Below are positions 1 to 64,000 of a stretch of DNA of 64,000 nt, in pieces. Source of the stretch: Sneathia sanguinegens. GTDB taxonomy: Bacteria; Fusobacteriota; Fusobacteriia; Fusobacteriales; Leptotrichiaceae. The translations under genes were made by a program, and so were the position numbers. The notes beneath the pieces were generated by a model, which did no database searches, was not told the DNA's origin, and saw only the letters and a list, made by a program, of their open reading frames with translations. Within the stretch, counting starts at the first letter, position 1. Every line of letters starts with the position of its first letter. The stretch spans positions 124,001-188,000 of the forward strand of contig NZ_LOQF01000001.1 of NCBI RefSeq assembly GCF_001517935.1, given 5' to 3'.

Positions 1-1
1 A

Positions 2-1303
2 AAAGCTGGAATAGAATTAGATAGATACCAAACAGCAACTCCACCTAGACTTTTAAAAAGTTCTATTGATTTTAGTTCAATGGAAAGATTAGAAGGTGAA
101 AAAGAACCAGAATATTTTTCTTATGAAACTGAAAAGAAAAATGAGGATATGCGGGCAACATATTTAACTTATACTACAAAAGAAACTATAGAAGTGGCAA
201 AAGAATTACTTAAATATTCACCTATAGTTACGGGAATTGTTAGTACAAAGGGACCAAGACATTGTCCTTCATTAGATAGAAAAGTTTTAAATTTCCCTGA
301 TAAATACGATCATCAAATATTTCTTGAAGAAGAATCAAGAGAAAGTGATGAAATATACATAAATGGATTTACTACAGCTATGCCACCTTTTGCTCAAGAA
401 AAAATGTTGAAGACTATAAAGGGATTAGAAAATGCAAAAATAGTTAGATATGGATATGCAGTTGAGTATGACTATATACCAGCACATCAAATAAAGTACA
501 CTTTAGAATCAAAAATAGTTGATGGTCTATATACTGCAGGTACATTAAATGGTACAAGTGGTTATGAGGAAGCAGCAGCACAGGGCTTTTTAGCTGGAGT
601 TAATGCAAGTAGAAAAATATTAGGTAAAAGTCCAATTATTTTAGATAGAAATGAAGCATATATTGGAGTTATGATAGATGATCTTATTACCAAAAACACT
701 CCAGAACCTTATAGGGTATTGCCATCAAGAGCAGAATATAGGCTAACTTTAAGACAGGATAATACTTTTTTAAGATTATTAGAAATTTCAAAAGAAATAG
801 GAATATTTCCTAAAGAAAAAATAGCTTATTTGGAAAAATGCAAAAAAGAAATAGAAGAAGAAATTTCAAGATTAAAGTCTATAAAAATATATCCTAGCAA
901 AGAAACTAATGAAAAATTAAAAAAGATAGATGAAAAGGTTTCAATGTCAAGTCCTATGACTGCCTTTGATTTTTTAGGAAGACAAGAAATTAACTACACT
1001 AATCTAGCGAATTTTGTGGAAATTAAAAATTTAGATAAAATAGTTATAGAGCAGGTAGTTATAAACGCAAAGTATTTTAATTTTATTGAAAGAGAAAAAA
1101 AACAAATAGAGGAATATAGGAAATTAGAAAATATGAAGATACCAGAAGATATAGTTTATGATGAAATAAAAGGTATTAGTAATATAGCAAAATCTAGTTT
1201 GAAATACTATAGACCTGAGAGTATAGCTAAGGCTAGTCGTATAAGTGGGGTAACACATAATGATATAGCTTTATTGATAGGATATATAAATGGAATATGC
1301 TAA
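2..1303 (+). CDS. mnmG: MnmG/GidA paralogue, 5' end outside window
   Basis: FAD-dependent tRNA uridine-5-carboxymethylaminomethyl modification enzyme, the partner of MnmE at wobble U34. The reading frame is open from base 2, and the first residues (YQTATPPR) match the KTGTSPR segment of the full-length copy at 19853-21742. The gene therefore begins upstream and only the C-terminal 433 residues are visible. Family signatures seen are [33 protein letters not shown] and the C-terminal [12 protein letters not shown] helix, which resembles [11 protein letters not shown] in the other copy. It is clearly diverged from that copy, so it is a paralogue and not a recent duplicate. The last 14 bases overlap pgi, suggesting one transcript. 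It could be a specialised MnmG-like protein; the family call is firm, the exact role is not. Confidence 0.9.
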
Positions 1304-2963
1304 ATTTGATTATACCTTGAAGTATAATAAAGAGGAAATATATAAGGCGATAATAAAGACAAGAAGAAAAGTTGTTTTTAGAAATGAAAAACTTATAGAA
1401 GTTTGGTTGAAAGAAAAAAAATATGAAAAAATTTCAATTTTTATGGAAGATAAGACTAAGAAAATAGGTGTAGATTTTGAAATAAAAGAAATAACAGCTG
1501 GAAAATGCAAATTGTATATAACTTATGAGTATAAGAAAAGATCAGTTGTATTAGATGTTTTTTCATATTTGATTGTTAATATAAAAAGGGAAATTGAAGA
1601 TTATATAAAAATTTTAGAAAAGGAGCTAGAAAAGATGAGATTTGATTACAAGTACACAAAAAATGCAATAAAAGAAAGTGAATTAGAAGCATTGAAACCT
1701 TTTGCATATACTGCAAAAGAAATTTTAGAAGAGGCTAAGGGACAAGGTAATGATTTTCTTGGTTGGATAGATTTACCAAGAGATTATGATAAAGAAGAAT
1801 TTGAAAGAATAAAGAAAGCAGCTGCAAAAATTAGAAAAGATAGCGAAGCATTAGTGGTAATAGGTATAGGAGGGTCTTATTTAGGAGCTAGAGCAGCAAT
1901 AGAATTTTTATTACCAACTTACTATAATCAAACTAAAAAACCTGAAATATATTTTGTAGGAACAAGTATAAGCTCTAATTATTTACATGACATAATAGAA
2001 TTAGTAAAAGATAAAGATTTTTCTATAAATGTAATTTCAAAATCAGGAACTACTACAGAACCAGCAATAGCATTTAGAATATTTAAGAAAATATTAGAAG
2101 AAAAATATGGTAAAGAACAAGCTGCAAAAAGAATATATGCAACAACTGATAAGGAAAAAGGAGCATTGAAAGTTTTAGCAGATAAGGAAGGTTATGAAAC
2201 TTTTGTTGTGCCAGATAATGTTGGTGGAAGATTTTCAGTATTAACAGCAGTTGGACTTTTACCTATAGCAGCAGCTGGTATAAATATAGATGAATTAATG
2301 AGGGGAGCTTATGAAGCAAGTTTAGACTTCAAAAAACCTTATGAAGAAAATTCAGCAATGAAATATACAATTTTAAGAAATATTCTTTATAGAAAAGGTA
2401 AAATGATGGAAATATTTGTAAATTATGAACCTAGATTACACTATATTTCTGAATGGTTAAAACAACTATTTGCTGAATCAGAAGGTAAGGATTTTAAAGG
2501 TATTTATCCAACATCAGCTGATTTTTCTACAGATTTACATTCAATAGGTCAATCTATTCAAGAAGGTAGAAGAATGATGTTTGAAACAGTAATTAGTATA
2601 AAAGAACCTGAACATGATATATATATTGAAAAAGATGAACAAAACTTGGATGGTTTAAACTTTATAGCAGGTAAGAGCCTTGATTATGTAAATAAGATGG
2701 CTTGTAAAGGGGTTACTTTAGCACATTATGATGGACAAGTGCCTATTATGGAAATAGAAATTGAAAAAGCTAATGAATATAATTTGGGATATTTATTCTA
2801 TTTCTTTGAAAAGGCTGTAGGAATATCTGGATATATGAATGGAATTAATCCATTTGACCAACCTGGAGTAGAAGCATATAAGAGAAATATGTTTGCCCTA
2901 CTTAAAAAACCTGGATATGAAAAAGAAACTGAAGCTATATTCAAGAGATTGGAAGAGGAATAG
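1290..2963 (+). CDS. pgi: Glucose-6-phosphate isomerase with an extra N-terminal domain
   Basis: Interconverts glucose-6-P and fructose-6-P in cytosolic glycolysis. Residues about 116-557 are a complete isomerase: [26 protein letters not shown] and [15 protein letters not shown] are all present. Ahead of it, in the same uninterrupted frame, lie about 115 residues ([37 protein letters not shown]) with a beta-rich core and a closing helix. This part resembles small DUF3284/SRPBCC-like proteins, a judgement made by eye. An ATG at 1635 (MRFDYKY) has an AGGAG at 1620-1624, so a normal-length isomerase could also be made from an internal start. The ORF overlaps the upstream mnmG by 14 bases, and the GH13 gene starts 1 base after its stop. 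Confidence 0.93.
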
Positions 2964-2964
2964 T

Positions 2965-5946
2965 ATGCAATTATATATTCTGAAAGAAAATAAACCATAT
3001 AAGGAAGTTAAGCTTGAAGGAATAAATGGTATATATAAATATAAAAGTGAAAGAATAGAAAGTGGTTCTTATTCTTTTTATGTAGTAACAGAAGGGAAAA
3101 ATTTTAGTGTAGTATATTCACATACTGCACCTTTTGTTAATATATTTGAGGCATATTTAGAAGAAAATTCACGACCTAAACCTATAACAGGTTTTCAAAA
3201 AAATATAGATATTTCTATTGAAATAGACATGAATCAAAGAAAATTTCGTATAACTAAAACAAAATTTACAAAATTTGTGACCAAATTTTCTAAAAAAATA
3301 GATAAAATTGCTGTAGCAGGAACTTTCAATAATTGGCAAGCAGATTATTCATCATGCACAATAAAAAGTGATACTGAGGTTGAAACTGTACTAGACTTAC
3401 ATAATGGATATTATGAGTATAAATATATAATAAATGGTGTATGGGAAGAAGGAAATAATAGAAGATTAACTGTTGGTGAAAATGGTAGATTATTTGAAGA
3501 AGGTAAACTTGGGACAGGGAAATTTGTTTATGAACCTTTAGATAAAGCAGATAATATTAGAGCTATAGCTTATGATATTAATAAGATATCAGATATTGAA
3601 TATGAATTCACTCTAAGAACACAATTACATGATGTACAAAGAGTATATATTTGTTTAAAAAATAAGAAAACAAAATTAGAAATAATAAAAGAGCTAGAAA
3701 GATTCAGTGATTATACAAATCATTTTGATTATTTTAAAAGAATAGTATCTTTTGATAATGAAAATTTTGAAGAAGATTTAGTTTTTATTTTGGAAGATGC
3801 GAATAAAAAGGCATATTTTGATGGAAATGATTTATTTTTTGAAAAAAAAGAAGAAAATATAAGCCTAAATAAGGACACAATAACTAATTTTTTCTATATT
3901 CCAGCTTGGACGAAAGAAGCTATATGGTATAATATTTTTCCAGATAGATATTACAATGCAGATCCATATAATGATCCCATTTTTAATGAATTGGGACCTG
4001 AAAGTTTTAGCATAAATAGATTGCATGAATATAAATTTATAAATTCATATAAGTGGAAATTAAATAATATACAATTAGCAAAATTTGATAGAAATAGATG
4101 GACTTCTGATTTCAGCGATAAAACTAATTGGGAAAAAATAGCAGAACAAGATCAAGCTTATGAATTTAAATATGCAAGAATGTATGGAGGAGATTTACTT
4201 GGAATAAAGGAAAAAATCCCCTATATGAAAGAATTAGGAATAAATGCAGTATGGCTAAATCCAGTATTTTTTTCTTATCAAAATCATAAGTATGGATCAA
4301 ATGATTTTAGACATATATCGCCTGATTTTGGTACTATAAGAACCACAGGTGAAAAACATGGAGTATATATTTGCGATACACAAAAAACATATATTGATGT
4401 TTTAGGTAAAAATGCGAAGCATAACTCAGAATTAAAACTACTAGATGTTCAATTAGTTGGTAAAAATAAAGGGAAAAATGGATATTTGGAAACAGAAGAT
4501 CCTAAAACTTGGGTTTGGACTGAGTCTGATTTGATAATGGTAGATCTAATAAAAGAATTTCATAAAAATGGAATTCGTGTAATTTTTGATGGAGTATTCA
4601 ATCATAGTAGTGAAAGACATTGGAGTTTTGAATTGGCATTGGCACAAGGAAAAGATTCAAAATATGCAAAGTGGTATAGACATATAGATTTTACGAATTA
4701 TAAGCCGATAACTGATGATATGACAGAAGAAGAAGCATACAAAACTCTTATATACAACAAAAATAATATAGATTATACTTGTTGGGCAGGGTTTAGAACT
4801 TTACCAGAGTTTGATACATTTAATATAGATTACAAAGAATATATATTTAATATAGTAACAAAGTGGATGTTAGGACCAGATGGAGTCGCTAGTGATGATT
4901 ATAGTTATGATGATGGTATAGATGGTTGGAGATTAGATGTACCTAACTGTTTAGAAAATCAAGACTTTTGGAAAGAATTCAGACAAGTAGTAAAAGGCTG
5001 CAAAAAAGATTCATATATTACTGGAGAAATATGGGTTAATGCAGGAGAAGATGTTTCAAAAGGTGAAAAATTTGACGCAGTAATGAATTATGAATGGCTA
5101 AAAGCCGTTATAGGATATTTCATTAATCAATCAAAATTTGGTGGTGTTTGCTACAAATTGAAAGCTAGTGATTTTTTCAATGAGTTAAGAGAAAAAAGAA
5201 CTTGGTATCCTTATCAAGCTATACAAGCTATGCAAAATTTGAATGGTTCACATGATACAGATAGACTTTATTCAAGAATAGTAAATGATAGAATTGGTAG
5301 AGATATTGAAGAAGGAAAACAATTAGAAAAGGGATATAATGGTATAAGACCAGATCTTGCTTCTAATTATCATCCAAATACAACCATAGATTGGTTGCAT
5401 TCAGAAATTAAGCCAAAGCAAATACTTAAATTAATTTCAGTATTTCAAATGACTTATATAGGTGCACCTATGCTTTATTATGGAGACGAAGTAGGAATGT
5501 GGGGAGCAACAGATCCTTATTGCAGAAAACCTATGCTATGGGACGAATATATGTATGATGATGAAAAAAATCCGTCATATATTAATAAGGGTGAAATATA
5601 TAAACAAGAACCAGATCTTGAATTATTAGCTTGGTATAAAAAGATAATAGCAATAAGAAAAAATAATAAGGTTTTAGTTTATGGTAAGTTCAAAGAAATT
5701 TTAGCAGATGATGAAAAAGATATAATAATTTATGAAAGATATGATAAGAAAACTTCAATAATTTGTGTAATTAATAATTCATTTGAAAGTCAAAAAGTTA
5801 CATTTAAAACTTATCATATGAATAAAGAATTTCTTGATTTATTAACTAATAATAAGATAAAAACAAAAATAGAGGGTGAAATGTGCATACAAATTAATCC
5901 TAAATCAGCAATGATACTAAAATTGAATAAGGAGATGAATATATGA
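2965..5946 (+). CDS. GH13 alpha-amylase family enzyme (neopullulanase/cyclomaltodextrinase-like)
   Basis: Hydrolyses alpha-glucans or maltodextrins, probably in the cytosol because no signal peptide is visible. The start at 2965 follows a GAAGAGGAA site and lies just after the pgi stop; an upstream in-frame ATG would overlap pgi. The 993 residues carry an N-terminal extension, a CBM48/glycogen-binding-like segment (VAGTFNNW, YYEYKYIINGVW) near residues 115-160, another beta domain, then the catalytic barrel. The GH13 regions are intact: DGVFNHSS with His547, GWRLDVPN with nucleophile Asp658, TGEIW with acid/base Glu688, and GSHDTDR with Asp764. It is longer than typical neopullulanases (about 580 residues) because of the N-terminal modules. 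Its position after pgi fits glucan-derived glucose phosphate metabolism. The exact substrate cannot be read from the sequence. Confidence 0.9.
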   Translation: MQLYILKENKPYKEVKLEGINGIYKYKSERIESGSYSFYVVTEGKNFSVVYSHTAPFVNIFEAYLEENSRPKPITGFQKNIDISIEIDMNQRKFRITKTKFTKFVTKFSKKIDKIAVAGTFNNWQADYSSCTIKSDTEVETVLDLHNGYYEYKYIINGVWEEGNNRRLTVGENGRLFEEGKLGTGKFVYEPLDKADNIRAIAYDINKISDIEYEFTLRTQLHDVQRVYICLKNKKTKLEIIKELERFSDYTNHFDYFKRIVSFDNENFEEDLVFILEDANKKAYFDGNDLFFEKKEENISLNKDTITNFFYIPAWTKEAIWYNIFPDRYYNADPYNDPIFNELGPESFSINRLHEYKFINSYKWKLNNIQLAKFDRNRWTSDFSDKTNWEKIAEQDQAYEFKYARMYGGDLLGIKEKIPYMKELGINAVWLNPVFFSYQNHKYGSNDFRHISPDFGTIRTTGEKHGVYICDTQKTYIDVLGKNAKHNSELKLLDVQLVGKNKGKNGYLETEDPKTWVWTESDLIMVDLIKEFHKNGIRVIFDGVFNHSSERHWSFELALAQGKDSKYAKWYRHIDFTNYKPITDDMTEEEAYKTLIYNKNNIDYTCWAGFRTLPEFDTFNIDYKEYIFNIVTKWMLGPDGVASDDYSYDDGIDGWRLDVPNCLENQDFWKEFRQVVKGCKKDSYITGEIWVNAGEDVSKGEKFDAVMNYEWLKAVIGYFINQSKFGGVCYKLKASDFFNELREKRTWYPYQAIQAMQNLNGSHDTDRLYSRIVNDRIGRDIEEGKQLEKGYNGIRPDLASNYHPNTTIDWLHSEIKPKQILKLISVFQMTYIGAPMLYYGDEVGMWGATDPYCRKPMLWDEYMYDDEKNPSYINKGEIYKQEPDLELLAWYKKIIAIRKNNKVLVYGKFKEILADDEKDIIIYERYDKKTSIICVINNSFESQKVTFKTYHMNKEFLDLLTNNKIKTKIEGEMCIQINPKSAMILKLNKEMNI

Positions 5947-7832
5947 TACAAAAAGATTTAATAAAAGATGATTTATATGCAGCAGTTAATGGAGAATGGT
6001 TAAAAAAAGCAGTTATACCTGAGGATAGACCAAGAATAGGTGGATTTACAGACTTAGTTATAGGTGTAGAAGATACTTTAATAAAGGATTTTAATGAATT
6101 AAAAGATCCTAAAGATGTTCAAATGAAAGAATTTTTGAAATATTATAATATGACAAAAGATTTCAAAACAAGAAATAAAGATGGTCTTAAGGATATAAAG
6201 AAATATATAGAAAAAATTGAAAAATTAAAAGATTTTTCAGATTTACAAGAACTTAATAAAGAATGGACTTTAAAAGGTTTTGACTTACTTTATGATTTTT
6301 CAGTATATCCAGATATGTCAGATGCAACTACAAATGTATTATATTTAGGAATACCTTCAATTATTTTACCAGAAAAAGGTTACTATGATGAAAATAATGA
6401 AGATGGAAAAAGATTAATAGAAGTCTATAAGGGAATGTTAGATAAGATTTTAGACATTTACTCTTATTCAAAAGAAGAAAAAGAAAAATTAATTAATAAT
6501 ACTATAACTTTCGATAAAATGATGGCAAAATATATCAAGACTTCAGTAGAATTAGCAGATTATCCAAAATTAAATAATCCTAGAACTATGGAAGAAGTAA
6601 ATAAATATTCTAAAGTTTTAAATTTTGAAAAAATAGTTTTTGAATTAATAGAAGCTAAACCAGAAAAAATAATAGTTGAACAACCTGTATTTTATGAAGC
6701 ATATAATGAATTTGTTAATGAAAATAATTTTGAATTAATCAAAAGTTGGCTTATAATTAAATTGATACTAGGTGAAAGTTCAAATCTAACAAGTGAACTA
6801 AAACAATTAGGAGGAATCTATGGTAGAGCCTTGTCTGGAACAAGCAAGGAATTGCCTATAGAAAAATATGCATACTATCATGCAACTTCTATGTTCTCTG
6901 AAGTAATAAGTGTATATTATGGGGAAAAATATTTTGGAAAATTAGCAAAAAAAGATGTAAAAGAAATGGTTGAAAGTATGATAAAAGTCTATGAAAAAAG
7001 ACTTAATGAAAATACTTGGTTGAAGGAAGAAACTAGAAAATATGCTATTAAAAAATTAGAAACTTTAGAAATTTTAGTTGGATATCCTGAAATATATGAT
7101 GAAGTATATAATAAGTTAAAAGTAGATGAAAATGATACTTTCTTTAATAACACAATAAAAATGACAGAAATATTTGTGAAACATGCTCTTGAAAAATGGA
7201 ATAAGCCAGTAAAGAGATTAGAATGGGGAATGAGTTCAAATACAGTTAATGCATACTATAATCCTTCATTAAATCATATATGTTTCCCAGCTGCGATATT
7301 ACAAAAGCCATTCTATAGTCTAGACCAAAGTAAGAGTGAAAATTATGGAGGTATAGGGGCAGTAATAGGACATGAAATTTCACATGCTTTTGATAATAAT
7401 GGAAGCCAATTTGATGCTGAAGGTAACATGAAGAATTGGTGGACAAAGGAAGATTATGAAATCTTTGATAATAAGGCAAAAGCAATGATAGAATTGTTCG
7501 ATGGAATAGCTTTTGGAAAAGGAAAGATAAATGGTAAATTGACAGTATCTGAAAATATAGCAGATGCTGGTGGATTAAGTTGTGCCTTAGAAGCATTGAA
7601 AAATAGTGGTGAAAATAATTATCAAGACTTTTTCATAAATTGGGCAAGAATATGGAGAATAAAAGCAAGACCAGAATATATGGACATGATTATTAAAATA
7701 GATGTACATGCACCAGGAGAATTAAGAGCCAATATACAACCAAGAAATTTAGATGAATTTTATAAGGCCTTTGATATAAAAGAAACAGATAAAATGTATT
7801 TAGAACCTAAAAAAAGAGTTAATATTTGGTAA
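5943..7832 (+). CDS. pepO: M13 family zinc metallopeptidase (PepO/neprilysin-like)
   Basis: Endopeptidase that cleaves oligopeptides. The zinc site is complete: HEISH at residues 477-481 and the downstream ENIADAGGL with the third ligand Glu537. The region before it (NAYYNPSLNHICFPAAIL) is the usual M13 substrate-binding NAYY motif. The length of 629 residues matches bacterial PepO. There is no signal peptide or lipobox, so a cytosolic role in digesting imported peptides is likely. The start codon overlaps the previous stop as ATGA and follows AAGGAG, a typical translational-coupling arrangement. The C-terminus ends in NIW, where many relatives end in CxVW. Confidence 0.93.
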   Translation: MIQKDLIKDDLYAAVNGEWLKKAVIPEDRPRIGGFTDLVIGVEDTLIKDFNELKDPKDVQMKEFLKYYNMTKDFKTRNKDGLKDIKKYIEKIEKLKDFSDLQELNKEWTLKGFDLLYDFSVYPDMSDATTNVLYLGIPSIILPEKGYYDENNEDGKRLIEVYKGMLDKILDIYSYSKEEKEKLINNTITFDKMMAKYIKTSVELADYPKLNNPRTMEEVNKYSKVLNFEKIVFELIEAKPEKIIVEQPVFYEAYNEFVNENNFELIKSWLIIKLILGESSNLTSELKQLGGIYGRALSGTSKELPIEKYAYYHATSMFSEVISVYYGEKYFGKLAKKDVKEMVESMIKVYEKRLNENTWLKEETRKYAIKKLETLEILVGYPEIYDEVYNKLKVDENDTFFNNTIKMTEIFVKHALEKWNKPVKRLEWGMSSNTVNAYYNPSLNHICFPAAILQKPFYSLDQSKSENYGGIGAVIGHEISHAFDNNGSQFDAEGNMKNWWTKEDYEIFDNKAKAMIELFDGIAFGKGKINGKLTVSENIADAGGLSCALEALKNSGENNYQDFFINWARIWRIKARPEYMDMIIKIDVHAPGELRANIQPRNLDEFYKAFDIKETDKMYLEPKKRVNIW

Positions 7833-7843
7833 GGGGTAAGTGA

Positions 7844-8527
7844 ATGAATATAATAGAAGCTATAAAACAAAGAAAATCTATTAGACAATTTACAAAGCAA
7901 GAAGTTAGAGATGAAGATTTAGAAGAAATAATTGAATTGGCAAGAAGAGCACCTAGTTCAGTTAATGGGCAACAAATAAGTTTGATTTATACAAAAGATA
8001 GGGATATTATTGAAAAAATTGCTCATTTAAGTGGAGGACAAGCACAAATTTCAGATTGTTCAGTTTTTGTATCAATAATTGGTGATTTTTATAGAGATAG
8101 AGTTTATCTTGAAAGTGTTGGAGAAAAATTAACCGATGATGTACAAAGATTGAGAGATGTTATAGCTACAGATGCTGGTATAATGGCAATGGTGCTTAAT
8201 TATGCGGCAATGGAAAAGGGCTATGGTTGTACCATAATAGGAGGAGTTAAACAAGCAACAGAGGAGATTGCAGAAATACTTGGTTTACCAAAAGATACAT
8301 ATATTGCTTTAGGATTAACAATAGGTGTACCTACATCTGAAGCAAAAGCTGGTACAATGAAACCTAGAATAGAAAAAAAAGCTTTTGCAATGCAAGATAG
8401 ATACAATAAAGAAGTGCAAACTATGGCAGTAAAAGAGTATGAAAAAGAATTAGATAATTGGTTTAAATCAATAAATGTTAACCAACCTTTATATGGTGAG
8501 GTTATAAAAAGATTTTATTCTAAGTAG
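7844..8527 (+). CDS. Nitroreductase family FMN oxidoreductase (NfsA/FRP type)
   Basis: Flavin-dependent NAD(P)H oxidoreductase of 227 residues. The N-terminus ([10 protein letters not shown]) and the [10 protein letters not shown] segment are the FMN phosphate- and ring-binding signatures. [21 protein letters not shown] matches the C-terminal part of the NfsA/FRP subgroup, where the last helix exchanges between subunits. It lies 11 bases after pepO and 11 before pdxS in what looks like one operon. The natural substrate (quinone, nitroaromatic or flavin) cannot be inferred from sequence alone. Confidence 0.85.
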
Positions 8528-8538
8528 GGGGTTTTCTA

Positions 8539-9411
8539 ATGGAAGAAAGATATGAGTTAAACAAGAATTTAGCTCAAATGTTAAAAGGTGGAGTTATAAT
8601 GGATGTTTCTACACCAGAACAAGCTAAAATTGCAGAAGAAGCAGGGGCCTGTGCAGTAATGGCCTTAGAAAGAATACCAGCTGATATTAGAGCGGCTGGA
8701 GGAGTTTCTCGTATGAGTGATCCAGCAATGATAAAGGGTATACAAAAAGCTGTTTCTATACCAGTTATGGCTAAAGCAAGAATAGGGCATTTTGTAGAAG
8801 CACAAATATTAGAAGCAATAGAAATAGATTATATAGATGAAAGTGAAGTGTTATCTCCAGCAGATGACAAGTTGCATATAAATAAAAGAAAATTTAAAGT
8901 ACCTTTTGTTTGTGGAGCAAGAGATTTATCAGAAGCATTAAGAAGAATAAATGAAGGAGCTTCAATGATAAGAACAAAGGGAGAACCAGGAACTGGAGAT
9001 ATTATTCAAGCAGTAAGACATATGAGAAAAATGACAGAACAAATAAGAACAGTACAAAATATGGATGAAGATGAACTATATTTCTATGCAAAAGAATTAC
9101 AAGTTCCATATGATTTATTAGTTTATGTACATAAAAATGGTAAGTTACCAGTTGTCAATTTTGCAGCTGGTGGTATAGCAACTCCAGCAGATGCAGCACT
9201 TATGATGCAATTAGGAGCAGAAGGAGTATTTGTTGGATCAGGAATATTTAAATCAGGAAATCCAGCTATAAGAGCAAAAGCAATAGTAGAAGCAGTAACA
9301 AATTATAACAAACCTGAAATTCTTGCAAAAATATCAGAAAATTTAGGAGAAGCTATGGTAGGTATTAATGAAAATGAAATAAAAATACTTATGGCTGAAA
9401 GAGGTATATAA
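8539..9411 (+). CDS. pdxS: Pyridoxal 5'-phosphate synthase, lyase subunit
   Basis: Builds PLP from ribose-5-phosphate, glyceraldehyde-3-phosphate and ammonia delivered by PdxT. The 290-residue protein shows the near-invariant family blocks: [52 protein letters not shown] with a catalytic lysine, [14 protein letters not shown], and [24 protein letters not shown]-type phosphate binding appears as [13 protein letters not shown]. The gene follows a GGGGG-rich ribosome site and is separated from pdxT by 2 bases. It provides the cofactor used by PLP enzymes such as the methionine gamma-lyase further along the window. Confidence 0.97.
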
Positions 9412-9413
9412 AA

Positions 9414-9977
9414 ATGGTGATTGCAATTTTAAGTTTGCAAGGGGCTTTTTTAGAACATGAAAAAATATTAGATAAATTAGGTGTAAAATATTTTGAAATA
9501 AGAAATAAAAAAGATTTGGAAAAACATTTTGATGGTTTGATATTACCTGGTGGCGAAAGTACAACAATGGGTAAATTATTACATGATTTGGATTTATTTA
9601 CAGAATTAAAGCAAAGAATAGAAAAAGGACTTTGTGTATTTGGAACTTGTGCTGGAATGATACTTTTGGCAAAGAAAATATCTAATGATAAAAGAGTTCA
9701 TTTTGGATTGATGGATATAGAAGTAAAAAGAAATGCATATGGAAGACAATTAGGAAGTTTTAGAACAGTGGAAGAATTCAAAGGTATAGGTGAAGTTCCA
9801 ATGGTATTTATAAGAGGACCCTATGTTGAAAAAGTAGCAGATAATGTGCAAATTTTATCAAAGGTTGATGGTAATATAGTTGCAGTTAGACAAAAAAATA
9901 TGCTTGCAACAGCTTATCATCCAGAATTAACAGAAAATACTAAGGTTCATGAGTATTTTATTTCTATGATAAAATAA
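9414..9977 (+). CDS. pdxT: Pyridoxal 5'-phosphate synthase, glutaminase subunit
   Basis: Class I glutamine amidotransferase that feeds ammonia to PdxS. Key sites are LPGGESTTMGKLL near residues 44-56, the nucleophile cysteine in FGTCAGMILLA, and HPELTEN with the catalytic His and Glu near the C-terminus. The 187 residues match the usual length. The gene starts 2 bases after pdxS, and transcription appears to stop at the hairpin about 25 bases downstream. Confidence 0.97.
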   Translation: MVIAILSLQGAFLEHEKILDKLGVKYFEIRNKKDLEKHFDGLILPGGESTTMGKLLHDLDLFTELKQRIEKGLCVFGTCAGMILLAKKISNDKRVHFGLMDIEVKRNAYGRQLGSFRTVEEFKGIGEVPMVFIRGPYVEKVADNVQILSKVDGNIVAVRQKNMLATAYHPELTENTKVHEYFISMIK

Positions 9978-10000
9978 ATTAAATAAATAATGAATTTATA

Positions 10001-10035
10001 GGTGGTAAGTTTAAACTTGCTACCTTTATTTTTTT
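10001..10035 (+). terminator. Terminator after pdxT
   Basis: GGTGGTAAGT and ACTTGCTACC form a 10-bp stem with two G-T pairs and a TTAA loop, followed by a T-rich tract. It ends the long operon that starts before the window. Confidence 0.75.
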
Positions 10036-10077
10036 ATTAAAATGTGCTATCATGTTAATTAAAAGGAGATGGGAGAG

Positions 10078-10803
10078 TTGAAAAAAATCCTTATATTATT
10101 CTTATTACTCGTATCATTATTGACTTATACAAAAGAATTCAGAGTTATAAGCTATAATCTATATGGAGGAAGACTTACTGATCCGATTGAATTAGCAGAT
10201 AGTTTAAAAAAATATAGCCCAGATTTTTTGGCATTTCAAGAAGTTGATAAAGAAACTTTTAGAAGTAATTTCTTAGATTTTACCAAAGAAGTTGCAGATA
10301 GATTAGGATATAAGTATTACTATTTTAAAAAAGCTTTAGATTTTCAAGCTGGAGAGTTCGGGATATCTTTTATATCAAAATATCCTGTAGACGAAATCTA
10401 TACTAAAGAATTGATAAATTCAGAAACAGCTAAAGAAAAAAGACAGCTTATAGTAGCTAAATTTAATAAATCTATTTTTTCAAAAAATTTATGCATATTT
10501 AATACGCATTTAACCTATGATATAGAAGATAATGCAAAGCAAGTAGATGATTTATTAACTGTAGCTACATATATTAATGGGGATATGAAAATTATATGTG
10601 GAGATTTTAATTTATTACCTAGTACAAAAGAATATAAGAAAATAGTAGAAAAATTTAATGATACCTATAATAATAAAGATGAAAAAAGAATAGACTATAT
10701 TTTTACTAGCAAAGACCCTGATATTAAGGTGTTAGATGCTAGATTTTTAGACTTAAACTTATCTGATCATAAGCCGTACGAAGTCATACTTGATATAAAA
10801 TAG
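10078..10803 (+). CDS. Secreted endonuclease/exonuclease/phosphatase family protein
   Basis: Metal-dependent phosphodiesterase fold (DNase I/sphingomyelinase/inositol phosphatase superfamily). Motifs in order: VISYNLYGG, LAFQEVD with the metal-binding Glu, FNTHLTYD, GDFNLLP, RIDYIFTS and SDHKPYEV with the catalytic Asp-His. The N-terminus (KKILILFLLLVSLLTYT) is a signal peptide, so it acts outside the cytosol. I choose the TTG at 10078: the upstream ATG at 10069 directly abuts the AAGGAG site, whereas TTG lies 9 bases after it. The product is 241 residues, short for a sphingomyelinase. The substrate is unknown. It lies 12 bases before the oligopeptide lipoprotein gene and is probably co-transcribed with it. 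Confidence 0.83.
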   Translation: MKKILILFLLLVSLLTYTKEFRVISYNLYGGRLTDPIELADSLKKYSPDFLAFQEVDKETFRSNFLDFTKEVADRLGYKYYYFKKALDFQAGEFGISFISKYPVDEIYTKELINSETAKEKRQLIVAKFNKSIFSKNLCIFNTHLTYDIEDNAKQVDDLLTVATYINGDMKIICGDFNLLPSTKEYKKIVEKFNDTYNNKDEKRIDYIFTSKDPDIKVLDARFLDLNLSDHKPYEVILDIK

Positions 10804-10815
10804 AGGAGGAAATGT

Positions 10816-12606
10816 ATGAAGAATAAAAGAATATGGACAAAATTAGCAACAGTACTTTTGCTTGGGTCTTTAGTAGCATGTCAACCAGGTAAAAGAAGAT
10901 CAGAAATGGGAAGTAAAAATTTAAAATTATTATTCCCACAAATTTATGAATCAAAAGAAAAAGAAATTAAGGGTGGAACTTTTAAGGTAGGTGTTACAAG
11001 CTCAACATCATTTAGTGGTTTACTTAGTCCTTTAATTCAAACTACTGCATTAGATGGAGAATTTAGCGGACCAATAGACGCTCCACTTTTTGTGCCAGGA
11101 AAGGATTTCAAGGTTAGTGATAAAGGACTTGCTAAAATTGATGTAGATGTCGATAATAAAGTAGTTACAGTGACATTAAGACCTAATTTGAAGTGGGATG
11201 ACGGTCAACCTATGACTATAGATGACTATATCTTCACTTATGAAGTAGTAGCACACCCTGATTATACAGGTGTTAGATATGATGAAAGTGTTCAACAAGT
11301 AAATGGTATAAAAGATTATCATGAAGGTAAGGCAAAAACTATTAGTGGTTTAGAAAAAGTAAATGATACAACTGTTAAAATACACTTTAATAAATTAAGT
11401 CCTGCTGTATATAATGGTGGTGGAGGTCTATTATCTTTCATAGCACCTAAGCACGATTTAAAAGATGTGCCAGTTAAAGATTTAGAAAAATCTGAAAAGA
11501 CAAGATTAAAAGTTGTTGGTGCAGGACAATATAAGATAAAACAAATAGTTCCTGGTGAAAGTATAGAATATGTACCAAATGAATATTACTATAAGAAAGA
11601 TGAAATACCAAAAGTTGATAGCTTAATTAAAAAAATATTGCCAGATAATGCATTATTATCATCAATGAAAAATGGTGAATATGATGAATATTCTAGTGTT
11701 CCTTCAGATCTATATCAAGAATATAAAGACTTTAATAATTTGGTTGTTTTAGGAAGACCACAATTAGGATACTCATATTTAGGTTTCGATTTAGGACATT
11801 GGGATGCTAAAAAAGGAGAAAATGTAACAGATCCAGATAAAAAGATGGCAGATATTAATTTAAGAAAAGCTATGGGATATGCTTTGAATGTAGAAGAAGT
11901 AATAAATAGTTTCTATAGTGGTCTAAAGACAAGAGCAACTGGAGTTATACCACCTGTATTTGAAAGTATATATAATTCAAAACCAAGCATAACATACAAT
12001 GTTAAAAAGGCTAATGAATTATTAGACAAGGCTGGATATAAAGATGTAAATGGAGATGGAATAAGAGAAGATAAGAATGGAAAACCATTAGAAATAATAT
12101 TTGGTATGACAGCAAGTGGAGATATTGCAGAACCATTAACACAAAAATTCATACAAGACTGGAGAAAAGTAGGATTGAAGGTTAGCCTTGCAGGAGGTCG
12201 TTTACTTGAATCTAATAGTTTCTTTGAAAAATTACAATCAAATAATAAAGGCTTCGATATTTGGATGGCAGGTTGGTCAGTAGCAAGTTCTCTAGATTTA
12301 AATGGAATATATGGAAATCATTCTAAGTTCAATATTGCTAATCTTGCATCAGCAAGAAATAATGAATTAATTGATAAAGTAAATTCATTAGAAGCATTAA
12401 AAGATCCTGAATATAGATTAAATGCTATTAAGGAATGGGAAAATAACTACATGGAAAATGAATTAGGATTCTTACCACTATGGTTTAGTTATGAATTATT
12501 CCCAATTAATAAGAGAGTTAAATTTGAAACTTGTAAGTATGATAATACTGATTTGGGTCCACATCCAACAGCAGTAACTTCACAACAAACTTTGATGGCT
12601 AAATAG
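10816..12606 (+). CDS. Oligopeptide ABC transporter substrate-binding lipoprotein, copy 1
   Basis: Family 5 (OppA/DppA) extracellular solute-binding protein of 596 residues, anchored through the lipobox LVAC near residues 19-22. Typical blocks are LKWDDGQPMTIDDYIFTYE, GAGQYKIKQIVPGESIEYVPN, NLRKAMGYAL and FDIWMAGW. DVNGDGIREDKNG is a calcium-loop-like motif also found in other OppA proteins. A second, very similar gene lies at 22494-24272. No permease or ATPase gene is adjacent to either, so both probably serve a transporter encoded elsewhere. A strong terminator follows. Confidence 0.92.
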   Translation: MKNKRIWTKLATVLLLGSLVACQPGKRRSEMGSKNLKLLFPQIYESKEKEIKGGTFKVGVTSSTSFSGLLSPLIQTTALDGEFSGPIDAPLFVPGKDFKVSDKGLAKIDVDVDNKVVTVTLRPNLKWDDGQPMTIDDYIFTYEVVAHPDYTGVRYDESVQQVNGIKDYHEGKAKTISGLEKVNDTTVKIHFNKLSPAVYNGGGGLLSFIAPKHDLKDVPVKDLEKSEKTRLKVVGAGQYKIKQIVPGESIEYVPNEYYYKKDEIPKVDSLIKKILPDNALLSSMKNGEYDEYSSVPSDLYQEYKDFNNLVVLGRPQLGYSYLGFDLGHWDAKKGENVTDPDKKMADINLRKAMGYALNVEEVINSFYSGLKTRATGVIPPVFESIYNSKPSITYNVKKANELLDKAGYKDVNGDGIREDKNGKPLEIIFGMTASGDIAEPLTQKFIQDWRKVGLKVSLAGGRLLESNSFFEKLQSNNKGFDIWMAGWSVASSLDLNGIYGNHSKFNIANLASARNNELIDKVNSLEALKDPEYRLNAIKEWENNYMENELGFLPLWFSYELFPINKRVKFETCKYDNTDLGPHPTAVTSQQTLMAK

Positions 12607-12616
12607 TAAATATAAC

Positions 12617-12643
12617 GGTAGTTCGAAAGAACTACCTTTTATT
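12617..12643 (+). terminator. Terminator after oligopeptide lipoprotein copy 1
   Basis: A perfect 8-bp stem GGTAGTTC/GAACTACC with a GAAA tetraloop is followed by TTTTATTT. Classic rho-independent terminator. Confidence 0.93.
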
Positions 12644-12692
12644 TGAATTATAGTTAAAAAAGTAAAGTTTAAATTAATTCAATAGATATTGT

Positions 12693-12744
12693 TATAATTT
12701 AATAAATATATCCCTTAGGTTAAATAAAGGGATATTATTTTTTT
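12693..12744 (+). other. Promoter-like -10 followed by a terminator-like hairpin (possible short leader or small RNA)
   Basis: TATAAT at 12693-12698 is followed 10 bases later by the stem ATATCCCTT (12708-12716) and AAGGGATAT (12727-12735), then TATTTTTTT. A transcript starting here would end after about 40 bases. This may be an attenuator, a tiny RNA, or a second insulating terminator; no convincing -35 is visible. Confidence 0.35.
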
Positions 12745-12773
12745 GTAAAAAAAACAAAATTAAATAAAAAAAT

Positions 12774-12782
12774 TGATATAAT
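12774..12782 (+). promoter_or_regulatory. Extended -10 promoter of the coiled-coil outer-membrane protein
   Basis: TGATATAAT (TGn plus consensus -10) ends about 32 bases before the start codon at 12815; the -35 is weak. The same extended -10 occurs before rpe. Confidence 0.6.
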
Positions 12783-12814
12783 TTGTTGATTTTCACAAAA
12801 AAAGGAGAACTATG

Positions 12815-15031
12815 ATGAAAAAAACTATGATATTATCAATTTTTATAGCTTCTACACTATATGCAAGTACAGAAGGAATGGTAGAAGCGTTTAATATTAA
12901 TGAATACAACATAAACACGAATACATTTAAGTCTAAGAAAACTGGAATTAATGCAGAGTTTGGTGCTGCAGGTTTTAGAATAGGAACTAATTTAGTAGCT
13001 AAAAATAATTTTACAGAATTCAAATCGAGTACAGCCTATGTTCAATATACAACACCAAGATATATGGGTGTTAATGCGAGGATAAGAAGTAAATATTCAT
13101 TTGAAACTCAATTAGAACTAAATACAAAATTAAGCTATATGCCTAAAAATGACTTGGAAATAAGTTTAGAAAGTACGATAAATCCTACAGTTAATGGTAA
13201 GGACTTAAAATATAAAAATATACTTACTGAAAAATCAGAAAGTATAGATTATAAGGCAATATCACATGCATATAAATTAGAAACAAAATATAAGAATGAA
13301 AATGTTGAATTCATAGCAGACCTTCTATTTCAACACATATACTCAAAACACACTGAAGAAAAAACAGATAAAATAAAGCAATTAGAAGATAGAATAAATA
13401 TGCTAGAAAAAGTTGTTCCTTTACTAGAAAAAAAGAAAGAGTTAAGCGATAAAGTAACTGAATTAGAAAATAAATTGAAGATTGCAAATAATGCTTCGCA
13501 AGCAAAAAAAGATATAGATGACAAAATTAATAAAATTAATACTGAATATGAAAAACAAAAACAAGATCAAGAATCTCAAGTAAATGAAATAAAGCAAAAA
13601 TTACAACAAGCAGAAACTGAAAAAAAAGAAAAAGAAACTAAACAAGAACAAGCAGAAAAAGAATTAGATAAGAAAAAGCAAGAATTAAATATAAATAAAT
13701 TAGAACAAGATTTAGCTAATGCACAAAGAGAAGAAACAGAAGCAAAAACTGCAAAAGAACAAGCAGAACAAGAATATAGTTCTTTAGAAAAAGAAAAAGA
13801 AAATATTGAAAATCAAAAACAAGAAATAGAAGAAAAAATACAAGCTAATGAAACAGAAAAGAAAAAAATAGAAGAAGCAAAAAAAGCTTTAGATGAAATA
13901 AATAGAAAATTTGATGAAGAAGAAAAAAGGCTTAATGACATATCCGAAGATAATAATAGAAGTAAAGAAGAAAGAGAAAAAGCAAATAGGGATAGATATA
14001 AATTGATAGGAAAACACCATGAAGATTTAGCAAAAATTGGAGAAATTGACGGAAAATTAATGAGAAACGAAGAAACATCTAAATCATTAAAAAAAGATCA
14101 AGAACAAATAGTAAGACAGATAGAAGAAAAAAAAGAACAATTAAAAATTAAATTGCAAAATAAAGAGCAAAAAGAACAAGAGCATGAAGATAAAGAAAAA
14201 GAAAAAATAAAAAAACAACAAGAAATTCAAACTAAAAGACAAGAACTAACAGAAAAACAAAATGAATATGAAACTGCAAAACAACAGTTTGAACAAGCTG
14301 AAGAGAACTATGATTCTAAAAATAATGAGTTGAATGCTTTACAACAAGATATGGAAGTTAAAGAAAGAGAACATGAAGCTCAAATACAAAAATTAAATAA
14401 AGATAAAGCAGATGTAGAAGAGGATTTCAATAAAAAAGATCAACTTAGTTCTGAACTTGCTGAAAAGAAAAAAGAAGTTGAAGTTAATAAGGCAGAAATT
14501 GAAAAGGTGGATAAAAATAACTTGACTTTAGAAAAAGCTAAAGCTGAGAAAGAAGATAAATTGAAAAATAAGGATAAAATTATAGAACATCATAAGGTAA
14601 ATCCTTATAAAGTTGTTTCTAATGAATTTTATTTTGGAACTAAATTGGGACTTAAGTATAAAAAGAATGATTTTGGATTTGAAGGTAATTTAATTGCTGG
14701 TGGTGCATATAAGGAAAAAGAAAAGGATGATGAGAGAGTTATTGAAATGTATGCTCTTTCTAAACTTGAATTAGCGATGAATTATAGAGTTGCTGTTGCA
14801 CCTTTCCTATACTTAATACCCGAAGTTGGCGGAATGGTTAAGGTTGATGAGGTAGACTTTAAGAAAATTCCTGAAATTGAGTATAATATAAGTCCTAAGG
14901 TTGCTATTGAATACAAGCCTATAGATAAGTTTACATTTAGGGTAGAAGCTGATGTTAAAAATAGCTTTAAAAATAAAAACTATATTGACAGTGTAGTTAA
15001 TACAAATTTAAATATTAAATATGTTTGGTAG
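12815..15031 (+). CDS. Outer-membrane-type protein with a ~415-residue coiled coil inserted between beta regions
   Basis: I do not recognise a named family. The start at 12815 is preferred to the ATG three bases earlier because GGAG lies 7 bases upstream of it. The 738 residues begin with a signal peptide (MKKTMILSIFIASTLYAS). Residues about 19-179 are beta-rich with alternating patterns (FGAAGFRIGTNLVAK, FETQLELNTKLSYM). About 180-594 are charged, Q/E/K-rich heptad-like helix with almost no proline or aromatic residues. About 596-738 return to amphipathic strands (FYFGTKLGLKY, FRVEADVKNSF) and end in LNIKYVW, an outer-membrane beta-signal-like terminus. Inference: a barrel from which a long helical hairpin protrudes. 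It is a single-gene unit with its own promoter and terminator. A periplasm-spanning role is an alternative. Confidence 0.75.
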   Translation: MKKTMILSIFIASTLYASTEGMVEAFNINEYNINTNTFKSKKTGINAEFGAAGFRIGTNLVAKNNFTEFKSSTAYVQYTTPRYMGVNARIRSKYSFETQLELNTKLSYMPKNDLEISLESTINPTVNGKDLKYKNILTEKSESIDYKAISHAYKLETKYKNENVEFIADLLFQHIYSKHTEEKTDKIKQLEDRINMLEKVVPLLEKKKELSDKVTELENKLKIANNASQAKKDIDDKINKINTEYEKQKQDQESQVNEIKQKLQQAETEKKEKETKQEQAEKELDKKKQELNINKLEQDLANAQREETEAKTAKEQAEQEYSSLEKEKENIENQKQEIEEKIQANETEKKKIEEAKKALDEINRKFDEEEKRLNDISEDNNRSKEEREKANRDRYKLIGKHHEDLAKIGEIDGKLMRNEETSKSLKKDQEQIVRQIEEKKEQLKIKLQNKEQKEQEHEDKEKEKIKKQQEIQTKRQELTEKQNEYETAKQQFEQAEENYDSKNNELNALQQDMEVKEREHEAQIQKLNKDKADVEEDFNKKDQLSSELAEKKKEVEVNKAEIEKVDKNNLTLEKAKAEKEDKLKNKDKIIEHHKVNPYKVVSNEFYFGTKLGLKYKKNDFGFEGNLIAGGAYKEKEKDDERVIEMYALSKLELAMNYRVAVAPFLYLIPEVGGMVKVDEVDFKKIPEIEYNISPKVAIEYKPIDKFTFRVEADVKNSFKNKNYIDSVVNTNLNIKYVW

Positions 15032-15035
15032 AAAG

Positions 15036-15058
15036 AAGATGCCTTTGGCATCTTTTTT
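15036..15058 (+). terminator. Terminator after the coiled-coil protein
   Basis: AAGATGCC/GGCATCTT 8-bp stem with a TTT loop and a following T tract. Confidence 0.92.
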
Positions 15059-15072
15059 AGTTAGTACATTTA

Positions 15073-15081
15073 TGATATAAT
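15073..15081 (+). promoter_or_regulatory. Extended -10 promoter for rpe
   Basis: TGATATAAT lies 28 bases before the rpe start. The -35 position falls in the T tract of the preceding terminator and matches poorly, so promoter strength probably comes from the extended -10. Confidence 0.6.
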
Positions 15082-15108
15082 TAGTCTATGAAACAAGGAG
15101 GAATATAT

Positions 15109-15747
15109 ATGAAAAGTCTTAGTATAGCACCATCTTTATTATCAGCAGATTTTAGTGATTTAAAAAATGAAGTAATAGCAATAGAAAAGGCAGGAGCAAC
15201 ACATTTACATCTTGATGTAATGGATGGTGATTTTGTTCCTAATATTACCTTTGGTGCAGGGCTTATAGCTGCAATAAGAAAACATACAAAATTAATATTT
15301 GATATACATATGATGGTAACTAATCCAGAAAGATATATAGAAGATATGGTTAAAGCAGGGGCAGATAGTATAACTATTCATGCAGAGGCTACTAAACATT
15401 TGGATAGGGTTGTTAATTTGATTAAGTCTTATGGAGTGAAAGCTTGTGTAGCTCTTAATCCATCAACACCAATATCAACAGTAGAAAATATTGCTTATGC
15501 CTTGGATATGATATTAGTTATGTCTGTTAATCCTGGATTTGGTGGTCAAAAGTTTATACCTCAAGCTTTAACTAAGATAGAAAAATTAAGAGAATTATAT
15601 CCTAATATTGATATAGAAGTTGATGGTGGAATAAATGACAAAACAGTTAAATTAGTAAGAAAGGCTGGAGCTAATGTCATAGTTGCAGGTTCATATGTAT
15701 TTTCAGGAGATTATAAGCAAAGAATAGAAAGTTTAAAAGATGAGTAA
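15109..15747 (+). CDS. rpe: Ribulose-phosphate 3-epimerase
   Basis: Interconverts ribulose-5-P and xylulose-5-P in the pentose phosphate pathway. The 212-residue TIM barrel shows IAPSLLSADF, HLDVMDGDFVPNITFG with metal-binding His and Asp, FDIHMMV, SVNPGFGGQKFI and VDGGIN. The ATG at 15109 follows AGGAGG by 7 bases, whereas the upstream ATG at 15088 precedes that site. It overlaps the MarR-FeoA gene by 8 bases. Confidence 0.96.
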   Translation: MKSLSIAPSLLSADFSDLKNEVIAIEKAGATHLHLDVMDGDFVPNITFGAGLIAAIRKHTKLIFDIHMMVTNPERYIEDMVKAGADSITIHAEATKHLDRVVNLIKSYGVKACVALNPSTPISTVENIAYALDMILVMSVNPGFGGQKFIPQALTKIEKLRELYPNIDIEVDGGINDKTVKLVRKAGANVIVAGSYVFSGDYKQRIESLKDE

Positions 15748-16405
15748 AAATATAGAAGAGTATATAAAGGATTTCTATAATCTATATCACAAAGTTGAAA
15801 AAGCTAATGTGGATAAGGGTATAAGATGTTTGACAGCTAATGAAGTTCATATTATTTGCTTAGTAGGTGAAAAGGATACAACTGTTAATGATTTGGCAGA
15901 TCAATTGGATATTACAATTGGTAGTTTATCAAAAGCACTGAGTAAATTAGAAATGAAAAAATTTATTTTTCGTGAAAAACTTGAAAATGATAGAAGAAAA
16001 GTAAGGGTTAATTTGACTACCAAAGGAGAGTTAGCCTTTAAATATTACACAAAGAGTGATAAAAATGTATTGACTAATATTCTAGAAGATGTCGACAAAA
16101 AAAAATTAAAAGTATTTTCTGAAGTCTTACAAAAATTAATAACTAATCTATATTTTTTGAAAAAAGATATAGAACCTACTATGCTTAGTCAATGTAAGTT
16201 GAATAATAAGCTTATTATATATGACATTAAGGCTACGGATGAACTTTTAAATTCCTTTATAACTCAAAAAATTACAATAGGTAGAGAAATAAAGCTTATA
16301 GAAAAAAATGAAAATACTTTAACTATTTTAATAGATAAAAAGAAAAAAGTTTTGACAAAAGAAGAAGGACAATATATTTTTTGCATTAAAAAGGAAAAAA
16401 GATGA
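15740..16405 (+). CDS. MarR-type winged-helix regulator with a C-terminal FeoA-like domain
   Basis: Residues about 1-140 are a MarR family domain: the recognition region DLADQLDITIGSLSKALSKLE is followed by the wing FREKLENDRRKVRVNLTTKG. Residues about 155-218 (DIKATDELLNSFITQKITIGREI, KVLTKEEGQYIF) have the layout of the FeoA/SH3-like domain found at the end of DtxR/MntR metal regulators. The combination suggests a metal-responsive repressor, but no metal ligands can be assigned by eye and no metal transporter is adjacent. It overlaps rpe by 8 bases and the next gene by 4 (ATGA), so it is part of that operon. The MarR call is firm; the FeoA call is moderate. Confidence 0.8.
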   Translation: MSKNIEEYIKDFYNLYHKVEKANVDKGIRCLTANEVHIICLVGEKDTTVNDLADQLDITIGSLSKALSKLEMKKFIFREKLENDRRKVRVNLTTKGELAFKYYTKSDKNVLTNILEDVDKKKLKVFSEVLQKLITNLYFLKKDIEPTMLSQCKLNNKLIIYDIKATDELLNSFITQKITIGREIKLIEKNENTLTILIDKKKKVLTKEEGQYIFCIKKEKR

Positions 16406-17862
16406 TATATTTAGATACAGTTGGAATAAAATTTTTGGCTAATGAATTGAATGAGAATTTGAAGGGAAATAGGATAAATAAGATAAATGCATATGACAAA
16501 AATTCTTTTTCTATTTTTTGTGGCAAAAAAAACATATATTTTGATAATAGCTTAACAGCTATAGTTTTTTTGAGTAGTAATAAATTAAGAAATACAGAAT
16601 ATACAAGTTCTTTTATACTTAAATTAAAAAAATATTTAATTGGGGGATATATAAGGGAAGTATATGCAAAAAAAGATGATAGAATAATTTGTTTTAAGCT
16701 TGAAAAAATGGATATAGTTGGAAAGTTAGAAAAATATGAATTAATTTATGAATTATTAGGTAAAGAAGTAAATGTTTTATTGGTAGATAAAAATAGAATG
16801 ATTTTGGCAAATATGTATGTACATTTGAAAACAAAAAGAAAAAATATAGCAAATTCTAATTATATTTTTCCAGAGCCTGTAAATAAATATGGGAAATATA
16901 TGGCAAAATTACCCAATGAACAACTAGAAAAGTTTGAAAAAACTTATGAAGCCTTAATATTTTCAAATGGACTTTTGACATATAATAAATTTTTAGATAT
17001 GCCTTATGAAAAATTTTCTAGTTTAAATGAAGCTTTAACTGAATATTTTTTAAGAAATAGTAGTATAAGTAGTGTAGAGAATAAGAAAAGAAAAATATTG
17101 AAATTTGTTTTGGGGAATATAAAGAGAATAAAGAGTATACAAAATAAGATAGATAAAGATATAACTAAAAATTTAAATTATGAAATATATAAGCAAAAGG
17201 CTGATATTCTTTTAGCCAATTTATATAAAATAAAGTCAAATACTCAAGAAATTACTTTGTTGAATTATTATACAAATGAGAATATAACAATTAAATTAGA
17301 TAATAGTTTGAGCCCTTCAAAAAATGTAGAAAAATTTTATCAAAAATATGCAAAAGGTAAAAGAACGATTGAAATATTAAATAAAAGAAAAGAAGAGCTA
17401 AAAAAAGAGTTAGAATATTTTATTGAACAACAACATTATGTTGAAATAGAAAATGATATTTTAGGTTTGGAAGAAATAGAAAAAGAACTAGGTATAATAA
17501 AGAAAGATAAAATAAGAAGTACAAAACAAAGTAAAAGAGAGCTATATTCTGTGGAATATAAGGATGCAATAATTTATGTTGGTAGAAATAGTTTTGAAAA
17601 TGATAAACTAACATTTGAAATTGCTAAATATAATGATCTCTGGTTACATATTAAAGATGTACCAGGACCGCATGTTATAATAAAAGCTACTAATATTACA
17701 GACGATATTATAGAATATGCAGCAAAATTAGCAGTTAAAAATTCAAAGAATAAGACTTATGGTCTTGTTGACTATTGCCTAAAAAAATATGTAAAAAAAA
17801 TACATGGAGCAAAAAAAGGGCAAGTTATTTATACAAATTATAAGACTATAATGGTGGAGTAA
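16402..17862 (+). CDS. rqcH: NFACT-family ribosome quality control protein RqcH
   Basis: Bacterial homologue of Rqc2/NEMF, which adds C-terminal alanine tails to nascent chains on split 50S subunits; older annotations call it fibronectin-binding protein A. The N-terminal NFACT-N domain (LDTVGIKFLANELNENLKGNRINKI) contains the Asp-Asp-Arg in KKDDRIICFKL that matches the family's tRNA-contacting DR motif. A helical middle region about residues 220-370 is followed by the NFACT-R domain (DLWLHIKDVPGPHVII). The 486 residues are shorter than the roughly 560-570 of Firmicute RqcH. It overlaps the regulator gene by 4 bases and is followed 3 bases later by ktrB. Confidence 0.88.
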   Translation: MIYLDTVGIKFLANELNENLKGNRINKINAYDKNSFSIFCGKKNIYFDNSLTAIVFLSSNKLRNTEYTSSFILKLKKYLIGGYIREVYAKKDDRIICFKLEKMDIVGKLEKYELIYELLGKEVNVLLVDKNRMILANMYVHLKTKRKNIANSNYIFPEPVNKYGKYMAKLPNEQLEKFEKTYEALIFSNGLLTYNKFLDMPYEKFSSLNEALTEYFLRNSSISSVENKKRKILKFVLGNIKRIKSIQNKIDKDITKNLNYEIYKQKADILLANLYKIKSNTQEITLLNYYTNENITIKLDNSLSPSKNVEKFYQKYAKGKRTIEILNKRKEELKKELEYFIEQQHYVEIENDILGLEEIEKELGIIKKDKIRSTKQSKRELYSVEYKDAIIYVGRNSFENDKLTFEIAKYNDLWLHIKDVPGPHVIIKATNITDDIIEYAAKLAVKNSKNKTYGLVDYCLKKYVKKIHGAKKGQVIYTNYKTIMVE

Positions 17863-17865
17863 AAT

Positions 17866-19200
17866 ATGAAAAAAATTAAATTAAGCCCATATATTTTAAT
17901 ACTATTATCATTTGCAATAATGATGTTTTTAGGAGCATTGTTACTTTGCTTACCTTTGGCACAAATTAGTGGTAAGAGTGGTAATTTTTTAGAAAATTTA
18001 TTTACTGCTACTTCTGCACTTTGTGTTACTGGTTTGGTTGTTAATGATATAAGTATAACATATACTATTTTTGGTAAAATAGTGATACTTATTTTGATTC
18101 AATTAGGGGGCTTGGGAGTCTTGACAGTATCATCAATGGTAATACTGAGCATTTCAAGAAAAATGGGTTATTATACGAAAAAGATAGTAAGTGAAGATAT
18201 AAATTATAATATATTAACAGAAATACCAAGATATTTAAAAAATGTATCTATAGTGGTTTTTGGGATAGAATTTGTTGGAGCAGTATTGCTATTTTTTGAA
18301 TTTTCAAAAAAATTACCTTTTATACAAGCAGTGGGATATTCAATTTTTCATTCAGTATCAGCTTTTTGTAATGCTGGTTTTGCACTATTTTCTAATAATA
18401 TGGAAAATTATACTGGGAATATTCTAATTAATTTTGTAATTACCTCATTAATAATTTTAGGTGGTTTAGGTTTTGCAGCAATACTTGATGTATATAATGT
18501 TATTAAAAAAACAAGAAGAAAATTATCAACAAGTACATATCTTGCAATAGCAATGACAATATTTTTAATTTGCTTCGGTGCTATTATGACCTTTATATTA
18601 GAATATTCAAATAAAGGAACAATAGGTAATCTTAGTTTGCATGACAAATTATTAAGTTCATATTTCCAAAGTGTAACTTTGAGAACAGCAGGGTTTCAAA
18701 CTGTAGATTTAGCTACTTTGACAACACCAACAATAATTATTTACCTATTTTTAATGTTTATAGGTGCATCACCAGGTTCAACAGGTGGGGGTCTTAAAAC
18801 AACAACTTTAGGTATTTTGCTCTTAGGGGTTATGAATGCTATAACAGGTAGGGAAGATATAGAGTATAGAAGAAGAAGATTATCTTGGCAAACTTTTAAT
18901 AAGGCTTGTGCTATATTAATGCTTTCATTATTCTATCTTTTTGTAATGATAATAATTATGAGTATATTTGATAGTTCAAAAGGATTTTTACCTTTACTAT
19001 TTGAATTAATATCTGCCTTTGGAACAGTAGGGCTTAGTATGGGCGTAACAGCTAAATTATCAATAATTAGTAAATTAATAATAATATTGACTATGTACAT
19101 AGGTAGGGTAGGACCTTTAACAATAATGTATGCCTTATCAAAAAAGAAATATAGAGAAGGGAAATATAAATATCCAGAAGAAACAATATTAATAGGTTAG
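17866..19200 (+). CDS. ktrB: KtrB/TrkH-type potassium channel subunit
   Basis: Integral inner-membrane K+ (possibly Na+-coupled) uptake channel. The 444 residues comprise four membrane-pore-membrane repeats with glycine filter segments, for example TSALCVTGL, SAFCNAGF, LRTAGFQT and ISAFGTVGLSMG. The length matches KtrB better than the longer TrkH. It is followed 8 bases later by its cytosolic gating subunit. Confidence 0.93.
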   Translation: MKKIKLSPYILILLSFAIMMFLGALLLCLPLAQISGKSGNFLENLFTATSALCVTGLVVNDISITYTIFGKIVILILIQLGGLGVLTVSSMVILSISRKMGYYTKKIVSEDINYNILTEIPRYLKNVSIVVFGIEFVGAVLLFFEFSKKLPFIQAVGYSIFHSVSAFCNAGFALFSNNMENYTGNILINFVITSLIILGGLGFAAILDVYNVIKKTRRKLSTSTYLAIAMTIFLICFGAIMTFILEYSNKGTIGNLSLHDKLLSSYFQSVTLRTAGFQTVDLATLTTPTIIIYLFLMFIGASPGSTGGGLKTTTLGILLLGVMNAITGREDIEYRRRRLSWQTFNKACAILMLSLFYLFVMIIIMSIFDSSKGFLPLLFELISAFGTVGLSMGVTAKLSIISKLIIILTMYIGRVGPLTIMYALSKKKYREGKYKYPEETILIG

Positions 19201-19208
19201 GAGAGAAA

Positions 19209-19856
19209 ATGAAAAATTATTTGGTCATTGGTTTAGGTAAATTTGGAAGAGCTATAGCTAAAACTTTATATGAAAATGGTAATGTTGTATTAGCATTAGA
19301 TTCTAATGAAGAATTAGTACAAAAAATATTAGATGAGGGTATAGTAGAAGATGCTATAACTCTTAATGCAACTGATGAAAATGCATTGAAAAATATAGTA
19401 AAAGATAGTTTTGATGGAGCTTTTGTTTGTATAGGGAATAATATACAAGATAGTATTTTGGTAACTTTGATGTTAAAAGAATTAAATATGAAAAATATTA
19501 TTTGTAAGGCTGAAACAAAAATCCAAGGAAAGGTTTTGGAAAAATTAGGTGCTGATAGGGTAGTTTATCCAGAAGAGCTAATAGGTGAAAAAATTGCATA
19601 TTCAATTATGAGACCATCAGTAATAGAATATTTTAAATTTTCTGATGAATATTCTATTGTAGAAATAAAAGTTCCTAAGAACTTTGTTGGAAAAACATTG
19701 GTTGAATTGAATTTAAGACATAGATTTTCAGCTAATGTTATAGCTATAAAGAATGCAGATGAAATGAAAACACCTAGTCCAGAATATGTATTCAAAGAAA
19801 GTGATACTGTTCTAGTTCTAGGGAAATTAAATGATATGGGAGAATTAGTAAAATGA
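19209..19856 (+). CDS. ktrA: KtrA/TrkA-type potassium uptake regulatory subunit
   Basis: RCK protein that gates KtrB. The N-terminal Rossmann fold begins with [16 protein letters not shown] (GxGxxG), and a C-terminal TrkA_C/RCK_C region starts about residue 135. The 215 residues match a single-RCK KtrA. Its stop overlaps the mnmG start as ATGA. Confidence 0.94.
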
Positions 19857-21742
19857 AAGAATATGATGTAATTGTTGTTGGTGCAGGACATGCTGGTATA
19901 GAAGCAGCTCTTGCTTGTGCAAGATTAGGTCAAAAAACAGCAATGTTTACAATAAGATTAGATAATATTGGAGAAATGTCTTGTAATCCATCTATAGGGG
20001 GACCTGCTAAAAGTCATTTGGTAAAAGAAATAGATGCTCTTGGTGGAGAAATGGCTAAGAATATGGATAAAAGTTTTATTCAAATGAGAATATTAAATAC
20101 TAAAAAAGGACCAGCAGTTAGATCACTTAGAGCACAAACAGATAGAAAAGTTTATGCTAATAATATGAAAAAAACGGTAGAAAAGCAAGAAAATTTGGAT
20201 ATAATTCAGGATATAGTTACAAAAATTCTAACTGAAAATAAAGTGATAAAGGGTATAGAAACTAAAAATGGTTTAATATTTAAGACAAAGAAATTAATTT
20301 TATCAACAGGGACCTTTTTAAATGGTTTGCTATATGTTGGAGATAAAATTTTAGAAGGTGGAAGAATGGGTGAACTTAGTGCTAAAGATTTAACTAAGTC
20401 ATTAATAGAATTAGGTCTTGAAGTTAGAAGATTTAAAACTGGAACTTCACCTCGTATTGATGGTAGAACAATAAACTTTGATATTCTTGAAGAACAACCT
20501 GGAGAAAAAGGAAAGGCACTAAAATTCTCTTTTTCATCAAAAGATGAAGATATTTTAGAAAGAAAACAATTATCTTGCTATATTACAAGAACAAGTGAAA
20601 AAACACATGAGGTAATATTAAATAATCTTGATAAAGCACCTATGTATAATGGAACTATACATAGTACAGGACCTAGATATTGCCCATCAATAGAAGATAA
20701 AGTTGTTAGATTCAGTGACAAGGACTCACATCACCTATTTTTAGAACCAGAAGGTTTTGATACAACAGAAGTATATATCAGTGGTTTATCAACAAGTTTT
20801 CCAGCAAGTTACCAACAAGATATGGTTAATTCTATAAAAGGAATGGAAAACGCTAAAATAATGAGATATGGTTATGCAGTAGAATATGACTTTGTATCAG
20901 CCCAAGAATTAGACTATACCTTAGAAACAAGAAAGGTTAAGGGTCTATATTTAGCAGGGCAAATAAATGGTACCAGTGGATATGAAGAAGCTGCAGCCCA
21001 AGGTTTAATGGCTGGAATTAATGCAAGTTTAGCTTTAATGAATAGAGAACCTTTGATACTTTATCGTAATAGTTCATATATTGCAACTATGATAGATGAT
21101 TTGATTAATAAAAGAATAGAAGAACCTTATAGAATGTTTACAGCTAGATCAGAGTATAGATTGATACTAAGAGAAGATAATGCAGATTTAAGACTTTCAA
21201 AATATGGATATGAAGTAGGTTTAGTGGATGAAAAAACTTATGCAAAAGTATTAGAAAAGGAAAAAATTGTAAAAGAAGTAATAGAATTTTTAGATAAAAC
21301 AAATGTAGGTATAAGTAATATAACCTTTGCTAAATTACTGGAAAAATATGAAGAAAGTTCTAAAAGTGGTGTAACATTAAAAGAATTTTTAAGAAGACCT
21401 AAGGTTAGCTATCAAGATATAAAGGATATAGTAAAAGAAATGAATGTAGACTATAACCTAGATTTTCGTGATGATATAGAATATCAAATTGAAGTTACTG
21501 TAAAATATGAAGGATATATAAAAAAAGCAGCTCAAATGATAGAAAAGGCTAAAAAATTTGATGAATGGAAAATACCAAAAGATTTCAATTATGATGCAAT
21601 GAAGGGAATAACAGGAGAAGCCAAGCAAAAATTAAAAGAAAAGAAACCATATAATTTGGGACAAGCAGCTAATATTTTAGGTGTAACACCAGCAGATATA
21701 GCAGTATTGATAATGTATTTAGATGGTAGGTTAAAATGTTAA
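19853..21742 (+). CDS. mnmG: tRNA uridine-5-carboxymethylaminomethyl modification enzyme MnmG (full length)
   Basis: With MnmE it installs cmnm5/nm5 at U34 of tRNAs that read split codon boxes. The 629 residues are canonical: the FAD-binding [84 protein letters not shown] and the C-terminal [16 protein letters not shown] helix. It is followed by rsmG with a 7-base overlap, the classical gidA-gidB order. A diverged second copy occupies the start of the window. Confidence 0.97.
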
Positions 21743-22377
21743 ATGAGAAATTAGAAAAATATCTTGAACTATTAATTGAAAAAAATAAAGTAATGAATCT
21801 GACAGCTATTAGAGAAAGAGAAGAAATTATAGACAAACATTTTTATGATTCTATGCTTTTAAATGATTTACTTAAAGAAGATGATAAAAAAATAATTGAC
21901 ATAGGAACTGGGGCAGGCTTTCCAGGCTTAGTACTAGCAATATTAAATGAAGATAAAAAATTTCTATTAGTAGACTCAGTTAAAAAAAAGATAGATTTTA
22001 TTAACGAAGTTATAGAAAGTTTAGAATTGAAAAATGTTGAAACTTCTAGTGAAAGAGCAGAAGAATTAATAAAAAATATGAGAGAAAAATTTGATGTTGG
22101 TTTATGTAGAGGAGTAGCAAATTTAGCTGTTATATTAGAATATGAAATTCCTTTTTTAAAAGTTAATGGAAGATTTTTAGCACAAAAACAAAATATATGC
22201 GAAGTAGAACAAGCAAGAAATGCACTTAGTATTTTAAAATCAGAAATAAAGGCTATACATAAATTTAATTTACCACTTTCAAAGGATGAAAGAGTTGTAA
22301 TAGAAATACAAAAAAAGGGTAAAACAGATAAAAAATATCCTAGAAAAGTAGGAATACCAAAGAAAAAACCATTATGA
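21736..22377 (+). CDS. rsmG: 16S rRNA (guanine527-N7)-methyltransferase RsmG (GidB)
   Basis: SAM-dependent methylation of G527 in 16S rRNA. The 213 residues show [19 protein letters not shown], the SAM motif [15 protein letters not shown], and [21 protein letters not shown], then a lysine-rich tail ([13 protein letters not shown]) usual in RsmG. It starts inside the end of mnmG, suggesting translational coupling. No terminator-like hairpin is seen after it, but a strong new promoter follows. Confidence 0.95.
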
Positions 22378-22393
22378 GAATAAAAAAGTAAGT

Positions 22394-22458
22394 ATAAATA
22401 AAATTAATGATTACATAAAAAAAATATATTTTACATTTCACATTTTTTTGGGTATAAT
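22394..22458 (+). promoter_or_regulatory. Promoter with a conserved A-rich upstream module (oligopeptide lipoprotein copy 2)
   Basis: TTTACA (22430-22435), a 17-base spacer and TATAAT (22453-22458). Upstream, ATAAATAAAATTAAT (22394-22408), six variable bases, then a 21-base A-tract/TATATTTTACA block (22415-22435) are base-for-base the same as before livJ at 35720-35761. Confidence 0.88.
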
Positions 22459-22493
22459 AACTTAACAGTTATGAAAGTAGGAGGGAAATTCAT

Positions 22494-24272
22494 ATGAAGG
22501 TATCCAAAATAATTATGAGTATAATGTGTATTTCAGCTTTTTTTTCTTGTCAACCAGGGCAAAAAAAATCTGCTAAAGCTGAAAAGGTAAATTTACTATT
22601 TCCACAAACATGGGAATCTAAAGAAAAAGCAATTAAAGGAGGAACATATAAGGTAGCGGTAGTTAGTCAATCACCTTTTATGGGACTTTTTAATGAAATT
22701 TTAGCTAATTCAGTAGTAGATACTGCATTTTTAGACCCTATAAGTGCACCTTTATTTACAACAGGTAAGGATTTTATAGCAGATGATAGAGGACTTGCAA
22801 AAATAGATATAGATGTAGATAATAAAATAGTTACTGTAACTTTAAGAAATAATTTGAAATGGGAAGATGGTCAACCAATGACTATAGATGACTATATATT
22901 TACTTATGAATGTATAGGAAATCCTGATTATACAGGTGTTAGATATGATTCAGGTTTAGAACAAATCAAAGGTATGAAAGAATTTCATGAAGGTAAGGCA
23001 AAAACTATAAGTGGATTGGAAAAAGTAAATGACAATGTAGTTAAGATACATTTCTATGAATTAAGTCCAACTATTCGTACTTTAGGTGGAGGTATTTTTA
23101 CTTCAATAATTCCAAAACATTATTTAGCAGATGTTCCGGTTAAGGATTTAGAAAAATCTGATAAAGTAAGATTACATCCAATTGGAGCAGGGCCTTGGAA
23201 GATTAAACAAATAATACCAGGTGAAAGTGTTGAATATGTACCAAACGAAAATTATTATAAACCAAATAATATACCTAAGGTAGACAAAATGATAATGAAG
23301 ATATTACCAGACAATTCATTATTATCATCAATGAAAAATGGAGAATTTGATTATTATAAACAAGCAGGTACAGCACTTTATAGTGAATATAAAGATTTGA
23401 ATAATTTGGTTGTTTTAGGAAGACCTCAATTATCATATTCATATTTAGGATTCAATTTAGGACATTGGGATGCTAAAAAAGGAGAAAATGTAACAGATCC
23501 TAATAAGAAAATGGCAGATATTAATTTAAGAAAAGCAATGGGTTATGCAGTTAATTTAGAAGAAATTGCAACAAGCTTTTTCAATGGATTACAAACTAGA
23601 GCTACAGGTGTAATACCACCAGCTTTTGAAACTCTATATACACCTAAGGAAAGATTTAAATATAGTCCTGAAAAAGCTAATGAATTATTGGATAAAGCAG
23701 GATATAAAGATGTAGATGGAGATGGAATAAGAGAAGATAAAAATGGAAAACCACTTGAAATATTCTTAGCTTTCCCTGCAAGTGGTGATATTGCAGAACC
23801 ATTATCACAAAAATATATACAAGATTGGAGAAAAGTAGGTTTAAAGGTTTCACTTACAGGTGGAAGATTAATTGAAGGTAATTCATTCTTTGATTTACTT
23901 GATAGTAATTCAGATAGTTATGATATTTGGTTAGCAGGTTGGTCAGTTGGAACTTCAATGGATATTAATGGATTATACGCAAGAAATGCAAAATTCAATA
24001 TGTCTAGAATAACTTCAAAAAGAAATGATGAATTAATGGCAAAAGTTAATTCAACACAAAGTTTGAAAGATCCTGAATATAAAGCAAAAGCTTTAAGGGA
24101 ATGGGAAGATAATTATATGGAAAATGAACTAGGATTTTTACCATTATTATTTAGATATGAATTATTCCCAGTTAATAAGAGGGTAAAATTTAGTAGTATT
24201 GTCTATGATGATTCAAATATTAAGGATGTACCATTAGAATTAACATCACCAGAACCTTATAGACAAAAATAA
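22494..24272 (+). CDS. Oligopeptide ABC transporter substrate-binding lipoprotein, copy 2
   Basis: Family 5 solute-binding protein of 592 residues with signal peptide and lipobox (FFSC, then QPGQKKS). It is closely related along its length to the protein at 10816-12606; the QPMTIDDYIFTYE, AKTISGLEKVND and GHWDAKKGENVTDP blocks are identical in both. It keeps the calcium-loop-like DVDGDGIREDKNG. It has its own strong promoter and no adjacent permease genes. The differences from copy 1 cluster in the N-terminal lobe and near the C-terminus, so the two may differ in peptide preference; that is inference. Confidence 0.92.
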   Translation: MKVSKIIMSIMCISAFFSCQPGQKKSAKAEKVNLLFPQTWESKEKAIKGGTYKVAVVSQSPFMGLFNEILANSVVDTAFLDPISAPLFTTGKDFIADDRGLAKIDIDVDNKIVTVTLRNNLKWEDGQPMTIDDYIFTYECIGNPDYTGVRYDSGLEQIKGMKEFHEGKAKTISGLEKVNDNVVKIHFYELSPTIRTLGGGIFTSIIPKHYLADVPVKDLEKSDKVRLHPIGAGPWKIKQIIPGESVEYVPNENYYKPNNIPKVDKMIMKILPDNSLLSSMKNGEFDYYKQAGTALYSEYKDLNNLVVLGRPQLSYSYLGFNLGHWDAKKGENVTDPNKKMADINLRKAMGYAVNLEEIATSFFNGLQTRATGVIPPAFETLYTPKERFKYSPEKANELLDKAGYKDVDGDGIREDKNGKPLEIFLAFPASGDIAEPLSQKYIQDWRKVGLKVSLTGGRLIEGNSFFDLLDSNSDSYDIWLAGWSVGTSMDINGLYARNAKFNMSRITSKRNDELMAKVNSTQSLKDPEYKAKALREWEDNYMENELGFLPLLFRYELFPVNKRVKFSSIVYDDSNIKDVPLELTSPEPYRQK

Positions 24273-24300
24273 AATAAAATGATAATATATATACAAGTTT

Positions 24301-24499
24301 TAGATAGAGGAGCATTAAATAATAGTACAGTAGGGAGATGGCAATCTATGAACTATTGGAAAGGAGATAATGCCGAAACACTAACAAGGCATTGTTAGTA
24401 GTTGGGAATATGGGAAATACCCATATAACTGCCATTGAAAATGGGTGAGCTATCAAGTGTATATTCCTATATACTGATAGCTAGTCTATCAGTTTTTTT
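24301..24499 (+). promoter_or_regulatory. Lysine riboswitch (L box) with intrinsic terminator
   Basis: The aptamer core spans about 24303-24454. It contains the lysine-class signatures GAGGAGC, AGTA, GGAAAGGAGAT, GCCGAA, GTTGGGAA and ATAACTGCCA, closed by P1 GATAG (24303-24307)/CTATC (24450-24454). The expression platform is visible: GCTATCA (24449-24455) can pair with TGATAGC (24475-24481) as antiterminator, or CTGATAG (24474-24480) with CTATCAG (24486-24492) as terminator followed by seven T. Lysine stabilises P1, frees the terminator and turns the downstream importer off. Confidence 0.93.
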
Positions 24500-24514
24500 A
24501 TAGGAGGGATTAGC

Positions 24515-25999
24515 TTGAAAAAAATTATTGCAATATTATTTATGTTATTGAGTTTGATAGCATGTAATGTTGAAAAAAAACAAGTTTTAAGAGTTGGTAT
24601 GGAAGTAGGTTATGCACCATTTAACTGGTTTCAAGAAACAGGTGAAAATGGAGCAGTTAAAATATCAACTGGATATGCAAATGGTTATGATGTTAAAATA
24701 GCCAAAATAATAGCAGAAAAGTTAAATATGAAATTGGAAATAGTTCCAAGTGATTGGGATTCATTATTAGGACCAGCTGTTAATTCAAATAAAATTGATT
24801 TGGTAATAGCAGGTATGTCACCAACAGAGGAAAGAAAAAAAAGCTTAGATTTTACGAAGGCTTATTATAATTCTGATATAGTTATTGTAGTGAAAAAAAA
24901 TGGAAATTATACTAAGGTAAAAAAATTAGAAGACTTATCTACTGCAAGATTAACAGGTCAATTAAACACTATACACTATAGTCTATTAAGTCAAATAAAA
25001 GGCTTAAAAAAATTACCGGCTATGGAAAATTTTCCTAGTATGATAGTTGCACTTAATTCAAATAAAATAGATGGCTATATAGCTGAAAAGCCAAGTGCCT
25101 TATCTGCAAAATTTTCAGATCCTAATATAGATTTTATAGAATTTAAACAAAATGAAGGTTTTAAATATAACAAGGAAGAAATAAATGTTGCTATAGGTTT
25201 GAAAAAAGGCAATAAGACCCTATTAAATAAGGTGAATAAAGCTTTGAGTGAAATAAGTGATGAAAAAAAAGATAGTTTAATGGAAGAAGCGATAGCACAA
25301 CAACCATTAAGTGGACAAAAAAATATGAATTTTTTACAATGGACAAAACAAATATTACAAACATATTGGAAAAAATATTTAGTTGGTACTCTTATAACTC
25401 TTTTTCTAGCAAGTTTTGGTACAGTAGTTGGAACCTTAATAGGAATGGTAGTAGCCTTAGTTAATACAAGCAGGGGCAATAAAGTATTAAAATTTATAAA
25501 TTGGTTATACATTTTAATTTTTAGGGGTACACCAATGATAGTTCAAGCAATGATACTTTATTATGGACTTGGACAAATTTTAGGCATAAATCTAAAACCA
25601 TTAACAGCAGCCTTGATTATAATATCTATTAATACAGGTGCATATATTTCTGAAATACTAAGAGGAGGAATTACTTCAATAGATAAGGGACAATATGAAG
25701 CTAGTACATCTTTAGGTTTTACACATAAGCAAACTATGATGTATATAATATTACCTCAGGCATTTAGAAATTCTTTACCTGCAATAGGGAATGAATTTAT
25801 TGTGAATATTAAAGATTCATCTGTATTATTTGCAATAGGAGTTACAGAATTATATACAATATCTAAACAAGTGGCAGGAACTAATTTTAGATATTATGAA
25901 GTATTTTTAATAACTTGTTTAATATATTTTGTATTGACTACAATATTTAGTAAATTAGTAAATTATTTAGAAAAAAGATTGGATGGAGATACTTTATGA
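24515..25999 (+). CDS. Lysine-type ABC importer: fused substrate-binding lipoprotein and permease
   Basis: Polar amino-acid importer component. Residues 1-265 are a family 3 solute-binding domain behind a lipobox (LIAC near residues 14-17; [32 protein letters not shown]). Residues about 280-490 are a HisM-type permease with the EAA loop ([20 protein letters not shown]). The start is TTG at 24515, preceded by GGAGGG at a good distance; it is the only start that gives a proper signal peptide. The lysine riboswitch directly upstream makes lysine the likely substrate. The next gene, overlapping by 4 bases, is the ATPase. Confidence 0.93.
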
Positions 26000-26703
26000 A
26001 AAATATATTAAGAGTTGAAAAAATAAAAAAGGTATATGGAACAAAAGAAATATTAAAAGATATTTCATTTTCTATTGATGAAGGAGAGGTAATATCAATA
26101 ATAGGACCATCAGGTAGTGGTAAATCGACTTTACTTCGATGTATTAATTTATTAGAAGATATTACTTCTGGTCAAATACTATTTCATGGTGAAAAGATAA
26201 AAGCAAATGAAGAATATAGACAAAAAGTAGGTATGGTTTTTCAAAATTTTAATTTATTTGAAAATATGAATGTAATACAAAATTGTATGTTAGCTCAGAG
26301 AAAGGTTTTACATAAAAGCGAAAAAGAAGCAAAAGAAATAGCACTGAAATATCTTGAGAAAGTTGGAATGAAAGATTTTATAAATGCTAGACCAAAGCAA
26401 TTATCTGGTGGGCAAAAACAAAGAGTTGCTATTGCAAGGGCCTTATGTATGAAACCTGAAATATTATTATTTGATGAACCAACTTCGGCACTCGATCCAG
26501 AAATGGTTACTGAAATTTTAAAAATTATGATAGAGCTTGCAAAAGAAGGTATGACAATGATAGTTGTAACACATGAAATGAATTTTGCAAAGAATGTATC
26601 AGATAGAATAATTTTCATGGAACATGGCTATATTGAAGTTGATGATAGTCCTGAAAATATATTAAAAGGAAATAATCAAAGAATAAAAGAATTTTTATCA
26701 TAA
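25996..26703 (+). CDS. Amino-acid ABC transporter ATP-binding protein
   Basis: GlnQ/ArtP-type ATPase of 235 residues. Walker A is GPSGSGKST, the signature is LSGGQKQR, Walker B is [14 protein letters not shown], and the switch histidine is in VVTHEM. It overlaps the fused binding protein/permease by 4 bases (ATGA) and so belongs to the lysine importer under the same riboswitch. Confidence 0.95.
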
Positions 26704-26705
26704 TA

Positions 26706-26734
26706 AAGGCTAAGGATTTTATCTCCTTAGCCTT
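26706..26734. terminator. Bidirectional terminator between the lysine importer and the nan operon
   Basis: An 11-bp perfect stem AAGGCTAAGGA/TCCTTAGCCTT sits between convergent stop codons. The flanking runs are A/T-rich but short. Confidence 0.8.
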
Positions 26735-26738
26735 AAAT

Positions 26739-27668
26739 TTAATTACAATATTTATTTATAGTAGACTTGATTAAAGAATCAATTTTTTTACATAAGTCCT
26801 TGTCTTCGTTACTTTCTATAGGTAACATAGGTAATCTTGGTTGTCCTGTTTTAATTCCATTCATAGCTAATATATACTTACATACAGCATATAGTGAAGG
26901 ACCAGAAAGAAGTAAAGAAATAATTTCATTTACAGAATTTTGAACTTCTCTAGCCTTTTCTATTTCATTTTTCTTAATTAAGTCATCCATTTTCATAAAT
27001 AATTCTGGCATTACACCATAAGTTCCACCTATACCAGAATCAGCACCTATCATACGACCAGCAATGAATTGTTCATCGGGACCATTAAATACAATAAATT
27101 CATGATTTTTTACTAAAGTTCCATGATATTTAAATTGTTGTAATTCATAAGTACTTTCACTAGAACATTTTATACCTATAACTTTTTCATTTTTTGCTAA
27201 TTCTTTGAATAATGATAAAGGCATATTGAATCTAGTTGTTTGTGGTATGTGGTAAATTATAAAGGGGAGACTAGTTGCATTTATCATAGTTTCATAATGT
27301 TTTTTTATTGCTTTAGGAGAAAAGCCATAATATACACAAGGTATAGAAGATATAGCATCTACTCCTAATTTTTCAGCATGTTTTGCAAGTCTAACAGATT
27401 CTATTGTGGAATTTGCTCCAATATGTGCAATTATAGTTAATTTTCCTTTTGCAACACTCATAACAGCTTCCAACATTTTTTTTCTTTCTTCTTCATTTTG
27501 TAAAATACCTTCTCCAGAAGAACCACCTACATAAAGTCCCTTAACTCCTTTATCAATATAATATTGAGTTAAAAGTTTGGCTCGTTCTATTGAAACATTT
27601 CCTTCATCATCATATGCTGAATAAAGAGCCATAAAAACACCTTTAAATTTTTCTAAATTAAAATTCAT
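26739..27668 (-). CDS. nanA: N-acetylneuraminate lyase
   Basis: Splits sialic acid into N-acetylmannosamine and pyruvate. This 309-residue class I aldolase has GGSSGEGILQNEEERK (the GSTGE-like pyruvate carboxylate site), the catalytic Tyr in IIYHIPQTT and the Schiff-base Lys in VIGIKCSS. The start is coupled to nanK, with a 4-base overlap between the two. It is the last gene of the minus-strand operon rpiR-PTS-nanE-nanK-nanA and is followed by a bidirectional hairpin. Confidence 0.93.
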   Translation of the reverse strand: MNFNLEKFKGVFMALYSAYDDEGNVSIERAKLLTQYYIDKGVKGLYVGGSSGEGILQNEEERKKMLEAVMSVAKGKLTIIAHIGANSTIESVRLAKHAEKLGVDAISSIPCVYYGFSPKAIKKHYETMINATSLPFIIYHIPQTTRFNMPLSLFKELAKNEKVIGIKCSSESTYELQQFKYHGTLVKNHEFIVFNGPDEQFIAGRMIGADSGIGGTYGVMPELFMKMDDLIKKNEIEKAREVQNSVNEIISLLLSGPSLYAVCKYILAMNGIKTGQPRLPMLPIESNEDKDLCKKIDSLIKSTINKYCN

Positions 27669-28507
27669 TGTATTTCCTTTCTAGTAAGGCAATAAATGCC
27701 ATAAAGACCTGCCTTATTTTCTAATTTTGCTAAGTTTATTTGCGTAATAAATTTTTTATCTATTAATTTTTCATTAACTTTTTTTCTAATTAAAGGTTCT
27801 AATATTTCTTTTTGAGCTGTTATGCCACCGCCAATAATTATTTTATTAGGATTGAACATATATATTATATTAACGATACCATATGATAAATTATCAACCA
27901 TTTTTTCTATAGCTTCTTGACAAAGTTTAGAACCTTTTTTTGCTTCTTCAAAAATGTATAGTCCATCAACTTTTTTATTTAATTTTTTACTTACTAAATC
28001 AACTAAATATTTTGTAGAAGAAATATCTTGAAAATATGAAGATTGAATTGGTAAATAGCCTATTTCACAAGCTGAAAAATTAGCTCCAGTATAAATTTCA
28101 TCATTAATTATTATAGCACCACCTACACCAGTACCTATAGTTAAACAAAATACAGGTGATTTTTCTTTATTATAGATATATTCTCCATAAGCAGCACTAT
28201 TAACATCATTTTCAACTATACAAGGGACATTAAATTTAGCTTCTATATTCTTTTTTAATTCAGTGCCAATATAGTTTGGGATAGTAGGTCCAGCATAAAT
28301 AACTTTTCCTTGTTTATTATCTATGACTCCAGCACTAGAAATTCCTACCGCTGAAATAGAAGGATATTTTTCTATAATATTCAAAATTTGTTCTAGTATA
28401 TTTGAACTTGTTTTTTCAGATAAAATTGTTAAATTATCTATATTATCTTGAGTAAAAAGTGTGTATTTTATGCTTGTACCACCAATGTCAAAGCAAAGAA
28501 TATTCAT
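27665..28507 (-). CDS. nanK: ROK-family N-acetylmannosamine kinase
   Basis: Phosphorylates ManNAc to ManNAc-6-P. The N-terminal phosphate-binding FDIGGTSIKYTLF and the ROK block TIGTGVGGAIIINDEIYTGA are clear, and ENDVNSAAYGEY carries the catalytic Asp. The 280 residues match NanK. The usual ROK zinc cysteines are not evident, as in other small ROK kinases. The substrate assignment rests on the position between nanE and nanA, overlapping each by 4 bases. Confidence 0.88.
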   Translation of the reverse strand: MNILCFDIGGTSIKYTLFTQDNIDNLTILSEKTSSNILEQILNIIEKYPSISAVGISSAGVIDNKQGKVIYAGPTIPNYIGTELKKNIEAKFNVPCIVENDVNSAAYGEYIYNKEKSPVFCLTIGTGVGGAIIINDEIYTGANFSACEIGYLPIQSSYFQDISSTKYLVDLVSKKLNKKVDGLYIFEEAKKGSKLCQEAIEKMVDNLSYGIVNIIYMFNPNKIIIGGGITAQKEILEPLIRKKVNEKLIDKKFITQINLAKLENKAGLYGIYCLTRKEIQ

Positions 28508-29202
28508 TTTAATCCCATTCCTTCTAAAAATCTATTTGTTATTTCAAGAGGTCTTGTTATTGCACCTCCTACTACAACTGAATATGCACCAAGTTCAAGC
28601 ATTTTTTTAGCTTGTTCTGGTGTATGTATTCGTCCTTCGGCAATTACTGGAATTGGTATATTAGCAACTAAATTTTTTATTAATTCAAAGTTTGGAGCTT
28701 TATCATTTTTTGTATATTCAGTATAACCATTCAATGTAGTTCCAACAAAGTCAACCCCAGCTTTGTATGCATTTATCCCTTCTTCAAGATTTGAAATATC
28801 TGCCATTAATAAAATATTAGGATATTTTTTCTTGATATTTTTAAGATGTTCATTAATAGTTAAGCCATCAGGTCTTTCTCTTAAAGTACAATCAAGTGCA
28901 ATTATATCCGAACCTGCTTTAACTAAGGCATCTATTTCATCCATAGTAACTGTAATATATGGGCTAAATGAAGGATATGCCTTTTTTATTATACCTATAA
29001 CAGGAAGAGAAGTTTCTTTCTTTATAGCAACAACGTCACGAATACTGCTAGTTCTAATTAATTTTACTCCAGCTCTTTTAGCTGCCTTTGCCATGAAAGG
29101 CATAATAGATCTTTTTTCATCATATAGTGGTTCATCAGCTAATGCTTGACAAGAAACTATAAGTTGTTTTTTCATAATTTGTAAAAGTTCATTTTTTGTC
29201 AT
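28504..29202 (-). CDS. nanE: N-acetylmannosamine-6-phosphate 2-epimerase
   Basis: Converts ManNAc-6-P to GlcNAc-6-P, joining sialic acid breakdown to amino-sugar metabolism. The 232-residue TIM barrel has SCQALADEPLYDE, KLIRTSSIRDV, VIGIIKKAYP, IALDCTLRERP with the catalytic Lys/Asp environment, GTTLNGYT and VIAEGRIHTPEQA. The stop overlaps the nanK start by 4 bases. No nagA or nagB is found in this operon. Confidence 0.93.
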   Translation of the reverse strand: MTKNELLQIMKKQLIVSCQALADEPLYDEKRSIMPFMAKAAKRAGVKLIRTSSIRDVVAIKKETSLPVIGIIKKAYPSFSPYITVTMDEIDALVKAGSDIIALDCTLRERPDGLTINEHLKNIKKKYPNILLMADISNLEEGINAYKAGVDFVGTTLNGYTEYTKNDKAPNFELIKNLVANIPIPVIAEGRIHTPEQAKKMLELGAYSVVVGGAITRPLEITNRFLEGMGLK

Positions 29203-29213
29203 TTTTAACCTTC

Positions 29214-30812
29214 TTATTTTATATTATAATGTTCTCTTATCATATTTTTATAAATTTCTGCTTGAGTTCCATAAATAATTTGTACACCTTGACCTGAACG
29301 AATTACTCCTTTAGCTTTCAAAGCCTTCCAAGTTTCATCATCTGCTACAAGAGAAGGATTATCAACTGTTACTCTAAGTCTTGTAATACAAGCATCAATA
29401 TTTGTAATATTCTTTTCTCCACCTAAAGCATCTACAATACTTTCTATAAATTCATTAGTGCTTTTCTTTGTATATAGAGTATTTTCAGAATTTTTTCTAC
29501 CTGGTGTTGGGAGATCAAGTTTTATTATTAAAAATTTAAAGATATAGTAATATACAATTGCATAAATAGGTCCTAAAATTAATATCCATTGATATGAAGT
29601 TTTAGACATACCTTGTAATAATCCAAAGAAAGTAAAGTCAATAATACCTCTTGAGAAAGTAATACCTACAGCAACATTAAGCATATACATTAACATATAT
29701 GATAAACCTTCCAATATTGCATGAACGAAATATAGTATTGGTGCTACAAATAGGAAAGTAAATTCAATAGGTTCAGTTATACCTGTTATAAATGAAGTTA
29801 AGGCAGCAGAAAGTAAAATTCCTTTTATTTTAACTCTATTTTCTTTGTCTGCAGTTCTATACATAGCTAAAGTCGCAGCAGGTAAACCAAACATCATAGG
29901 TAAAAATCCACCAGTCATAGTTTTAGTTGCTAAAGCACTGAAATGTTTTACGCTATTGTCAGCAAGTTGTGCAAAGAATATATTTTGACCACCTGCTACC
30001 ATTTTTCCTGCAACTTCTTGATAACCACCAAGTTGTGTATACCAGAATAAAGGATAAATAGCATGATGTAGCCCGAAGACATTTAACAATCTCATACAGA
30101 AACCGTAGAAGAATGTACCAATTGCACCAGTAGCGGCGAATAATTCTCCAGCTTTTACTATAGTTAAGAAAATACTAGGCCAGATAAATGTTAAAATAAT
30201 ACCAATAGGTATAAAGGTTAGGATAGTAACAATAGGAACAAATCTATTACCACTAAAGAAAGCTAAGTAATCTGGTAAAACTCTATCAGAAAATTTGTTT
30301 GTGATTATAGAAGAAATAATTCCTACGATAATACCACCAAAAACACCTAATTGTAAAGTAAAGATACCTAATTCTTTTGTATATAGGGCAGCTTTTCCTC
30401 TTGCTAAACTTTCAGTTAAACCTTGAGCTATTAAAGCATCATAACTAACAGAATCTGGTGTGATATTATAAAATGATAACATAGTACCTATAACTGTATG
30501 TAGTAAAAGAAATCCTAATACAGCAGATAAAGCAGCAACTTCTTTATTTTTATTTGCAAGACCAATAGCAACACCGACTGCGAAAATTATAGGTAAATTA
30601 GCGAATACGAAGACACCAACATTAGTAAATAGTACGAGTATATTATGTAATAGACCAGCTTCTAAAAATGTTAGGTTATATGTTTTTATAAGTACTGGAT
30701 TTGTAAATGAAGCACCAATACCTAACAAAATTCCTGCCATAGGTAAAACAGCTATTGGTAACATAAAGGCTCTACCTATTTTTTGTAATGTAGCAAATAA
30801 ATTATTTTTCAT
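29214..30812 (-). CDS. Glucose/GlcNAc-superfamily PTS permease EIICB
   Basis: Sugar phosphotransferase permease of 532 residues in EIIC-EIIB order. The N-terminal membrane domain (about 1-420) starts with LQKIGRAFMLPIAVLPMAGILLG, typical of glucose-superfamily EIIC, and includes FITGITEPIEF. The EIIB domain (about 450-532) has the phosphocysteine in DACITRLRV. No EIIA domain is fused, so a separate EIIA is required. Being inside a nan operon, its likely cargo is ManNAc or GlcNAc (import as 6-phosphate feeds NanE or NagA); glucose or maltose cannot be excluded by sequence. A gap of 11 bases separates it from nanE. Confidence 0.88.
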   Translation of the reverse strand: MKNNLFATLQKIGRAFMLPIAVLPMAGILLGIGASFTNPVLIKTYNLTFLEAGLLHNILVLFTNVGVFVFANLPIIFAVGVAIGLANKNKEVAALSAVLGFLLLHTVIGTMLSFYNITPDSVSYDALIAQGLTESLARGKAALYTKELGIFTLQLGVFGGIIVGIISSIITNKFSDRVLPDYLAFFSGNRFVPIVTILTFIPIGIILTFIWPSIFLTIVKAGELFAATGAIGTFFYGFCMRLLNVFGLHHAIYPLFWYTQLGGYQEVAGKMVAGGQNIFFAQLADNSVKHFSALATKTMTGGFLPMMFGLPAATLAMYRTADKENRVKIKGILLSAALTSFITGITEPIEFTFLFVAPILYFVHAILEGLSYMLMYMLNVAVGITFSRGIIDFTFFGLLQGMSKTSYQWILILGPIYAIVYYYIFKFLIIKLDLPTPGRKNSENTLYTKKSTNEFIESIVDALGGEKNITNIDACITRLRVTVDNPSLVADDETWKALKAKGVIRSGQGVQIIYGTQAEIYKNMIREHYNIK

Positions 30813-30824
30813 TTATCCTCCTTG

Positions 30825-31640
30825 TTAAAATGTATTTTTACTTGCAATGGATAAGGCTATTTTTTCTTTATTGGCTAAGGCTTTTTTTCTATTCTTTATT
30901 GCATAACCAGTTGTTAATATGTCAATAATATAAAGTTGAGAAATTTTAGCAGTTAATGAACCACCATCAAGAGGAGTTTCTTTACCAGCAGTTAAAATAG
31001 TTAAATCAGCTAGTTTCGAAAGTGATGATAGTGCATGATTAGTTATAGCTAAAATCTTACAATTATTCTCTTTTGCAATTTTTAAAGAATAAATTAAATC
31101 ACGAGTTTCGCCAGATAAAGAAATAGCGATTATTAAATCATTTTTTGTTGTAGTAGCTGCATGCATGGTTTGAAAATGGTCATCAGTAATTGCAGTTACT
31201 AAAAGTCCATATCTTAGAAATTTATTTTCCATTTCAGTAGCGGCAACACCAGAAGCACCAAGTCCGAAAATATATATGTGCTTAGCTTCTTCTAAGTATG
31301 AAATAGCTGTGTCAATATTTTCTTTAGTAATAAGTTCTTTTGTATCAGAAACTGTTTTAAAAATATTATTCATAATATTTTCAATATAGCAATCTGAATT
31401 ATTAAGAAACATACTTGAATTATTTTTTGCAATATCTAGTTTAAAATCTATAAAGCCCTTATAACCCATTTTTCTTACAAAACGAACAATGGTTGCTTCA
31501 GACACTTTTATATTTTTTGTTATTTCTTGTAGGGACATATAACTAATATTGCCTTCTTCTTTTAAAAAATAGTCAGCTATTTTTTTTTCACTTTTACTGA
31601 AATTAGGGTAAAATGAATTTATTATAGAAATATATTTCAT
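30825..31640 (-). CDS. RpiR-family regulator of the nan operon
   Basis: N-terminal HTH_6 domain (MSLQEITKNIKVSEATIVRF) plus a C-terminal SIS phosphosugar-sensing domain (YIFGLGASGVAATEM, IAISLSGETRDLI). It probably senses ManNAc-6-P or GlcNAc-6-P and controls its own operon, as NanR-type RpiR proteins do elsewhere. I choose the ATG at 31640, 9 bases after GGAG; a TTG three codons earlier is too close to that site. The product is 271 residues. Confidence 0.9.
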   Translation of the reverse strand: MKYISIINSFYPNFSKSEKKIADYFLKEEGNISYMSLQEITKNIKVSEATIVRFVRKMGYKGFIDFKLDIAKNNSSMFLNNSDCYIENIMNNIFKTVSDTKELITKENIDTAISYLEEAKHIYIFGLGASGVAATEMENKFLRYGLLVTAITDDHFQTMHAATTTKNDLIIAISLSGETRDLIYSLKIAKENNCKILAITNHALSSLSKLADLTILTAGKETPLDGGSLTAKISQLYIIDILTTGYAIKNRKKALANKEKIALSIASKNTF

Positions 31641-31664
31641 GCATTTCAACTCCTTTATATGTAT

Positions 31665-31716
31665 ATTATAGCTTATTTATTTCAAAATACTAGACTAAAA
31701 ATGAAAAAAAATTTCA
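31665..31716 (-). promoter_or_regulatory. Putative nan operon promoter and RpiR operator
   Basis: On the minus strand a TATAAT lies at 31665-31670, 25 bases before the regulator start; the -35 is poor. Upstream is an inverted repeat TGAAA-N5-TTTCA (31702-31716), the kind of short dyad used by RpiR proteins. The assignment is inference. Confidence 0.45.
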
Positions 31717-31721
31717 TAAAT

Positions 31722-31764
31722 TTTATAAAAAAAACCTATAAGCCAGTAAAATCTAGCTTATAGG
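31722..31764 (-). terminator. Terminator after rpsA
   Basis: A 12-bp stem (CCTATAAGCTAG/CTGGCTTATAGG on the minus strand, one G-T pair, ATTTTA loop) is followed by a run of T at 31728-31734. It separates rpsA from the nan operon. Confidence 0.93.
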
Positions 31765-31770
31765 CACTAA

Positions 31771-33297
31771 TTATTCAGCTCCATATTTTTTCATTAATTC
31801 ATCCATTTCAGCTTTTTGCTTGTTATTTACAACTTTTTTTTCTGAAAGAATTATTGAAGATTTCTTTTCATTTGAATCTATTATAGCAGCAGTAATTTCA
31901 TCACCTACATTATGTTCAGAAACTATTTCTCTTGCAGGTATTAAACCTTTGAATCTATTAGTTAGTTGAACTAATAAACCACTTTCAATTTTATCAGTTA
32001 TAGGTACAGTAACAACTTGTCCCATTCTGAATTGATCCATAGCTTCTACCCAAGGTGAAATGTACATTTCTTTAATAGATCCTGTAATCTTTTTATTTTC
32101 TTTATCAATTGCAATTACTCTGAATTCTATTTCATCATTTTCATTGAATTCTGTTAATTCGCTCTTAGTCCAAGCATATTCATTTCTACGAATGAAGGCT
32201 TCAAGCTTATTATCTAATTCAACGAACATACCATAATCTTGTGTGAATAACACTTTACCTTTTATAATATCACCAACGGCAATAATATTATCAATATTTT
32301 CCCATAATTCATCTAAAATTGCTTTAGAACTTAAAGATATTCTTTGTTTTTCATCATTAAGATTTGTAATAACAAAAGTAACCTTATCTCCAACTTTGAA
32401 ATTCTTATCTAATTTAAAGAATTTTCTATAATTTATGTCTGAAATATGCATGAAACCTTCGTCATTAGTTCCATCAATATTAATAATCAAACCAAAGTCA
32501 AGTATTTCTTTAACAACTCCAGTTCTTTTTTCACCTATAGTATATTTTTGTTTTGTTGCTAACCAAGGATTTTCAGTTAATTGTTTAATACTGAATTTAA
32601 TTTTAGCTTTTTCTTTATTTAATTCAATTATTTTAACATCAATTACGTCACCAATTTTAAGAACAGAATTAATGTCATTTGTTTGTTCCCAACTTAATTC
32701 AGATATATGTAATAAACCTGTAGTAGGACCTAATTCAAGGACAGCACCAAAATCAAGTATTTCTTTAACAGTTGCACTAACAACAGCACCTAATTCTAAA
32801 GTTTCAATAAAATCAGATATTTCTTTTCTAGTTAAATCTGTTTTAGAAAGAGTGATTCCTTTCTTATTTTTTTCCTTGATTAAGAAATCAAAAGTTTTAC
32901 CAACAATTTCATTTCCCTTTGCACCAGAAAGTGAAAGTGGTAAAAAGGCATTTATATTTTTGATTTTAACATTATATCCACCTTTAATTTGTTTTACAAC
33001 AGTTCCAGAAACGACATCTGAAACATTATAACTTTCTAATTCACGTAATCTATCTAATGCTAATTTAGATACTATTACGAAATCTTCTTCAGTTCTTATG
33101 ACTTGAACAGAAACTTTATCTCCAACATTTAAGTCTTTTATCTCAAATGATCGTACTCTCCCTTCTAATTTGCTACTAATATCCAAGAAAGAATATTCAA
33201 GTTCCTTTCTTGTAATAGTTGCTTCAATTACTGCTCCTGGTTTGTAATCTCCTGGAAGGTAATCAGCTAAAAGTTGTTCAAAATTCATATCGCTCAT
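31771..33297 (-). CDS. rpsA: 30S ribosomal protein S1-like protein with six S1 domains
   Basis: RNA-binding protein that helps mRNA load on the 30S subunit. Six S1 repeats can be followed through the 508 residues at roughly 17-82, 95-155, 171-240, 255-327, 342-410 and 423-487. Repeats three (GAVVSATVKEILDFGAVLEL, GLLHISELSW) and four (GVVKEILDFGLIINI, GFMHISDINY) match the consensus best. AAGGAG lies 10 bases before the start. It is shorter than the 557-residue E. coli S1, mainly in the tail. The HPr gene lies 14 bases upstream in the same unit. Confidence 0.9.
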   Translation of the reverse strand: MSDMNFEQLLADYLPGDYKPGAVIEATITRKELEYSFLDISSKLEGRVRSFEIKDLNVGDKVSVQVIRTEEDFVIVSKLALDRLRELESYNVSDVVSGTVVKQIKGGYNVKIKNINAFLPLSLSGAKGNEIVGKTFDFLIKEKNKKGITLSKTDLTRKEISDFIETLELGAVVSATVKEILDFGAVLELGPTTGLLHISELSWEQTNDINSVLKIGDVIDVKIIELNKEKAKIKFSIKQLTENPWLATKQKYTIGEKRTGVVKEILDFGLIINIDGTNDEGFMHISDINYRKFFKLDKNFKVGDKVTFVITNLNDEKQRISLSSKAILDELWENIDNIIAVGDIIKGKVLFTQDYGMFVELDNKLEAFIRRNEYAWTKSELTEFNENDEIEFRVIAIDKENKKITGSIKEMYISPWVEAMDQFRMGQVVTVPITDKIESGLLVQLTNRFKGLIPAREIVSEHNVGDEITAAIIDSNEKKSSIILSEKKVVNNKQKAEMDELMKKYGAE

Positions 33298-33311
33298 AAA
33301 AATATTTCTCC

Positions 33312-33593
33312 TTACTCATCAAATTTCAAGACTTCAACTAAATTTTTCAATTTTTCTAAAATTCTGATTTCATCAGCACTATTGCCTATTCTTGAATTGG
33401 CAACGACAGTAAATTCATCATTAAGACCTAAGGATAAGAGCATAAGTCCCATGACATTCTTTCCATCGACTTCTTCATTGTTAGCAATAACTTTTATTGT
33501 TCCATCAAAGCCATCGGTAAAATTTACAAACTTAGTTGAGGGTCTAGCGTGAAGACCTTGTTCATTTTTAATTTTTAATTTAATACTTTTCAT
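33312..33593 (-). CDS. ptsH: HPr phosphocarrier protein with Asn at position 46
   Basis: Transfers phosphate from enzyme I to PTS EIIA domains. The 93 residues have the active-site His15 in GLHARPS with Arg17. The segment that normally reads KSIMGVM with regulatory Ser46 is KNVMGLM here, so residue 46 is Asn. HPr kinase control as in Firmicutes therefore should not operate on this protein. It is the first gene of a two-gene unit with rpsA. It could instead be a secondary HPr paralogue; no enzyme I gene is in the window. Confidence 0.9.
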   Translation of the reverse strand: MKSIKLKIKNEQGLHARPSTKFVNFTDGFDGTIKVIANNEEVDGKNVMGLMLLSLGLNDEFTVVANSRIGNSADEIRILEKLKNLVEVLKFDE

Positions 33594-33611
33594 AACTTCA
33601 CCTTATTTTGT

Positions 33612-33640
33612 ATTATATACTATATTAACAAAAAATGCAA
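33612..33640 (-). promoter_or_regulatory. Promoter of ptsH-rpsA
   Basis: On the minus strand: TTGCAT (33635-33640), a 17-base spacer, TATAAT (33612-33617), about 20 bases before ptsH. It diverges from the tRNA-Cys promoter. Confidence 0.75.
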
Positions 33641-33666
33641 AAGATACAGTTAAAAAATATTTTTTC

Positions 33667-33695
33667 TTGACAATTGAAGGTTGAATCTGTATAAT
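33667..33695 (+). promoter_or_regulatory. Consensus sigma-70 promoter of tRNA-Cys
   Basis: TTGACA (33667-33672), exactly 17 bases, TATAAT (33690-33695), ending 9 bases before the tRNA. It is the best -35/-10 match in the window. Confidence 0.92.
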
Positions 33696-33704
33696 TATTT
33701 TTGT

Positions 33705-33779
33705 GGTAGCATGGTCGAGGGGCTTAGGCAGAGGTCTGCAAAACCTTTTACATCAGTTCGAATCTGATTGCTACCTCCA
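33705..33779 (+). tRNA. tRNA-Cys (anticodon GCA)
   Basis: A 75-base cloverleaf. The acceptor GGTAGCA pairs with TGCTACC, the discriminator is T (typical of Cys) and CCA is encoded. The anticodon loop CTGCAAA contains GCA, and GTTCGAATC marks the T loop. The last 9 bases overlap the 3' end of the convergent TtcA-like gene. Confidence 0.97.
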
Positions 33780-34592
33780 TTTTTTTATTATAATATCATC
33801 ATATACTGAAAATTTTTCTTTTCTATATTTATATCCCAAAATTTTTTCAATATTAACATTAAAAACGCTTTGCATAATTCTTTTTTTTATATCCTTATCT
33901 TTAAGGACTAATTGATTCAATAATTCTTTTGTGTCCCTTCTTTTACTATCGAATAAGCCACTTGCTACTTCACAACCACAAGACATAGGTGTTAAGCCAA
34001 TATATTTTACAAATCTTTTTATATCTTTTTCTTCAACATAGAATAAAGGTCTAATTAATTCTATATCGAAATTATCTGAATGTAATTTAGGAAGCATAGT
34101 TTCAATTTTTCCCATATAAAACATGCTCATAACGGTAGTTTCTATAACATCATCCATATGATGACCAAGAGCTAATTTGTTACAACCTAATTCTGTTGCC
34201 TTTGCATAAAGACTACCTCTTCTCATTTTTGCACACATATAACAAGGCTTTTTAGGGCTCATTTTTTGAGCAATCCTAAAAATATTTTCTGAATATATCT
34301 GACAAGGAATATTTAGATTTTTCAAATTTTCCTTTAGCATATTAAGATTGTATTCAGAAAAACCAGGATTCATACAGATAAAATATAGCTCAAAATTAAC
34401 TTGACTAACTCTTTTTAATTCTTGAAATAATTTTGAAAGTATAAGTGAATCTTTACCCCCTGATATAGCAACAGCTATTTTATCTCCTTCTTGAACTAGG
34501 TTAAAATCTTTTAGAGCATGAATAAAAGGTGACCAAAGATAGCGTTTGAAATTTTTTTGAAGGGCTCTTTCAACTTGATTAAGTTCTATCAT
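33771..34592 (-). CDS. TtcA-family tRNA 2-thiolation enzyme (PP-loop ATPase)
   Basis: PP-loop adenylating enzyme of the TtcA/TtuA group, which thiolates tRNA bases using an iron-sulfur cluster. Sites seen are AVAISGGKDSLILSKL (PP-loop SGGKDS), the CxxC pair in PCYMCAKMRRG, LALGHHMDDVIETT and a later cysteine-containing segment PMSCGCE. The 273 residues fit the family. The stop codon TAG is formed by bases 33771-33773 inside the acceptor stem of the convergent tRNA-Cys, and the final Trp-Arg codons lie on the complement of the tRNA 3' end. The start overlaps the phosphatase gene by 4 bases. The exact position modified (s2C32 or another) is not readable. Confidence 0.88.
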   Translation of the reverse strand: MIELNQVERALQKNFKRYLWSPFIHALKDFNLVQEGDKIAVAISGGKDSLILSKLFQELKRVSQVNFELYFICMNPGFSEYNLNMLKENLKNLNIPCQIYSENIFRIAQKMSPKKPCYMCAKMRRGSLYAKATELGCNKLALGHHMDDVIETTVMSMFYMGKIETMLPKLHSDNFDIELIRPLFYVEEKDIKRFVKYIGLTPMSCGCEVASGLFDSKRRDTKELLNQLVLKDKDIKKRIMQSVFNVNIEKILGYKYRKEKFSVYDDIIIKKWR

Positions 34593-35575
34593 AATTTTCC
34601 TCTTTTTAAGAATTCCATTATAGGTTTTTTATTACCAAAATTTCTAATGGTTTCATAGTCATAATATGTATAATAAAGATCGTAAGAATTATCTTCAAAA
34701 ATATAGAAAATTAATTTTGCACCAACGGGGTATTTTTCAATACTTTTTTCATTAGTTTGATATGAATCTATTCCTAATTTAGAAAAAATTAAAGATAGAT
34801 TTGAATCGTGACCAACAATTAATGAAAGTTTATTAGAACTATATAGTTCTTTTTTTAATATGTTATCATAGACATTTGCTCTAGCATAATTTTGATAAAG
34901 TTTATCAGAAAAAATACAATCTAAGAATACATCTTTTGCTTTAGCCATAAATTTCAAATCTTCAATGAAATTTGGACTTTCAAAAATATCTTCTTCTTTG
35001 AAACCTTGATAATATTTTAAAATGAATAAATCACAAATATCTGTAGCTAATTTTAAAGCACCTCTAACATGTAAAAAGCCAGTATCATCTATATAAAAAG
35101 TAGTTTTTTTACTTGAAATTGAGCCTTTTTCAACTTTTAGCAATTCTTCCATTCTTGTGTAAAGTGGATAAAGATTCTTATCTATAGTTTCAGCTTTTTC
35201 ATGCTTTGCAATATCAGTAGCTTTTAAAACAAGGCAGAAATTTGTGTCCATTTCTGAAAAATCTTCTATTTTTGTATTGATTTTAGTAGTTTTATACGGA
35301 GTAAGCCCCAGTGCTATAGCCTTTGCTGTTAGATAAGTTCTTCTCATAGAATTGCAAAAAATATAGTCAATTTTTTTAAATTCTATTTTATCTTGCAAGT
35401 CTATTCCAAATTTATGCTCTAAAAGCACACCTTTTTCTGTTAAATCGCCCATATCTTCATCAGAAAAATCCCAATTTGTTAGGTCATAACCGAAATTTTC
35501 TATAAATTGTTTTTTATAAATTAATGGATATCTAAGACCATGTCTTGAAAATATTACAATTTTTTTTAAATTCAT
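34589..35575 (-). CDS. Histidine acid phosphatase family protein without signal peptide
   Basis: Clade-2 histidine phosphatase of 328 residues. The catalytic RHGxRxP motif is present as SRHGLRYP at the N-terminus, the second histidine/proton donor as GHDSN near residue 255, and the phosphate-binding Arg region as NSMRRTYLTAKA. Family members such as AppA and glucose-1-phosphatase are periplasmic, but this one begins directly with MNLKKIVIFSRHG and has no export signal, so it is probably cytosolic. The substrate is unknown. It is co-transcribed with the TtcA-like gene from the promoter at 35603-35631. Confidence 0.82.
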   Translation of the reverse strand: MNLKKIVIFSRHGLRYPLIYKKQFIENFGYDLTNWDFSDEDMGDLTEKGVLLEHKFGIDLQDKIEFKKIDYIFCNSMRRTYLTAKAIALGLTPYKTTKINTKIEDFSEMDTNFCLVLKATDIAKHEKAETIDKNLYPLYTRMEELLKVEKGSISSKKTTFYIDDTGFLHVRGALKLATDICDLFILKYYQGFKEEDIFESPNFIEDLKFMAKAKDVFLDCIFSDKLYQNYARANVYDNILKKELYSSNKLSLIVGHDSNLSLIFSKLGIDSYQTNEKSIEKYPVGAKLIFYIFEDNSYDLYYTYYDYETIRNFGNKKPIMEFLKRGKL

Positions 35576-35602
35576 TTGTGTTCCTTTCTTTTTTTCAAGT
35601 AT

Positions 35603-35631
35603 ATTCTACTAGATAAAGAGGGGAATTACAA
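35603..35631 (-). promoter_or_regulatory. Promoter of the phosphatase/TtcA-like pair
   Basis: Minus strand: TTGTAA (35626-35631), a 17-base spacer, TAGAAT (35603-35608), 27 bases before the start. Confidence 0.6.
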
Positions 35632-35719
35632 GACAATTTTAAGTTTTACAAGATTAAAAAATAAAAAGTCAATAAGTAAATAAAAGATTGTTAAAATGAT
35701 AATTTATCTTATTTTAATC

Positions 35720-35784
35720 ATAAATAAAATTAATAGTAGTATAAAAAAAATATATTTTACACTGAGAAATAATAATAGTATAAT
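35720..35784 (+). promoter_or_regulatory. Promoter with a conserved A-rich upstream module (livJHMGF)
   Basis: TTTACA (35756-35761), a 17-base spacer, TATAAT (35779-35784). The 15-base ATAAATAAAATTAAT (35720-35734) and the 21-base block ending in TTTTACA (35741-35761) are identical to those at 22394-22435 with the same 6-base gap. Confidence 0.88.
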
Positions 35785-35817
35785 TGAAAAAAATAAAATA
35801 TGAAAGGAAGTAAACAC

Positions 35818-36912
35818 ATGAAAAAGTTTCTAACTTTAGCAATAATGCTAATAATATCTCTTACCAGTTGTAAATCAAAGGCAGATAGTAATGAAATTAT
35901 TATTGGCGTGCCTGAGCCTCTAACTGGTGAATATGCCCAATATGGTACATCAATTAAAGAAGGAATAGAATTAAAGATTGCTGAAATTAATGAAAACGGT
36001 GGAATTAATGGTAAAAAAGTAAAAGCTGTATATCAAGATACAAAGGGTGATGTACAAGAATTAGTAAATATATTTAAGCAAATGGTTAATAATGGTATTG
36101 ATGCAGTATTAGGAGAATCAATTTCAGCAAATTCAGCTGCTTTAGCAGAATTAGCACAAAAGGCAAAAATACCTATGATAACACCTGCAGGGACTGCTTT
36201 AGATATTACACAAGATAGAGATTATGTATTTAGAACAACATTTACAGATCCATATCAAGGACAAGTATTAGCAAAATATTTGAAAAAAGAAGGTGTACAA
36301 GATGTTGCCTTATTAGTCAATAAGGGAAGTGATTATTCAGTAGGTGTAGCAGAAGCCTTTAAAAAAGAAGCAGCTAAGGATGCTATTAAAGTTTATGAAG
36401 AAAATTACACTAATACAGATAAAGATTTTAAAACAATATTAACTAAGATTAAAAATGAAGGATATAAGACAGTTGTAATACCTGATTATTATAATACTAT
36501 TGGGTTGATATTATCTCAAGCTAAAGAAATAGGACTAGAAGCTCAATATTATGGAGCAGATGGTTGGGATGGTATACAAGATAGCTTCGCTAAATTAGCT
36601 GAAGGAGCTATATTTTCATCACAATTTACTTCAGATGATACAACACCAAAAGTTCAAGAATTTATTTCTAATTATAGAAAGAAATTTTCAAAAGAACCAT
36701 TAATTTTTGCAGCTCTAGGTTATGATGCAATGACAACATTAGAAAGTGCCTTTAAAAAAGGTGGAGATCTAAAGGAAGCATTGAAAAACACAGATTTAGA
36801 TTTATTAACAGGTCATGTTAAATATGATGAAAATGGAAATCCTAAAAAGAAAGTAACCTTTGTACAAATAAAGAATGGTAAACAAGTATTAAAAGAAAAA
36901 TTTGGTGAATAA
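35818..36912 (+). CDS. livJ: Branched-chain amino acid ABC transporter substrate-binding lipoprotein
   Basis: Type 1 periplasmic-binding-fold protein of 364 residues (IIIGVPEPLTGEYAQYG, GGINGKKVKAVYQDTKG, SISANSAALAELAQ). The lipobox LTSC lies near residues 14-17. The start at 35818 is preceded by AAAGGAAG with a 7-base gap; the in-frame ATG at 35800 is upstream of that site. It is the first gene of a complete livJHMGF operon behind a strong promoter. Leu/Ile/Val is the family expectation. Confidence 0.93.
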   Translation: MKKFLTLAIMLIISLTSCKSKADSNEIIIGVPEPLTGEYAQYGTSIKEGIELKIAEINENGGINGKKVKAVYQDTKGDVQELVNIFKQMVNNGIDAVLGESISANSAALAELAQKAKIPMITPAGTALDITQDRDYVFRTTFTDPYQGQVLAKYLKKEGVQDVALLVNKGSDYSVGVAEAFKKEAAKDAIKVYEENYTNTDKDFKTILTKIKNEGYKTVVIPDYYNTIGLILSQAKEIGLEAQYYGADGWDGIQDSFAKLAEGAIFSSQFTSDDTTPKVQEFISNYRKKFSKEPLIFAALGYDAMTTLESAFKKGGDLKEALKNTDLDLLTGHVKYDENGNPKKKVTFVQIKNGKQVLKEKFGE

Positions 36913-36913
36913 A

Positions 36914-37810
36914 ATGTTAAAGAATTTTATAGATCAAAGTATTATAGGAATACAAATAGGAAGTATTTATGCACTAATAGCCTTAGGCTATACAATGGTG
37001 TATGGAATAGTAAAGTTAATTAATTTTGCACATGGAGATCTACTTATGGTAGGTGCCTATGTAACATATTATGGGGTAGAGAAAGGTTTGCCTTTTTCTA
37101 CCTCTATAATAGTTGCAATTATATTTTGTGCAATTTTAGGTATCTTAATTGATGCCTTAGCATATAAGCCACTTAGAAGTGCACCGAGAATGTCGGTGTT
37201 AATTACAGCAATAGGTGTTAGTTTTTTATTAGAAAGTTTAGCTCTTATAATTTTTGGAGCTGCACCGAAGATAATAAAAAGTGACTTTGTTCCAAAATAT
37301 TTTAGTACAGCAAATAGTGTGAAAATATTTGGATTTTCAATAAGTTACTTATCATGCTTTGTAATAATATGTTCAATTTTATGTATGGTACTCTTACATT
37401 ATTTCATAAATTATACAAAAATTGGTAAGGCAACAAAGGCAGTTTCTCAGGATGCAGATGCAGCAGCTCTTATGGGAATAAATTCTAATTTTGCAATATC
37501 ACTAACATTTGCAATAGGGTCAGCTTTAGGTGGTTTAGGTGGAGTAATGTATGCTTTAATGTATCCAAGAATAACACCATATATGGGAATGATGCCAGGG
37601 CTTAAAGCCTTTATAGCTGCAGTTTTTGGAGGTATAGGAAGTATACCGGGAGCTATGCTAGGTGGTTATGTATTAGGTTTAATTGAAACATATACAAAGG
37701 CATATATTTCAACAAGTTGGGCAAATCCAATAGTATTTCTTTTATTAATTTTAATATTAATAATAAAACCAAGTGGAATTTTAGTAAAAAATACAAAGGA
37801 GAAGGTATAA
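36914..37810 (+). CDS. livH: Branched-chain amino acid ABC transporter permease LivH
   Basis: Inner-membrane permease of 298 residues with about eight hydrophobic segments. Family blocks are GSIYALIALGYTMVYGIVKLINFAHGD, RMSVLITAIGVSFLLES and FIAAVFGGIGSIPGAMLGG. The ATG at 36914 follows the livJ stop by 1 base; an upstream in-frame TTG overlaps livJ and is less likely. Its stop overlaps livM by one base (TAATG). Confidence 0.93.
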   Translation: MLKNFIDQSIIGIQIGSIYALIALGYTMVYGIVKLINFAHGDLLMVGAYVTYYGVEKGLPFSTSIIVAIIFCAILGILIDALAYKPLRSAPRMSVLITAIGVSFLLESLALIIFGAAPKIIKSDFVPKYFSTANSVKIFGFSISYLSCFVIICSILCMVLLHYFINYTKIGKATKAVSQDADAAALMGINSNFAISLTFAIGSALGGLGGVMYALMYPRITPYMGMMPGLKAFIAAVFGGIGSIPGAMLGGYVLGLIETYTKAYISTSWANPIVFLLLILILIIKPSGILVKNTKEKV

Positions 37811-38787
37811 TGAAGAATAAAAATGGAATAATAGTAGCACTTGCTCTTATAATATTATATCTTATCCTATATTTATCAAAGATTAATGAAGGAATATTCA
37901 GTTATAAAGCAGGGGTATATATCAGTATATTAATAGCAATATTATTTGCAGTAAGTTTAAATGTTACAGTTGGAGTTATGGGACAACTAAATTTGGGTTT
38001 TGCTGGATTCATTTCTATAGGAGCCTATACAGGAGCTGTAATTACAAGAAGCTTAGCAAAAATTAATTTTAATGATAATATAAAATTAGTTATTGCAATT
38101 CTAGTTGCAGGTCTTGTTTCAGGAATATTTGGAATACTTGTTTCTATAATTTCCTTAAGATTAAGGGGAGATTATTTAGCTATAATAACCTTAGCTTTTG
38201 GAGAAATTATTCAATATATTATTCAAAATATAGATTATTTAGGAGGAGCAGCAGGTTTTAAAAATATACCTATATATACTAATTTTACTAATACATATAT
38301 AATTGTTGCAATAAGTTTGGTAATTATTATTCAACTTATGACATCTAAGTATGGAAGAGCAGTATTGTCAGTAAGAGAAGATGAAATTGCTAGTGAAAAT
38401 TTAGGAATTAATATAAACAAGGTAAAAGTTTATGGCTTTTTTGTTTCATCATTCTTTGCAGGTGTTGGAGGAGTATTATTTGCACATAATTTAGGTATAT
38501 TAACTCCAGATAAATTTTCTTTTGTATATTCAATAGATATATTAGTTATGGTTGTTTTTGGTGGAATAGGAAGTATTACAGGTTCTATTTTATCAGCAAG
38601 TTTTATAACACTAATAAATGAAGTTCTAAGATCTCTATCTGAATATAGGGTTCTTATATATTCATTAGTATTAATTATGATAATGATATTTAAACCATCA
38701 GGCTTACTTGGTACAAATGAATTAAGTTTTAAGAGTATAAGGAGAAAATTGAAAAATGTTATTAGAAACAAAAAATATGGGGATTAG
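37810..38787 (+). CDS. livM: Branched-chain amino acid ABC transporter permease LivM
   Basis: Second permease, 325 residues: NVTVGVMGQLNLGFAGFISIGAYTGA, LRGDYLAIITLAFGEI, VFGGIGSITG. The start at 37810 follows AAGGAGAAGG; a longer in-frame reading from 37717 would run far into livH without a ribosome site. The 3' end overlaps livG by 32 bases. Confidence 0.93.
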   Translation: MKNKNGIIVALALIILYLILYLSKINEGIFSYKAGVYISILIAILFAVSLNVTVGVMGQLNLGFAGFISIGAYTGAVITRSLAKINFNDNIKLVIAILVAGLVSGIFGILVSIISLRLRGDYLAIITLAFGEIIQYIIQNIDYLGGAAGFKNIPIYTNFTNTYIIVAISLVIIIQLMTSKYGRAVLSVREDEIASENLGININKVKVYGFFVSSFFAGVGGVLFAHNLGILTPDKFSFVYSIDILVMVVFGGIGSITGSILSASFITLINEVLRSLSEYRVLIYSLVLIMIMIFKPSGLLGTNELSFKSIRRKLKNVIRNKKYGD

Positions 38788-39511
38788 TTTTGGTGGATTA
38801 CAAGCTGTATCTTCTGTGAATCTTTATATAAATAAAAATGAATTAGTAGGTTTAATAGGTCCTAATGGTGCAGGTAAAACTACTATATTTAATCTTTTAA
38901 CTGGAGTGTATACAGCAGACCAAGGACAAATATTTTTAGAAGATGAAGATATTACAAAGAAAAAAACATATGAAATAGTTAATAAAGGACTTGTTAGAAC
39001 TTTTCAAAATATTAGATTATTTAAAAATTTAACAGTGCTTGAAAATATAAAAATAGCATATCAAAATGAAATCAAATATTCAAATATTGATGCTATATTT
39101 AGAACAAAAAAATATAAGGTTCAAGAGGAGAAAAAAACACAAAAAGCTTTGGAATTGTTAGGAATTTTTGATATGCAAGAATTAGCAGAGTATAAGGCTG
39201 ATAGTTTGTCATATGGACAACAAAGAAAGCTTGAAATTGCTAGAGCTTTAGCAACAGAACCTAAAATTTTACTTTTAGATGAACCAGCAGCAGGGATGAA
39301 TCCACAAGAAACTATAGAATTAATGAAGATAATAAAATTTATAAAAGATAAATTTAAAATTTCTATACTATTAATTGAACATGATATGAAATTAGTTATG
39401 GGAATTTGTGAAAGATTATATGTTTTAAATTTTGGACAAATAATCGCGAGTGGTACGGCTCATGAAATTCAAAATAATAAAAAAGTAATTAGTGCATATT
39501 TAGGAGAATAG
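38756..39511 (+). CDS. livG: Branched-chain amino acid ABC transporter ATPase LivG
   Basis: ATP-binding subunit of 251 residues: Walker A GPNGAGKTT, signature LSYGQQRKLEIARAL, Walker B LLLDEPAAGMNPQE, and the LivG-type LIEHDMKLVMGICERLYVLNFG. The start ATG lies 11 bases after AAGGAG inside livM and fits the family N-terminus (MLLETKNMGISFGGLQAV), so the 32-base overlap is real. Confidence 0.95.
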   Translation: MLLETKNMGISFGGLQAVSSVNLYINKNELVGLIGPNGAGKTTIFNLLTGVYTADQGQIFLEDEDITKKKTYEIVNKGLVRTFQNIRLFKNLTVLENIKIAYQNEIKYSNIDAIFRTKKYKVQEEKKTQKALELLGIFDMQELAEYKADSLSYGQQRKLEIARALATEPKILLLDEPAAGMNPQETIELMKIIKFIKDKFKISILLIEHDMKLVMGICERLYVLNFGQIIASGTAHEIQNNKKVISAYLGE

Positions 39512-39513
39512 TT

Positions 39514-40224
39514 ATGAAATTATTAGAAGTAGAAGCAATGAATGTATATTATGGAGGTATACATGCAGTAAAAAATGTTTCTTTTTATATAAAAAAAGGG
39601 GAAATAGTTGCTTTAATAGGAGCAAATGGTGCAGGTAAAACTACTACTTTACAGACTATTTCAGGTTTAATACAAGCAAAATCTGGACAGATTGAATTTA
39701 AAGGTATAGATGTTACGAAGATAAAGGCACATAAATTAGTAGAAATGGGTCTAGCACATACACCTGAAGGAAGAAGAGTATTTACAGAATTGACTGTATT
39801 AGAAAATCTTGAATTAGGAGCTTATACAAGAAACTATAATGAAGCAAAAGAAAGTTTAAAACAGATGTTTGAACTTTTTCCAAGATTATATGAAAGAAAA
39901 AATCAATTAGCAGGAACAATGAGTGGTGGGGAACAGCAAATGCTAGCTATAGCAAGATCACTTATGTCAAAACCAGAGTTATTATTATTAGATGAGCCTT
40001 CAATGGGTTTAGCACCTTTGATGGTTGAAGAAATATTTAAAATAATAAAAAAAATTAATCAGTTGGGGGTAACTGTTCTATTAGTTGAACAAAATGCAAA
40101 TCAATCACTAGCAATAGCTAATAGAGCTTATGTACTTGAAACTGGTGAAATAATATTAGAAGGAACAGGACAAGAGCTTTTGGAAAATGAAAATGTAAGA
40201 AAAGCCTATCTTGGAGTAGAATGA
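39514..40224 (+). CDS. livF: Branched-chain amino acid ABC transporter ATPase LivF
   Basis: Second ATPase, 236 residues: Walker A GANGAGKTT, signature MSGGEQQMLAIARSLM, Walker B LLLDEPSMGLAP, LVEQNANQSL. It starts 2 bases after livG and closes the operon before a terminator. Confidence 0.95.
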   Translation: MKLLEVEAMNVYYGGIHAVKNVSFYIKKGEIVALIGANGAGKTTTLQTISGLIQAKSGQIEFKGIDVTKIKAHKLVEMGLAHTPEGRRVFTELTVLENLELGAYTRNYNEAKESLKQMFELFPRLYERKNQLAGTMSGGEQQMLAIARSLMSKPELLLLDEPSMGLAPLMVEEIFKIIKKINQLGVTVLLVEQNANQSLAIANRAYVLETGEIILEGTGQELLENENVRKAYLGVE

Positions 40225-40258
40225 GAAATATCTTAAAAAAAGATGTTTCTTTTTTTTT
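40225..40258 (+). terminator. Terminator after livF
   Basis: GAAATATCT/AGATGTTTC stem with one G-T pair, a TAAAAAA loop and nine T. Confidence 0.88.
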
Positions 40259-40274
40259 AATGTCATAATGTGTC

Positions 40275-40314
40275 AAAAAAATATATTTACAAATAAGTAA
40301 AAATTTGCTAATAT
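40275..40314 (+). promoter_or_regulatory. Promoter of the 936-residue exported protein
   Basis: TTTACA (40286-40291), a 17-base spacer, TAATAT (40309-40314), preceded by an A-tract running into TATATTTACA. It resembles the proximal half of the two conserved promoter modules but is one T shorter, and the distal ATAAATAAAATTAAT element is absent. Confidence 0.65.
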
Positions 40315-40344
40315 AAAAAGAACACAAGTTATATTAGGAGGCGT

Positions 40345-43155
40345 ATGAAAAGAAAAATGTTACTTATGCTTCTTTTGGCAACATTTAATAATTTTGCTAA
40401 AGAAGTTGATGTGAAAATAAGAATAGGGACACAAGCGAGTTTTGGAATAGAAGGTTTAGATATTAATGTAGACAAAGAAAAGACTTTTAAAATGTTTTTA
40501 CCTAGAGAAAATATATATGGAGAAGAAAAAAGTGATAATATAAATAAATTTGCAAGAAAGATACAAAATTTGACTGTAGAAGAGCCAAAAGCTCAGGCAA
40601 CAAGTTTTAGTAATGAAGGTAAAGCAAAAGATTTAATGAAGGAAATAGTTAAAAGAGGAGCTATTATAGATGTGCCATCTGTAGATATTGAATTTGATAT
40701 TCATAGGATAAAAACAAAGCTTGGGGCAAAATTAAGAGCTAATAGTTTAACATTCCGTAATAAAAAATATGAGCCAGGAATTCAAAAGGCTTTTATTTAT
40801 TCAAATACAGATACAGAACATTTTAAAATGTTAAATAAGCTATATATTAAAGGTTATGATAAGAAAAGTATAGGTTTTGATAAATATAGAGAACTTGAAG
40901 ATATAAGTGGCAAAGATGTTATGGAATTTGAAAGTGCTGGTAAAGTAAGAGCAACAAAAGGCTATATAAGACCAGAATTAGCATATGTTACGAGTTTATC
41001 AAATAAAAAAAGAGAAATCTTTATAGCGCCTAGCTTGGAAGTGGATGTTATAAATAATAAAGATAGACAATTAACTGTAAGTGCTAATTATCATTTTTCT
41101 AATCAAGCAAAAGATAAATTTAATATGGAAGAAATAAGAAAAGATGTTGAAGATTTTGCACCAGGAAATACGGAAGTTGACTATTTTAAAAAATGGGAGC
41201 TTGGAAAAATAAGAGATATAGAAAAAGGAGAGTTAAATGGTAAAAAAGGTTCTATTAGATCAATTAATTTACCAACTGGAACTCTTTATGGAAAAAATTT
41301 GATGGAATATTCAATTAATTTAGCCTATAAATCACTTATTCAAGAATTAGGTGAAGCTGGAACTAAAATGGAGAAGTTACTTAATAAAATACAGGATAAT
41401 AAACAAAATGGCAAATTAACTTTAGATGATATTAAAGAACTGTCAGTATATAAGGATCAATATAGTATGTTAAGTTCTAAGTTTAAAGATAATGAAAGCG
41501 TCATTAAATTTATATCTCCTTTTGTTGAAAAAGCTCTATATGAATTTGGTATGAAAAAGGAAGAAGAAGTTTCTAATTTCCATATTTCAAACTATATCCC
41601 AGATAATTATATGGAATATTTAAAATTTCTAAAAAAAGAAGTTAAAAATCAAGTTGCTAAACCACAAAATGTAACTATGGAACAATTAACTATAAAGAAA
41701 AAAATGACAATAGCAGATGATATAGATTTCATTTTCCCAGAAAAAGAATTAGAAGATGTAGGGAAGATAATAGGGTCAACAAAAATTCTAAAAAGTGTAG
41801 ATAAAATAGGTGGACTTATAGAAAAATTTAAAACTCCTTTAGAAAAATTATCAGAAGCAAAAAATAATTATGATAAAGTTAAGGCTGAATATGATAGTAA
41901 AAAATGTAGCAGTTTTTGGGATTGGGGTTGTAAAATTGATAAGGGTTTTCTTTTCGCAAAATTAGGTATAGAAGCTTTAGAAGTTGGAAATAAATTACTT
42001 GATGTTAGAAAAATTGTAGATGATAATAAGAAAGAAATACTTGAAGTATTAGATGATGGTATAGCTACTTTAAAAAAATTCGATGATAATAGTGAAAAAG
42101 TAAAAAAATCTATAAAAAATCTAGAAGATAGAAAAAAAGATATAGAAAATCTTGTGCATCTTGCTGCTCTAGAATGGTCTAAAATAAGATTTACAGAATT
42201 ATATTCAAATTTTAATAATTTAAAAAATATGGATGAAACATATATTAAGCCAATAAATGAAATAGTTCAAGAAAGAGGAACAAATATAGTTAAAAAAGCC
42301 TCTAATATAGTTATTCATCCAGAAAAAGTAGAAAATTTTGATATGTTTTCTGGTATTCAAATTTTAAAAACAGAGCATGATGTTAAGAAAAAAGAATATT
42401 ATGAAAAAATGAATAAAGAGGTTTTATCTAAAATTGATAAGGACTTCAGCGGTATAGTTCATGGTATGAATTTAAATTTTTTCTATAATGACAACATAGC
42501 TGAATTTTATACAAATTTGAATATAGATATTAATTCATTTAAGAAAAATATTAATAGTTTGAATAAATATTCAATTGTAGCAGATTTTGCATATGAACCT
42601 AGTTCACTTGATTTTAAAGCAAAAACAGCATTATCATATAAAGATTTTAAACTTGCTGAATTGAAATATGGTAAATTAAATATAGAAACTAATGTGCTAG
42701 CAAAATTAAAGTTAATAAGTAATAATAAAAAGTGGTTATTTAAACCAGGTATAGAATATATTGGTGAATTTGAGTATTTAAATTTAGAAAATTCACCTGT
42801 AGAAGTTGAAATATATAAGAGAAAAGATAATAAATTAGTAAAAAAAGCTAATTCAGAACTTACAAGCTCTGAAGAATTTAATAAATTGGAAAAAGGAGCA
42901 GCTGTAGATATTAATAAATATTCAAAATACTTATTTAAAGAAGGTTTTGATAAATACTTTGAAATGGAAAAATCTAAAGGTCAAAGTAGATGGTTGACAC
43001 CTATACATACTTTTATACCTACAGTTGAAATATTATATAGCCCTACAAAAAATGTAGAAATAGACTATAATTTTATCTTACCTATAAGAATAAAAAAAGA
43101 AAAGATAGAAGGAGTTATGGTCAAAAATGGCTTAGGAATAACTTTGAAATTTTAA
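40345..43155 (+). CDS. Large exported, probably outer-membrane-associated protein with central helical region
   Basis: No family recognised. It begins with a signal peptide (MKRKMLLMLLLATFNNFAKE) behind TAGGAGG. Residues about 20-300 are mixed beta (VDVKIRIGTQASFGIEG, AGKVRATKGYIRPELAYV). About 330-690 are largely helical and charged, including a Cys521-x7-Cys529 pair that could form a disulfide outside the cytosol. From about 690 amphipathic strands return (GMNLNFFYNDNIAEFYTNLNID, FKAKTALSYKDFKLAELKYG), ending in GLGITLKF with a terminal Phe as in outer-membrane barrels. It has its own promoter, and the next gene converges on it. A surface or barrel role is inferred. Confidence 0.65.
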   Translation: MKRKMLLMLLLATFNNFAKEVDVKIRIGTQASFGIEGLDINVDKEKTFKMFLPRENIYGEEKSDNINKFARKIQNLTVEEPKAQATSFSNEGKAKDLMKEIVKRGAIIDVPSVDIEFDIHRIKTKLGAKLRANSLTFRNKKYEPGIQKAFIYSNTDTEHFKMLNKLYIKGYDKKSIGFDKYRELEDISGKDVMEFESAGKVRATKGYIRPELAYVTSLSNKKREIFIAPSLEVDVINNKDRQLTVSANYHFSNQAKDKFNMEEIRKDVEDFAPGNTEVDYFKKWELGKIRDIEKGELNGKKGSIRSINLPTGTLYGKNLMEYSINLAYKSLIQELGEAGTKMEKLLNKIQDNKQNGKLTLDDIKELSVYKDQYSMLSSKFKDNESVIKFISPFVEKALYEFGMKKEEEVSNFHISNYIPDNYMEYLKFLKKEVKNQVAKPQNVTMEQLTIKKKMTIADDIDFIFPEKELEDVGKIIGSTKILKSVDKIGGLIEKFKTPLEKLSEAKNNYDKVKAEYDSKKCSSFWDWGCKIDKGFLFAKLGIEALEVGNKLLDVRKIVDDNKKEILEVLDDGIATLKKFDDNSEKVKKSIKNLEDRKKDIENLVHLAALEWSKIRFTELYSNFNNLKNMDETYIKPINEIVQERGTNIVKKASNIVIHPEKVENFDMFSGIQILKTEHDVKKKEYYEKMNKEVLSKIDKDFSGIVHGMNLNFFYNDNIAEFYTNLNIDINSFKKNINSLNKYSIVADFAYEPSSLDFKAKTALSYKDFKLAELKYGKLNIETNVLAKLKLISNNKKWLFKPGIEYIGEFEYLNLENSPVEVEIYKRKDNKLVKKANSELTSSEEFNKLEKGAAVDINKYSKYLFKEGFDKYFEMEKSKGQSRWLTPIHTFIPTVEILYSPTKNVEIDYNFILPIRIKKEKIEGVMVKNGLGITLKF

Positions 43156-43160
43156 AATAA

Positions 43161-43184
43161 AGCCTCTCATTTTCTTGAGAGGCT
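43161..43184. terminator. Bidirectional hairpin between convergent outer-membrane genes
   Basis: AGCCTCTCA/TGAGAGGCT 9-bp perfect stem with a TTTTCT loop. The minus-strand side is followed by TTTATTTT, the plus side only by a weak T-rich stretch. Confidence 0.78.
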
Positions 43185-43219
43185 AAAGACATTATTTTAT
43201 AAATAGAAAAAATCACTAA

Positions 43220-44716
43220 CTACCATTTGTATTCTATATTTAATTTTGCTTTTACTGAAGTTGATTTGTAACCTAATTTTTGTCCATTTTCTTTGATTGT
43301 ATTATTTTCTTCTACATAATTATTAATTTTACCAAGTTCTACTGGAAATTCAACAGAACCTTTAAGAGTTAAATCTGATGTTGCTGCATACTCAGAACTT
43401 ATTTTTGGTGTTAAAGTTAATTGTTCTAAATTAACTACTTCATTTGTTTTAACTATAGCTTTGAATTCAGGAGTTACAGTTAAATTATTTGTTACAAATA
43501 ATTTTGCTTCAGAACCTAAAGCATAATATTCTGAATTTGTGTATTTCTTTTTATCATTTTCATTTTCTTTTTCTTCATCTATATCTATTTTTGTTTGTCT
43601 TGCAATTTTAGCAGTAGCTGTTAATTCAAAAATATCACTTACATAACCTACAGCAACTTTAGTACCATAAATGATTGCATCTGAAGATTTTCTAAAGTCT
43701 TTCTTTTCTTTAGGGTCATTAGAATTTCCTAAAATATTCCAAATATTACTAAGTAAATTATTTTGAGCCACTGGAACAGGTAATCCTAAATGTGCAAAGA
43801 ATGGACTAAATACAAATTTTGCATTTTTTAAACCTGTATATGTAGCATTAAAGTTGTAATCATGCATGAAATTACCATTGAATTCTTGGAATAATTTTTC
43901 ATCTTCATGTTTGAATTCTAATTTAGTATCAGAAAAATTAAATTTGAAATTAGCATTAGCATTCAAATCAAGACCTTCAACCTTGTTGTATTTTACCTTA
44001 GCACTACCTGAAACAAATTTGATTCCTTTTTTTAAGACTTCTTTAACATCTACTGTTCCATCTTGAGCAACATTAATTTTATTGTAAGTATTAGCTATCT
44101 TTACTTCTGCATTAACATCATTTAGTACTGATATTTCATTTGAAGTTACATATACCTTATGTTCAGATTCTATAGTTGAACCAAAATCATTAGTTTCTGT
44201 ATAAACTACAGGTAAAGTAGTGTTAGAAGTTAAACCTATTTTAACACCATTAACATTATAATTTATATCTCCTTCAAAATTAACTTTATTTAAATTTTTA
44301 TAAGTAAGTTTAAGGTAAGAATTTACATCATTCATTTGTGGTAATTCATATTTAGCCCAAGCATTTACATCGTTTAATATTTCAGTTAATTTCTTATTTT
44401 CAGGTTCTAGTTGACCATTACTATTTTTCTTATCAGTGAATATAACTAAATCTTTAGCCTTAAAAGTTCCACCAAAACTAAGACCAGTATCCTTAAGAGT
44501 TATTTCAGTTGAAACTGAAACATTTTCTATTGTTGCAGTATGAGTGTTTGTAGTTTTTAAAGTGCCATTACTAAATAATGAAATAGTAGGCTTATTTAAT
44601 TCAGTTTTTGTTGAAAAGTCTGCCTTAGCATTAGATTCAAATGTAAGCTTTCCTGTAGTACCAGCTGCAATTGCTGTAGCTGTTATTAAGCTAGCTAATA
44701 AAAATGATTTTTTCAT
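43220..44716 (-). CDS. Outer-membrane beta-barrel-like protein ending in LNIEYKW
   Basis: No named family recognised. A signal peptide (MKKSFLLASLITATAIAAG) precedes a 498-residue, beta-rich, Asn/Thr/Lys-rich sequence with alternating hydrophobic patterns (VNFEGDINYNVNGVKIGLTSN, LTVTPEFKAIVKTNEVV, LTLKGSVEFPVELGKI). The C-terminus KAKLNIEYKW resembles LNIKYVW of the coiled-coil protein at 12815-15031, which suggests recognition by the same outer-membrane assembly machinery. It is a single-gene unit. Residues about 340-400 contain a charged insertion (EEKENENDKKK). Confidence 0.7.
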   Translation of the reverse strand: MKKSFLLASLITATAIAAGTTGKLTFESNAKADFSTKTELNKPTISLFSNGTLKTTNTHTATIENVSVSTEITLKDTGLSFGGTFKAKDLVIFTDKKNSNGQLEPENKKLTEILNDVNAWAKYELPQMNDVNSYLKLTYKNLNKVNFEGDINYNVNGVKIGLTSNTTLPVVYTETNDFGSTIESEHKVYVTSNEISVLNDVNAEVKIANTYNKINVAQDGTVDVKEVLKKGIKFVSGSAKVKYNKVEGLDLNANANFKFNFSDTKLEFKHEDEKLFQEFNGNFMHDYNFNATYTGLKNAKFVFSPFFAHLGLPVPVAQNNLLSNIWNILGNSNDPKEKKDFRKSSDAIIYGTKVAVGYVSDIFELTATAKIARQTKIDIDEEKENENDKKKYTNSEYYALGSEAKLFVTNNLTVTPEFKAIVKTNEVVNLEQLTLTPKISSEYAATSDLTLKGSVEFPVELGKINNYVEENNTIKENGQKLGYKSTSVKAKLNIEYKW

Positions 44717-44986
44717 AAATTTCTCCTTTTTTTCTTAAAATTACTATTTTTGTCAATATTATTATACGATAGTATAAAAATAAATAAAAGCTATAATCTT
44801 GTTTGTTTTTTAACTTTGAAATATTAAGTATTTAAAAATAACAATTATTATTTTTTTATTTTATTTTGAACTTTTTTAACTTAAAAATTGAAGTATTAAA
44901 AAATAATTAACTTTTATATTTCAATTTTTCTTAAAATTAATGAAATTTAAAAAAATCGTTGGTTGATAGCTATTTTTTATTTTTTT
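44717..44986. other. AT-rich intergenic region upstream of glmS leader
   Basis: The intergenic stretch 44717-45196 holds three things. A minus-strand -10 (TATAAT, 44761-44766) for the outer-membrane gene lies next to a small dyad TATAC-GATA-GTATA (44763-44776). An imperfect 14-base inverted repeat lies at 44883-44896/44916-44929 (AAAAATTGAAGTAT against ATATTTCAATTTTT). The glmS promoter and ribozyme follow, listed separately. No open reading frame of note is seen. Confidence 0.5.
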
Positions 44987-44995
44987 TGGTATAAT
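44987..44995 (+). promoter_or_regulatory. Extended -10 promoter of the glmS leader
   Basis: TGGTATAAT lies 42 bases before the ribozyme cleavage site. A TTGATA (44963-44968) lies 21 bases upstream of the -10, too far for a standard -35, so recognition may rely on the extended -10. Confidence 0.6.
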
Positions 44996-45036
44996 AAGTA
45001 GGATTGATTAAAATAATGAAAAAAGAGAAATCTTTT

Positions 45037-45145
45037 AGCGCCAGGGCTTTTTTAAGTCGACGAGGACAAAAGTTATCGAATTTTCGGCGGATGCTTTTGC
45101 GGAAGGTCTATTTCGAGAGAGAGTATAAAATTTAAAAGTAATTTT
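45037..45145 (+). ncRNA. glmS ribozyme (glucosamine-6-phosphate-activated self-cleaving RNA)
   Basis: The conserved core is unmistakable. A|GCGCCAGGGC places cleavage between A45037 and G45038. It is followed by a very short hairpin (GGCTT-TTTT-AAGTC), GACGAGGAC, TTATCGAATTTTCGGCGGAT, and a stem CAAAAG (45067-45072)/CTTTTG (45094-45099) that preserves pairing with different bases from well-known examples. The 3' domain after 45100 is short and AT-rich and its boundary is approximate. GlcN6P bound by the RNA triggers cleavage and lowers glmS mRNA. Confidence 0.95.
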
Positions 45146-45196
45146 AAATACAAAATACAATCATAGATATCAATCCTAAAAAAAGGAGGAATATAT

Positions 45197-46957
45197 ATGT
45201 GCGGAATAGTAGGTTATTTCGGAGAAAAAAAAGCAAGTTCAGTTATACTGGATGGATTAGCAAAGTTAGAATATAGAGGTTATGATTCTGCTGGTTTAGC
45301 AATTTCTAATTCTCATGGAATAGAAATAAGAAAGCATAAAGGAAAATTAGAAATTTTAAGAAAAAGTTTAGAAGAAAAAGACATAGAAGGAAATTTAGGA
45401 ATAGGGCATACTCGTTGGGCAACACATGGAGAACCTTCAGATATTAATTCGCATCCACATTGTGATAATAATATGAACATTGCTGTGGTGCATAATGGAA
45501 TTATAGAAAATTATCAAGAATTAAAAAAAGAATTGGAAGAAAAAGGAAGTCATTTTGTATCTAGTACAGATACAGAAGTAATAGCTCATTTAATTTCATA
45601 TTACTATAAAGGCTCATTAAAAGATGCTGTTTTTAAAGCAATTCAAAGATTAGAAGGAAGCTTTGCACTAGGTGTAATAGCAAAAGATAGTCCAAATGAA
45701 CTAGTAGCAGTTAGAAAATCATCACCATTAATAGTAGGTGTAGGTAATAATGAGTACTTTATAGCTTCAGATATACCTGCAATTTTAAAATATACAAGAG
45801 AAGTTTACTATTTAGATGATTATGATATGGTAGATATAAAGAATAATGAATTAAAAATATATGATAAAAGTGGAAAAGAAATACATAAAAAATTAAATCA
45901 TGTTGAATGGGATATGGCTGCTGCAACAAAAGGTGGTTATGACTTTTTCATGAATAAAGAAATACATGAACAAAGAGAAGCAATAGAAAAAACAGTTGAA
46001 AGTAGTTTGTTAAATTTGAAAAATATAGATTTAGATTTTTCAAAAATAGATAAAATATATATAGTGGCTTGTGGAACTGCATATAATGCAGGAACTATAG
46101 GTAAATATTATTTCCAAGAATATTTAGATATACCAGTATATACAGATATTGCTTCAGAATTTAGATATAATAAGCAATATATAGATGAAAAAACACTTGT
46201 AATTTTTGTCAGTCAATCAGGAGAAACAGCAGATACATTAGCAGCATTAAAATTAGCAAAAGAACATAATTGTATGATACTTGCAATAACTAATGTAGTT
46301 GGTTCTACTTTGGCAAGAGAAGCAAAAAATGTATTCTATACTTTTGCAGGACCAGAAATTGCAGTTGCTTCAACAAAGGCTTATACAACACAAATTATTT
46401 CTTTATACATAATAGCTACATACTTTGCTAATATTAAAACAGATTATACTGAACTATATGATGCAATATCTAAGGTTTTAGAAAAAGAAGAAGAAATAAA
46501 AGAAATCGCTAAAACTTTAATTAATACAAAAAGTATATTTTATTTAGGTCGTGCAATGGATTATACTTTGGCAAAAGAAGGAGCTTTAAAATTAAAGGAA
46601 ATTTCATACATACATGCTGAAGCTTTTGCAGCTGGAGAATTAAAGCATGGAACTATAGCTTTGATAGAAAAAGATACTCCAGTAATATCAATAATGACTC
46701 AAAGTTATCTATATGATAAAATGTTATCTAATATACAAGAAGTTAAGGCAAGGGGAGCAAAGGTTATTACAATAAGCAATAAAGAAGGTGTAGAACAATA
46801 TTCAGATTATGTAATAAATATACCTAAAATTAATGAAATGTTGACTCCAATAATAGCTGTTATACCTTTACAAATACTTGCATATTACACTTCATATTTA
46901 AAAGGTTATGATGTAGATAAACCTAGAAATTTAGCAAAATCAGTTACGGTAGAATAA
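45197..46957 (+). CDS. glmS: Glutamine-fructose-6-phosphate aminotransferase
   Basis: Makes glucosamine-6-P, the entry point to cell-wall amino sugars. The mature N-terminus supplies the nucleophile Cys2 in MCGIVGYFG. The glutaminase domain runs to about residue 220 (GHTRWATHGEPSDINSHPH, HNGIIENY), followed by two SIS domains (ACGTAYNAGTIGKYY, VSQSGETADTLAAL, ELKHGTIALIE) and the C-terminal DKPRNLAKSVTVE. GGAGG precedes the start. Expression is controlled by the glmS ribozyme just upstream. Confidence 0.97.
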   Translation: MCGIVGYFGEKKASSVILDGLAKLEYRGYDSAGLAISNSHGIEIRKHKGKLEILRKSLEEKDIEGNLGIGHTRWATHGEPSDINSHPHCDNNMNIAVVHNGIIENYQELKKELEEKGSHFVSSTDTEVIAHLISYYYKGSLKDAVFKAIQRLEGSFALGVIAKDSPNELVAVRKSSPLIVGVGNNEYFIASDIPAILKYTREVYYLDDYDMVDIKNNELKIYDKSGKEIHKKLNHVEWDMAAATKGGYDFFMNKEIHEQREAIEKTVESSLLNLKNIDLDFSKIDKIYIVACGTAYNAGTIGKYYFQEYLDIPVYTDIASEFRYNKQYIDEKTLVIFVSQSGETADTLAALKLAKEHNCMILAITNVVGSTLAREAKNVFYTFAGPEIAVASTKAYTTQIISLYIIATYFANIKTDYTELYDAISKVLEKEEEIKEIAKTLINTKSIFYLGRAMDYTLAKEGALKLKEISYIHAEAFAAGELKHGTIALIEKDTPVISIMTQSYLYDKMLSNIQEVKARGAKVITISNKEGVEQYSDYVINIPKINEMLTPIIAVIPLQILAYYTSYLKGYDVDKPRNLAKSVTVE

Positions 46958-46958
46958 A

Positions 46959-47603
46959 ATGACTTGGAAAGATATTTTAATTAATGAAGAAAAAAAAGAA
47001 TATTTTAAAAATTTAGAAAAATTTTTAAAGGAAGAATATACAAATAAGGTTATATATCCAAAAAAAGAAGAGATATATAGAGCATTTGACTTGGTTTCCT
47101 ATGAAAATGTTAAGGTTGTTATTCTTGGACAAGATCCTTATCATAATGTAGGACAAGCAAATGGCTTAGCATTTTCAGTTAATGAAAATATAGAATTGCC
47201 AGCTTCTTTGAAGAATATATATAAAGAAATTGAAAATGAATATGGTTATAGGATGCAAAAAAATGGAGATTTAACTAATTGGGCAAAGCAGGGGGTTCTT
47301 TTACTTAATACAGTTTTAACAGTTGAAGAACATAAACCAAACTCTCATAAAAACAAAGGTTGGGAACAATTTACAGATGCAATTATTAAATATTTAAGTT
47401 CAAGAGAAAAACCTTTAATTTTTGTTTTATGGGGTTCGAATGCAAGGTCTAAGAAAAAATATATAGCGACTAGACACTATGTATTAGAAGCTCCACATCC
47501 AAGTCCTTTATCATGCTATAGAGGTTTTTTTGGCTGTAACCATTTTAAAAAAATAAATGAAATATTACAATATTTACACGAAAAAGAAATTAATTGGTAT
47601 TAG
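46959..47603 (+). CDS. ung: Uracil-DNA glycosylase
   Basis: Removes uracil from DNA. Family 1 signatures are VVILGQDPYHNVGQANGLAFSV with the catalytic Asp, LLLNTVLTVE, VLWGSNARSKK, and the leucine-loop motif HPSPLSCYRGFFGCNHF with the catalytic His. The 214 residues are slightly short but complete. It starts 1 base after glmS. Confidence 0.96.
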   Translation: MTWKDILINEEKKEYFKNLEKFLKEEYTNKVIYPKKEEIYRAFDLVSYENVKVVILGQDPYHNVGQANGLAFSVNENIELPASLKNIYKEIENEYGYRMQKNGDLTNWAKQGVLLLNTVLTVEEHKPNSHKNKGWEQFTDAIIKYLSSREKPLIFVLWGSNARSKKKYIATRHYVLEAPHPSPLSCYRGFFGCNHFKKINEILQYLHEKEINWY

Positions 47604-47615
47604 AAAGGTGTTTTT

Positions 47616-49043
47616 ATGTTTGAAAATGTTGAATATGAAATATTACAAAAAGGTAAAGACTTTGTATTTAATTCTATAGAATATGATTCAAGAAAAATAC
47701 AAAAGGGAGATATTTTCGTTGCAATGAAAGGCTTTAGTACAGATGGCAATAACTATATAGATAAAGCAATAAAAAATGGAGCTGTTTGTATTTTGACCGA
47801 TGAAAAAGAACATAATTTTTCTGCGTATAAGGATATAAGTTTTTACTATATTAAAGATTTAAGAAAACATCTTGGTGTAATTTGTGCTAATCTATATGGA
47901 CATCCTGAAAAAAAATTAAAGATAATAGGTGTTACTGGAACTAATGGTAAGACTACAAGTACATATATTTTAGAAAATATTTTGGAAAATAGTTCAAGAG
48001 TGGGAACAACTAATTATAGGGTTAAAGATAAGTTTTATGAAGCACATAATACTACACCAGAATCTATGGATATAATAAAATTAATGGCTGAAAGTGTAGA
48101 AAAAGGTGTTGAATATTTCATAATGGAAGTTAGCTCACATGCACTAGCTTTGGGAAGAGTTGACATGCTTGAATTTGATGGGGCTATATTCACAAATTTA
48201 ACACAAGATCACTTAGATTACCATAAAACTTTTGAGGCATATTTTAAGGCTAAATGTCATTTAATGGATTTGCTTAAAAAGGATGCTAAAATTAGTTTGA
48301 ATGTAGATGACAAATACATAAAGACTATTCACTCTAAAAAAGCTGTTAGCTTTGGAATAAAAAATGGAGAAATAAGAGGAGAAGTCCTAGAATATACAAA
48401 TAAGGGTATGAATATTCTAATTAAGGTGAAAGATGAAATAAAAAAATTCCATACAAGTCTTATTGGAGAATATAATCTATATAATATTTTAGGTGTTGTA
48501 TCAGTCCTTATTAATCTTGGAATAGATCTTAATGAAATAGTTGATAAAATATCAAAAATGAAACCTGTTGTTGGAAGATTTGAACTAATAGAAAATAATC
48601 TAAATGCAAGAATAGTTGTTGATTATGCACATACACCAGATGGTCTTGAAAATGTACTTAATACTTTGAAAAATATAACAAAGGGAAAAGTATATTGTGT
48701 ATTTGGTGCAGGTGGAGATAGAGATAAAACAAAAAGACCAATTATGGGAAAAATAGCTACAAAATATTGTGATTATTTAATATTAACATCTGATAATCCT
48801 AGAACAGAAGATCCCTTAGCAATATTAAGTGATATAGAAGAAGGAATAAAGGAACAAAATTATACTAAATATATAAAAATAGAAAAAAGAGAAGAAGCAA
48901 TTAAATATGCAATTTCTTTGTTGAAAGAAAATGATGGTTTAATGATAGCAGGAAAAGGTCATGAAACTTATCAAATAATAGGAACAAAGACTAGGTATTT
49001 TTCAGATCAAGAAGAAGTAAAAAAATGCTTACAAAATTTTTAA
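47616..49043 (+). CDS. murE: UDP-MurNAc-tripeptide synthetase MurE
   Basis: Adds the third amino acid to UDP-MurNAc-dipeptide. The 475 residues show YDSRKIQKGDIFVA, the P-loop GVTGTNGKTTSTY, MEVSSHALALGRV, NLTQDHLDYHKTFEAY and VDYAHTPDGL. The specificity motif is DNPR (SDNPRTEDPLA), as in enzymes that add meso-diaminopimelate and unlike lysine-adding MurE. In Fusobacteria the residue could also be lanthionine. It lies 12 bases after ung. Confidence 0.95.
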   Translation: MFENVEYEILQKGKDFVFNSIEYDSRKIQKGDIFVAMKGFSTDGNNYIDKAIKNGAVCILTDEKEHNFSAYKDISFYYIKDLRKHLGVICANLYGHPEKKLKIIGVTGTNGKTTSTYILENILENSSRVGTTNYRVKDKFYEAHNTTPESMDIIKLMAESVEKGVEYFIMEVSSHALALGRVDMLEFDGAIFTNLTQDHLDYHKTFEAYFKAKCHLMDLLKKDAKISLNVDDKYIKTIHSKKAVSFGIKNGEIRGEVLEYTNKGMNILIKVKDEIKKFHTSLIGEYNLYNILGVVSVLINLGIDLNEIVDKISKMKPVVGRFELIENNLNARIVVDYAHTPDGLENVLNTLKNITKGKVYCVFGAGGDRDKTKRPIMGKIATKYCDYLILTSDNPRTEDPLAILSDIEEGIKEQNYTKYIKIEKREEAIKYAISLLKENDGLMIAGKGHETYQIIGTKTRYFSDQEEVKKCLQNF

Positions 49044-49090
49044 AAATATGTTAATATAATTCGTAAATAAATAAAGGGGGAATCTGAAAA

Positions 49091-50137
49091 TTGAAAAAAA
49101 TCTTTAAAATTTTATTGGGAGTCTTAACTATTTTCACACTATTCGCTTGTGGAAAACAAAATTCTAATGTTGTAAACATTTATACATGGACATATTTTAT
49201 TCCAGAAGAAATTATAGAAAATTTCGAAAAAGAAACAGGAATAAAAGTTAATATTAGTTATTATGATAATAATGACACTTTACTTACTAAACTATTTACA
49301 GGAAGTACACAATATGATATTATTTCACCCTCAACAGATTATGTAGATATTTTAGTGAAAAAAGGACTTTTAGAAAAGCTTGATAAAAATAAATTGGGAA
49401 AAACTTTTGAGAATTTAGATACAGATAGATTAAAATTATATGAATTTGCAAAAGGTTATGATGAAGGTTTAAATTATTCAATACCATATGGATATTTTGC
49501 AACAGGAATTAATGTAAATACTAAGGTATTAGGTAAAGATTTTCCACATGATTTAAGCATATTTTTAAATGAAAAATATAAGGGTTCAATGACTATGTTA
49601 GACGATGGTCGTGAAGTTATAGGAATGGTATTACAAAATTTAGGCTATCCATCAAATTCTAAAGATGATAAACAATTAAATGAAGTAAAAGATTTATTGA
49701 TTAAATATAAGAAAAATTTAGCAAAATTTGATAGTACAACCTTTGGAAAGGGTCTAGCATCAGGCGAATTTGTTGTTTGTCATGGTTATCCAGATGTGTT
49801 TTATGAAACAAGTGAAGAAGAACAAAAAAACTTTGTCTATTTCTTACCTAAGGGTGCAATGATGTACATAGATAGTATGTCAATATTAAAGAAGGCACCT
49901 AATAAGGATAATGCATATAAGTTCTTGGAATATTTATATAGACCAGAAAATTATGTTAAGGTAGCAGAAAGATTTAGACAAATACCTGTTATTAAAGGAG
50001 TTGAGCAAAAAGCTAAAATTAAGCCAATAATAACAGCAGAAGAAGTTGTAAAGAATGCTAAATTACCAATGAGTTTGGATGAAGAAGCTAAGGAAAAACA
50101 AGATAGAATATGGAATGAAGTTAAATTAGCAAAATAG
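49091..50137 (+). CDS. PotD-like polyamine-binding lipoprotein
   Basis: Spermidine/putrescine-type solute-binding protein of 348 residues: NIYTWTYFIPEEIIENFEKETGI, YDIISPSTDYVDILVKKGLLEKLD, INVNTKVLGKDFP. The lipobox LFAC lies near residues 17-20. The start is TTG at 49091, 10 bases after the GGGGG ribosome site at 49076-49080; no ATG gives a signal peptide. No potABC genes are adjacent, so the partner permease must lie elsewhere. Confidence 0.9.
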   Translation: MKKIFKILLGVLTIFTLFACGKQNSNVVNIYTWTYFIPEEIIENFEKETGIKVNISYYDNNDTLLTKLFTGSTQYDIISPSTDYVDILVKKGLLEKLDKNKLGKTFENLDTDRLKLYEFAKGYDEGLNYSIPYGYFATGINVNTKVLGKDFPHDLSIFLNEKYKGSMTMLDDGREVIGMVLQNLGYPSNSKDDKQLNEVKDLLIKYKKNLAKFDSTTFGKGLASGEFVVCHGYPDVFYETSEEEQKNFVYFLPKGAMMYIDSMSILKKAPNKDNAYKFLEYLYRPENYVKVAERFRQIPVIKGVEQKAKIKPIITAEEVVKNAKLPMSLDEEAKEKQDRIWNEVKLAK

Positions 50138-50144
50138 AAAAAGA

Positions 50145-50178
50145 AACAAATATCTCAATTGAGGTGTTTGTTTTTTTT
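50145..50178 (+). terminator. Terminator after the PotD-like gene
   Basis: A 12-bp stem AACAAATATCTC/GAGGTGTTTGTT (G-T pairs) with an AATT loop and a run of T. Confidence 0.88.
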
Positions 50179-50180
50179 AT

Positions 50181-50220
50181 AAAAAAAGGATTAACTCCTA
50201 CCTGACATAGAAGTTAATCC
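50181..50220 (-). terminator. Terminator after methionine gamma-lyase
   Basis: Minus strand GGATTAACT/AGTTAATCC, 9-bp perfect stem with a 15-base loop followed by seven T. It faces the plus-strand terminator. Confidence 0.88.
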
Positions 50221-50229
50221 ATAGATATG

Positions 50230-51435
50230 TTATTTGATTTGATCTAAGGCTTGTTTCAAATCGGCAATGATATCATCAACATTTTCCAATCCAACTGACA
50301 ATCTAACCATACCATCTGTAATACCTGCATTTAATCTTTCTTCTTGTGTATATGGTGAGTGTGTCATTGAAGCTGGATGTTGAATTAATGTTTCACAATC
50401 TCCTAAAGATACGGCTAATGTACAAAGTTTAACGCTATTCATCAATTTCTTACCTGCTTCTAAGCCACCTTTTAATTCAAATGACATCATAGCACCAGGT
50501 AATTTCATTTGTTTTTTAGCAACTTCATAAGCACCAAAACTCTTTAATCCTGGATATTGAATAGAAGCTATCTTAGGATGTTTTTCTAAGAATTCAGCAA
50601 CTTTCATAGCATTGTAGCAGTGTCTTTCCATTCTTATTTCCAATGTCTTTAATCCTCTATTTATTAAATAAGCATTAAATGGTGCAAGAACAGATCCAGT
50701 AAAGTCTTTAACCCCCACTAATCTTGCTTTGTCAACAAGATCTTTTCTTGAAATTACGAAACCTGCTATTACATCTCCGTGACCATTTAAGTATTTTGTT
50801 GCTGAGTGAACAACCATATCAGCACCTAAAGATAATGGTTTTTGAATGTATGGTGAACAATAAGTATTGTCAACAATTACAATACAGTCTTTATTGTAAT
50901 CATGTACTATTTTTGCAACTTTTTCTATATCTATTATTGTCATATTAGGATTTGCTGGTGTTTCAAGATAAACAATCTTAGTATTCTTCTTTAATGACTT
51001 CTTAACTAAGTCTAAATCAGTCATATCAATGAAATCAACATCAATTCCAAATTTTGTAATACCATGGTTTAAATAAGCAAATGTACAACCATATAGAGTT
51101 TTAGCAGCAAGGATGTGATCTCCTTTTTCAATGTTAGTCCAAATAGCACTTGTTATTGCACCCATACCAGATGCAGTTGCAAGAGCAGCTTCTCCACCTT
51201 CAAGCATAGCAACCTTTGCTTCTATTTCAGCACATGATGGATTTCCAAGTCTTGAATATATATATCCGTCTTCTTCAAGAGCAAATCTTCTACCACCTTG
51301 TTCAGCACTATCAAATATAAATGTAGATGTTTGATATATTGGAGTTGCTAAAGCTCCAAAAGTGTTTTTCATATGACCTGCATGTATTGCTTGTGTAGCA
51401 AAACCCATTTTTTTCATTTCTTCATTACTATTCAT
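50230..51435 (-). CDS. megL: L-methionine gamma-lyase (PLP trans-sulfuration family)
   Basis: Breaks methionine into methanethiol, ammonia and 2-oxobutyrate; related enzymes act on cystathionine or homocysteine. The 401 residues contain YSRLGNPSCAEIEAKVAMLEGG, the PLP lysine in SATKYLNGHGDVIAGFV, and LYGCTFAYLNHG, where the cysteine matches the methionine gamma-lyase-specific Cys116. AAGGAGG precedes the start. It lies 4 bases after an NhaC-family transporter gene, making a two-gene unit that probably imports and ferments a sulfur amino acid. H2S or methanethiol production is expected from the family. Confidence 0.92.
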   Translation of the reverse strand: MNSNEEMKKMGFATQAIHAGHMKNTFGALATPIYQTSTFIFDSAEQGGRRFALEEDGYIYSRLGNPSCAEIEAKVAMLEGGEAALATASGMGAITSAIWTNIEKGDHILAAKTLYGCTFAYLNHGITKFGIDVDFIDMTDLDLVKKSLKKNTKIVYLETPANPNMTIIDIEKVAKIVHDYNKDCIVIVDNTYCSPYIQKPLSLGADMVVHSATKYLNGHGDVIAGFVISRKDLVDKARLVGVKDFTGSVLAPFNAYLINRGLKTLEIRMERHCYNAMKVAEFLEKHPKIASIQYPGLKSFGAYEVAKKQMKLPGAMMSFELKGGLEAGKKLMNSVKLCTLAVSLGDCETLIQHPASMTHSPYTQEERLNAGITDGMVRLSVGLENVDDIIADLKQALDQIK

Positions 51436-51439
51436 AATT

Positions 51440-52795
51440 TTAATCCTCCTTAACCTTATCTAATTCGAAATCCCATTCTTTTTTTGTAGTTGTATATGGG
51501 ATATAGATAGATATTATAGCAAATATTGCTAATATAAATTGATACCAGAAATATGGTATTATATCAAATGGACTCAAAAGTCCTTTAGTTAAACTAGCAG
51601 CTATTAATACTTGTGCACCATAAGGAATTAAACCTTGAAATACACAAGAAAAAGTATCAAGTAGAGAAGCTGATCTTCTAGGGTCTACTTTGTATTCTTT
51701 AGAAATTTCTTTTGCAACAGGACCAGCTATAATTATAGCAACAGTATTATTAGCTACTGCAATATCTAATATTGAAATCAATACACAAATTCCAAGTTCT
51801 GCTGACTTTTTACCTTTTAAAAGTTTTTTTGCTTTTTGAATTATCCATTCTATTCCTCCAGCTTTTGTAACCAGATATGCAAGACCTCCAGTCAATAGAG
51901 ATAATAGGAATATTTCAAACATTCCATTGAAACCTTCATAAATTTTTTGTGTATATTTTAATAATGTAAATGACTTTGTGGCAAGTCCAATAGCACCTGA
52001 AAATAAGATACCTATTGTTAATGTTGTGAAGACATTAAGACCAAATAAAGCTAATACTAATACTAAAATATATGGAACAACTTTAATTATTGTAAATGAT
52101 AAATTTGTAGTATCTACGACTTTAGCTGGAGTTACACAAAATAACAAAATCAAAAAAGTAATAATAGCAGCTGGTAATGCTATTTTAAAATTCATTCTGA
52201 ATTTATCACGCATTTCAACATGTTGTGTTCTAGTTGCTGCGATAGTTGTATCTGAAATAACAGATAAATTATCTCCAAACATTGCACCACCAACTAAAGA
52301 TCCTATCATTAATGCTAGACTTATACCTGACTTTTCTGCTAAACCAACTGCAAGTGGACCAACAGTAACTATTGTTCCAACAGATGTACCAGTTGAAAGA
52401 GATATAAATGCTCCCATTAAGAAAATACCAGCTACTAAATATTTAGAAGGAATTATGCTCATACCTAAATTAACCGTTGATTCGATACTTCCACTAGCAG
52501 CGGCAACACTAGCAAAGGCTCCAGCTAGAATATATATTAAGCACATTATGATAATATTTTCATCACCACAACCTTTAACAAGATTATCAAATTTTTCATT
52601 CATGCTTCCTTTAAAAAGAATAAAAGCAGAGATTATTCCAATAATTACAAATATTGGAGAATTTACAGCATAAAAACCTAATTCATGCCCTGTATATGTT
52701 AAATAAAATCCAGTAAATAAGTACAGTCCGATGAATATTAAAAATGGAATTAATGCTTTAGCACTTGGTTTTGGCTTAGAATCCATGTTGTTCAC
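51440..52795 (-). CDS. NhaC-family transporter (candidate methionine/Na+ transporter)
   Basis: Membrane protein of 451 residues with 11-12 hydrophobic segments. The blocks GTSVGTIVTVGPLAVGLAEK, GAMFGDNLSVISDTTIAATRT and PYGAQVLIAASL are typical of the NhaC/ion-transporter superfamily. Some NhaC members are sodium/proton antiporters, while others (MetT-like) are proposed methionine transporters. The tight link to megL (4 bases) favours sulfur amino-acid transport here; that is inference. Its promoter contains a 19-base element also found before the YfcC-family operon. Confidence 0.85.
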   Translation of the reverse strand: MNNMDSKPKPSAKALIPFLIFIGLYLFTGFYLTYTGHELGFYAVNSPIFVIIGIISAFILFKGSMNEKFDNLVKGCGDENIIIMCLIYILAGAFASVAAASGSIESTVNLGMSIIPSKYLVAGIFLMGAFISLSTGTSVGTIVTVGPLAVGLAEKSGISLALMIGSLVGGAMFGDNLSVISDTTIAATRTQHVEMRDKFRMNFKIALPAAIITFLILLFCVTPAKVVDTTNLSFTIIKVVPYILVLVLALFGLNVFTTLTIGILFSGAIGLATKSFTLLKYTQKIYEGFNGMFEIFLLSLLTGGLAYLVTKAGGIEWIIQKAKKLLKGKKSAELGICVLISILDIAVANNTVAIIIAGPVAKEISKEYKVDPRRSASLLDTFSCVFQGLIPYGAQVLIAASLTKGLLSPFDIIPYFWYQFILAIFAIISIYIPYTTTKKEWDFELDKVKED

Positions 52796-52824
52796 CTTCC
52801 TCTTGGAATATTTAATTGTTATTT

Positions 52825-52843
52825 CAATATATTATAACTTGAT
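52825..52843 (-). promoter_or_regulatory. Promoter core/dyad shared with the YfcC operon (NhaC-megL copy)
   Basis: CAATATATTATAACTTGAT on the plus strand is identical to 55483-55501. Read on the minus strand it contains TATAAT (52831-52836) within an imperfect dyad CAA-N2-TAT-N-ATA-N2-TTG. It precedes the transporter start by about 35 bases. Confidence 0.7.
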
Positions 52844-52888
52844 AAATTTAATATAATAGTATTCTTTTTTATAATAACATAGTTTGTT

Positions 52889-54052
52889 TTAGTTATTTAA
52901 AAAATCTAAAGCGACTTTTGCATAAATTGCACTACCCATTTCTAGTGCATCTTCATCCATATTAAATTTTGAATGATGTTGAGGATACTTACAATCTTTT
53001 TCTTCATTTCTAATACCTACAAAGGCAAGAACTCCTTTAACTTTATTGCAATATGCTGAAAAATCTTCAGCAGTAGGTCTTTTTGCAAGATGGAACAAAC
53101 AATCCTTACCGAATAAATCAATTGCACTCTTTTGTGCTATTTTTGTATATTCACTATCATTAATTACTGGTGCAGGATAGAAGAAATATTCCATTTCATA
53201 TTTTGCATTATAAGCTAGAGTAATTCCTTTTAGTATTCTTTCAATTTTTTTAGGAACTTCTTTTCTTAATACTGGACTATAACATCTAACTGTTCCTTCA
53301 AGCATAGCATAGTCTGGAATTATATTAGCTCCAGTTCCTGAATTAAGTAAACCAACAGTTACTACAACTGAATCATTAGGATCTATTTCACGACTTACTA
53401 TAGTTTGTATACTTTGTGTAAAAGCTGCAGCAATCGGAGTTGGATCTATACATTGATAAGGCATAGAACCATGTCCACCTCGACCTAAGATTTTAATTTT
53501 GAAATTATCAGCACTAGCCATTCTAGGTCCTTCTTCAATAGAAACTTTTCCTACTGGTACATCTGCCCAAAGATGTATAGCAAAGGCACTATCAACACCA
53601 TCTAAGACACCTTCTTCTATCATCTTATCAGCACCTTGACCAACTTCTTCAGCAGGTTGAAATATACATCTAACTGTACCATGAATTGAATCTCTCATAT
53701 CATTTAATATTTTGATAGCACCTAATAGTTGTGCCATATGACCATCATGACCACAAGCGTGCATTTTACCTTGATTTTTAGATTTATATTCTATATCACG
53801 AGTTTCTTGAACTGGCAAACAATCCATATCAGCTCTTAAAAGTACACATTTTCCAGGTTTATTACCTTTTATATCAATTACTAAACCTGTACCAGCCATT
53901 TTTTTGTATTTCAAATTCATTTTATCTAATTCTCTTGTTAAAACCTTGTTAGCTTCAAATTCTTCAAAAGCTAAACCTGGGCAAGCATGTAATTCTCTTC
54001 TAATGTTAATTACATAGTCTTTGTATTTTTTACTAAGTTCTTTTACATCCAT
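52889..54052 (-). CDS. M20-family amidohydrolase (N-acyl amino acid/hippurate type)
   Basis: Zinc amidohydrolase of 387 residues: LRADMDCLPVQET, the metal-binding MHACGHDGHMAQLLGA, FQPAEEVGQGADKMIEEG with the catalytic Glu, and AIHLWADVPVG. It removes acyl groups from amino acids, or acts on related amides. The start at 54052 has AAAGGAG 10 bases upstream; a longer frame to 54085 includes that site and the end of the previous gene and is unlikely. It is the partner of a YfcC-family permease 19 bases upstream, suggesting import and deacylation of the same compound. Confidence 0.9.
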   Translation of the reverse strand: MDVKELSKKYKDYVINIRRELHACPGLAFEEFEANKVLTRELDKMNLKYKKMAGTGLVIDIKGNKPGKCVLLRADMDCLPVQETRDIEYKSKNQGKMHACGHDGHMAQLLGAIKILNDMRDSIHGTVRCIFQPAEEVGQGADKMIEEGVLDGVDSAFAIHLWADVPVGKVSIEEGPRMASADNFKIKILGRGGHGSMPYQCIDPTPIAAAFTQSIQTIVSREIDPNDSVVVTVGLLNSGTGANIIPDYAMLEGTVRCYSPVLRKEVPKKIERILKGITLAYNAKYEMEYFFYPAPVINDSEYTKIAQKSAIDLFGKDCLFHLAKRPTAEDFSAYCNKVKGVLAFVGIRNEEKDCKYPQHHSKFNMDEDALEMGSAIYAKVALDFLNN

Positions 54053-54071
54053 TTTATATACACTCCTTTTT

Positions 54072-55451
54072 TTATGCTGGACCATAAGATATTTTTACTG
54101 CGATTGTTAAGAATATTGCAGATGAAATTGCTAATAAAAGTATAAGAGGGAATACAAATTTATACCATTTTGATAAAGGAATTTTACCATATGATAAGAA
54201 TAACAAAAGTCCCCCATATGTGAACCAAACTATATTTGATAAACCATCACCAAATTGATAAGCTAATATCATAGTTTGACGAGTTAGACCTATCAATTCA
54301 GATAAAGGCATAAGTATAGGCATCAATGCCATAGCTTTACCAGAACCAGATGGTACAAGACCATTTAAGAACGATACGACTATAAATACGGCTATTGCTG
54401 TTGCTACTGAAGGTAAACCTTGTAACATTCTAGACATTCCATAAATTATTGGGTCAATAATTTTTCCTTGTTCTAATGCCCATTGTACACCTCTTGCAAC
54501 ACCAACTATCATCGCACCATTGAATGCACCTTTACAACCAACTAAAAAACTATCTGCTATATCAGAAGCACTCATTTTATTTATAAGACCTGCAATTATT
54601 CCACTTAATATAAATACAGCAGTCATATCAATGATGTTCCATTTTAATTTAAGCATTCCATATACTGAAATTATAAAAGTTAATCCTAAAATAATTAATG
54701 ATATTTTATGAATAGAAGTAAATGGTTCATTTTTTGAAATATTTACTTTCAAATCAGTTGTATCAATATCTTTCATATAACTCTTTTCAGGATTTTTTCT
54801 TATTCGTTGAGCATACCAAAGTATATATATCAATGTTATTGGTATATAAATGAAATATATTATAAGTCTCAAACCTAATCCTGAAAAAATAGGTAATTGT
54901 GATATTTGATCTGCAATTCCTACAGTGTAGATATTAGTAGGACCAACCATAAATCCGACCATAAGACCTAATACTAATACTGAAACTCCAACGATAGTAT
55001 CATATCCTAGTGCTAATAGAATAGGTATAACTAAAGGAGCAAATGGAATACAAACTTCTATCCATCCTAAAAATCCACCTAAAATAGCAAATACGATAAA
55101 TAATACAGCGATTACTAAAGGACCACCTTTTGTTCCTACTGAATTAACTAACTTATTAATTCCAGCATTTATTGTCCCAGATTTATTATATATTTCTATA
55201 GATCCACCAACTAAAAGTATTAAAACAACCATATTAGAAGCACCCATTATACCATAAGGGATTGCTTTAAAAATTGCTAATGGAGATAAAAAATTTTTTG
55301 GAATATTGTGATAACTATTTGCAACTACAATAGTTCTTCCGTTAATGATTTGTCTTTGAAATTCACCAGGAGTAACTACATACGATGCTAGAATACATAA
55401 AACTATAACGAAAAACAACAACACAAAAGCATTAAGTTTTATTTTTTTCAT
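54072..55451 (-). CDS. YfcC-family (DcuC/ArcD-like) membrane transporter
   Basis: Membrane protein of 459 residues with about 12 hydrophobic segments. LNAFVLLFFVIVLCILASYVVTPGEFQR and the later GLVPSGSGKAMALMPILMPLSE match the YfcC group of the anaerobic C4-dicarboxylate/ion transporter superfamily. Substrates in this group include dicarboxylates, amino acids and peptides-like acids. AAAGGAG precedes the start. Pairing with an M20 amidohydrolase suggests an acylated amino acid or dipeptide as cargo. It is divergently placed from the LysR gene. Confidence 0.87.
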   Translation of the reverse strand: MKKIKLNAFVLLFFVIVLCILASYVVTPGEFQRQIINGRTIVVANSYHNIPKNFLSPLAIFKAIPYGIMGASNMVVLILLVGGSIEIYNKSGTINAGINKLVNSVGTKGGPLVIAVLFIVFAILGGFLGWIEVCIPFAPLVIPILLALGYDTIVGVSVLVLGLMVGFMVGPTNIYTVGIADQISQLPIFSGLGLRLIIYFIYIPITLIYILWYAQRIRKNPEKSYMKDIDTTDLKVNISKNEPFTSIHKISLIILGLTFIISVYGMLKLKWNIIDMTAVFILSGIIAGLINKMSASDIADSFLVGCKGAFNGAMIVGVARGVQWALEQGKIIDPIIYGMSRMLQGLPSVATAIAVFIVVSFLNGLVPSGSGKAMALMPILMPLSELIGLTRQTMILAYQFGDGLSNIVWFTYGGLLLFLSYGKIPLSKWYKFVFPLILLLAISSAIFLTIAVKISYGPA

Positions 55452-55482
55452 ATATCTTCTCCTTTCGTAGAATATTATTTAG

Positions 55483-55501
55483 CAATATATTATAACTTGA
55501 T
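55483..55501 (-). promoter_or_regulatory. Promoter core/dyad shared with the NhaC-megL operon (YfcC copy)
   Basis: The same 19 bases as at 52825-52843, with TATAAT at 55489-55494 on the minus strand, about 30 bases before the YfcC-family gene. The flanking bases differ, so the match is not a wider duplication. The LysR gene next door is the obvious candidate binder. Confidence 0.7.
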
Positions 55502-55615
55502 TTTACTATGTGAAATTATTCTTTTTTTTTATATATAACAATAACAAAAAAATTTTTTTGATAATAAAAAAAACAAGTTACAATTATAATATAAGAATAT
55601 TTGGGGGATATTTTT

Positions 55616-56521
55616 ATGACTATTAAACAATTGAGGTATTTATTAGAAATAGAAAAGCAAGGTTCAATTAATAAGGCTTCGAAAAGTTTATTTGTAACTC
55701 AACCGAGTATAACGAAAGTTATAAAATCATTGGAAGATGAATTGGGAGTTAAGGTATTTTTTAGAAATGTAAAAAATAAACAAGTAGTGTTTACTTTGGA
55801 AGGAAAAGAATTATTGGAGTATGCTAGATCATTGACAGAACAATTTCAAATTATCGAAAATTCTTTAAAAAATATAAAAGTAAAATTTTGTATTTCATCG
55901 CAACATTACTCATTTGTTATAGAAGCTTTTGTTAAAGAAATTGCTAAAAATAAAGATGAAGGGTTTGAATATACTCTCATAGAGGGTAAAATACAAAATG
56001 TAGTTGAAGATGTTATAAGCATGAAAAGTTCAATAGGTTTAATAACCTTATATGACGATGTAAGTTGCTTAGCTAAAAAAAGTTTGGAAGATAAGGGTAT
56101 TTCATTTAATTCGATAAAAAAAGTTATACCACATATTTTCATTAGAAAAAAACATCCATTAGCTTCTAAAGAAGTTATTACTTTAAAAGATTTAGAAGAA
56201 TATCCTATTGTTCTATTTGATCAAGAAATTAATGCATTAAATTTCTGCAATTATACAAAAAATAATATGAATTGCAAGAAAGTAATAAAGGTAACAGATA
56301 GGGATACTATTTATACAATTATTAAAAATACAAATGCATATAATATAGGTACAGGAATAGTAAATAAGGAAATAGATGGAGATATTATTGTTAAACCATT
56401 GAAAGGGGAAATACCATCGATGGATATAGGATATTTGAAGCTTAAATCTCTTAAATTAAACAAAGAGATACAACATTTCATATCAGTAGTAACGAAATTA
56501 ATTAACAAATATACAGTTTAA
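55616..56521 (+). CDS. LysR-family transcriptional regulator
   Basis: N-terminal winged helix (TIKQLRYLLEIEKQGSINKASKSLFVTQPSITKVIKSLEDELG) and a C-terminal periplasmic-type ligand-binding domain, 301 residues. The start at 55616 is an ATG following a GGGGGAT site; an earlier TTG precedes that site. It is divergent from the YfcC/M20 operon across 164 bases. TATAAT at 55585-55590 and CAAGTTA at 55574-55580, a half-match to the shared dyad, lie in its own promoter. Confidence 0.92.
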   Translation: MTIKQLRYLLEIEKQGSINKASKSLFVTQPSITKVIKSLEDELGVKVFFRNVKNKQVVFTLEGKELLEYARSLTEQFQIIENSLKNIKVKFCISSQHYSFVIEAFVKEIAKNKDEGFEYTLIEGKIQNVVEDVISMKSSIGLITLYDDVSCLAKKSLEDKGISFNSIKKVIPHIFIRKKHPLASKEVITLKDLEEYPIVLFDQEINALNFCNYTKNNMNCKKVIKVTDRDTIYTIIKNTNAYNIGTGIVNKEIDGDIIVKPLKGEIPSMDIGYLKLKSLKLNKEIQHFISVVTKLINKYTV

Positions 56522-56531
56522 AAGTAAAAGC

Positions 56532-56561
56532 TGATCTCATAATGAAAGGGGTCAGTTTTTA
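56532..56561 (+). terminator. Terminator after lysR
   Basis: CTGATCTC/GGGGTCAG 8-bp stem with two G-T pairs, then TTTTT. Confidence 0.75.
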
Positions 56562-56563
56562 AT

Positions 56564-56623
56564 TTTCAATTTTTGAAAATTGTTTTCAAAAAAACATATA
56601 TTTATTGAAAATGAAGATATAAT
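56564..56623 (+). promoter_or_regulatory. MurNAc operon promoter with four TTTTCAA/TTGAAAA half-sites
   Basis: Half-sites occur at 56564-56570 (TTTTCAA), 56574-56580 (TTGAAAA), 56583-56589 (TTTTCAA) and 56605-56611 (TTGAAAA). The first pair forms a perfect ATTTTCAA-TTT-TTGAAAAT palindrome. The -10 TATAAT lies at 56618-56623, so the last half-site falls inside the promoter spacer. This is a likely operator for the RpiR/MurR protein of the operon; binding is inferred. Confidence 0.65.
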
Positions 56624-56644
56624 AATCGTGAAAGGAGAAGAGTT

Positions 56645-57556
56645 ATGGTAGATTTGAATAGCTTATCAACAGAAAAAAATAATAGAAATAGCAAGAATAT
56701 AGAGCTTATGTCAACTTTTGAAATATTAAAAAAAATAAATGAAGAAGATAAGAAAGTTGCCTTTTGTGTAGAAAAAGTTGTGGATAAGATAGGACTATTA
56801 ATTGACGGAATACTCTCAAAATATACTGATAAAACAAGAATAATATACATAGGATCAGGAACATCAGGAAGATTAGGTATTTTAGATGCTTCTGAATGTC
56901 CACCAACTTATGGTGTAGATTATGATAAATTTAAAGGTTTAATTTCGGGAGGAAATACTGCAATATTTAAAGCAATTGAAAATGCAGAAGATAATTATGA
57001 ATTAGGAGAGCAGGATTTAAAAGCTATTAATTTAACAAAAAATGATGTTGTTATTGGTTTGACAGCATCAGGAAGAACTCCTTATGTTATTGGAGCTATT
57101 AAATATGCCAATTCTATTGGGGCTTTAACAGGGAGTATAACATGTTCAGAAAATTCAGAGTTATCAAAAATTAGTGAATATCCTATTGAGGTTATAGTCG
57201 GTGCTGAAATAGTAACTGGTTCTACAAGAATGAAAGCAGGAACTGCTCAAAAAATGATACTTAATATGATTTCAAGTACAATTATGATAAAGCAAGGCAA
57301 GGTATATTCAGGATATATGGTAGATGTGAAAACAAGTAATGAAAAATTAATTGAAAGAGCCAAAAGAATAATTCAAAATACAACAGGTTGCGATTATGAA
57401 ACTGCAGATAAGTACCTAAAATTAGCTGATCTTGAAACTAAGTTAGCAATAGTAATGTATTTAACAAAAATGGATAAAAAAAGTGCAATAGAAGAATTAA
57501 AAAGATATGATGATAACATTGCGAGGGTAATTCATGAGTTTACTGATAAAAATTAG
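56645..57556 (+). CDS. murQ: N-acetylmuramic acid 6-phosphate etherase
   Basis: Cleaves the lactyl ether of MurNAc-6-P, giving GlcNAc-6-P and D-lactate. The SIS-domain protein of 303 residues shows IYIGSGTSGRLGILDASECPPTYG with the catalytic Glu, LISGGNTAIFKAIENAED, GLTASGRTPYVIGA and GAEIVTGSTRMKAGTAQKM. It is first in a six-gene operon for recovery of cell-wall MurNAc. Confidence 0.96.
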   Translation: MVDLNSLSTEKNNRNSKNIELMSTFEILKKINEEDKKVAFCVEKVVDKIGLLIDGILSKYTDKTRIIYIGSGTSGRLGILDASECPPTYGVDYDKFKGLISGGNTAIFKAIENAEDNYELGEQDLKAINLTKNDVVIGLTASGRTPYVIGAIKYANSIGALTGSITCSENSELSKISEYPIEVIVGAEIVTGSTRMKAGTAQKMILNMISSTIMIKQGKVYSGYMVDVKTSNEKLIERAKRIIQNTTGCDYETADKYLKLADLETKLAIVMYLTKMDKKSAIEELKRYDDNIARVIHEFTDKN

Positions 57557-58373
57557 AGAAAGTAAAAATTTTACTGAAAATGAAAATGTTGTAGCAAAAT
57601 ATATTTTTGAAAATTATAGGAAAATATATGAAATGACAGTCAAAAATATATCTGAAAATACATTTACAAGTATAGCTTGTGTAACAAGAATGTGTAAGAA
57701 ATTAGGGCTAAGTGGCTTTTATGAGTTTAAAATGAAATTGATAGAAGAAATATCATTGTTTGAAAAGGAAAAAGTTGTATTTAAAAGCACTGATATTGAT
57801 AAAAATAATGACACGAATAAAATAATAGAAAAATTAAATAATTTAAGCATTGAATCTTTAAAAGAAACTAAATTATTACAAAATGTAGAATTAATTGAAA
57901 AAGTTTCAAAATTAATAAAAGATAAGGGAGTGTTAGATTTTTATGGTATGGGAGCCTCATATATTGTCTGTATAGATGCACAGTACAAATTTATGAGAGC
58001 TGGTAAAGTAACTACAGCTTTTGAAGCGACAGATAGACAATATGTTCAAGCTTGTAATAGTGATGATAATCATTTAGCAATCTTAATTTCATATTCAGGT
58101 ATGACAAAAGAAATTATTAAAATAGCTGAAATTTTAAATAAAAAAGGAATTGAAACAGTATCAATAACAAAATATACTGAAAATACTGTAGCAAATTTAT
58201 GTAAGTATAACTTATATGTCACATCAAAAGAAAGTTTAAAAAGAAGTGCAGCGATATATTCAAGAATATCAATGTTAAATATGATAGATGTACTTTATTT
58301 AAAATTTTCAAATGATAATTATGAAGAAGTTAAAAAGAAAATTATAGAGAATAGTATAGAAAAGGAGAAATGA
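57534..58373 (+). CDS. murR: RpiR/MurR-family regulator of the MurNAc operon
   Basis: HTH_6 domain (MTVKNISENTFTSIACVTRMCKKLG) plus a SIS domain (LDFYGMGASYIVCIDAQYKF, LISYSGMTKEIIKIAEIL), 279 residues. It probably senses MurNAc-6-P, as in E. coli MurR. It overlaps the murQ 3' end by 23 bases. The TTGAAAA/TTTTCAA array upstream of murQ is the likely target. Confidence 0.9.
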   Translation: MSLLIKIRESKNFTENENVVAKYIFENYRKIYEMTVKNISENTFTSIACVTRMCKKLGLSGFYEFKMKLIEEISLFEKEKVVFKSTDIDKNNDTNKIIEKLNNLSIESLKETKLLQNVELIEKVSKLIKDKGVLDFYGMGASYIVCIDAQYKFMRAGKVTTAFEATDRQYVQACNSDDNHLAILISYSGMTKEIIKIAEILNKKGIETVSITKYTENTVANLCKYNLYVTSKESLKRSAAIYSRISMLNMIDVLYLKFSNDNYEEVKKKIIENSIEKEK

Positions 58374-58377
58374 TTTT

Positions 58378-59778
58378 ATGGACTACAAGAAAATCTCGGA
58401 AAAAGTATTAGAAATTTTGGGCGGTAAGCAAAATATCTTATCTAATGCTGTTTGTATGACAAGATTAAGAGTTGAATTGAAAGATTCAAGTATAGTTGAT
58501 GTCAAAGAATTGAAAAATGTTGATGGAGTTTTGGGAGTTAAAGAAGGAGAAAATTTACAAATTATTTTTGGACCAGGTAAAGTTAATCGTATAGGTGAAG
58601 AATTTTCAAAACTTACAAATATTTCTTTGGGTCAAGTCGAAGTTGAAGAATTAGCTAAGACTAATAAGCAAAAAAATAAAGAAAAACATAATGGTGTCGT
58701 ACAAAGATTTCTACAAAGAATAGCTAATATTTTTGTTCCATTATTACCTGGAATAATTTCAGCAGGTTTAATAATGGGTCTATGTAATGTAGTTAATGTA
58801 AGTACAAAAGGAGCATTTGCTACAAGTTGGTGGTTTTTAGCTATACAAAGTTTAGGTTATTGTATGTTTGCATATTTATCAATTTTTGTTGGTATGAATG
58901 CTTGTAGAGAATTTGGAGGTAGCTATATTTTAGGTGGAGTTTTAGGTGGAATATTCGTTGCTTCTAAAGGTTTACCTTTAATGAAAGAAGGAGTAATTTT
59001 ACCACTTACAGCCAAAGCTTATGCACCAGGTATGGGAGGACTAATAGCTTCATTAATAATGGGTATAATTGCAGCAAAATTAGAAAAAAATGTTCGTAAG
59101 ATTGTTCCTACAATATTAGATACTTTCTTTACACCGATTATAACATTAATAATTAGTGTGTTTATAGCTGTATTAATAATACAACCTTTAGGTACAGGAA
59201 TAACACATGCAATATTTGGTTTACTAGACTTTATTTATACTAAATTAGGTTTTGTAGGAGGTTATGTTTTATCTGCTGGTTTCTTACCTTTAGTTGCTGT
59301 TGGTTTACACCAAGCATTAACACCAATACATGTACTTCTTAATAATCCAGATGGACCAACACATGGTATAAATTATCTGTTGCCTATATTAATGATGGCA
59401 GGTGGTGGACAAGTCGGTGCAGGATTTGCTATTTATCTAAAAACAAAGAATAAAAAATTAAAGAATTTAACTCGTGATGCTTTACCAGTAGGAATATTAG
59501 GTATAGGAGAACCATTAATGTATGCTGTTACATTACCATTAGGAATGCCATTTATTACAGCTTGTTTAGGTTCTGGTTTTGGGGGCTTATTAGCTTCAAT
59601 ATTTCATTTAGGAACAATTAGTGTTGGTGTTTCAGGATTATTTGGACTATTAATCGTTGTTCCTGGAACATGGATATATTTCATAATCTCAATGCTTGGG
59701 GCATATATAGGAGGTTTTGTATTAACATATTTATTTGGTGTAAATGAAGAAAGAATTGAGGAAATATATGGTGAATAA
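58378..59778 (+). CDS. murP: MurNAc-type PTS permease EIIBC
   Basis: Imports and phosphorylates MurNAc, or MurNAc-containing disaccharide. The 466 residues are in EIIB-EIIC order: the phosphocysteine is Cys26 in NAVCMTRLRVELK, a linker spans about residues 85-105, and the membrane domain follows (FVPLLPGIISAGLIMGL, GLHQALTPIHVLL, GIGEPLMYAVTLPLGMP). No EIIA domain is present, as in E. coli MurP, which borrows the glucose EIIA. The neighbours murQ, murR and mupG make the substrate assignment strong. Confidence 0.92.
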   Translation: MDYKKISEKVLEILGGKQNILSNAVCMTRLRVELKDSSIVDVKELKNVDGVLGVKEGENLQIIFGPGKVNRIGEEFSKLTNISLGQVEVEELAKTNKQKNKEKHNGVVQRFLQRIANIFVPLLPGIISAGLIMGLCNVVNVSTKGAFATSWWFLAIQSLGYCMFAYLSIFVGMNACREFGGSYILGGVLGGIFVASKGLPLMKEGVILPLTAKAYAPGMGGLIASLIMGIIAAKLEKNVRKIVPTILDTFFTPIITLIISVFIAVLIIQPLGTGITHAIFGLLDFIYTKLGFVGGYVLSAGFLPLVAVGLHQALTPIHVLLNNPDGPTHGINYLLPILMMAGGGQVGAGFAIYLKTKNKKLKNLTRDALPVGILGIGEPLMYAVTLPLGMPFITACLGSGFGGLLASIFHLGTISVGVSGLFGLLIVVPGTWIYFIISMLGAYIGGFVLTYLFGVNEERIEEIYGE

Positions 59779-60769
59779 TATTGAATTTGGAATATCAATA
59801 TATTTATCTACAAATATTGAAATGAATTCAGAATATTTATTAAAAGCAAAAGAAGTTAATTCTTCTTTTGTTTTTACTACCATTAATATGCCAGAAGAAA
59901 ATGATGAATTAAAAAAAGATATAAGTAAAGTAGTGGAACTATGTAAAAAAAATAAAATGAAATTAATAGTTGATATTAATGCAAATAGCAAAAAGTATAT
60001 TAAAGATTATGAAAATGTTTATTATAGGATAGATGATGGACTTAGTAATGATGAGATTATAGCTTTAGCTAAAAATAATTATGTTGTATTAAATAGCACT
60101 ACTTTAGATGAAGAAGATTTGAAATATTTTAAATTAAAAGGTGTAGATTTTTCAAAATTGTATAGTCTTCATAATTACTATCCTAAGGTTTATACTGGAG
60201 TGTCTTTAAAATTTTTAAAAAAAAGAAATGAAATTTACAAAAAATATGGCTTAAAAACCATGGCATTTATACCTGGGGATTTAAAAAGAGGACCTATATT
60301 TAAAGGTTTACCTACTGTAGAAGAACATCGCTATATGGATATTTTACAAGCAAGTTTGGAATTAATTGCTAATGATACTGATGTTATTTTACTAGGAGAT
60401 TTAAATATTAAAGAAGAAAATTGGGAAAGATTAAAATATTTATTAAAAGGAATTGTACCTTTGAGAATAAATAAAAATATTTTGAAAAATAGGATTTTTG
60501 AGAATAGAAAAGATTATTCTAATTATGTAGTAAGAAATATTAAAAGGGATATAGTTTTAGATACTATTGTTGAGATTGATAAAAATATAGAAAAGGGAGA
60601 TATTTTAGTAACGGATGAAAAGGGTTTGCGTTACAAGGGAGATCTTGAAATAGCATTAAAAAATTTGAATAAATTAAATGATGGAAGAAGAATTGTTGCT
60701 TCAGTCATAGACAAAGATAAGGGTTTATTAGATTATTTGTCAATTATTAATAAATTTATATTTATATAA
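59768..60769 (+). CDS. mupG: DUF871/GH170 6-phospho-N-acetylmuramidase (MupG-like)
   Basis: Homologous to the MupG family, which splits MurNAc-6-P-GlcNAc taken up by the PTS into MurNAc-6-P and GlcNAc. The N-terminal barrel starts NNIEFGISIYLSTNIE and contains LHNYYPKVYTGVSLKFL, AFIPGDLKRGPIFKGLPTVEEHR and VILLGDLNI, typical of DUF871. The C-terminal cyclophilin-like domain is about residues 240-333. The start at 59768 follows GAGGAAAT and overlaps murP by 11 bases; an earlier ATG at 59744 has no better site. It suggests that murP imports a disaccharide and not only free MurNAc. Confidence 0.87.
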   Translation: MVNNIEFGISIYLSTNIEMNSEYLLKAKEVNSSFVFTTINMPEENDELKKDISKVVELCKKNKMKLIVDINANSKKYIKDYENVYYRIDDGLSNDEIIALAKNNYVVLNSTTLDEEDLKYFKLKGVDFSKLYSLHNYYPKVYTGVSLKFLKKRNEIYKKYGLKTMAFIPGDLKRGPIFKGLPTVEEHRYMDILQASLELIANDTDVILLGDLNIKEENWERLKYLLKGIVPLRINKNILKNRIFENRKDYSNYVVRNIKRDIVLDTIVEIDKNIEKGDILVTDEKGLRYKGDLEIALKNLNKLNDGRRIVASVIDKDKGLLDYLSIINKFIFI

Positions 60770-60782
60770 GGAGTTGTGTGGT

Positions 60783-61541
60783 ATGAAAAAAATCGCTTTA
60801 AGTTTTATTTTACTAAGTATGTGTGTTTTTGGATATAAAAGAGAGGATATGAAGGTATATAGTAAAAGTTTGAATAAAAATATAGCTGTAACAGTTGTGT
60901 TGCCAGATACATATTCTAAAGAAAATAAATATCCAAGCATTTATACTTTGCATGGTTATTCAGGAGATAATACTAATTTTGTTACAAAAACACCAATAGG
61001 TCAATTATCAGATAAGTATAATGTAGTATTTATAAGTCCAGATGGAGGCTATGATAGTTGGTATATAAAGTATAATACTTTTATTTCTAAAGAATTACCT
61101 AGTATAATTGAAAGTAAATATAGTATCTATTCTGAAAAAGAAAAAAGAGCAATAACAGGACTTAGTATGGGAGGCTTTGGTGCATTATACATTGGTATAA
61201 ATAATCAGGATGTATTTGGGAATATTGGTTCAATGAGTGGTGGAGTTAATGTTGAAGAATATAAATTTAATTGGAACATATTAAAAAATATTAACAAAAA
61301 TTTTGAAGAATATAATATAAAAGCTATTAGTCATAAATTGATAGGAACAAAGAGCAATATAATATTTGATTGTGGGTATAATGATTTCTTTATTAAACCA
61401 AATAGAGATTTGCATAATAAATTATTAGATCTAAATATTTCGCACACTTATAGTGAAAGAAAAGGTGAACATAATTGGAATTATTGGAAGGATTCTATAA
61501 TTTATCAAACAGTATTTTTTGTAAATAATTTTAATAAATAA
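60783..61541 (+). CDS. Secreted alpha/beta-hydrolase esterase (esterase D/acetylesterase type)
   Basis: Ser-hydrolase of 252 residues with a signal peptide (MKKIALSFILLSMCVFG). Nucleophile Ser128 lies in GLSMGGFGALY, a likely catalytic Asp in FDCGYNDFF and His in GEHNWNYW; ISPDGGYDSWY and LHGYSGDNT form the oxyanion region. The start at 60783 lies 10 bases after AAGGAG; an upstream TTG at 60774 is too close. Its location in the MurNAc operon suggests removal of acyl groups from wall sugars or muropeptides before import. That role is inferred from context only. Confidence 0.83.
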   Translation: MKKIALSFILLSMCVFGYKREDMKVYSKSLNKNIAVTVVLPDTYSKENKYPSIYTLHGYSGDNTNFVTKTPIGQLSDKYNVVFISPDGGYDSWYIKYNTFISKELPSIIESKYSIYSEKEKRAITGLSMGGFGALYIGINNQDVFGNIGSMSGGVNVEEYKFNWNILKNINKNFEEYNIKAISHKLIGTKSNIIFDCGYNDFFIKPNRDLHNKLLDLNISHTYSERKGEHNWNYWKDSIIYQTVFFVNNFNK

Positions 61542-61552
61542 GGGGTAAAAAA

Positions 61553-63178
61553 ATGAAAAAAAATTTTTTGTTGATGATATTTATGGCATTTATTTCATTT
61601 TCATCTCAAATAGATAAAACTTTTCCGGTAAGTGCTGAAGATTTTGATGATTCAATTTTAACTAATCAAATTTTTGAGTTTAAAGCTTTTAAAGATCAAG
61701 GATATATAGTTTTAAATTATGAAAATTTAAAAAAAGTTGATATATATGTAAATGCTCATTTAATTGATACAAGTTCACTTAAGGGTACAGGTCAAAAAAA
61801 GATTTATATAGGCAAGTATACAAATAATGATAAAAATATATTAAGTATCAGTAATTTAGATGGTAAAGTTAATATTAAAATACCATATCCTGTTGTTTTG
61901 GAAAAAGGAGATAAGGAATATAATAAAACTGAAATAAAATATATAGATAAATTTTTAAAAAGTGAAATAAAAGCAGGGTTTCCATCTATACAAATTGCAG
62001 TTATAAAAAATGGTAAGTTAGAATTTGCAAAAAGTTATGGAAGTAGTACAAATGAAACTATGTATGATATAGCTAGTAATACAAAAATGTATGCAACAAA
62101 TTATGCAATACAAAAATTAGTTTATGAAAAGAAATTAAATTTGGATACATATATAAAAGATATTTTTCCTGATTTTGTAGGAAAGAATAAAGAAAAAGTA
62201 CAAGTTTCAGATTTATTAAAGCATCAAGCAGGCTTTCCAGCAGATCCTCAATATCATAATGATTTATATGACAAAGATGATGGAATAAAAAATGGTAAAA
62301 ATGATCTTTATGCAATAGGAAAAGAAAATGTATTAAAGGCTATAATGAAAACTCCTCTTGAATATGAACCTAAAACAAAGACAAAATATTCAGATGTAGA
62401 TTATATGCTACTAGGTTTAATAGTTGAAAAAATAACAGAAAAAAATTTAGATGAATATGTAAATGAAGAATTTTATTCTAAGCTTAATTTGAAACATACA
62501 ATGTTTAATCCTTTGCAACATGGCATTTCAAAAAATAATATAGCTCCAACAGAATTACATGGTAATACAAGAGATGGTTTAATAGAGTTTAAAAATATAA
62601 GAAAAAATGTAATCTGGGGAGAAGTTCATGATGAAAAAGCGTATTATGCAATGAAGGGTGTTTCAGGGCATGCAGGTCTATTTTCTAATGCAATAGAATT
62701 AGCGAAATTAGCACAAATTATGATAAATCAAGGAGGATATGGAGAAAATAAGTTTTTTGATAAAACAACAGTTGATATTTTTACAGAACCAAATCATATA
62801 AATACAAGTTATGGCTTAGGGTGGAGAAGACAAGGAGATAATATATATAGTTGGGCTTTTTCTGGCATAGTAGGTAAGGATGCAATAGGTCATACAGGTT
62901 GGACAGGTACAGTAACAGTTATAGATCCTAATCAAAATTTGGTTGTTGTTTTATTAACTAATGCGAAACATTCAAAAGTTATAGATAATAAGAAAAATCC
63001 TAATAAATTTTTTGCGGATCAATTTTATACAAAAAAATATGGAGCAATTATTACTTTGTTAGTTGATGCTTTTACAACAAAAGATAATAAGGATACAAAA
63101 AGAAGAATAAAATCATATTTCATGGATTTAAGTAAACAAGAAACGCCTAATAAGTATATTAAGGATTTAATAAAATAA
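61553..63178 (+). CDS. Secreted class-C beta-lactamase-fold hydrolase (PBP4B/YfeW-like)
   Basis: Exported protein of 541 residues (signal peptide MKKNFLLMIFMAFISFSSQ). A beta-rich N-terminal part of about 130 residues precedes the catalytic domain. Active-site motifs are Ser175-x-x-Lys178 (SNTK), YSD in KYSDVDYMLLG for the YxN position, and HTG in GHTGWTGTV for KTG. In E. coli the homologous yfeW (PBP4B) also follows murQP, so the genomic context agrees. It is a probable D,D-peptidase or muropeptide amidase/esterase; its true substrate cannot be deduced. It ends the operon before a terminator. Confidence 0.87.
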   Translation: MKKNFLLMIFMAFISFSSQIDKTFPVSAEDFDDSILTNQIFEFKAFKDQGYIVLNYENLKKVDIYVNAHLIDTSSLKGTGQKKIYIGKYTNNDKNILSISNLDGKVNIKIPYPVVLEKGDKEYNKTEIKYIDKFLKSEIKAGFPSIQIAVIKNGKLEFAKSYGSSTNETMYDIASNTKMYATNYAIQKLVYEKKLNLDTYIKDIFPDFVGKNKEKVQVSDLLKHQAGFPADPQYHNDLYDKDDGIKNGKNDLYAIGKENVLKAIMKTPLEYEPKTKTKYSDVDYMLLGLIVEKITEKNLDEYVNEEFYSKLNLKHTMFNPLQHGISKNNIAPTELHGNTRDGLIEFKNIRKNVIWGEVHDEKAYYAMKGVSGHAGLFSNAIELAKLAQIMINQGGYGENKFFDKTTVDIFTEPNHINTSYGLGWRRQGDNIYSWAFSGIVGKDAIGHTGWTGTVTVIDPNQNLVVVLLTNAKHSKVIDNKKNPNKFFADQFYTKKYGAIITLLVDAFTTKDNKDTKRRIKSYFMDLSKQETPNKYIKDLIK

Positions 63179-63188
63179 GGAAATATGG

Positions 63189-63217
63189 GGGTTGCAGTTG
63201 ATGCAACTCTTTTTTTA
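63189..63217 (+). terminator. Terminator after the MurNAc operon
   Basis: GTTGCA/TGCAAC stem (extended by G-T and G-C) with a GTTGA loop, then TCTTTTTTT. Confidence 0.85.
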
Positions 63218-63245
63218 AAAAAATTTTTTTTTATTAAAAAAAGTG

Positions 63246-63274
63246 TTGACAATAACAAAAAAAAGTAGTAACAT
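63246..63274 (+). promoter_or_regulatory. Promoter of hrcA
   Basis: TTGACA (63246-63251), 17 bases, TAACAT (63269-63274), directly upstream of the CIRCE element. Confidence 0.82.
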
Positions 63275-63278
63275 ACAA

Positions 63279-63305
63279 TTAGCACTAGAGGAAGTGTAGT
63301 GCTAA
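63279..63305 (+). promoter_or_regulatory. CIRCE operator
   Basis: TTAGCACTA-N9-TAGTGCTAA is a perfect 9-bp inverted repeat differing from the usual TTAGCACTC/GAGTGCTAA only at the innermost pair. It is the HrcA binding site at the start of the heat-shock transcript. Confidence 0.95.
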
Positions 63306-63317
63306 CAGAGGTGTGAC

Positions 63318-64000
63318 ATGAATGAAAGAGAAAAACAAATCCTATACACAATAATATATCACTATATTAAGACAGGTGAAAGTGTAGGATCAAGAACAAT
63401 AGAAAAAAAATATGACATTGGTGTTTCATCAGCGACAATAAGAAATGCTATGGCAGATCTTGAAGATAAGGGACTTATATACAAAGTTCATACATCTTCA
63501 GGTAGAGTTCCAACTGAAAGAGGATATAAGCTATATGTTGATAAGCTTATGGATGATTTGGAATATGATGAGGAACCAGATATAGAGTTTATGAAATTGA
63601 AAAGTTCACAAATAGGTGTTGTACTTGAAAATATCACTGACTTATTATCAAAGGTTTCAAAACATACTGCTGTATCGCTAGAACCGTCTATTGATAAGCA
63701 TAAGGTTAGAAGACTAGAACTTATTCACATAGATGGAAAGAGGGCCTTTGTTGTAGTGGTAACAGATTTGAATATAGTTAAGACTGCAAATTTGTGTTTG
63801 TATAATATTACTAATGCACAAGTCTTAAAAGATGTTGCAAAATATTTCAATAGGCTTGTTATGTCAGGAAATTATACATATTCTTTAAATGATGTAAAAC
63901 AATTTTTAGAAAAAATAGGTGAATTAGATTCAGGTTTATCAGATAAAAATGATTCTAAATTATATGTTTCAAATGAATCGAATATGTTGCTATATGCACA
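63318..64000 (+). CDS. hrcA: Heat-inducible transcription repressor HrcA, 3' end outside window
   Basis: Represses heat-shock operons by binding CIRCE with help from GroEL. The visible 227 residues begin MNEREKQILYTIIYHYIKTG and include ESVGSRTIEKKY and the winged helix GVSSATIRNAMADLEDKGLI followed by HTSSGRVPTERGYKLYV, all highly typical. The frame is open to the window edge. The start at 63318 follows GAGGTG closely, 12 bases after the CIRCE element that controls it. Usually grpE and dnaK follow. Confidence 0.96.
   Translation, partial: MNEREKQILYTIIYHYIKTGESVGSRTIEKKYDIGVSSATIRNAMADLEDKGLIYKVHTSSGRVPTERGYKLYVDKLMDDLEYDEEPDIEFMKLKSSQIGVVLENITDLLSKVSKHTAVSLEPSIDKHKVRRLELIHIDGKRAFVVVVTDLNIVKTANLCLYNITNAQVLKDVAKYFNRLVMSGNYTYSLNDVKQFLEKIGELDSGLSDKNDSKLYVSNESNMLLYA

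Follow-up and report, generated by a model that had tools for sequence, protein, structure and literature searches.

Within the window, the whole stretch of 64,000 nucleotides that was analysed, an open reading frame at 12815-15031 on the forward strand encodes a protein of 738 amino acids (an alternative ATG lies at 12812), which begins with a signal peptide at residues 1-18, MKKTMILSIFIASTLYA, followed by ST, and ends in LNIKYVW, the aromatic-terminated last strand of a predicted barrel. The source genome measures 1.29 Mb at about 27% GC, and its gene content and relatives place it in the Leptotrichiaceae (Fusobacteriota). The features of the locus, together with a paralogue elsewhere in the window, are the following.

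12617-12636, forward strand: terminator-like hairpin of the upstream gene, separating the oligopeptide-binding lipoprotein gene at 10816-12606 from the reading frame
12777-12782, forward strand: TATAAT, by its position a candidate -10 element of the gene's own promoter
12804-12807, forward strand: GGAG ribosome-binding site 5' of the reading frame, read directly in the sequence
12815-12868, forward strand: signal peptide, residues 1-18, without a lipobox (sequence, AlphaFold2)
12872-13357, forward strand: predicted N-terminal barrel half, strands 1-9, residues 20-181 (AlphaFold2 with pLDDT blocks of 82-98, family alignment, profile homology)
13364-14599, forward strand: predicted coiled-coil hairpin, residues 184-595, in the strand 9/10 loop, extracellular loop 5 (periodicity, AlphaFold2, turn lengths)
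13949-13963, forward strand: predicted tip of the hairpin, residues 379-383, within NDISEDNNRSKEER (both AlphaFold2 models break the helix here)
14606-15028, forward strand: predicted C-terminal barrel half, strands 10-16, residues 598-738 (AlphaFold2, profile search)
15037-15058, forward strand: terminator-like hairpin AGATGCC-TTT-GGCATCT and then a T run, read directly and missed by the terminator scan
43220-44716, reverse strand: coil-free paralogue of 498 amino acids with a homologous loop of 37 amino acids, ending LNIEYKW (profile searches, family alignment)

With terminator-like hairpins on both sides and a TATAAT element of its own, the reading frame appears to be a single-gene unit. 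It adjoins rpe, on the 5' side of that gene; the genome of the sister species (G001, a single contig of 1.33 Mb) keeps the order rpe-marR-fbpA with no barrel-family gene before rpe, so that this copy looks lineage-specific. Elsewhere in the window the oligopeptide-binding lipoprotein is encoded by two close paralogues (10816-12606 and 22494-24272), each beside unrelated neighbours, and mnmG-like tRNA modification genes are present in two copies (19853-21742 and 80-1303, the latter possibly starting before the window), both in this one window of a reduced genome.

The layout that the initial annotation had read from the letters proved accurate to the residue: there is a signal peptide, a beta part of 160 residues, a coil of about 412, a second beta part of 143 and the terminal LNIKYVW. 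The helical part (184-595) comprises about 412 residues, 50% of them D, E, K or R, with one proline and three glycines and, between residues 186 and 592, no cysteine. Its hydrophobic residues recur with a 3.5-residue periodicity at a windowed power of 3.81, far above the values from 2000 shuffles (mean 1.02, maximum 2.11; z = 9.9 for the observed value), and the coiled coil is on this ground real and not an artefact of composition. AlphaFold2 places helices at 184-378 and 384-595, with small breaks and with a turn at 379-383 near the middle, where a hairpin would have it. The ascending arm has about 195 residues and the descending arm 212; with 0.15 nm to each residue, the predicted hairpin extends about 29 nm. 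With the alignment described below (A5) its pLDDT is 44-93, and no folded head domain is predicted on it. Foldseek matches the hairpin to Rad50 chains in the PDB (7zr1); SMC sequence matches in the Pfam and NCBIfam scans were compositional and were set aside.

From four sequences only, AlphaFold2 left the barrel, including the C part, unresolved. Alignment A5 has 42 rows, made up of 12 full-length long-loop members and, from the coil-free members, N and C fragments, and is shallow, the family being small and known mostly from two genomes; MAFFT L-INS-i with full-length coil-free members misplaced strands 6-9, a placement that E-INS-i or the use of fragments corrected. With A5 the mean pLDDT rises to 82, and ten-residue blocks of the beta parts reach 82-98, most of them above 90. 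Nine strands are predicted before the coil (20-32, 37-51, 54-63, 73-79, 86-95, 99-111, 114-124, 148-160 and 164-181) and seven after it (598-617, 620-637, 640-657, 659/665-680, 687-703, 706-719 and 722-737), 16 in all. The pTM, at 0.53, is what a flexible mast would lead one to expect and does not fix the angle between hairpin and barrel. Foldseek against the PDB matches the model to the porins CymA, OccK/Opd, OmpG and MOMP, with E values from 8e-8 (CymA) to 4e-5, in alignments of about 750 columns or more against single-chain porin targets of 280-400 residues; this length means that one barrel is matched by both beta parts jointly, the coiled coil being spanned as a gap. Closure of the barrel, with strand 1 against strand 16, is suggested by the match that Foldseek found and by the even number of strands.

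The protein belongs to a paralogous family. Searched with a profile of the C part, its own genome (G000) gives 16 matches and that of the sister species 21; with the N-part profile the numbers are 13 and 18, respectively. A few members are present in further Leptotrichiaceae genera (genomes G004, G007 and G013); elsewhere among 96 genomes of the order only marginal single matches were found. Neither Pfam nor NCBIfam holds a convincing model for the barrel family, Pfam gives no family at E <= 1 for the whole 738-aa protein or for either beta part, and a PDB sequence search with the 738-aa protein returned no relative.

In all 25 members that could be anchored, the loop is preceded by a common motif, typically ..LxQH(I/V).. 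in long-coil members, and followed by (Y/F)G..(L)..Y. This QH-loop measures 9-37 residues in 13 of the 25, which are coil-free, and 147-311 in eight; it is longest in the remaining four, at 429 (the 738-aa protein), 460, 463 and 506 residues. In the 738-aa protein the family profile is matched by the N part before the QH-loop and by the C part after it. A search profile built from four long-coil proteins only also recovers both parts in coil-free members, at 9e-8 (N part) and 1e-8 (C part) for L013, 3e-12 and 2e-6 for L080_8255, and 3e-6 and 9e-10 for L015. The coil-free homologues thus carry both beta parts in the same order in one uninterrupted chain, and long-coil and coil-free paralogues occur together in one genome.

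These comparisons bear on whether the beta parts might instead form two distinct domains, say a soluble one at the N-terminus and an anchor at the C-terminus, linked by the coil in the manner of an autotransporter or a trimeric adhesin. The failure of the first, four-sequence AlphaFold2 run to resolve the C part would fit such an arrangement; the full family alignment, however, yields high-confidence predictions for both parts, which jointly match one porin, the coil-free homologues join them directly, and no YadA-anchor or autotransporter match was found. Two separate beta domains were rejected on the joint porin match and the coil-free homologues, and the idea now seems scarcely credible. 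A coil that leaves and re-enters the same barrel, as initially proposed, agrees with the nine plus seven strands predicted at high confidence and with the joint porin match, and where homologues with unrelated, separately encoded beta parts had been named as the observation that would count against it, the opposite was found, both parts lying in one chain. Structure prediction and sequence comparison together support the protein as one barrel interrupted by a coiled-coil hairpin.

Several further members and one other protein deserve mention. A member of the sister species (L016:5510-7474, reverse strand), which begins with GTG, has a QH-loop of nine residues; its coiled coil, about 250 residues long, sits instead in the loop joining strands 5 and 6, on the side of the predicted barrel that also bears the strand 9/10 insert. 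Three copies in the sister species appear broken (L014:2994-4067, L014:4663-7354 and L087 near 1993), one being truncated, one split over two frames and one disturbed in its start region, and intact copies of the family lie next to them. In the window, an exported protein of 936 amino acids (40345-43155, forward strand) has apparent beta-rich ends and a long helical middle, ends in GLGITLKF and matches no Pfam family; two more relatives are present in the same genome and others in G001 and G004, and it possibly represents a second, unrelated interrupted-barrel family.

The side of the membrane to which the hairpin points was approached through the standard deviation (SD) of turn and loop lengths, in residues, across 28 family members. 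In bacterial barrels the periplasmic turns are as a rule short and constant, and the extracellular loops long and variable. The turns that follow even strands (2/3, 4/5 and so on to 14/15), seven in number, are all near-constant, with SD values of 0.2-1.4, and all eight loops after odd strands are variable, with SD values of 6-168, both coiled-coil positions among them; at position 7/8 part of the variation is one of strand number, both long-loop and coil-free members having extra strands there. With 16 strands and both termini periplasmic, the loop after strand 9 is extracellular, and the insert does lie on the variable side with the constant turns opposite, so that the predicted hairpin most likely stands outside the cell. 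A periplasmic hairpin, serving as an envelope-spanning strut or tether in the manner of the TolC helices, is on these grounds quite improbable. At about 29 nm the hairpin would be long enough to cross the periplasm, and helices of the TolC type are established to hang from the periplasmic end of their barrel; yet BAM-assembled barrels have both termini in the periplasm, so that an insert after an odd strand, here 9 of 16, lies outside, the seven turns on the side of the termini are short and constant and the insert side variable, the distal part is the most variable in a set of close paralogues (L012, below), and Pfam gives no OEP match. Among the roles suggested at the outset, adhesin and spacer are compatible with this outward orientation, and the envelope-spanning strut is disfavoured by it; the interruption of a single barrel by a hairpin gains from the same test, which places the insert on the variable, extracellular side.

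Variation within the stalk can be followed in three tandem long-coil members on another contig (L012:8749-16185), which share the layout of the 738-aa protein. Genes a and b are 84.5% identical in DNA over the N part of the barrel and 94.9% over the C part; barrel-proximal windows of the stalk retain about 70-90% identity, and distal windows fall to about 40-54%. Genes b and c are about 85% identical throughout, stalk included, with no tip-swap pattern, and the distal stalk of gene a is unrelated to those of b and c. Protein identity per segment agrees with the DNA pattern. A replaced distal stalk above a conserved barrel and stalk base would be expected of an exposed end that undergoes diversifying selection or is recombined as a cassette; for this, the one comparison is suggestive and falls short of proof. 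A TnpB-like, transposon-type gene lies directly upstream of the trio (L012:6637-7776).

Expression of the family may also be switched in the sister species. Seven of its family promoters carry a tract of T13-T19 directly 5' of TAAAATATACTTGAC; wherever the start codon is unambiguous, the tract lies 75-81 bases 5' of the ATG (G001:C1 sites 62915, 67568, 83266, 85008, 882264, 1100867 and 1109147; example loci are L014:2916, L014:7569 and L013:5148). The combined pattern is confined to these seven sites in G001 and is absent from G000, and from sequence these are candidate phase-variable promoters. The T13-T19 promoter tract is absent at 12815-15031, where a search for homopolymer-tract switching found no long tract, only an A8 about 68 bases upstream.

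Taken together, these observations make it probable that the 738-aa protein is a 16-stranded, monomer-type outer-membrane barrel whose loop 5 has grown into an outward, antiparallel coiled-coil surface mast of about 29 nm; the best reading of its origin is loop expansion, and of its role an adhesin or a variable antigen. A signal peptide followed by assembly through the BAM machinery is the established route of biogenesis for outer-membrane barrels, and the 738-aa protein would be exported through its Sec signal peptide and its barrel assembled by BAM. The hairpin, to judge from barrel biogenesis, would cross the membrane through the nascent barrel as a loop with both ends tethered, fold outside into a stiff two-helix mast and lead back into the same barrel. 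The distal stalk may then bind host or partner cells, present a changing antigen, or both, with the conserved barrel as its base. Up to the topology these steps rest on prediction and comparison; export and function, and with them the binding function, export route, oligomeric state and pore activity of the 738-aa protein, we only infer.

The strongest rival on function sees in the barrel a working porin that passes small solutes, and in the hairpin a shield, antigenic or steric, that acts as a decoy against antibodies, complement or phages and not as an adhesin. It is consistent with the match of the barrel fold to the substrate porins CymA, OccK and OmpG, with the coexistence of coil-free and coil-bearing paralogues in one genome, with a variable stalk on a conserved barrel, and with the candidate phase-variable promoters of several sister-species members. 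A shield has, however, no obvious need for a two-helix geometry of 29 nm, and porin activity is itself a prediction from the fold, so that we regard the shield as unlikely, though deserving of serious weight, and retain a surface mast serving as adhesin or variable antigen as the preferred reading.

A broader proposal, put forward tentatively and with somewhat less than even confidence, is that the family constitutes a type V-like display class in the Fusobacteriota, in which the passenger is a doubly anchored loop whose length is elastic between 9 and about 500 residues and whose position differs among the extracellular loops from one paralogue to another, with masts of up to about 35 nm that grow or are swapped and are probably switched on and off in the sister species. 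This would require the barrel assembly machinery to export hairpins of more than 400 residues while closing a 16-strand barrel, and one homologous loop ranging from 9 to 506 residues provides a natural length series for the limit of loop export by BAM. The family accounts for about 1.9% of the reduced 1.29 Mb genome (13 genes, 24 kb), and if its members are displayed as predicted, the main variable surface layer of this emerging urogenital pathogen may well consist of them.

By sequence comparison the family is found in a few Leptotrichiaceae genera, and it is previously unnamed. The searched text of two Sneathia genome papers treats adhesion through autotransporter and Hia/YadA types only and, in those portions, mentions no such family, coiled coils or paralogues; in the open-access literature searched, nothing combining a coiled-coil hairpin, an extracellular loop, a beta-barrel and the outer membrane was found.

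Several known systems share parts of this architecture. The trimeric autotransporter adhesins YadA and Hia (type Vc) also carry a coiled-coil stalk outside on a barrel, but that barrel is C-terminal only, built from a four-strand anchor and common to three chains, whereas the 738-aa protein is a single chain with strands on both sides. TolC and the outer membrane efflux proteins likewise extend long helices from a barrel chain, but their helices are periplasmic and their barrel is common to three chains, and the 738-aa protein has no match to the family. Both identities were rejected by layout, and the distinction drawn from them in the initial annotation was borne out by the nine strands predicted before the coil and seven after it with no anchor match, and by the lack of a TolC family match with the insert on the predicted extracellular side. 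The monomeric porins CymA, OccK/OpdK, OmpG and Campylobacter MOMP have the same single-chain barrel fold according to Foldseek, at only 4-6% identity and without a coiled-coil loop; their strand numbers are 14 or 18, unlike the predicted 16. Within the same phylum, FadA of Fusobacterium is an alpha-helical hairpin adhesin (PMC13432900). FadA is small and filament-forming and has no barrel, and the 738-aa protein has no match to its Pfam family.

The nearest known kind is that of the Helicobacter Hop adhesins, as an interrupted barrel without homology. The barrel of these adhesins is reportedly interrupted, according to a study from 2018. BabA, SabA, HopQ and LabA likewise form a multigene family in whose architecture a helical extracellular domain interrupts the barrel, and they show no sequence relationship to the 738-aa protein (no Pfam match). 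In BabA and LabA an antiparallel two-helix coiled-coil handle leads to the barrel (PMC4643811, PMC8244420). In the Hop proteins the insert is placed close to the N-terminus, ahead of a barrel that is C-terminal, and bears a disulfide-clasped head, whereas that of the 738-aa protein follows strand 9 of a predicted 16 and is one long hairpin without cysteines or a folded head; and, unlike in the Hop adhesins, the length of the loop in the Leptotrichiaceae ranges from 9 to 506 residues within one family.

What the first reader, a model, noticed from the sequence alone, without database searches (positions are those of the whole stretch)
22394..22458. Near-identical promoter modules before two different amino-acid/peptide uptake genes 13 kb apart
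Seen: ATAAATAAAATTAAT, 6 variable bases, then 21 identical bases ending in the -35 TTTACA, at 22394-22435 and 35720-35761. Both have a 17-base spacer and TATAAT. The coding genes behind them (OppA-like and LivJ) are unrelated. Spacer and -10 flanks have diverged while the upstream parts are base-perfect, so the upstream parts are under selection: an UP element or a regulator site coordinating nutrient uptake. A weaker version lacking the distal block precedes 40345.
Basis: seen in the sequence. Interest (0 to 1): 0.62.

Follow-up and report, generated by a model that had tools for sequence, protein, structure and literature searches.

The report
Conserved upstream switch on nutrient-uptake promoters
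Two nutrient-uptake genes of a small AT-rich bacterium share a 36-letter DNA element just before their promoters; the same element recurs at the matching genes in related genera and at a few other genes of this genome, so it is probably a real binding site for an unidentified regulator or for RNA polymerase itself.

Summary
They are neither chance nor a recent local copy. Five copies exist in the 1.29-Mb genome: OppA-like, LivJ, two envelope-type proteins, and a site upstream of rpmF. A matrix built only from other genomes' livJ/oppA promoters ranked four of these first to fourth among 1.83 million positions in 457 kb of own DNA (28.0-30.2; shuffles at most 23.3); the fifth scored 28.3. In livJ promoters of other genera of the family, the best match was followed at the exact offset by a -10 box in 13 of 17 (about 0.6 expected), against 0 of 9 in the next family. 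The four misses are one genus.

The element is 36 bp, -71 to -36: two 15-bp blocks 21 bp apart, with dyad symmetry over the whole. The "six variable bases" are not free: the third is T in 16 of 18 sites. The "weaker version" before 40345 is not a member.

Most likely an activator site for a dimer-of-dimers regulator; an extended UP element is the main rival. Lrp/AsnC was not found. LysR-type fits the geometry but fails one genome. The binder is unknown.

The parts
22394..22408 (+). distal block (15 bp, ATAAATAAAATTAAT) of the element before the OppA-like gene; centre about -64
   Evidence: aligned with relatives
22409..22414 (+). 6-bp centre GATTAC of the dyad; third base T conserved
22415..22429 (+). 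proximal block (ATAAAAAAAATATAT), centre about -43, abutting the -35
   Evidence: 21/21 identical (with the -35) before an oppA homologue in G001
22430..22435 (+). -35 hexamer TTTACA
22453..22458 (+). -10 hexamer TATAAT, 17-bp spacer
22494..24272 (+). OppA-like extracellular solute-binding protein (SBP_bac_5), 592 aa
35720..35734 (+). distal block of the element before livJ
35735..35740 (+). 6-bp centre AGTAGT
35741..35755 (+). proximal block, abutting the -35
35756..35761 (+). -35 hexamer TTTACA
35779..35784 (+). -10 hexamer TATAAT, 17-bp spacer
35800..36912 (+). LivJ-type binding protein (Peripla_BP_6); the likelier start is the ATG at 35818 (inference)
   Evidence: best score of its upstream region -3.2

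Best explanation
A 36-bp dyad-symmetric upstream activating site built into a sigma-70-type promoter. Two 15-bp half-palindromic blocks (loosely ATWWAT-N3-AYWWAT) lie 21 bp apart, two helical turns, around an nnTAnn centre, and end at the -35 box, so the blocks are centred near -64 and -43. I infer that a regulator binds as a dimer of dimers on one DNA face and recruits RNA polymerase at the weak -35, giving joint control of abundant surface nutrient-binding proteins (LivJ, OppA), extended in this species to some envelope proteins. Shown: sequence, spacing, symmetry, promoter phasing, conservation at livJ in several genera and at oppA in fewer. Inferred: that a protein other than RNA polymerase binds, that it activates, and what it senses.
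For: Independent ranking: a matrix from 14 relatives' sites, none from this genome, put C3:103920 (30.2), livJ, OppA-like and C2:151858 (28.0 each) first to fourth of 1,827,392 windows in 457 kb of own DNA; the next unrelated hit was 19.2, inside an ORF. Top scores in 20 dinucleotide shuffles were 14.0-23.3. The fifth copy, C8:49173, outside that 457 kb, scored 28.3. The reciprocal scan, own sites against relatives' loci, also put livJ/oppA promoters on top. Phasing: a -10 at the exact offset in 13 of 17 out-of-sample livJ upstreams. Dyad at the 36-bp centre: 0.614 complementary against a mean of 0.371, sd 0.053, the highest of all centres; block 1 repeats best at lag 21. Other strong-looking promoters of the genome lack it (129 upstreams built, the 45 best printed). 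At C2:151858 the -35 (TTGACA) lies 11 bp further downstream, about one helical turn, as expected for a factor kept on the same face.
Against: No binder identified. Lrp/AsnC (PF01037) was found in 0 of 5 genomes. LysR-type HTH_1 was not found in G004, which has a good livJ site. The element is almost pure A/T and many positions flip between A and T, as in minor-groove or UP-type recognition. No regulator gene was recognised next to livJ in the fetched relatives (read by eye only). Four genomes of one genus (g3) lack the site at livJ. In oppA homologues outside the training set the match was 3 of 11, all in genus g5. The C3 copy has no clear target gene. No expression or binding data exist here.
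Confidence: 0.55

Rival explanations
1. An extended, family-specific UP element: the two RNA polymerase alpha C-terminal domains dock on the two A/T blocks near -43 and -64, making constitutively strong promoters for abundant surface proteins, without a separate regulator.
For: Position directly upstream of -35; nearly pure A/T; A/T flips tolerated between species; one-turn displacement at C2:151858 would suit flexible alpha linkers; no conserved regulator found. UP subsites lie between -40 and -60 in rrnB P1 (passage in PMC9655642), and doubled proximal subsites raised expression there.
Against: Base-level identity between unrelated promoters of one genome (15 of 15 in block 1 for four of five own copies); dyad symmetry and a fixed 21-bp period; C and T in defined places, such as AATACATAT in several genera; absent from the other best-looking promoters printed; block 1 lies outside -40 to -60 for the most part.
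Confidence: 0.3
2. The element is an operator for a repressor or silencer, for example a nutrient-sensing protein that blocks the -35 region when amino acids are plentiful.
For: Dyad symmetry and genes of nutrient uptake; regulators of uptake genes are often repressors (recalled).
Against: The element ends at the -35 and leaves the -35 to -10 spacer and start site free; spacer and downstream bases are less conserved (mean information 0.46 and 0.36 against 0.72-0.78 for the blocks).
Confidence: 0.1
3. Dispersed or duplicated sequence without function: copies of one promoter spread recently in this genome.
For: Own copies are more alike than their counterparts in the sister species, so some copying or homogenising within the lineage is likely.
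Against: Five of the six central bases differ between two otherwise identical modules; flanks unrelated by eye; livJ keeps the element at the same offset in genera whose LivJ is 51-60% identical.
Confidence: 0.04

Closest known systems
UP element of sigma-70 promoters (alpha C-terminal domain docking site)
   Same: A/T-rich, immediately upstream of -35, two subsites
   Different: 36 bp reaching -71, strict 21-bp period and dyad, specific to a few genes instead of strong promoters generally
LysR-type regulator site (recognition box T-N11-A near -65 plus activation site near -35)
   Same: 15-bp imperfect palindrome T-N11-A centred near -64 and a second block next to -35 (positions from a passage in PMC8407307)
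   Different: HTH_1 not found in one genome that has the site; no LysR-type gene was seen beside livJ; arms ATWWAT are not the recalled ATAC-N7-GTAT
Phage Mu middle promoter Pm (Mor dimer site centred at -43.5 with a partial UP element upstream)
   Same: A dimer site near -43 combined with upstream A/T sequence (abstract of PMC4390567)
   Different: Mor replaces the -35; here a -35 is present and both blocks are alike
Lrp/AsnC sites before livJ and oppABCDF in E. coli (recalled)
   Same: Same target genes, 15-bp palindromic units at about two-turn spacing (recalled)
   Different: The AsnC_trans_reg family was not detected in any of 5 genomes searched

Membership tests
sigma-70-type promoter | -35 and -10 hexamers with 17 +/- 1 bp spacer | tested here: met
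   TTTACA-17-TATAAT at both window sites and at C3:103920; TTGACA-17-TATCAT at C2:151858
UP element | A/T-rich subsites between about -40 and -60 | tested here: inconclusive
   Block 2 (-50 to -36) fits; block 1 (-71 to -57) lies mostly outside (range)
UP element | stimulates transcription by RNA polymerase alone through the alpha C-terminal domain | not testable with these tools
   needs in vitro transcription
LysR-type regulator site | T-N11-A palindrome near -65 with second site near -35 | tested here: met
   T and A of T-N11-A in both blocks of all 18 aligned 6-bp-centre sites; partly circular because sites were chosen by pattern or matrix
LysR-type regulator site | an HTH_1 regulator in every genome that has the site | tested here: not met
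   2 in own genome, 1 in G001, 1 in G013, but 0 in G004 (99% complete), whose livJ site scores 29.7 as a training site
Lrp/AsnC regulon | Lrp/AsnC protein encoded | tested here: not met
   PF01037 in 0 of 5 genomes, found in 11 of 14 controls
CodY regulon | CodY protein encoded; motif AATTTTCWGAAAATT (recalled) | not tested
   no search left for the family; the arms of the motif differ by eye
ArgR boxes | 18-bp TGAAT-W4-ATTCA boxes in pairs (recalled) | not tested
   21-bp period is similar, but the half-palindromes here have a 3-bp centre and lack the G and C; ArgR gene not searched

The most novel reading that the evidence does not exclude
A so far unnamed regulator, ancestral to this family, runs a small 'surface-binding-protein' regulon through a 36-bp two-turn dyad fused to the -35 box, with site and regulator co-evolving: within this genome the sites are nearly identical, while between genera the sequence drifts but the geometry is fixed.
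Probability: 0.3. Interest if true: 0.6.

Novelty: new member of a known kind. Interest (0 to 1): 0.45.

Why it matters
Little is known of transcription control in this branch of the fusobacteria: in F. nucleatum about 89% of mapped primary starts share only a pronounced -10 and weaker -35 (PMC11005410, passages seen). A conserved element with a fixed geometry gives a concrete handle, a 36-bp bait and a short target list, for finding what controls amino-acid and peptide uptake in small-genome bacteria that depend on such uptake. It also shows how a promoter module can be told apart from AT-rich background by phasing tests.

Tried and rejected
Lrp/AsnC as binder: rejected, family not detected in any of 5 genomes. 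LysR-type as binder: geometry fits, but HTH_1 was not found in G004, which has the site; kept as a lead, not filed. A regulator gene beside livJ: none recognised by eye in the 1.5 kb upstream in 15 loci. A regulator inventory of the held part of the genome: Pfam scans of 135 and 113 ORFs print only the 25 commonest families; they showed 2 TetR_N and 3 HTH_6 (rpiR) members, and a regular-expression scan showed one Fur-like protein (that scan missed the LysR-type protein of the window, so it is weak); too incomplete to name a binder. RNA families around five copies: none. The near-exact pattern in relatives: 29 of 60 genomes, the own one included, have some match with up to 1 mismatch, control matches are common too, and no exact match exists outside the own genome; exact letters are therefore lineage-specific and only the looser matrix shows the conservation. 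A first look at relatives' livJ upstreams and oppA upstreams printed minus-strand loci in the wrong orientation; redone. The C1:84008 copy next to oppB: block 1 exact but block 2 poor, and the orientation is reversed relative to oppB; scores 13.5-16.6, so not counted as a member. Matches in other genera were not followed up one by one, except G013:C1:1035184, which is its livJ promoter. Literature searches for 'Sneathia', 'Leptotrichia' and 'Leptotrichiaceae' with promoter or regulon terms, and for Fusobacterium promoters, showed no description of this element in the listings; that covers only the held open-licence library.

Rows dropped: one search left out L085 (contig end shifted its coordinates), added back; one search's column profile used 15 livJ sites (without L085, L096 and the four g3 loci without a site); one search used 18 sites with a 6-bp centre and left out the 7-bp-centre sites of genus g5. 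In one search the scan was limited to positions where a -10 still fits before the gene; without that limit the count is 12 of 17 instead of 13 of 17 (L096 is lost, compare). Members of one genus are not independent: by genus, 6 of 7 out-of-sample genera show it.

Full report
What was checked. The two modules are exactly as described: ATAAATAAAATTAAT, six bases, ATAAAAAAAATATATTTTACA, 17 bases, TATAAT, at 22394-22458 and 35720-35784. With up to 3 mismatches over 36 fixed bases the window holds these two only, and 0 of 100 dinucleotide shuffles hold one. Each half alone is unremarkable in this AT-rich DNA. Behind them lie an SBP_bac_5 protein and a Peripla_BP_6 protein.

In the whole genome. The assembly has 1,291,023 bases in 32 contigs. 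A degenerate 36-bp pattern with up to 3 mismatches finds five copies: the two in the window, C3:103920, C2:151858 and C8:49173; the backward control gave one. C2:151858 precedes a secreted, envelope-type protein and C8:49173 precedes a related one; neither has a Pfam match. That family has four members in this genome and none in the five relatives searched. C3:103920 begins right after a MATE-type gene (named by eye) and has a perfect promoter, but the next gene, rpmF, has its own TTGACA-17-TATAAT promoter, which the sister species keeps without the element. So that copy has no clear target. A sixth place, C1:84008 near oppB, has the distal block only and is not counted.

Is it conserved? The exact letters are not: 0 exact matches of the 15-6-5 pattern outside the own genome among 59 relatives. 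The geometry is. In the sister species G001, livJ has ATTAATGAAATTTAT-6-ATTAATTAAATATAT-TTTACA, and one oppA homologue has ATTAATTTTACTTAT-6-ATAAAAAAAATATAT-TTTACA, with the last 21 letters identical to the window. The closest oppA homologues of G001 are 59-64% identical to the window protein, and two such close copies exist in each species, so orthology there is not certain. G013 and G004, another genus, have the same layout at livJ.

Out-of-sample test. A matrix from seven sites of genera g1 and g4, without the -35 and -10, was run on livJ upstreams of other genera. The best match is followed at the exact offset by a -10 (at least 5 of 6) in 12 of 16 loci, 0.55 expected; a seventeenth locus also fits, giving 13 of 17. 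Without restricting positions it is 12 of 17. The misses (L081, L087, L088, L091) are all genus g3. By genus, 6 of 7 show it. Among 11 oppA homologues outside the training set, 3 fit, all in genus g5, with a 7-bp centre. In the next family, f4, 0 of 9 livJ upstreams fit. Against shuffles of the same upstream, the out-of-sample livJ loci that fit range from 0 of 300 to 65 of 300 reaching the score, so single weak sites (L089, L090, L095) rest on the phasing and not on the score.

Reverse test. A matrix from 14 relatives' sites only, scanned over 457 kb of own DNA on both strands, puts C3:103920, livJ, OppA-like and C2:151858 at ranks 1-4; the next unrelated hit scores 19.2 and lies inside an ORF. 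Twenty shuffles of the same DNA reach 14.0-23.3. C8:49173, outside the 457 kb, scores 28.3. The own-site matrix run on relatives' loci also puts livJ/oppA promoters on top, though one non-promoter stretch (L087, 18.1) and a few others come among the weaker true sites.

Anatomy. Over 18 sites with a 6-bp centre, A1, T2, A10, A14, T15, A22, T23, A33, T34, A35 and T36 are invariant; base 18 is T in 16 and base 19 is A in 13. Those sites were chosen with patterns or matrices that reward such letters in the two blocks (not in the 6-bp centre), so invariance in the blocks is partly built in. The whole 36 bp is dyad-symmetric about base 18.5: 0.614 complementary, mean 0.371, sd 0.053, the highest of all centres tried. 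Block 1 is most like the DNA 21 bp downstream (0.678; next lag 0.537). With the usual numbering the blocks are centred near -64 and -43. In livJ promoters the blocks carry mean information of 0.72 and 0.78 per base, the 6-bp centre 0.77 (C and G are scarce, which raises it), the 17-bp spacer 0.46 and the upstream flank 0.33. At C2:151858 the -35 lies 11 bp further downstream.

How it may work. I favour an activator binding as a dimer of dimers, because of the dyad, the two-turn period, the one-turn displacement, the gene-specific occurrence and the free core promoter. The main rival is an extended UP element read by RNA polymerase alone, which the A/T make-up and the lack of a named binder favour. 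Nothing here measures binding or expression.

Known systems. LysR-type sites have T-N11-A near -65 and a second site near -35 (passages of PMC8407307; also passages of PMC11739112); the layout here is similar. But HTH_1 was found in 31 of 34 genomes and not in G004, which has the site, so I do not file it there. The own genome has two such proteins, one at window 55601-56521. Lrp/AsnC was found in 0 of 5 genomes. UP subsites are described between -40 and -60 (passage of PMC9655642). Mu Pm combines a dimer site at -43.5 with a partial UP element (abstract and opening of PMC4390567). PMC11005410 was seen in passages only. The searches named in Tried and rejected listed no description of this element.

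Organism. No call names it. Genome size, base composition and the family structure suggest Leptotrichiaceae, perhaps Sneathia; that is recalled, not shown.

Noticed in passing
window 10816-12606: A second OppA-type protein, 66% identical to the one at 22494, without the element upstream (L134).
   Followed up: partly
window 55601-56521: A LysR-type regulator, one of two found in the genome.
   Followed up: partly
L016 1501-1720 (G000:C3:103920-104139): A complete copy of the element with promoter right behind a MATE-type gene, reading into the rpmF promoter; no clear target, no Rfam match.
   Followed up: partly
L148-L151 (G000 C8, C2, C7, C11): A family of four secreted, envelope-type proteins of about 670-700 residues without Pfam match (two tested), not found in five relatives; two of the four carry the element.
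   Followed up: partly
window 40345-43155: A 936-residue protein with a signal-like start and no Pfam match, behind a promoter resembling only the proximal half of the module.
   Followed up: no
L001 1501-1608 (G000:C1:83926-84033): Next to the oppB start, a copy of the proximal block with TTTACA lies 82 bp from an exact distal block, both pointing away from oppB.
   Followed up: partly

Follow-up and report, generated by a model that had tools for sequence, protein, structure and literature searches.

Six genes on the + strand of the window (the whole 64 000-nucleotide stretch of Sneathia sanguinegens DNA analysed here) follow one another in the order murQ-murR-murP-mupG-esterase-PBP4B at positions 56645-63178 and can be read, with about even confidence, as a MurR-controlled operon for the uptake and breakdown of MurNAc or MurNAc-GlcNAc, in which an exported esterase would carry out a deacylation step. 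The gene set, the family memberships, the export-like N-termini, the retained catalytic residues and the conserved linkage are established directly. All six reading frames are open, and the successive intergenic gaps measure -23, 4, -11, 13 and 11 bases; the genes presumably form one co-transcribed operon. A stem-loop with a T run, resembling an intrinsic terminator, follows at 63187-63211 (+ strand), and the tight run closed by a single terminator that had been described in the initial annotation is thus borne out; the 7 kb scanned contain four terminator-like sites (shuffle mean 0.8), of which the other three are intragenic. A promoter scan was uninformative (66 sites versus a mean of 53.6).

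Among the first three genes, murQ (56645-57556) scores above the curated threshold for MurNAc-6-phosphate etherases (TIGR00274, 366.7 bits, cut-off 302). It overlaps by 23 bases a murR-like gene for an RpiR-family regulator (57534-58373) with HTH (PF01418) and SIS (PF01380) domains, which is followed by a murP-like gene for a PTS enzyme IIBC (58378-59778; EIIB and EIIC domains, PF00367 and PF02378). Both of the latter proteins pass the Pfam cut-offs and remain below the MurR and MurNAc-specific equivalog cut-offs (NF012026, 97.1 versus 408 bits, and NF007152, 282.4 versus 516 bits, respectively), and their MurNAc specificity is therefore based on context.

The region ahead of murQ holds an inverted-repeat array which was absent from the initial annotation (56563-56590, + strand, 54 bases upstream of murQ). 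It reads TTTTCAA-N3-TTGAAAAT-N2-TTTTCAAA, with TTTTCAA/TTGAAAA inverted repeats, and the pattern, derived from this very site, has a single match in the 64 kb at up to three mismatches, with 0.01 expected from shuffles. A perfect pair of this kind is present in seven of 14 upstream regions, namely those of the window, five PBP4B-bearing relatives and genome G001, where the spacing is wider, and is missing from the other seven. The array is a candidate MurR operator that might control the operon; the matches listed in a search for literature on MurR binding sites included nothing direct.

The fifth gene (60783-61541) encodes a CE1-type esterase (PF00756, 110.7 bits, cut-off 22), for which the ATG at 60783, preceded by GGAG, is preferred as the start over the TTG at 60774. 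PF00756 is the sole Pfam family matched at E ≤0.001, with no SGNH/CE3 membership. Only this esterase and the PBP4B-like protein, among the six proteins, have a strongly hydrophobic, signal-like N-terminus, which, together with the family models, supports the earlier view that two hydrolases of exported appearance belong to a MurNAc operon. Ser128, Asp201 and His230 are invariant across 46 sequences, the window esterase included, and, by their position, would constitute the catalytic triad. The window protein lacks an eight-residue loop that is present in 12 aligned family relatives and carries an Asp-Ser pair kept in at least 90% of the 46 sequences. Its structural model (pLDDT 94.1) superimposes on 4rgy with Z 32.0 and rmsd 1.7 over 223 residues.

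The linkage of this esterase to MurNAc genes recurs across the Leptotrichiaceae. Of 33 family genomes, 12, which span seven genera including that of the window, carry it within a murQ/murP cluster; in 10 of the 11 relatives it stands directly behind murP, and the gene order of the window is the odd one out. PBP4B adjoins the esterase in all six genomes with a match below E 1e-50. The initial annotation had asked whether the esterase and PBP4B genes are absent from this position in relatives, and for many relatives they are not; since the same set recurs, it is not a product of chance, and the notion of the esterase as an oddity of the window is ruled out. The esterase is nonetheless missing from all nine g6 genomes with a strong murQ, its gene is broken in genomes G022 and G031, and a genome of the same genus has no murQ, mupG or esterase. 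The missing loops and that same-genus genome also raised the idea of a decaying relic, which is conceivable but not supported: besides the six open frames, the distance ratios to an outside row (esterase, 1.19; mupG, 1.18; PBP4B, 1.01, from another row set) are within the range of the core genes (murQ, 0.83; murR, 1.10; murP, 1.34), and the window esterase and PBP4B are not unusually fast-evolving compared with murR and murP.

Within up to 10 kb per side, 76 of the 80 esterase loci retained from the genome-contig collection have no mur or PBP4B-like gene, and these include Pasteurellaceae esterases of 55%-58% identity. No mur genes were found in the stretches examined around homologues of Pasteurellaceae, Vibrio, Klebsiella and Bacteroidota, or among the neighbours of plasmid-borne homologues, of which one record carries no annotation, and one Parabacteroides copy adjoins GH92 and GH130 enzymes. 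Because close relatives elsewhere stand away from mur genes, the esterase need not be wall-specific. Accordingly, the cluster could be an ordinary MurNAc recycling core with a co-expressed general acyl esterase acting on feruloyl, acyl-glycan or lipid esters, and the closest solved structures, namely generic esterases, feruloyl esterases and S-formylglutathione hydrolases, agree with this explanation as well. We nevertheless consider it somewhat unlikely, given the location in murQ/murP clusters of seven genera and the grouping of the 10 mur-linked esterases in the tree (support 99), although three Pasteurellaceae sequences fall inside the same group and a topology separating the linked esterases from them gave p-AU 0.079.

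The MupG-like protein (59768-60769, + strand, overlapping murP by 11 bases; start at 59768 preferred over the first ATG of the ORF, 59744) belongs to the 6-phospho-N-acetylmuramidase family by PF19200 (180.6 bits, cut-off 24) and PF05913 (50.7 bits, cut-off 24.4). In a tree that took in 15 of the 36 MupG_N matches, it falls with a support of 99 in clade A and apart from clade B, which is 1x7f-like. Clade B is a distinct set of MupG proteins from the same family, whose members are 23%-29% identical to the window protein. The one clade-B protein examined matched 1x7f with 366.6 bits, whereas two clade-A proteins had 2p0o as their best structure match, at 121.5 and 126.1 bits. A search of the genome-contig collection with the single window protein found no MupG homologues. 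The initial annotation had MupG perform a finishing step inside the cell; as its clade stands well apart from the family's second class of MupG proteins, its substrate is putative. Clade-A proteins might accordingly have another specificity, for instance towards another 6-phospho-glycoside, leaving a different disaccharide step, and divergence of remote members is foreseen in the part of PMC6262408 consulted. We regard this as rather improbable, however: the acidic residues Asp69, Asp89, Glu185, Asp205 and Asp249 are common to all 15 rows, which comprise three classes, and a survey of gene neighbourhoods, suggested earlier for the esterase and mupG, placed clade-A mupG inside the murQ-murP-esterase cluster in eight of the eight genomes with a tree-assigned clade-A protein.

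The last gene (61553-63178) encodes an exported-looking S12 protein of the PBP4B (YfeW) family (NF002968, 466.9 bits, cut-off 385), 46% identical to E. coli YfeW, which was reportedly described as a D,D-carboxypeptidase by Vega and Ayala in 2006. The motifs SxxK, YxD and HTG, which have catalytic roles in S12 enzymes, align as S175-N-T-K178, Y279-S-D281 and H447-T-G449. The domain plan departs from that of E. coli YfeW by about 90 additional N-terminal residues and by the lack of a loop of about 16 residues, a loop which is conserved in relatives. The N-terminal domain (encoded at 61610-61897, + strand), which has no counterpart in E. coli YfeW, is conserved in the four family relatives aligned; its predicted model is all-beta and faintly resembles sugar-binding domains of the GH2/CBM35 kind (best E 0.027), with nothing credible in Pfam at relaxed E, a chance match only in a PDB sequence-profile search and no Foldseek match at E ≤0.001. 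About 7 kb from a plasmid-borne PBP4B of Priestia filamentosa lies a gene for a MurR/RpiR regulator; neither murQ nor murP is listed in the PLSDB gene table, which is incomplete.

AmiE of B. subtilis is likewise an S12/beta-lactamase-type protein, and the PBP4B-like protein could itself be an exported N-acetylmuramoyl-L-alanine amidase of the AmiE kind that frees the sugar for MurP. Such an activity would suit MurP, which needs peptide-free sugar, and the PBP4B-like gene lies in a part of the operon similar to that of amiE in the B. subtilis cluster, as far as this is described in the portion of PMC5061867 consulted. Passage of the PBP4B model cut-off and the identity to YfeW speak against it, as does the selectivity of NF002968, which is exceeded in only one of 14 control genomes (B. 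subtilis is among those that match the model and could be that one), and we deem the amidase role unlikely.

With PBP4B retained as the preferred assignment, we infer a pathway in which all substrates and the order of steps are putative. The esterase, located outside the inner membrane, would remove O-acyl groups, most likely the 6-O-acetyl of MurNAc, thereby freeing the C6 hydroxyl for phosphorylation by MurP on import; PBP4B would trim or release wall peptides, and the sugar would be freed by an amidase encoded elsewhere or by PBP4B itself. Inside the cell, the MupG-like enzyme would split MurNAc-6P-GlcNAc, and MurQ would remove D-lactate to yield GlcNAc-6P. Peptide trimming by PBP4B, as envisaged in the initial annotation, would not suffice, because MurP takes peptide-free sugar and an amidase is still required; one Amidase_3 gene is present elsewhere in the genome.

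The origin of the wall material is a separate question. A free C6 hydroxyl is required for PTS import of MurNAc, and many bacteria acetylate this position, which confers lysozyme resistance. The genome has no match to MBOAT or Acyl_transf_3, both known membrane families of O-acetyltransferases, and this points to foreign wall material; as the genome is a draft (97.55% complete), such absences are provisional. We propose, tentatively, that the esterase is a CE1-type MurNAc 6-O-deacylase, murP-linked and exported, that unlocks PTS uptake and is aimed at foreign O-acetylated peptidoglycan. Scavenging, as previously suggested, is plausible, but the same-genus genome devoid of murQ, mupG and esterase weakens it, and recycling of the cell's own wall is a realistic possibility, albeit short of even: MurA is encoded in the genome, so the wall is probably self-made, and such recycling of MurNAc is documented for S. 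aureus and B. subtilis in the sections of PMC5061867 and PMC6262408 consulted. Against it, an O-acetylated target in the own wall is unlikely without either transferase family if the esterase is a deacetylase. Should the foreign-wall deacylase reading be true, C6 O-acetyl groups would bar both lysozyme and MurP-type importers from the wall fragments of a neighbour, an obstacle that some Leptotrichiaceae would overcome with this enzyme. The matches listed from the open-licence PMC literature included none on the handling of acetylated fragments by recycling or scavenging bacteria, and the murP-linked exported esterase, kept in seven genera of one family, offers a concrete candidate for this role; were it inactive on O-acetyl-MurNAc, the murP linkage of this esterase group would need another explanation.

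The initial annotation took the operon to combine the arrangements of E. coli and Staphylococcus. This interpretation does not hold, given that the set occurs across several genera of the family and that B. subtilis offers an overlooked precedent which opens with an identical trio of genes. As given in the available part of PMC5061867, the B. subtilis cluster is murQ-murR-murP-amiE-nagZ-ybbC, in which extracellular hydrolases follow the identical opening trio; here, the mupG-like gene, the CE1 esterase and PBP4B stand in place of nagZ/ybbC, and none of the six genes has a GH3 or NamZ-type match. The S. aureus operon, mupG-murQ-murP-murR, shares the combination of MupG, MurQ, MurP and MurR and the disaccharide route, in which MurP phosphorylates MurNAc-GlcNAc and MupG cleaves MurNAc-6P-GlcNAc, but it differs in gene order and, according to the extract of PMC6262408, includes no exported hydrolases, and the MupG-like protein found here is of a divergent clade. 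In E. coli, where the excerpted account (PMC5061867) gives murQ-murP-yfeW with a divergent murR, PBP4B is likewise downstream of the MurNAc genes, whereas mupG and the esterase are lacking and YfeW is devoid of the N-terminal beta domain. Peptidoglycan O-acetylation occurs on the C6-OH of MurNAc (PMC6174289, PMC6262408, both in part), and the reaction proposed for the esterase, 6-O-acetyl removal from MurNAc, is that of Ape; however, the known peptidoglycan O-acetylesterases, Ape included, are SGNH/CE3 enzymes and not CE1 in the portion of PMC6174289 consulted, as opposed to the CE1/PF00756 protein of the window. The core pathway is a known one, and it is the link to the esterase that looks new.

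The six-gene set placed at 56645-63178 by the initial annotation is present on the + strand in the order murQ-murR-murP-mupG-esterase-PBP4B, the last gene encoding a PBP4B-like (YfeW family S12) protein, with identities backed by Pfam and NCBIfam. The tight spacing and single terminator claimed for it are likewise borne out: with the starts of mupG and the esterase gene revised to 59768 and 60783 as judged by ribosome-binding sites, agreement with relatives and gene overlap, the successive gaps are -23, 4, -11, 13 and 11 bases, and a terminator-like stem-loop follows at 63187-63211. The evolutionary rates of these genes give no sign of decay; the genome is a draft of 1.29 Mb, 97.55% complete, with close relatives in Leptotrichiaceae. 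The array TTTTCAA-N3-TTGAAAAT-N2-TTTTCAAA upstream of murQ (56563-56590) is the best candidate operator, given the RpiR-type regulator encoded in the operon. A perfect pair of this inverted-repeat kind occurs in 7 of 14 murQ upstream regions, including those of all six genomes with PBP4B, and single-base shuffles yielded one in 0-3 of 200 per region; the array is a lead only, because the pair criterion was fixed after the window's array had been seen. Further upstream (51440-56521), a LysR regulator gene and, on the opposite strand, genes for a DcuC/YfcC-type carrier, an M20 amidohydrolase and an NhaC-type antiporter probably constitute an independent locus for taking up peptides or amino acids. 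Beyond the terminator, at 63280-63330, the inverted repeat TTAGCACTA-N9-TAGTGCTAA, which we take to resemble a CIRCE element, precedes an ORF that is presumably HrcA.

Among 33 Leptotrichiaceae genomes searched at E 1e-3, 26 matched MupG_N, 16 the esterase, 10 PBP4B and 29 murQ, the last three counts including weak matches to other proteins. At E 1e-30 or better, the esterase is found in 15 of 98 genomes of the whole phylum, all of them Leptotrichiaceae, and in 12 (the window's own G000, G001, G003, G018, G020-G023 and G029-G032) it lies inside a murQ/murP cluster; for the remaining three (G024, G025 and G027) the location check covered the Sebaldella-type G024 and G027, where the copies examined lie outside one. 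The gene is immediately 3' of murP in 10 of 11 relatives, the exception being G003, with one DUF1232 gene in between. PBP4B, at E < 1e-50, occurs in six of the 33 genomes (truncated by the contig end in G023) and adjoins the esterase in each. The initial annotation had staked its reading on both hydrolase genes keeping this position in relatives, which these figures uphold for many relatives, but not for G030-G032, whose clusters lack PBP4B, nor for G028, of the same genus, where searches for murQ, MupG and the esterase gave no match and the PBP4B match is weaker (40% over 311 residues). The esterase is missing from all nine g6 genomes in which murQ matched strongly. Because relatives with the full set most commonly have the order murQ-murR-murP-esterase-PBP4B-mupG (G029, G021, G022), the arrangement seen here, murP-mupG-esterase-PBP4B, is derived or, at the least, uncommon; in G018 extra genes are inserted within an identical gene set.

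The esterase belongs to PF00756/CE1. A genome_contigs search confirmed at least 415 relatives, 80 of which were kept, and a model from the window's protein and 45 of these loci (pLDDT 94.1) aligns structurally with generic esterases, feruloyl esterases and S-formylglutathione hydrolases; when 1000 Foldseek chains were re-examined, Z was 32.0 against 4rgy and 29.5 against Streptococcus pneumoniae EstA (2uz0). Across the 46 sequences, S128, D201 and H230 do not vary. Within so broad a family, the protein may be a general enzyme rather than a wall-specific one: its closest relatives outside Leptotrichiaceae have no linked mur genes in the stretches examined, and a mur or PBP4B-like gene accompanies 4 of the 80 loci (three Leptotrichiaceae and L188, from Neomarinimicrobiota), some of the 80 stretches being shorter than 20 kb. 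Against this stand the clustering with murQ/murP and a 42-row tree (10 linked copies, 3 unlinked from the family and 29 of the 80 loci), in which the linked esterases fall within one set of 13 rows with support 99. The set also takes in three copies from Pasteurellaceae (Pasteurella canis, P. oralis and Bisgaard Taxon 45), on a branch shared with G018, G021 and G023 (support 95); an AU test did not reject the linked rows held together without them (p 0.079), and gene transfer is possible. The stand-alone Pasteurellaceae esterases that group in this way (L119, L122, L123; ~10001-10810) are 55-58% identical to the window's. In L188 (8741-10808), where murQ and murP were not found in the stretch, a 30% esterase homolog adjoins an S12-like protein 33% identical to the PBP4B-like protein. 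The esterase genes of G022 (L090, 8871-9667; split frame) and G031 (L085, 9535-10320; stop codon), both excluded from the tree, are broken, whether genuinely or through an assembly error, beside mur genes that look open.

The PBP4B-like protein passes NF002968, is 46% identical to Escherichia coli YfeW and keeps the motifs S175-x-x-K178, Y279-x-D281 and H447-T-G449. Unlike YfeW, it and four relatives carry an N-terminal domain, which, modelled from two sequences, is all-beta (core block pLDDT 71-90); its closest likeness, to sugar-binding domains of the GH2 and CBM35 kinds, is a hint only at E 0.027 or worse. The window's protein lacks a loop of ~16 residues N-terminal to the SxxK motif that the other five aligned rows have (15 in E. 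coli), and a C-terminal stretch of ~60 residues that the four relatives have and YfeW likewise lacks. The window's esterase lacks 8 residues found in all 12 aligned relatives; among them is an Asp-Ser that at least 90% of the 46 sequences retain. These missing loops could alter the activity of the two exported-looking enzymes.

Among 15 family proteins taken from 36 MupG_N matches, the MupG tree resolves three classes with support of 99-100 each. Co-occurrence of mupG with the esterase was recovered for clade A, whose eight rows, including the window's, all lie within esterase clusters. Clade B (five rows; PDB representative 1x7f for the one protein tried) adjoins PTS-like genes, as read by eye, with a Pfam-confirmed GH1 protein in locus L097, and in G001, G018 and G020 shares its region with both the esterase and murP. 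Clade C occurs in Sebaldella-type genomes. The larger G001 cluster (L093, 4855-14860) comprises murQ, murR, AnmK (anhydro-MurNAc kinase, PF03702), PTS-like parts, clade-B mupG, murP, the esterase and, by eye, a GH1-like gene. Since Asp69, Asp89, Glu185, Asp205 and Asp249 are common to all 15 rows, the three classes likely share a catalytic centre; PMC6262408 gives the catalytic residues of MupG as unknown. Proteins on Borreliella/Borrelia plasmids annotated as alpha3-beta1 integrin-binding or DUF871 (e.g. NC_001903.1, 4775-5845) are MupG-family relatives (~28% identity), in two records with the match also touching a feature annotated PTS IIB component; their surface-protein label may be worth rechecking.

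Staphylococcus aureus MurP phosphorylates MurNAc-GlcNAc on import, and the resulting MurNAc-6P-GlcNAc is cleaved by MupG (PMC6262408). O-acetylation of peptidoglycan falls on the C6-OH of MurNAc (PMC6174289, PMC6262408). Because the MurP product is a 6-phosphate, this same hydroxyl must be free, which makes an exported deacylase next to murP a chemically simple reading: it would remove the acyl group from the C6-OH of a wall fragment that could otherwise not be phosphorylated. A strongly hydrophobic N-terminus marks just two of the six proteins, the esterase and the PBP4B-like one; by eye, the aligned relatives of the esterase share it. Among the open-licence papers listed, titles and abstract openings contain no deacylase-MurP link for this operon. 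Freeing MurNAc from peptide would require an amidase, and one Amidase_3 gene lies on contig C7 of the genome. The proposed scavenging of foreign peptidoglycan is supported in part: profile searches of the draft genome gave no match to MBOAT or Acyl_transf_3, the two membrane families on which PatA- and OatA-type O-acetylation depends (PMC6174289), and MurA is present, so that MurNAc auxotrophy through lack of MurA does not apply. Together this makes foreign wall material the likelier source of acylated fragments; recycling of the cell's own wall is the rival reading.

The substrates assigned to all six proteins are predicted. The gene set itself is real and conserved; it varies an operon type already described, and its new element is the murP-linked esterase.
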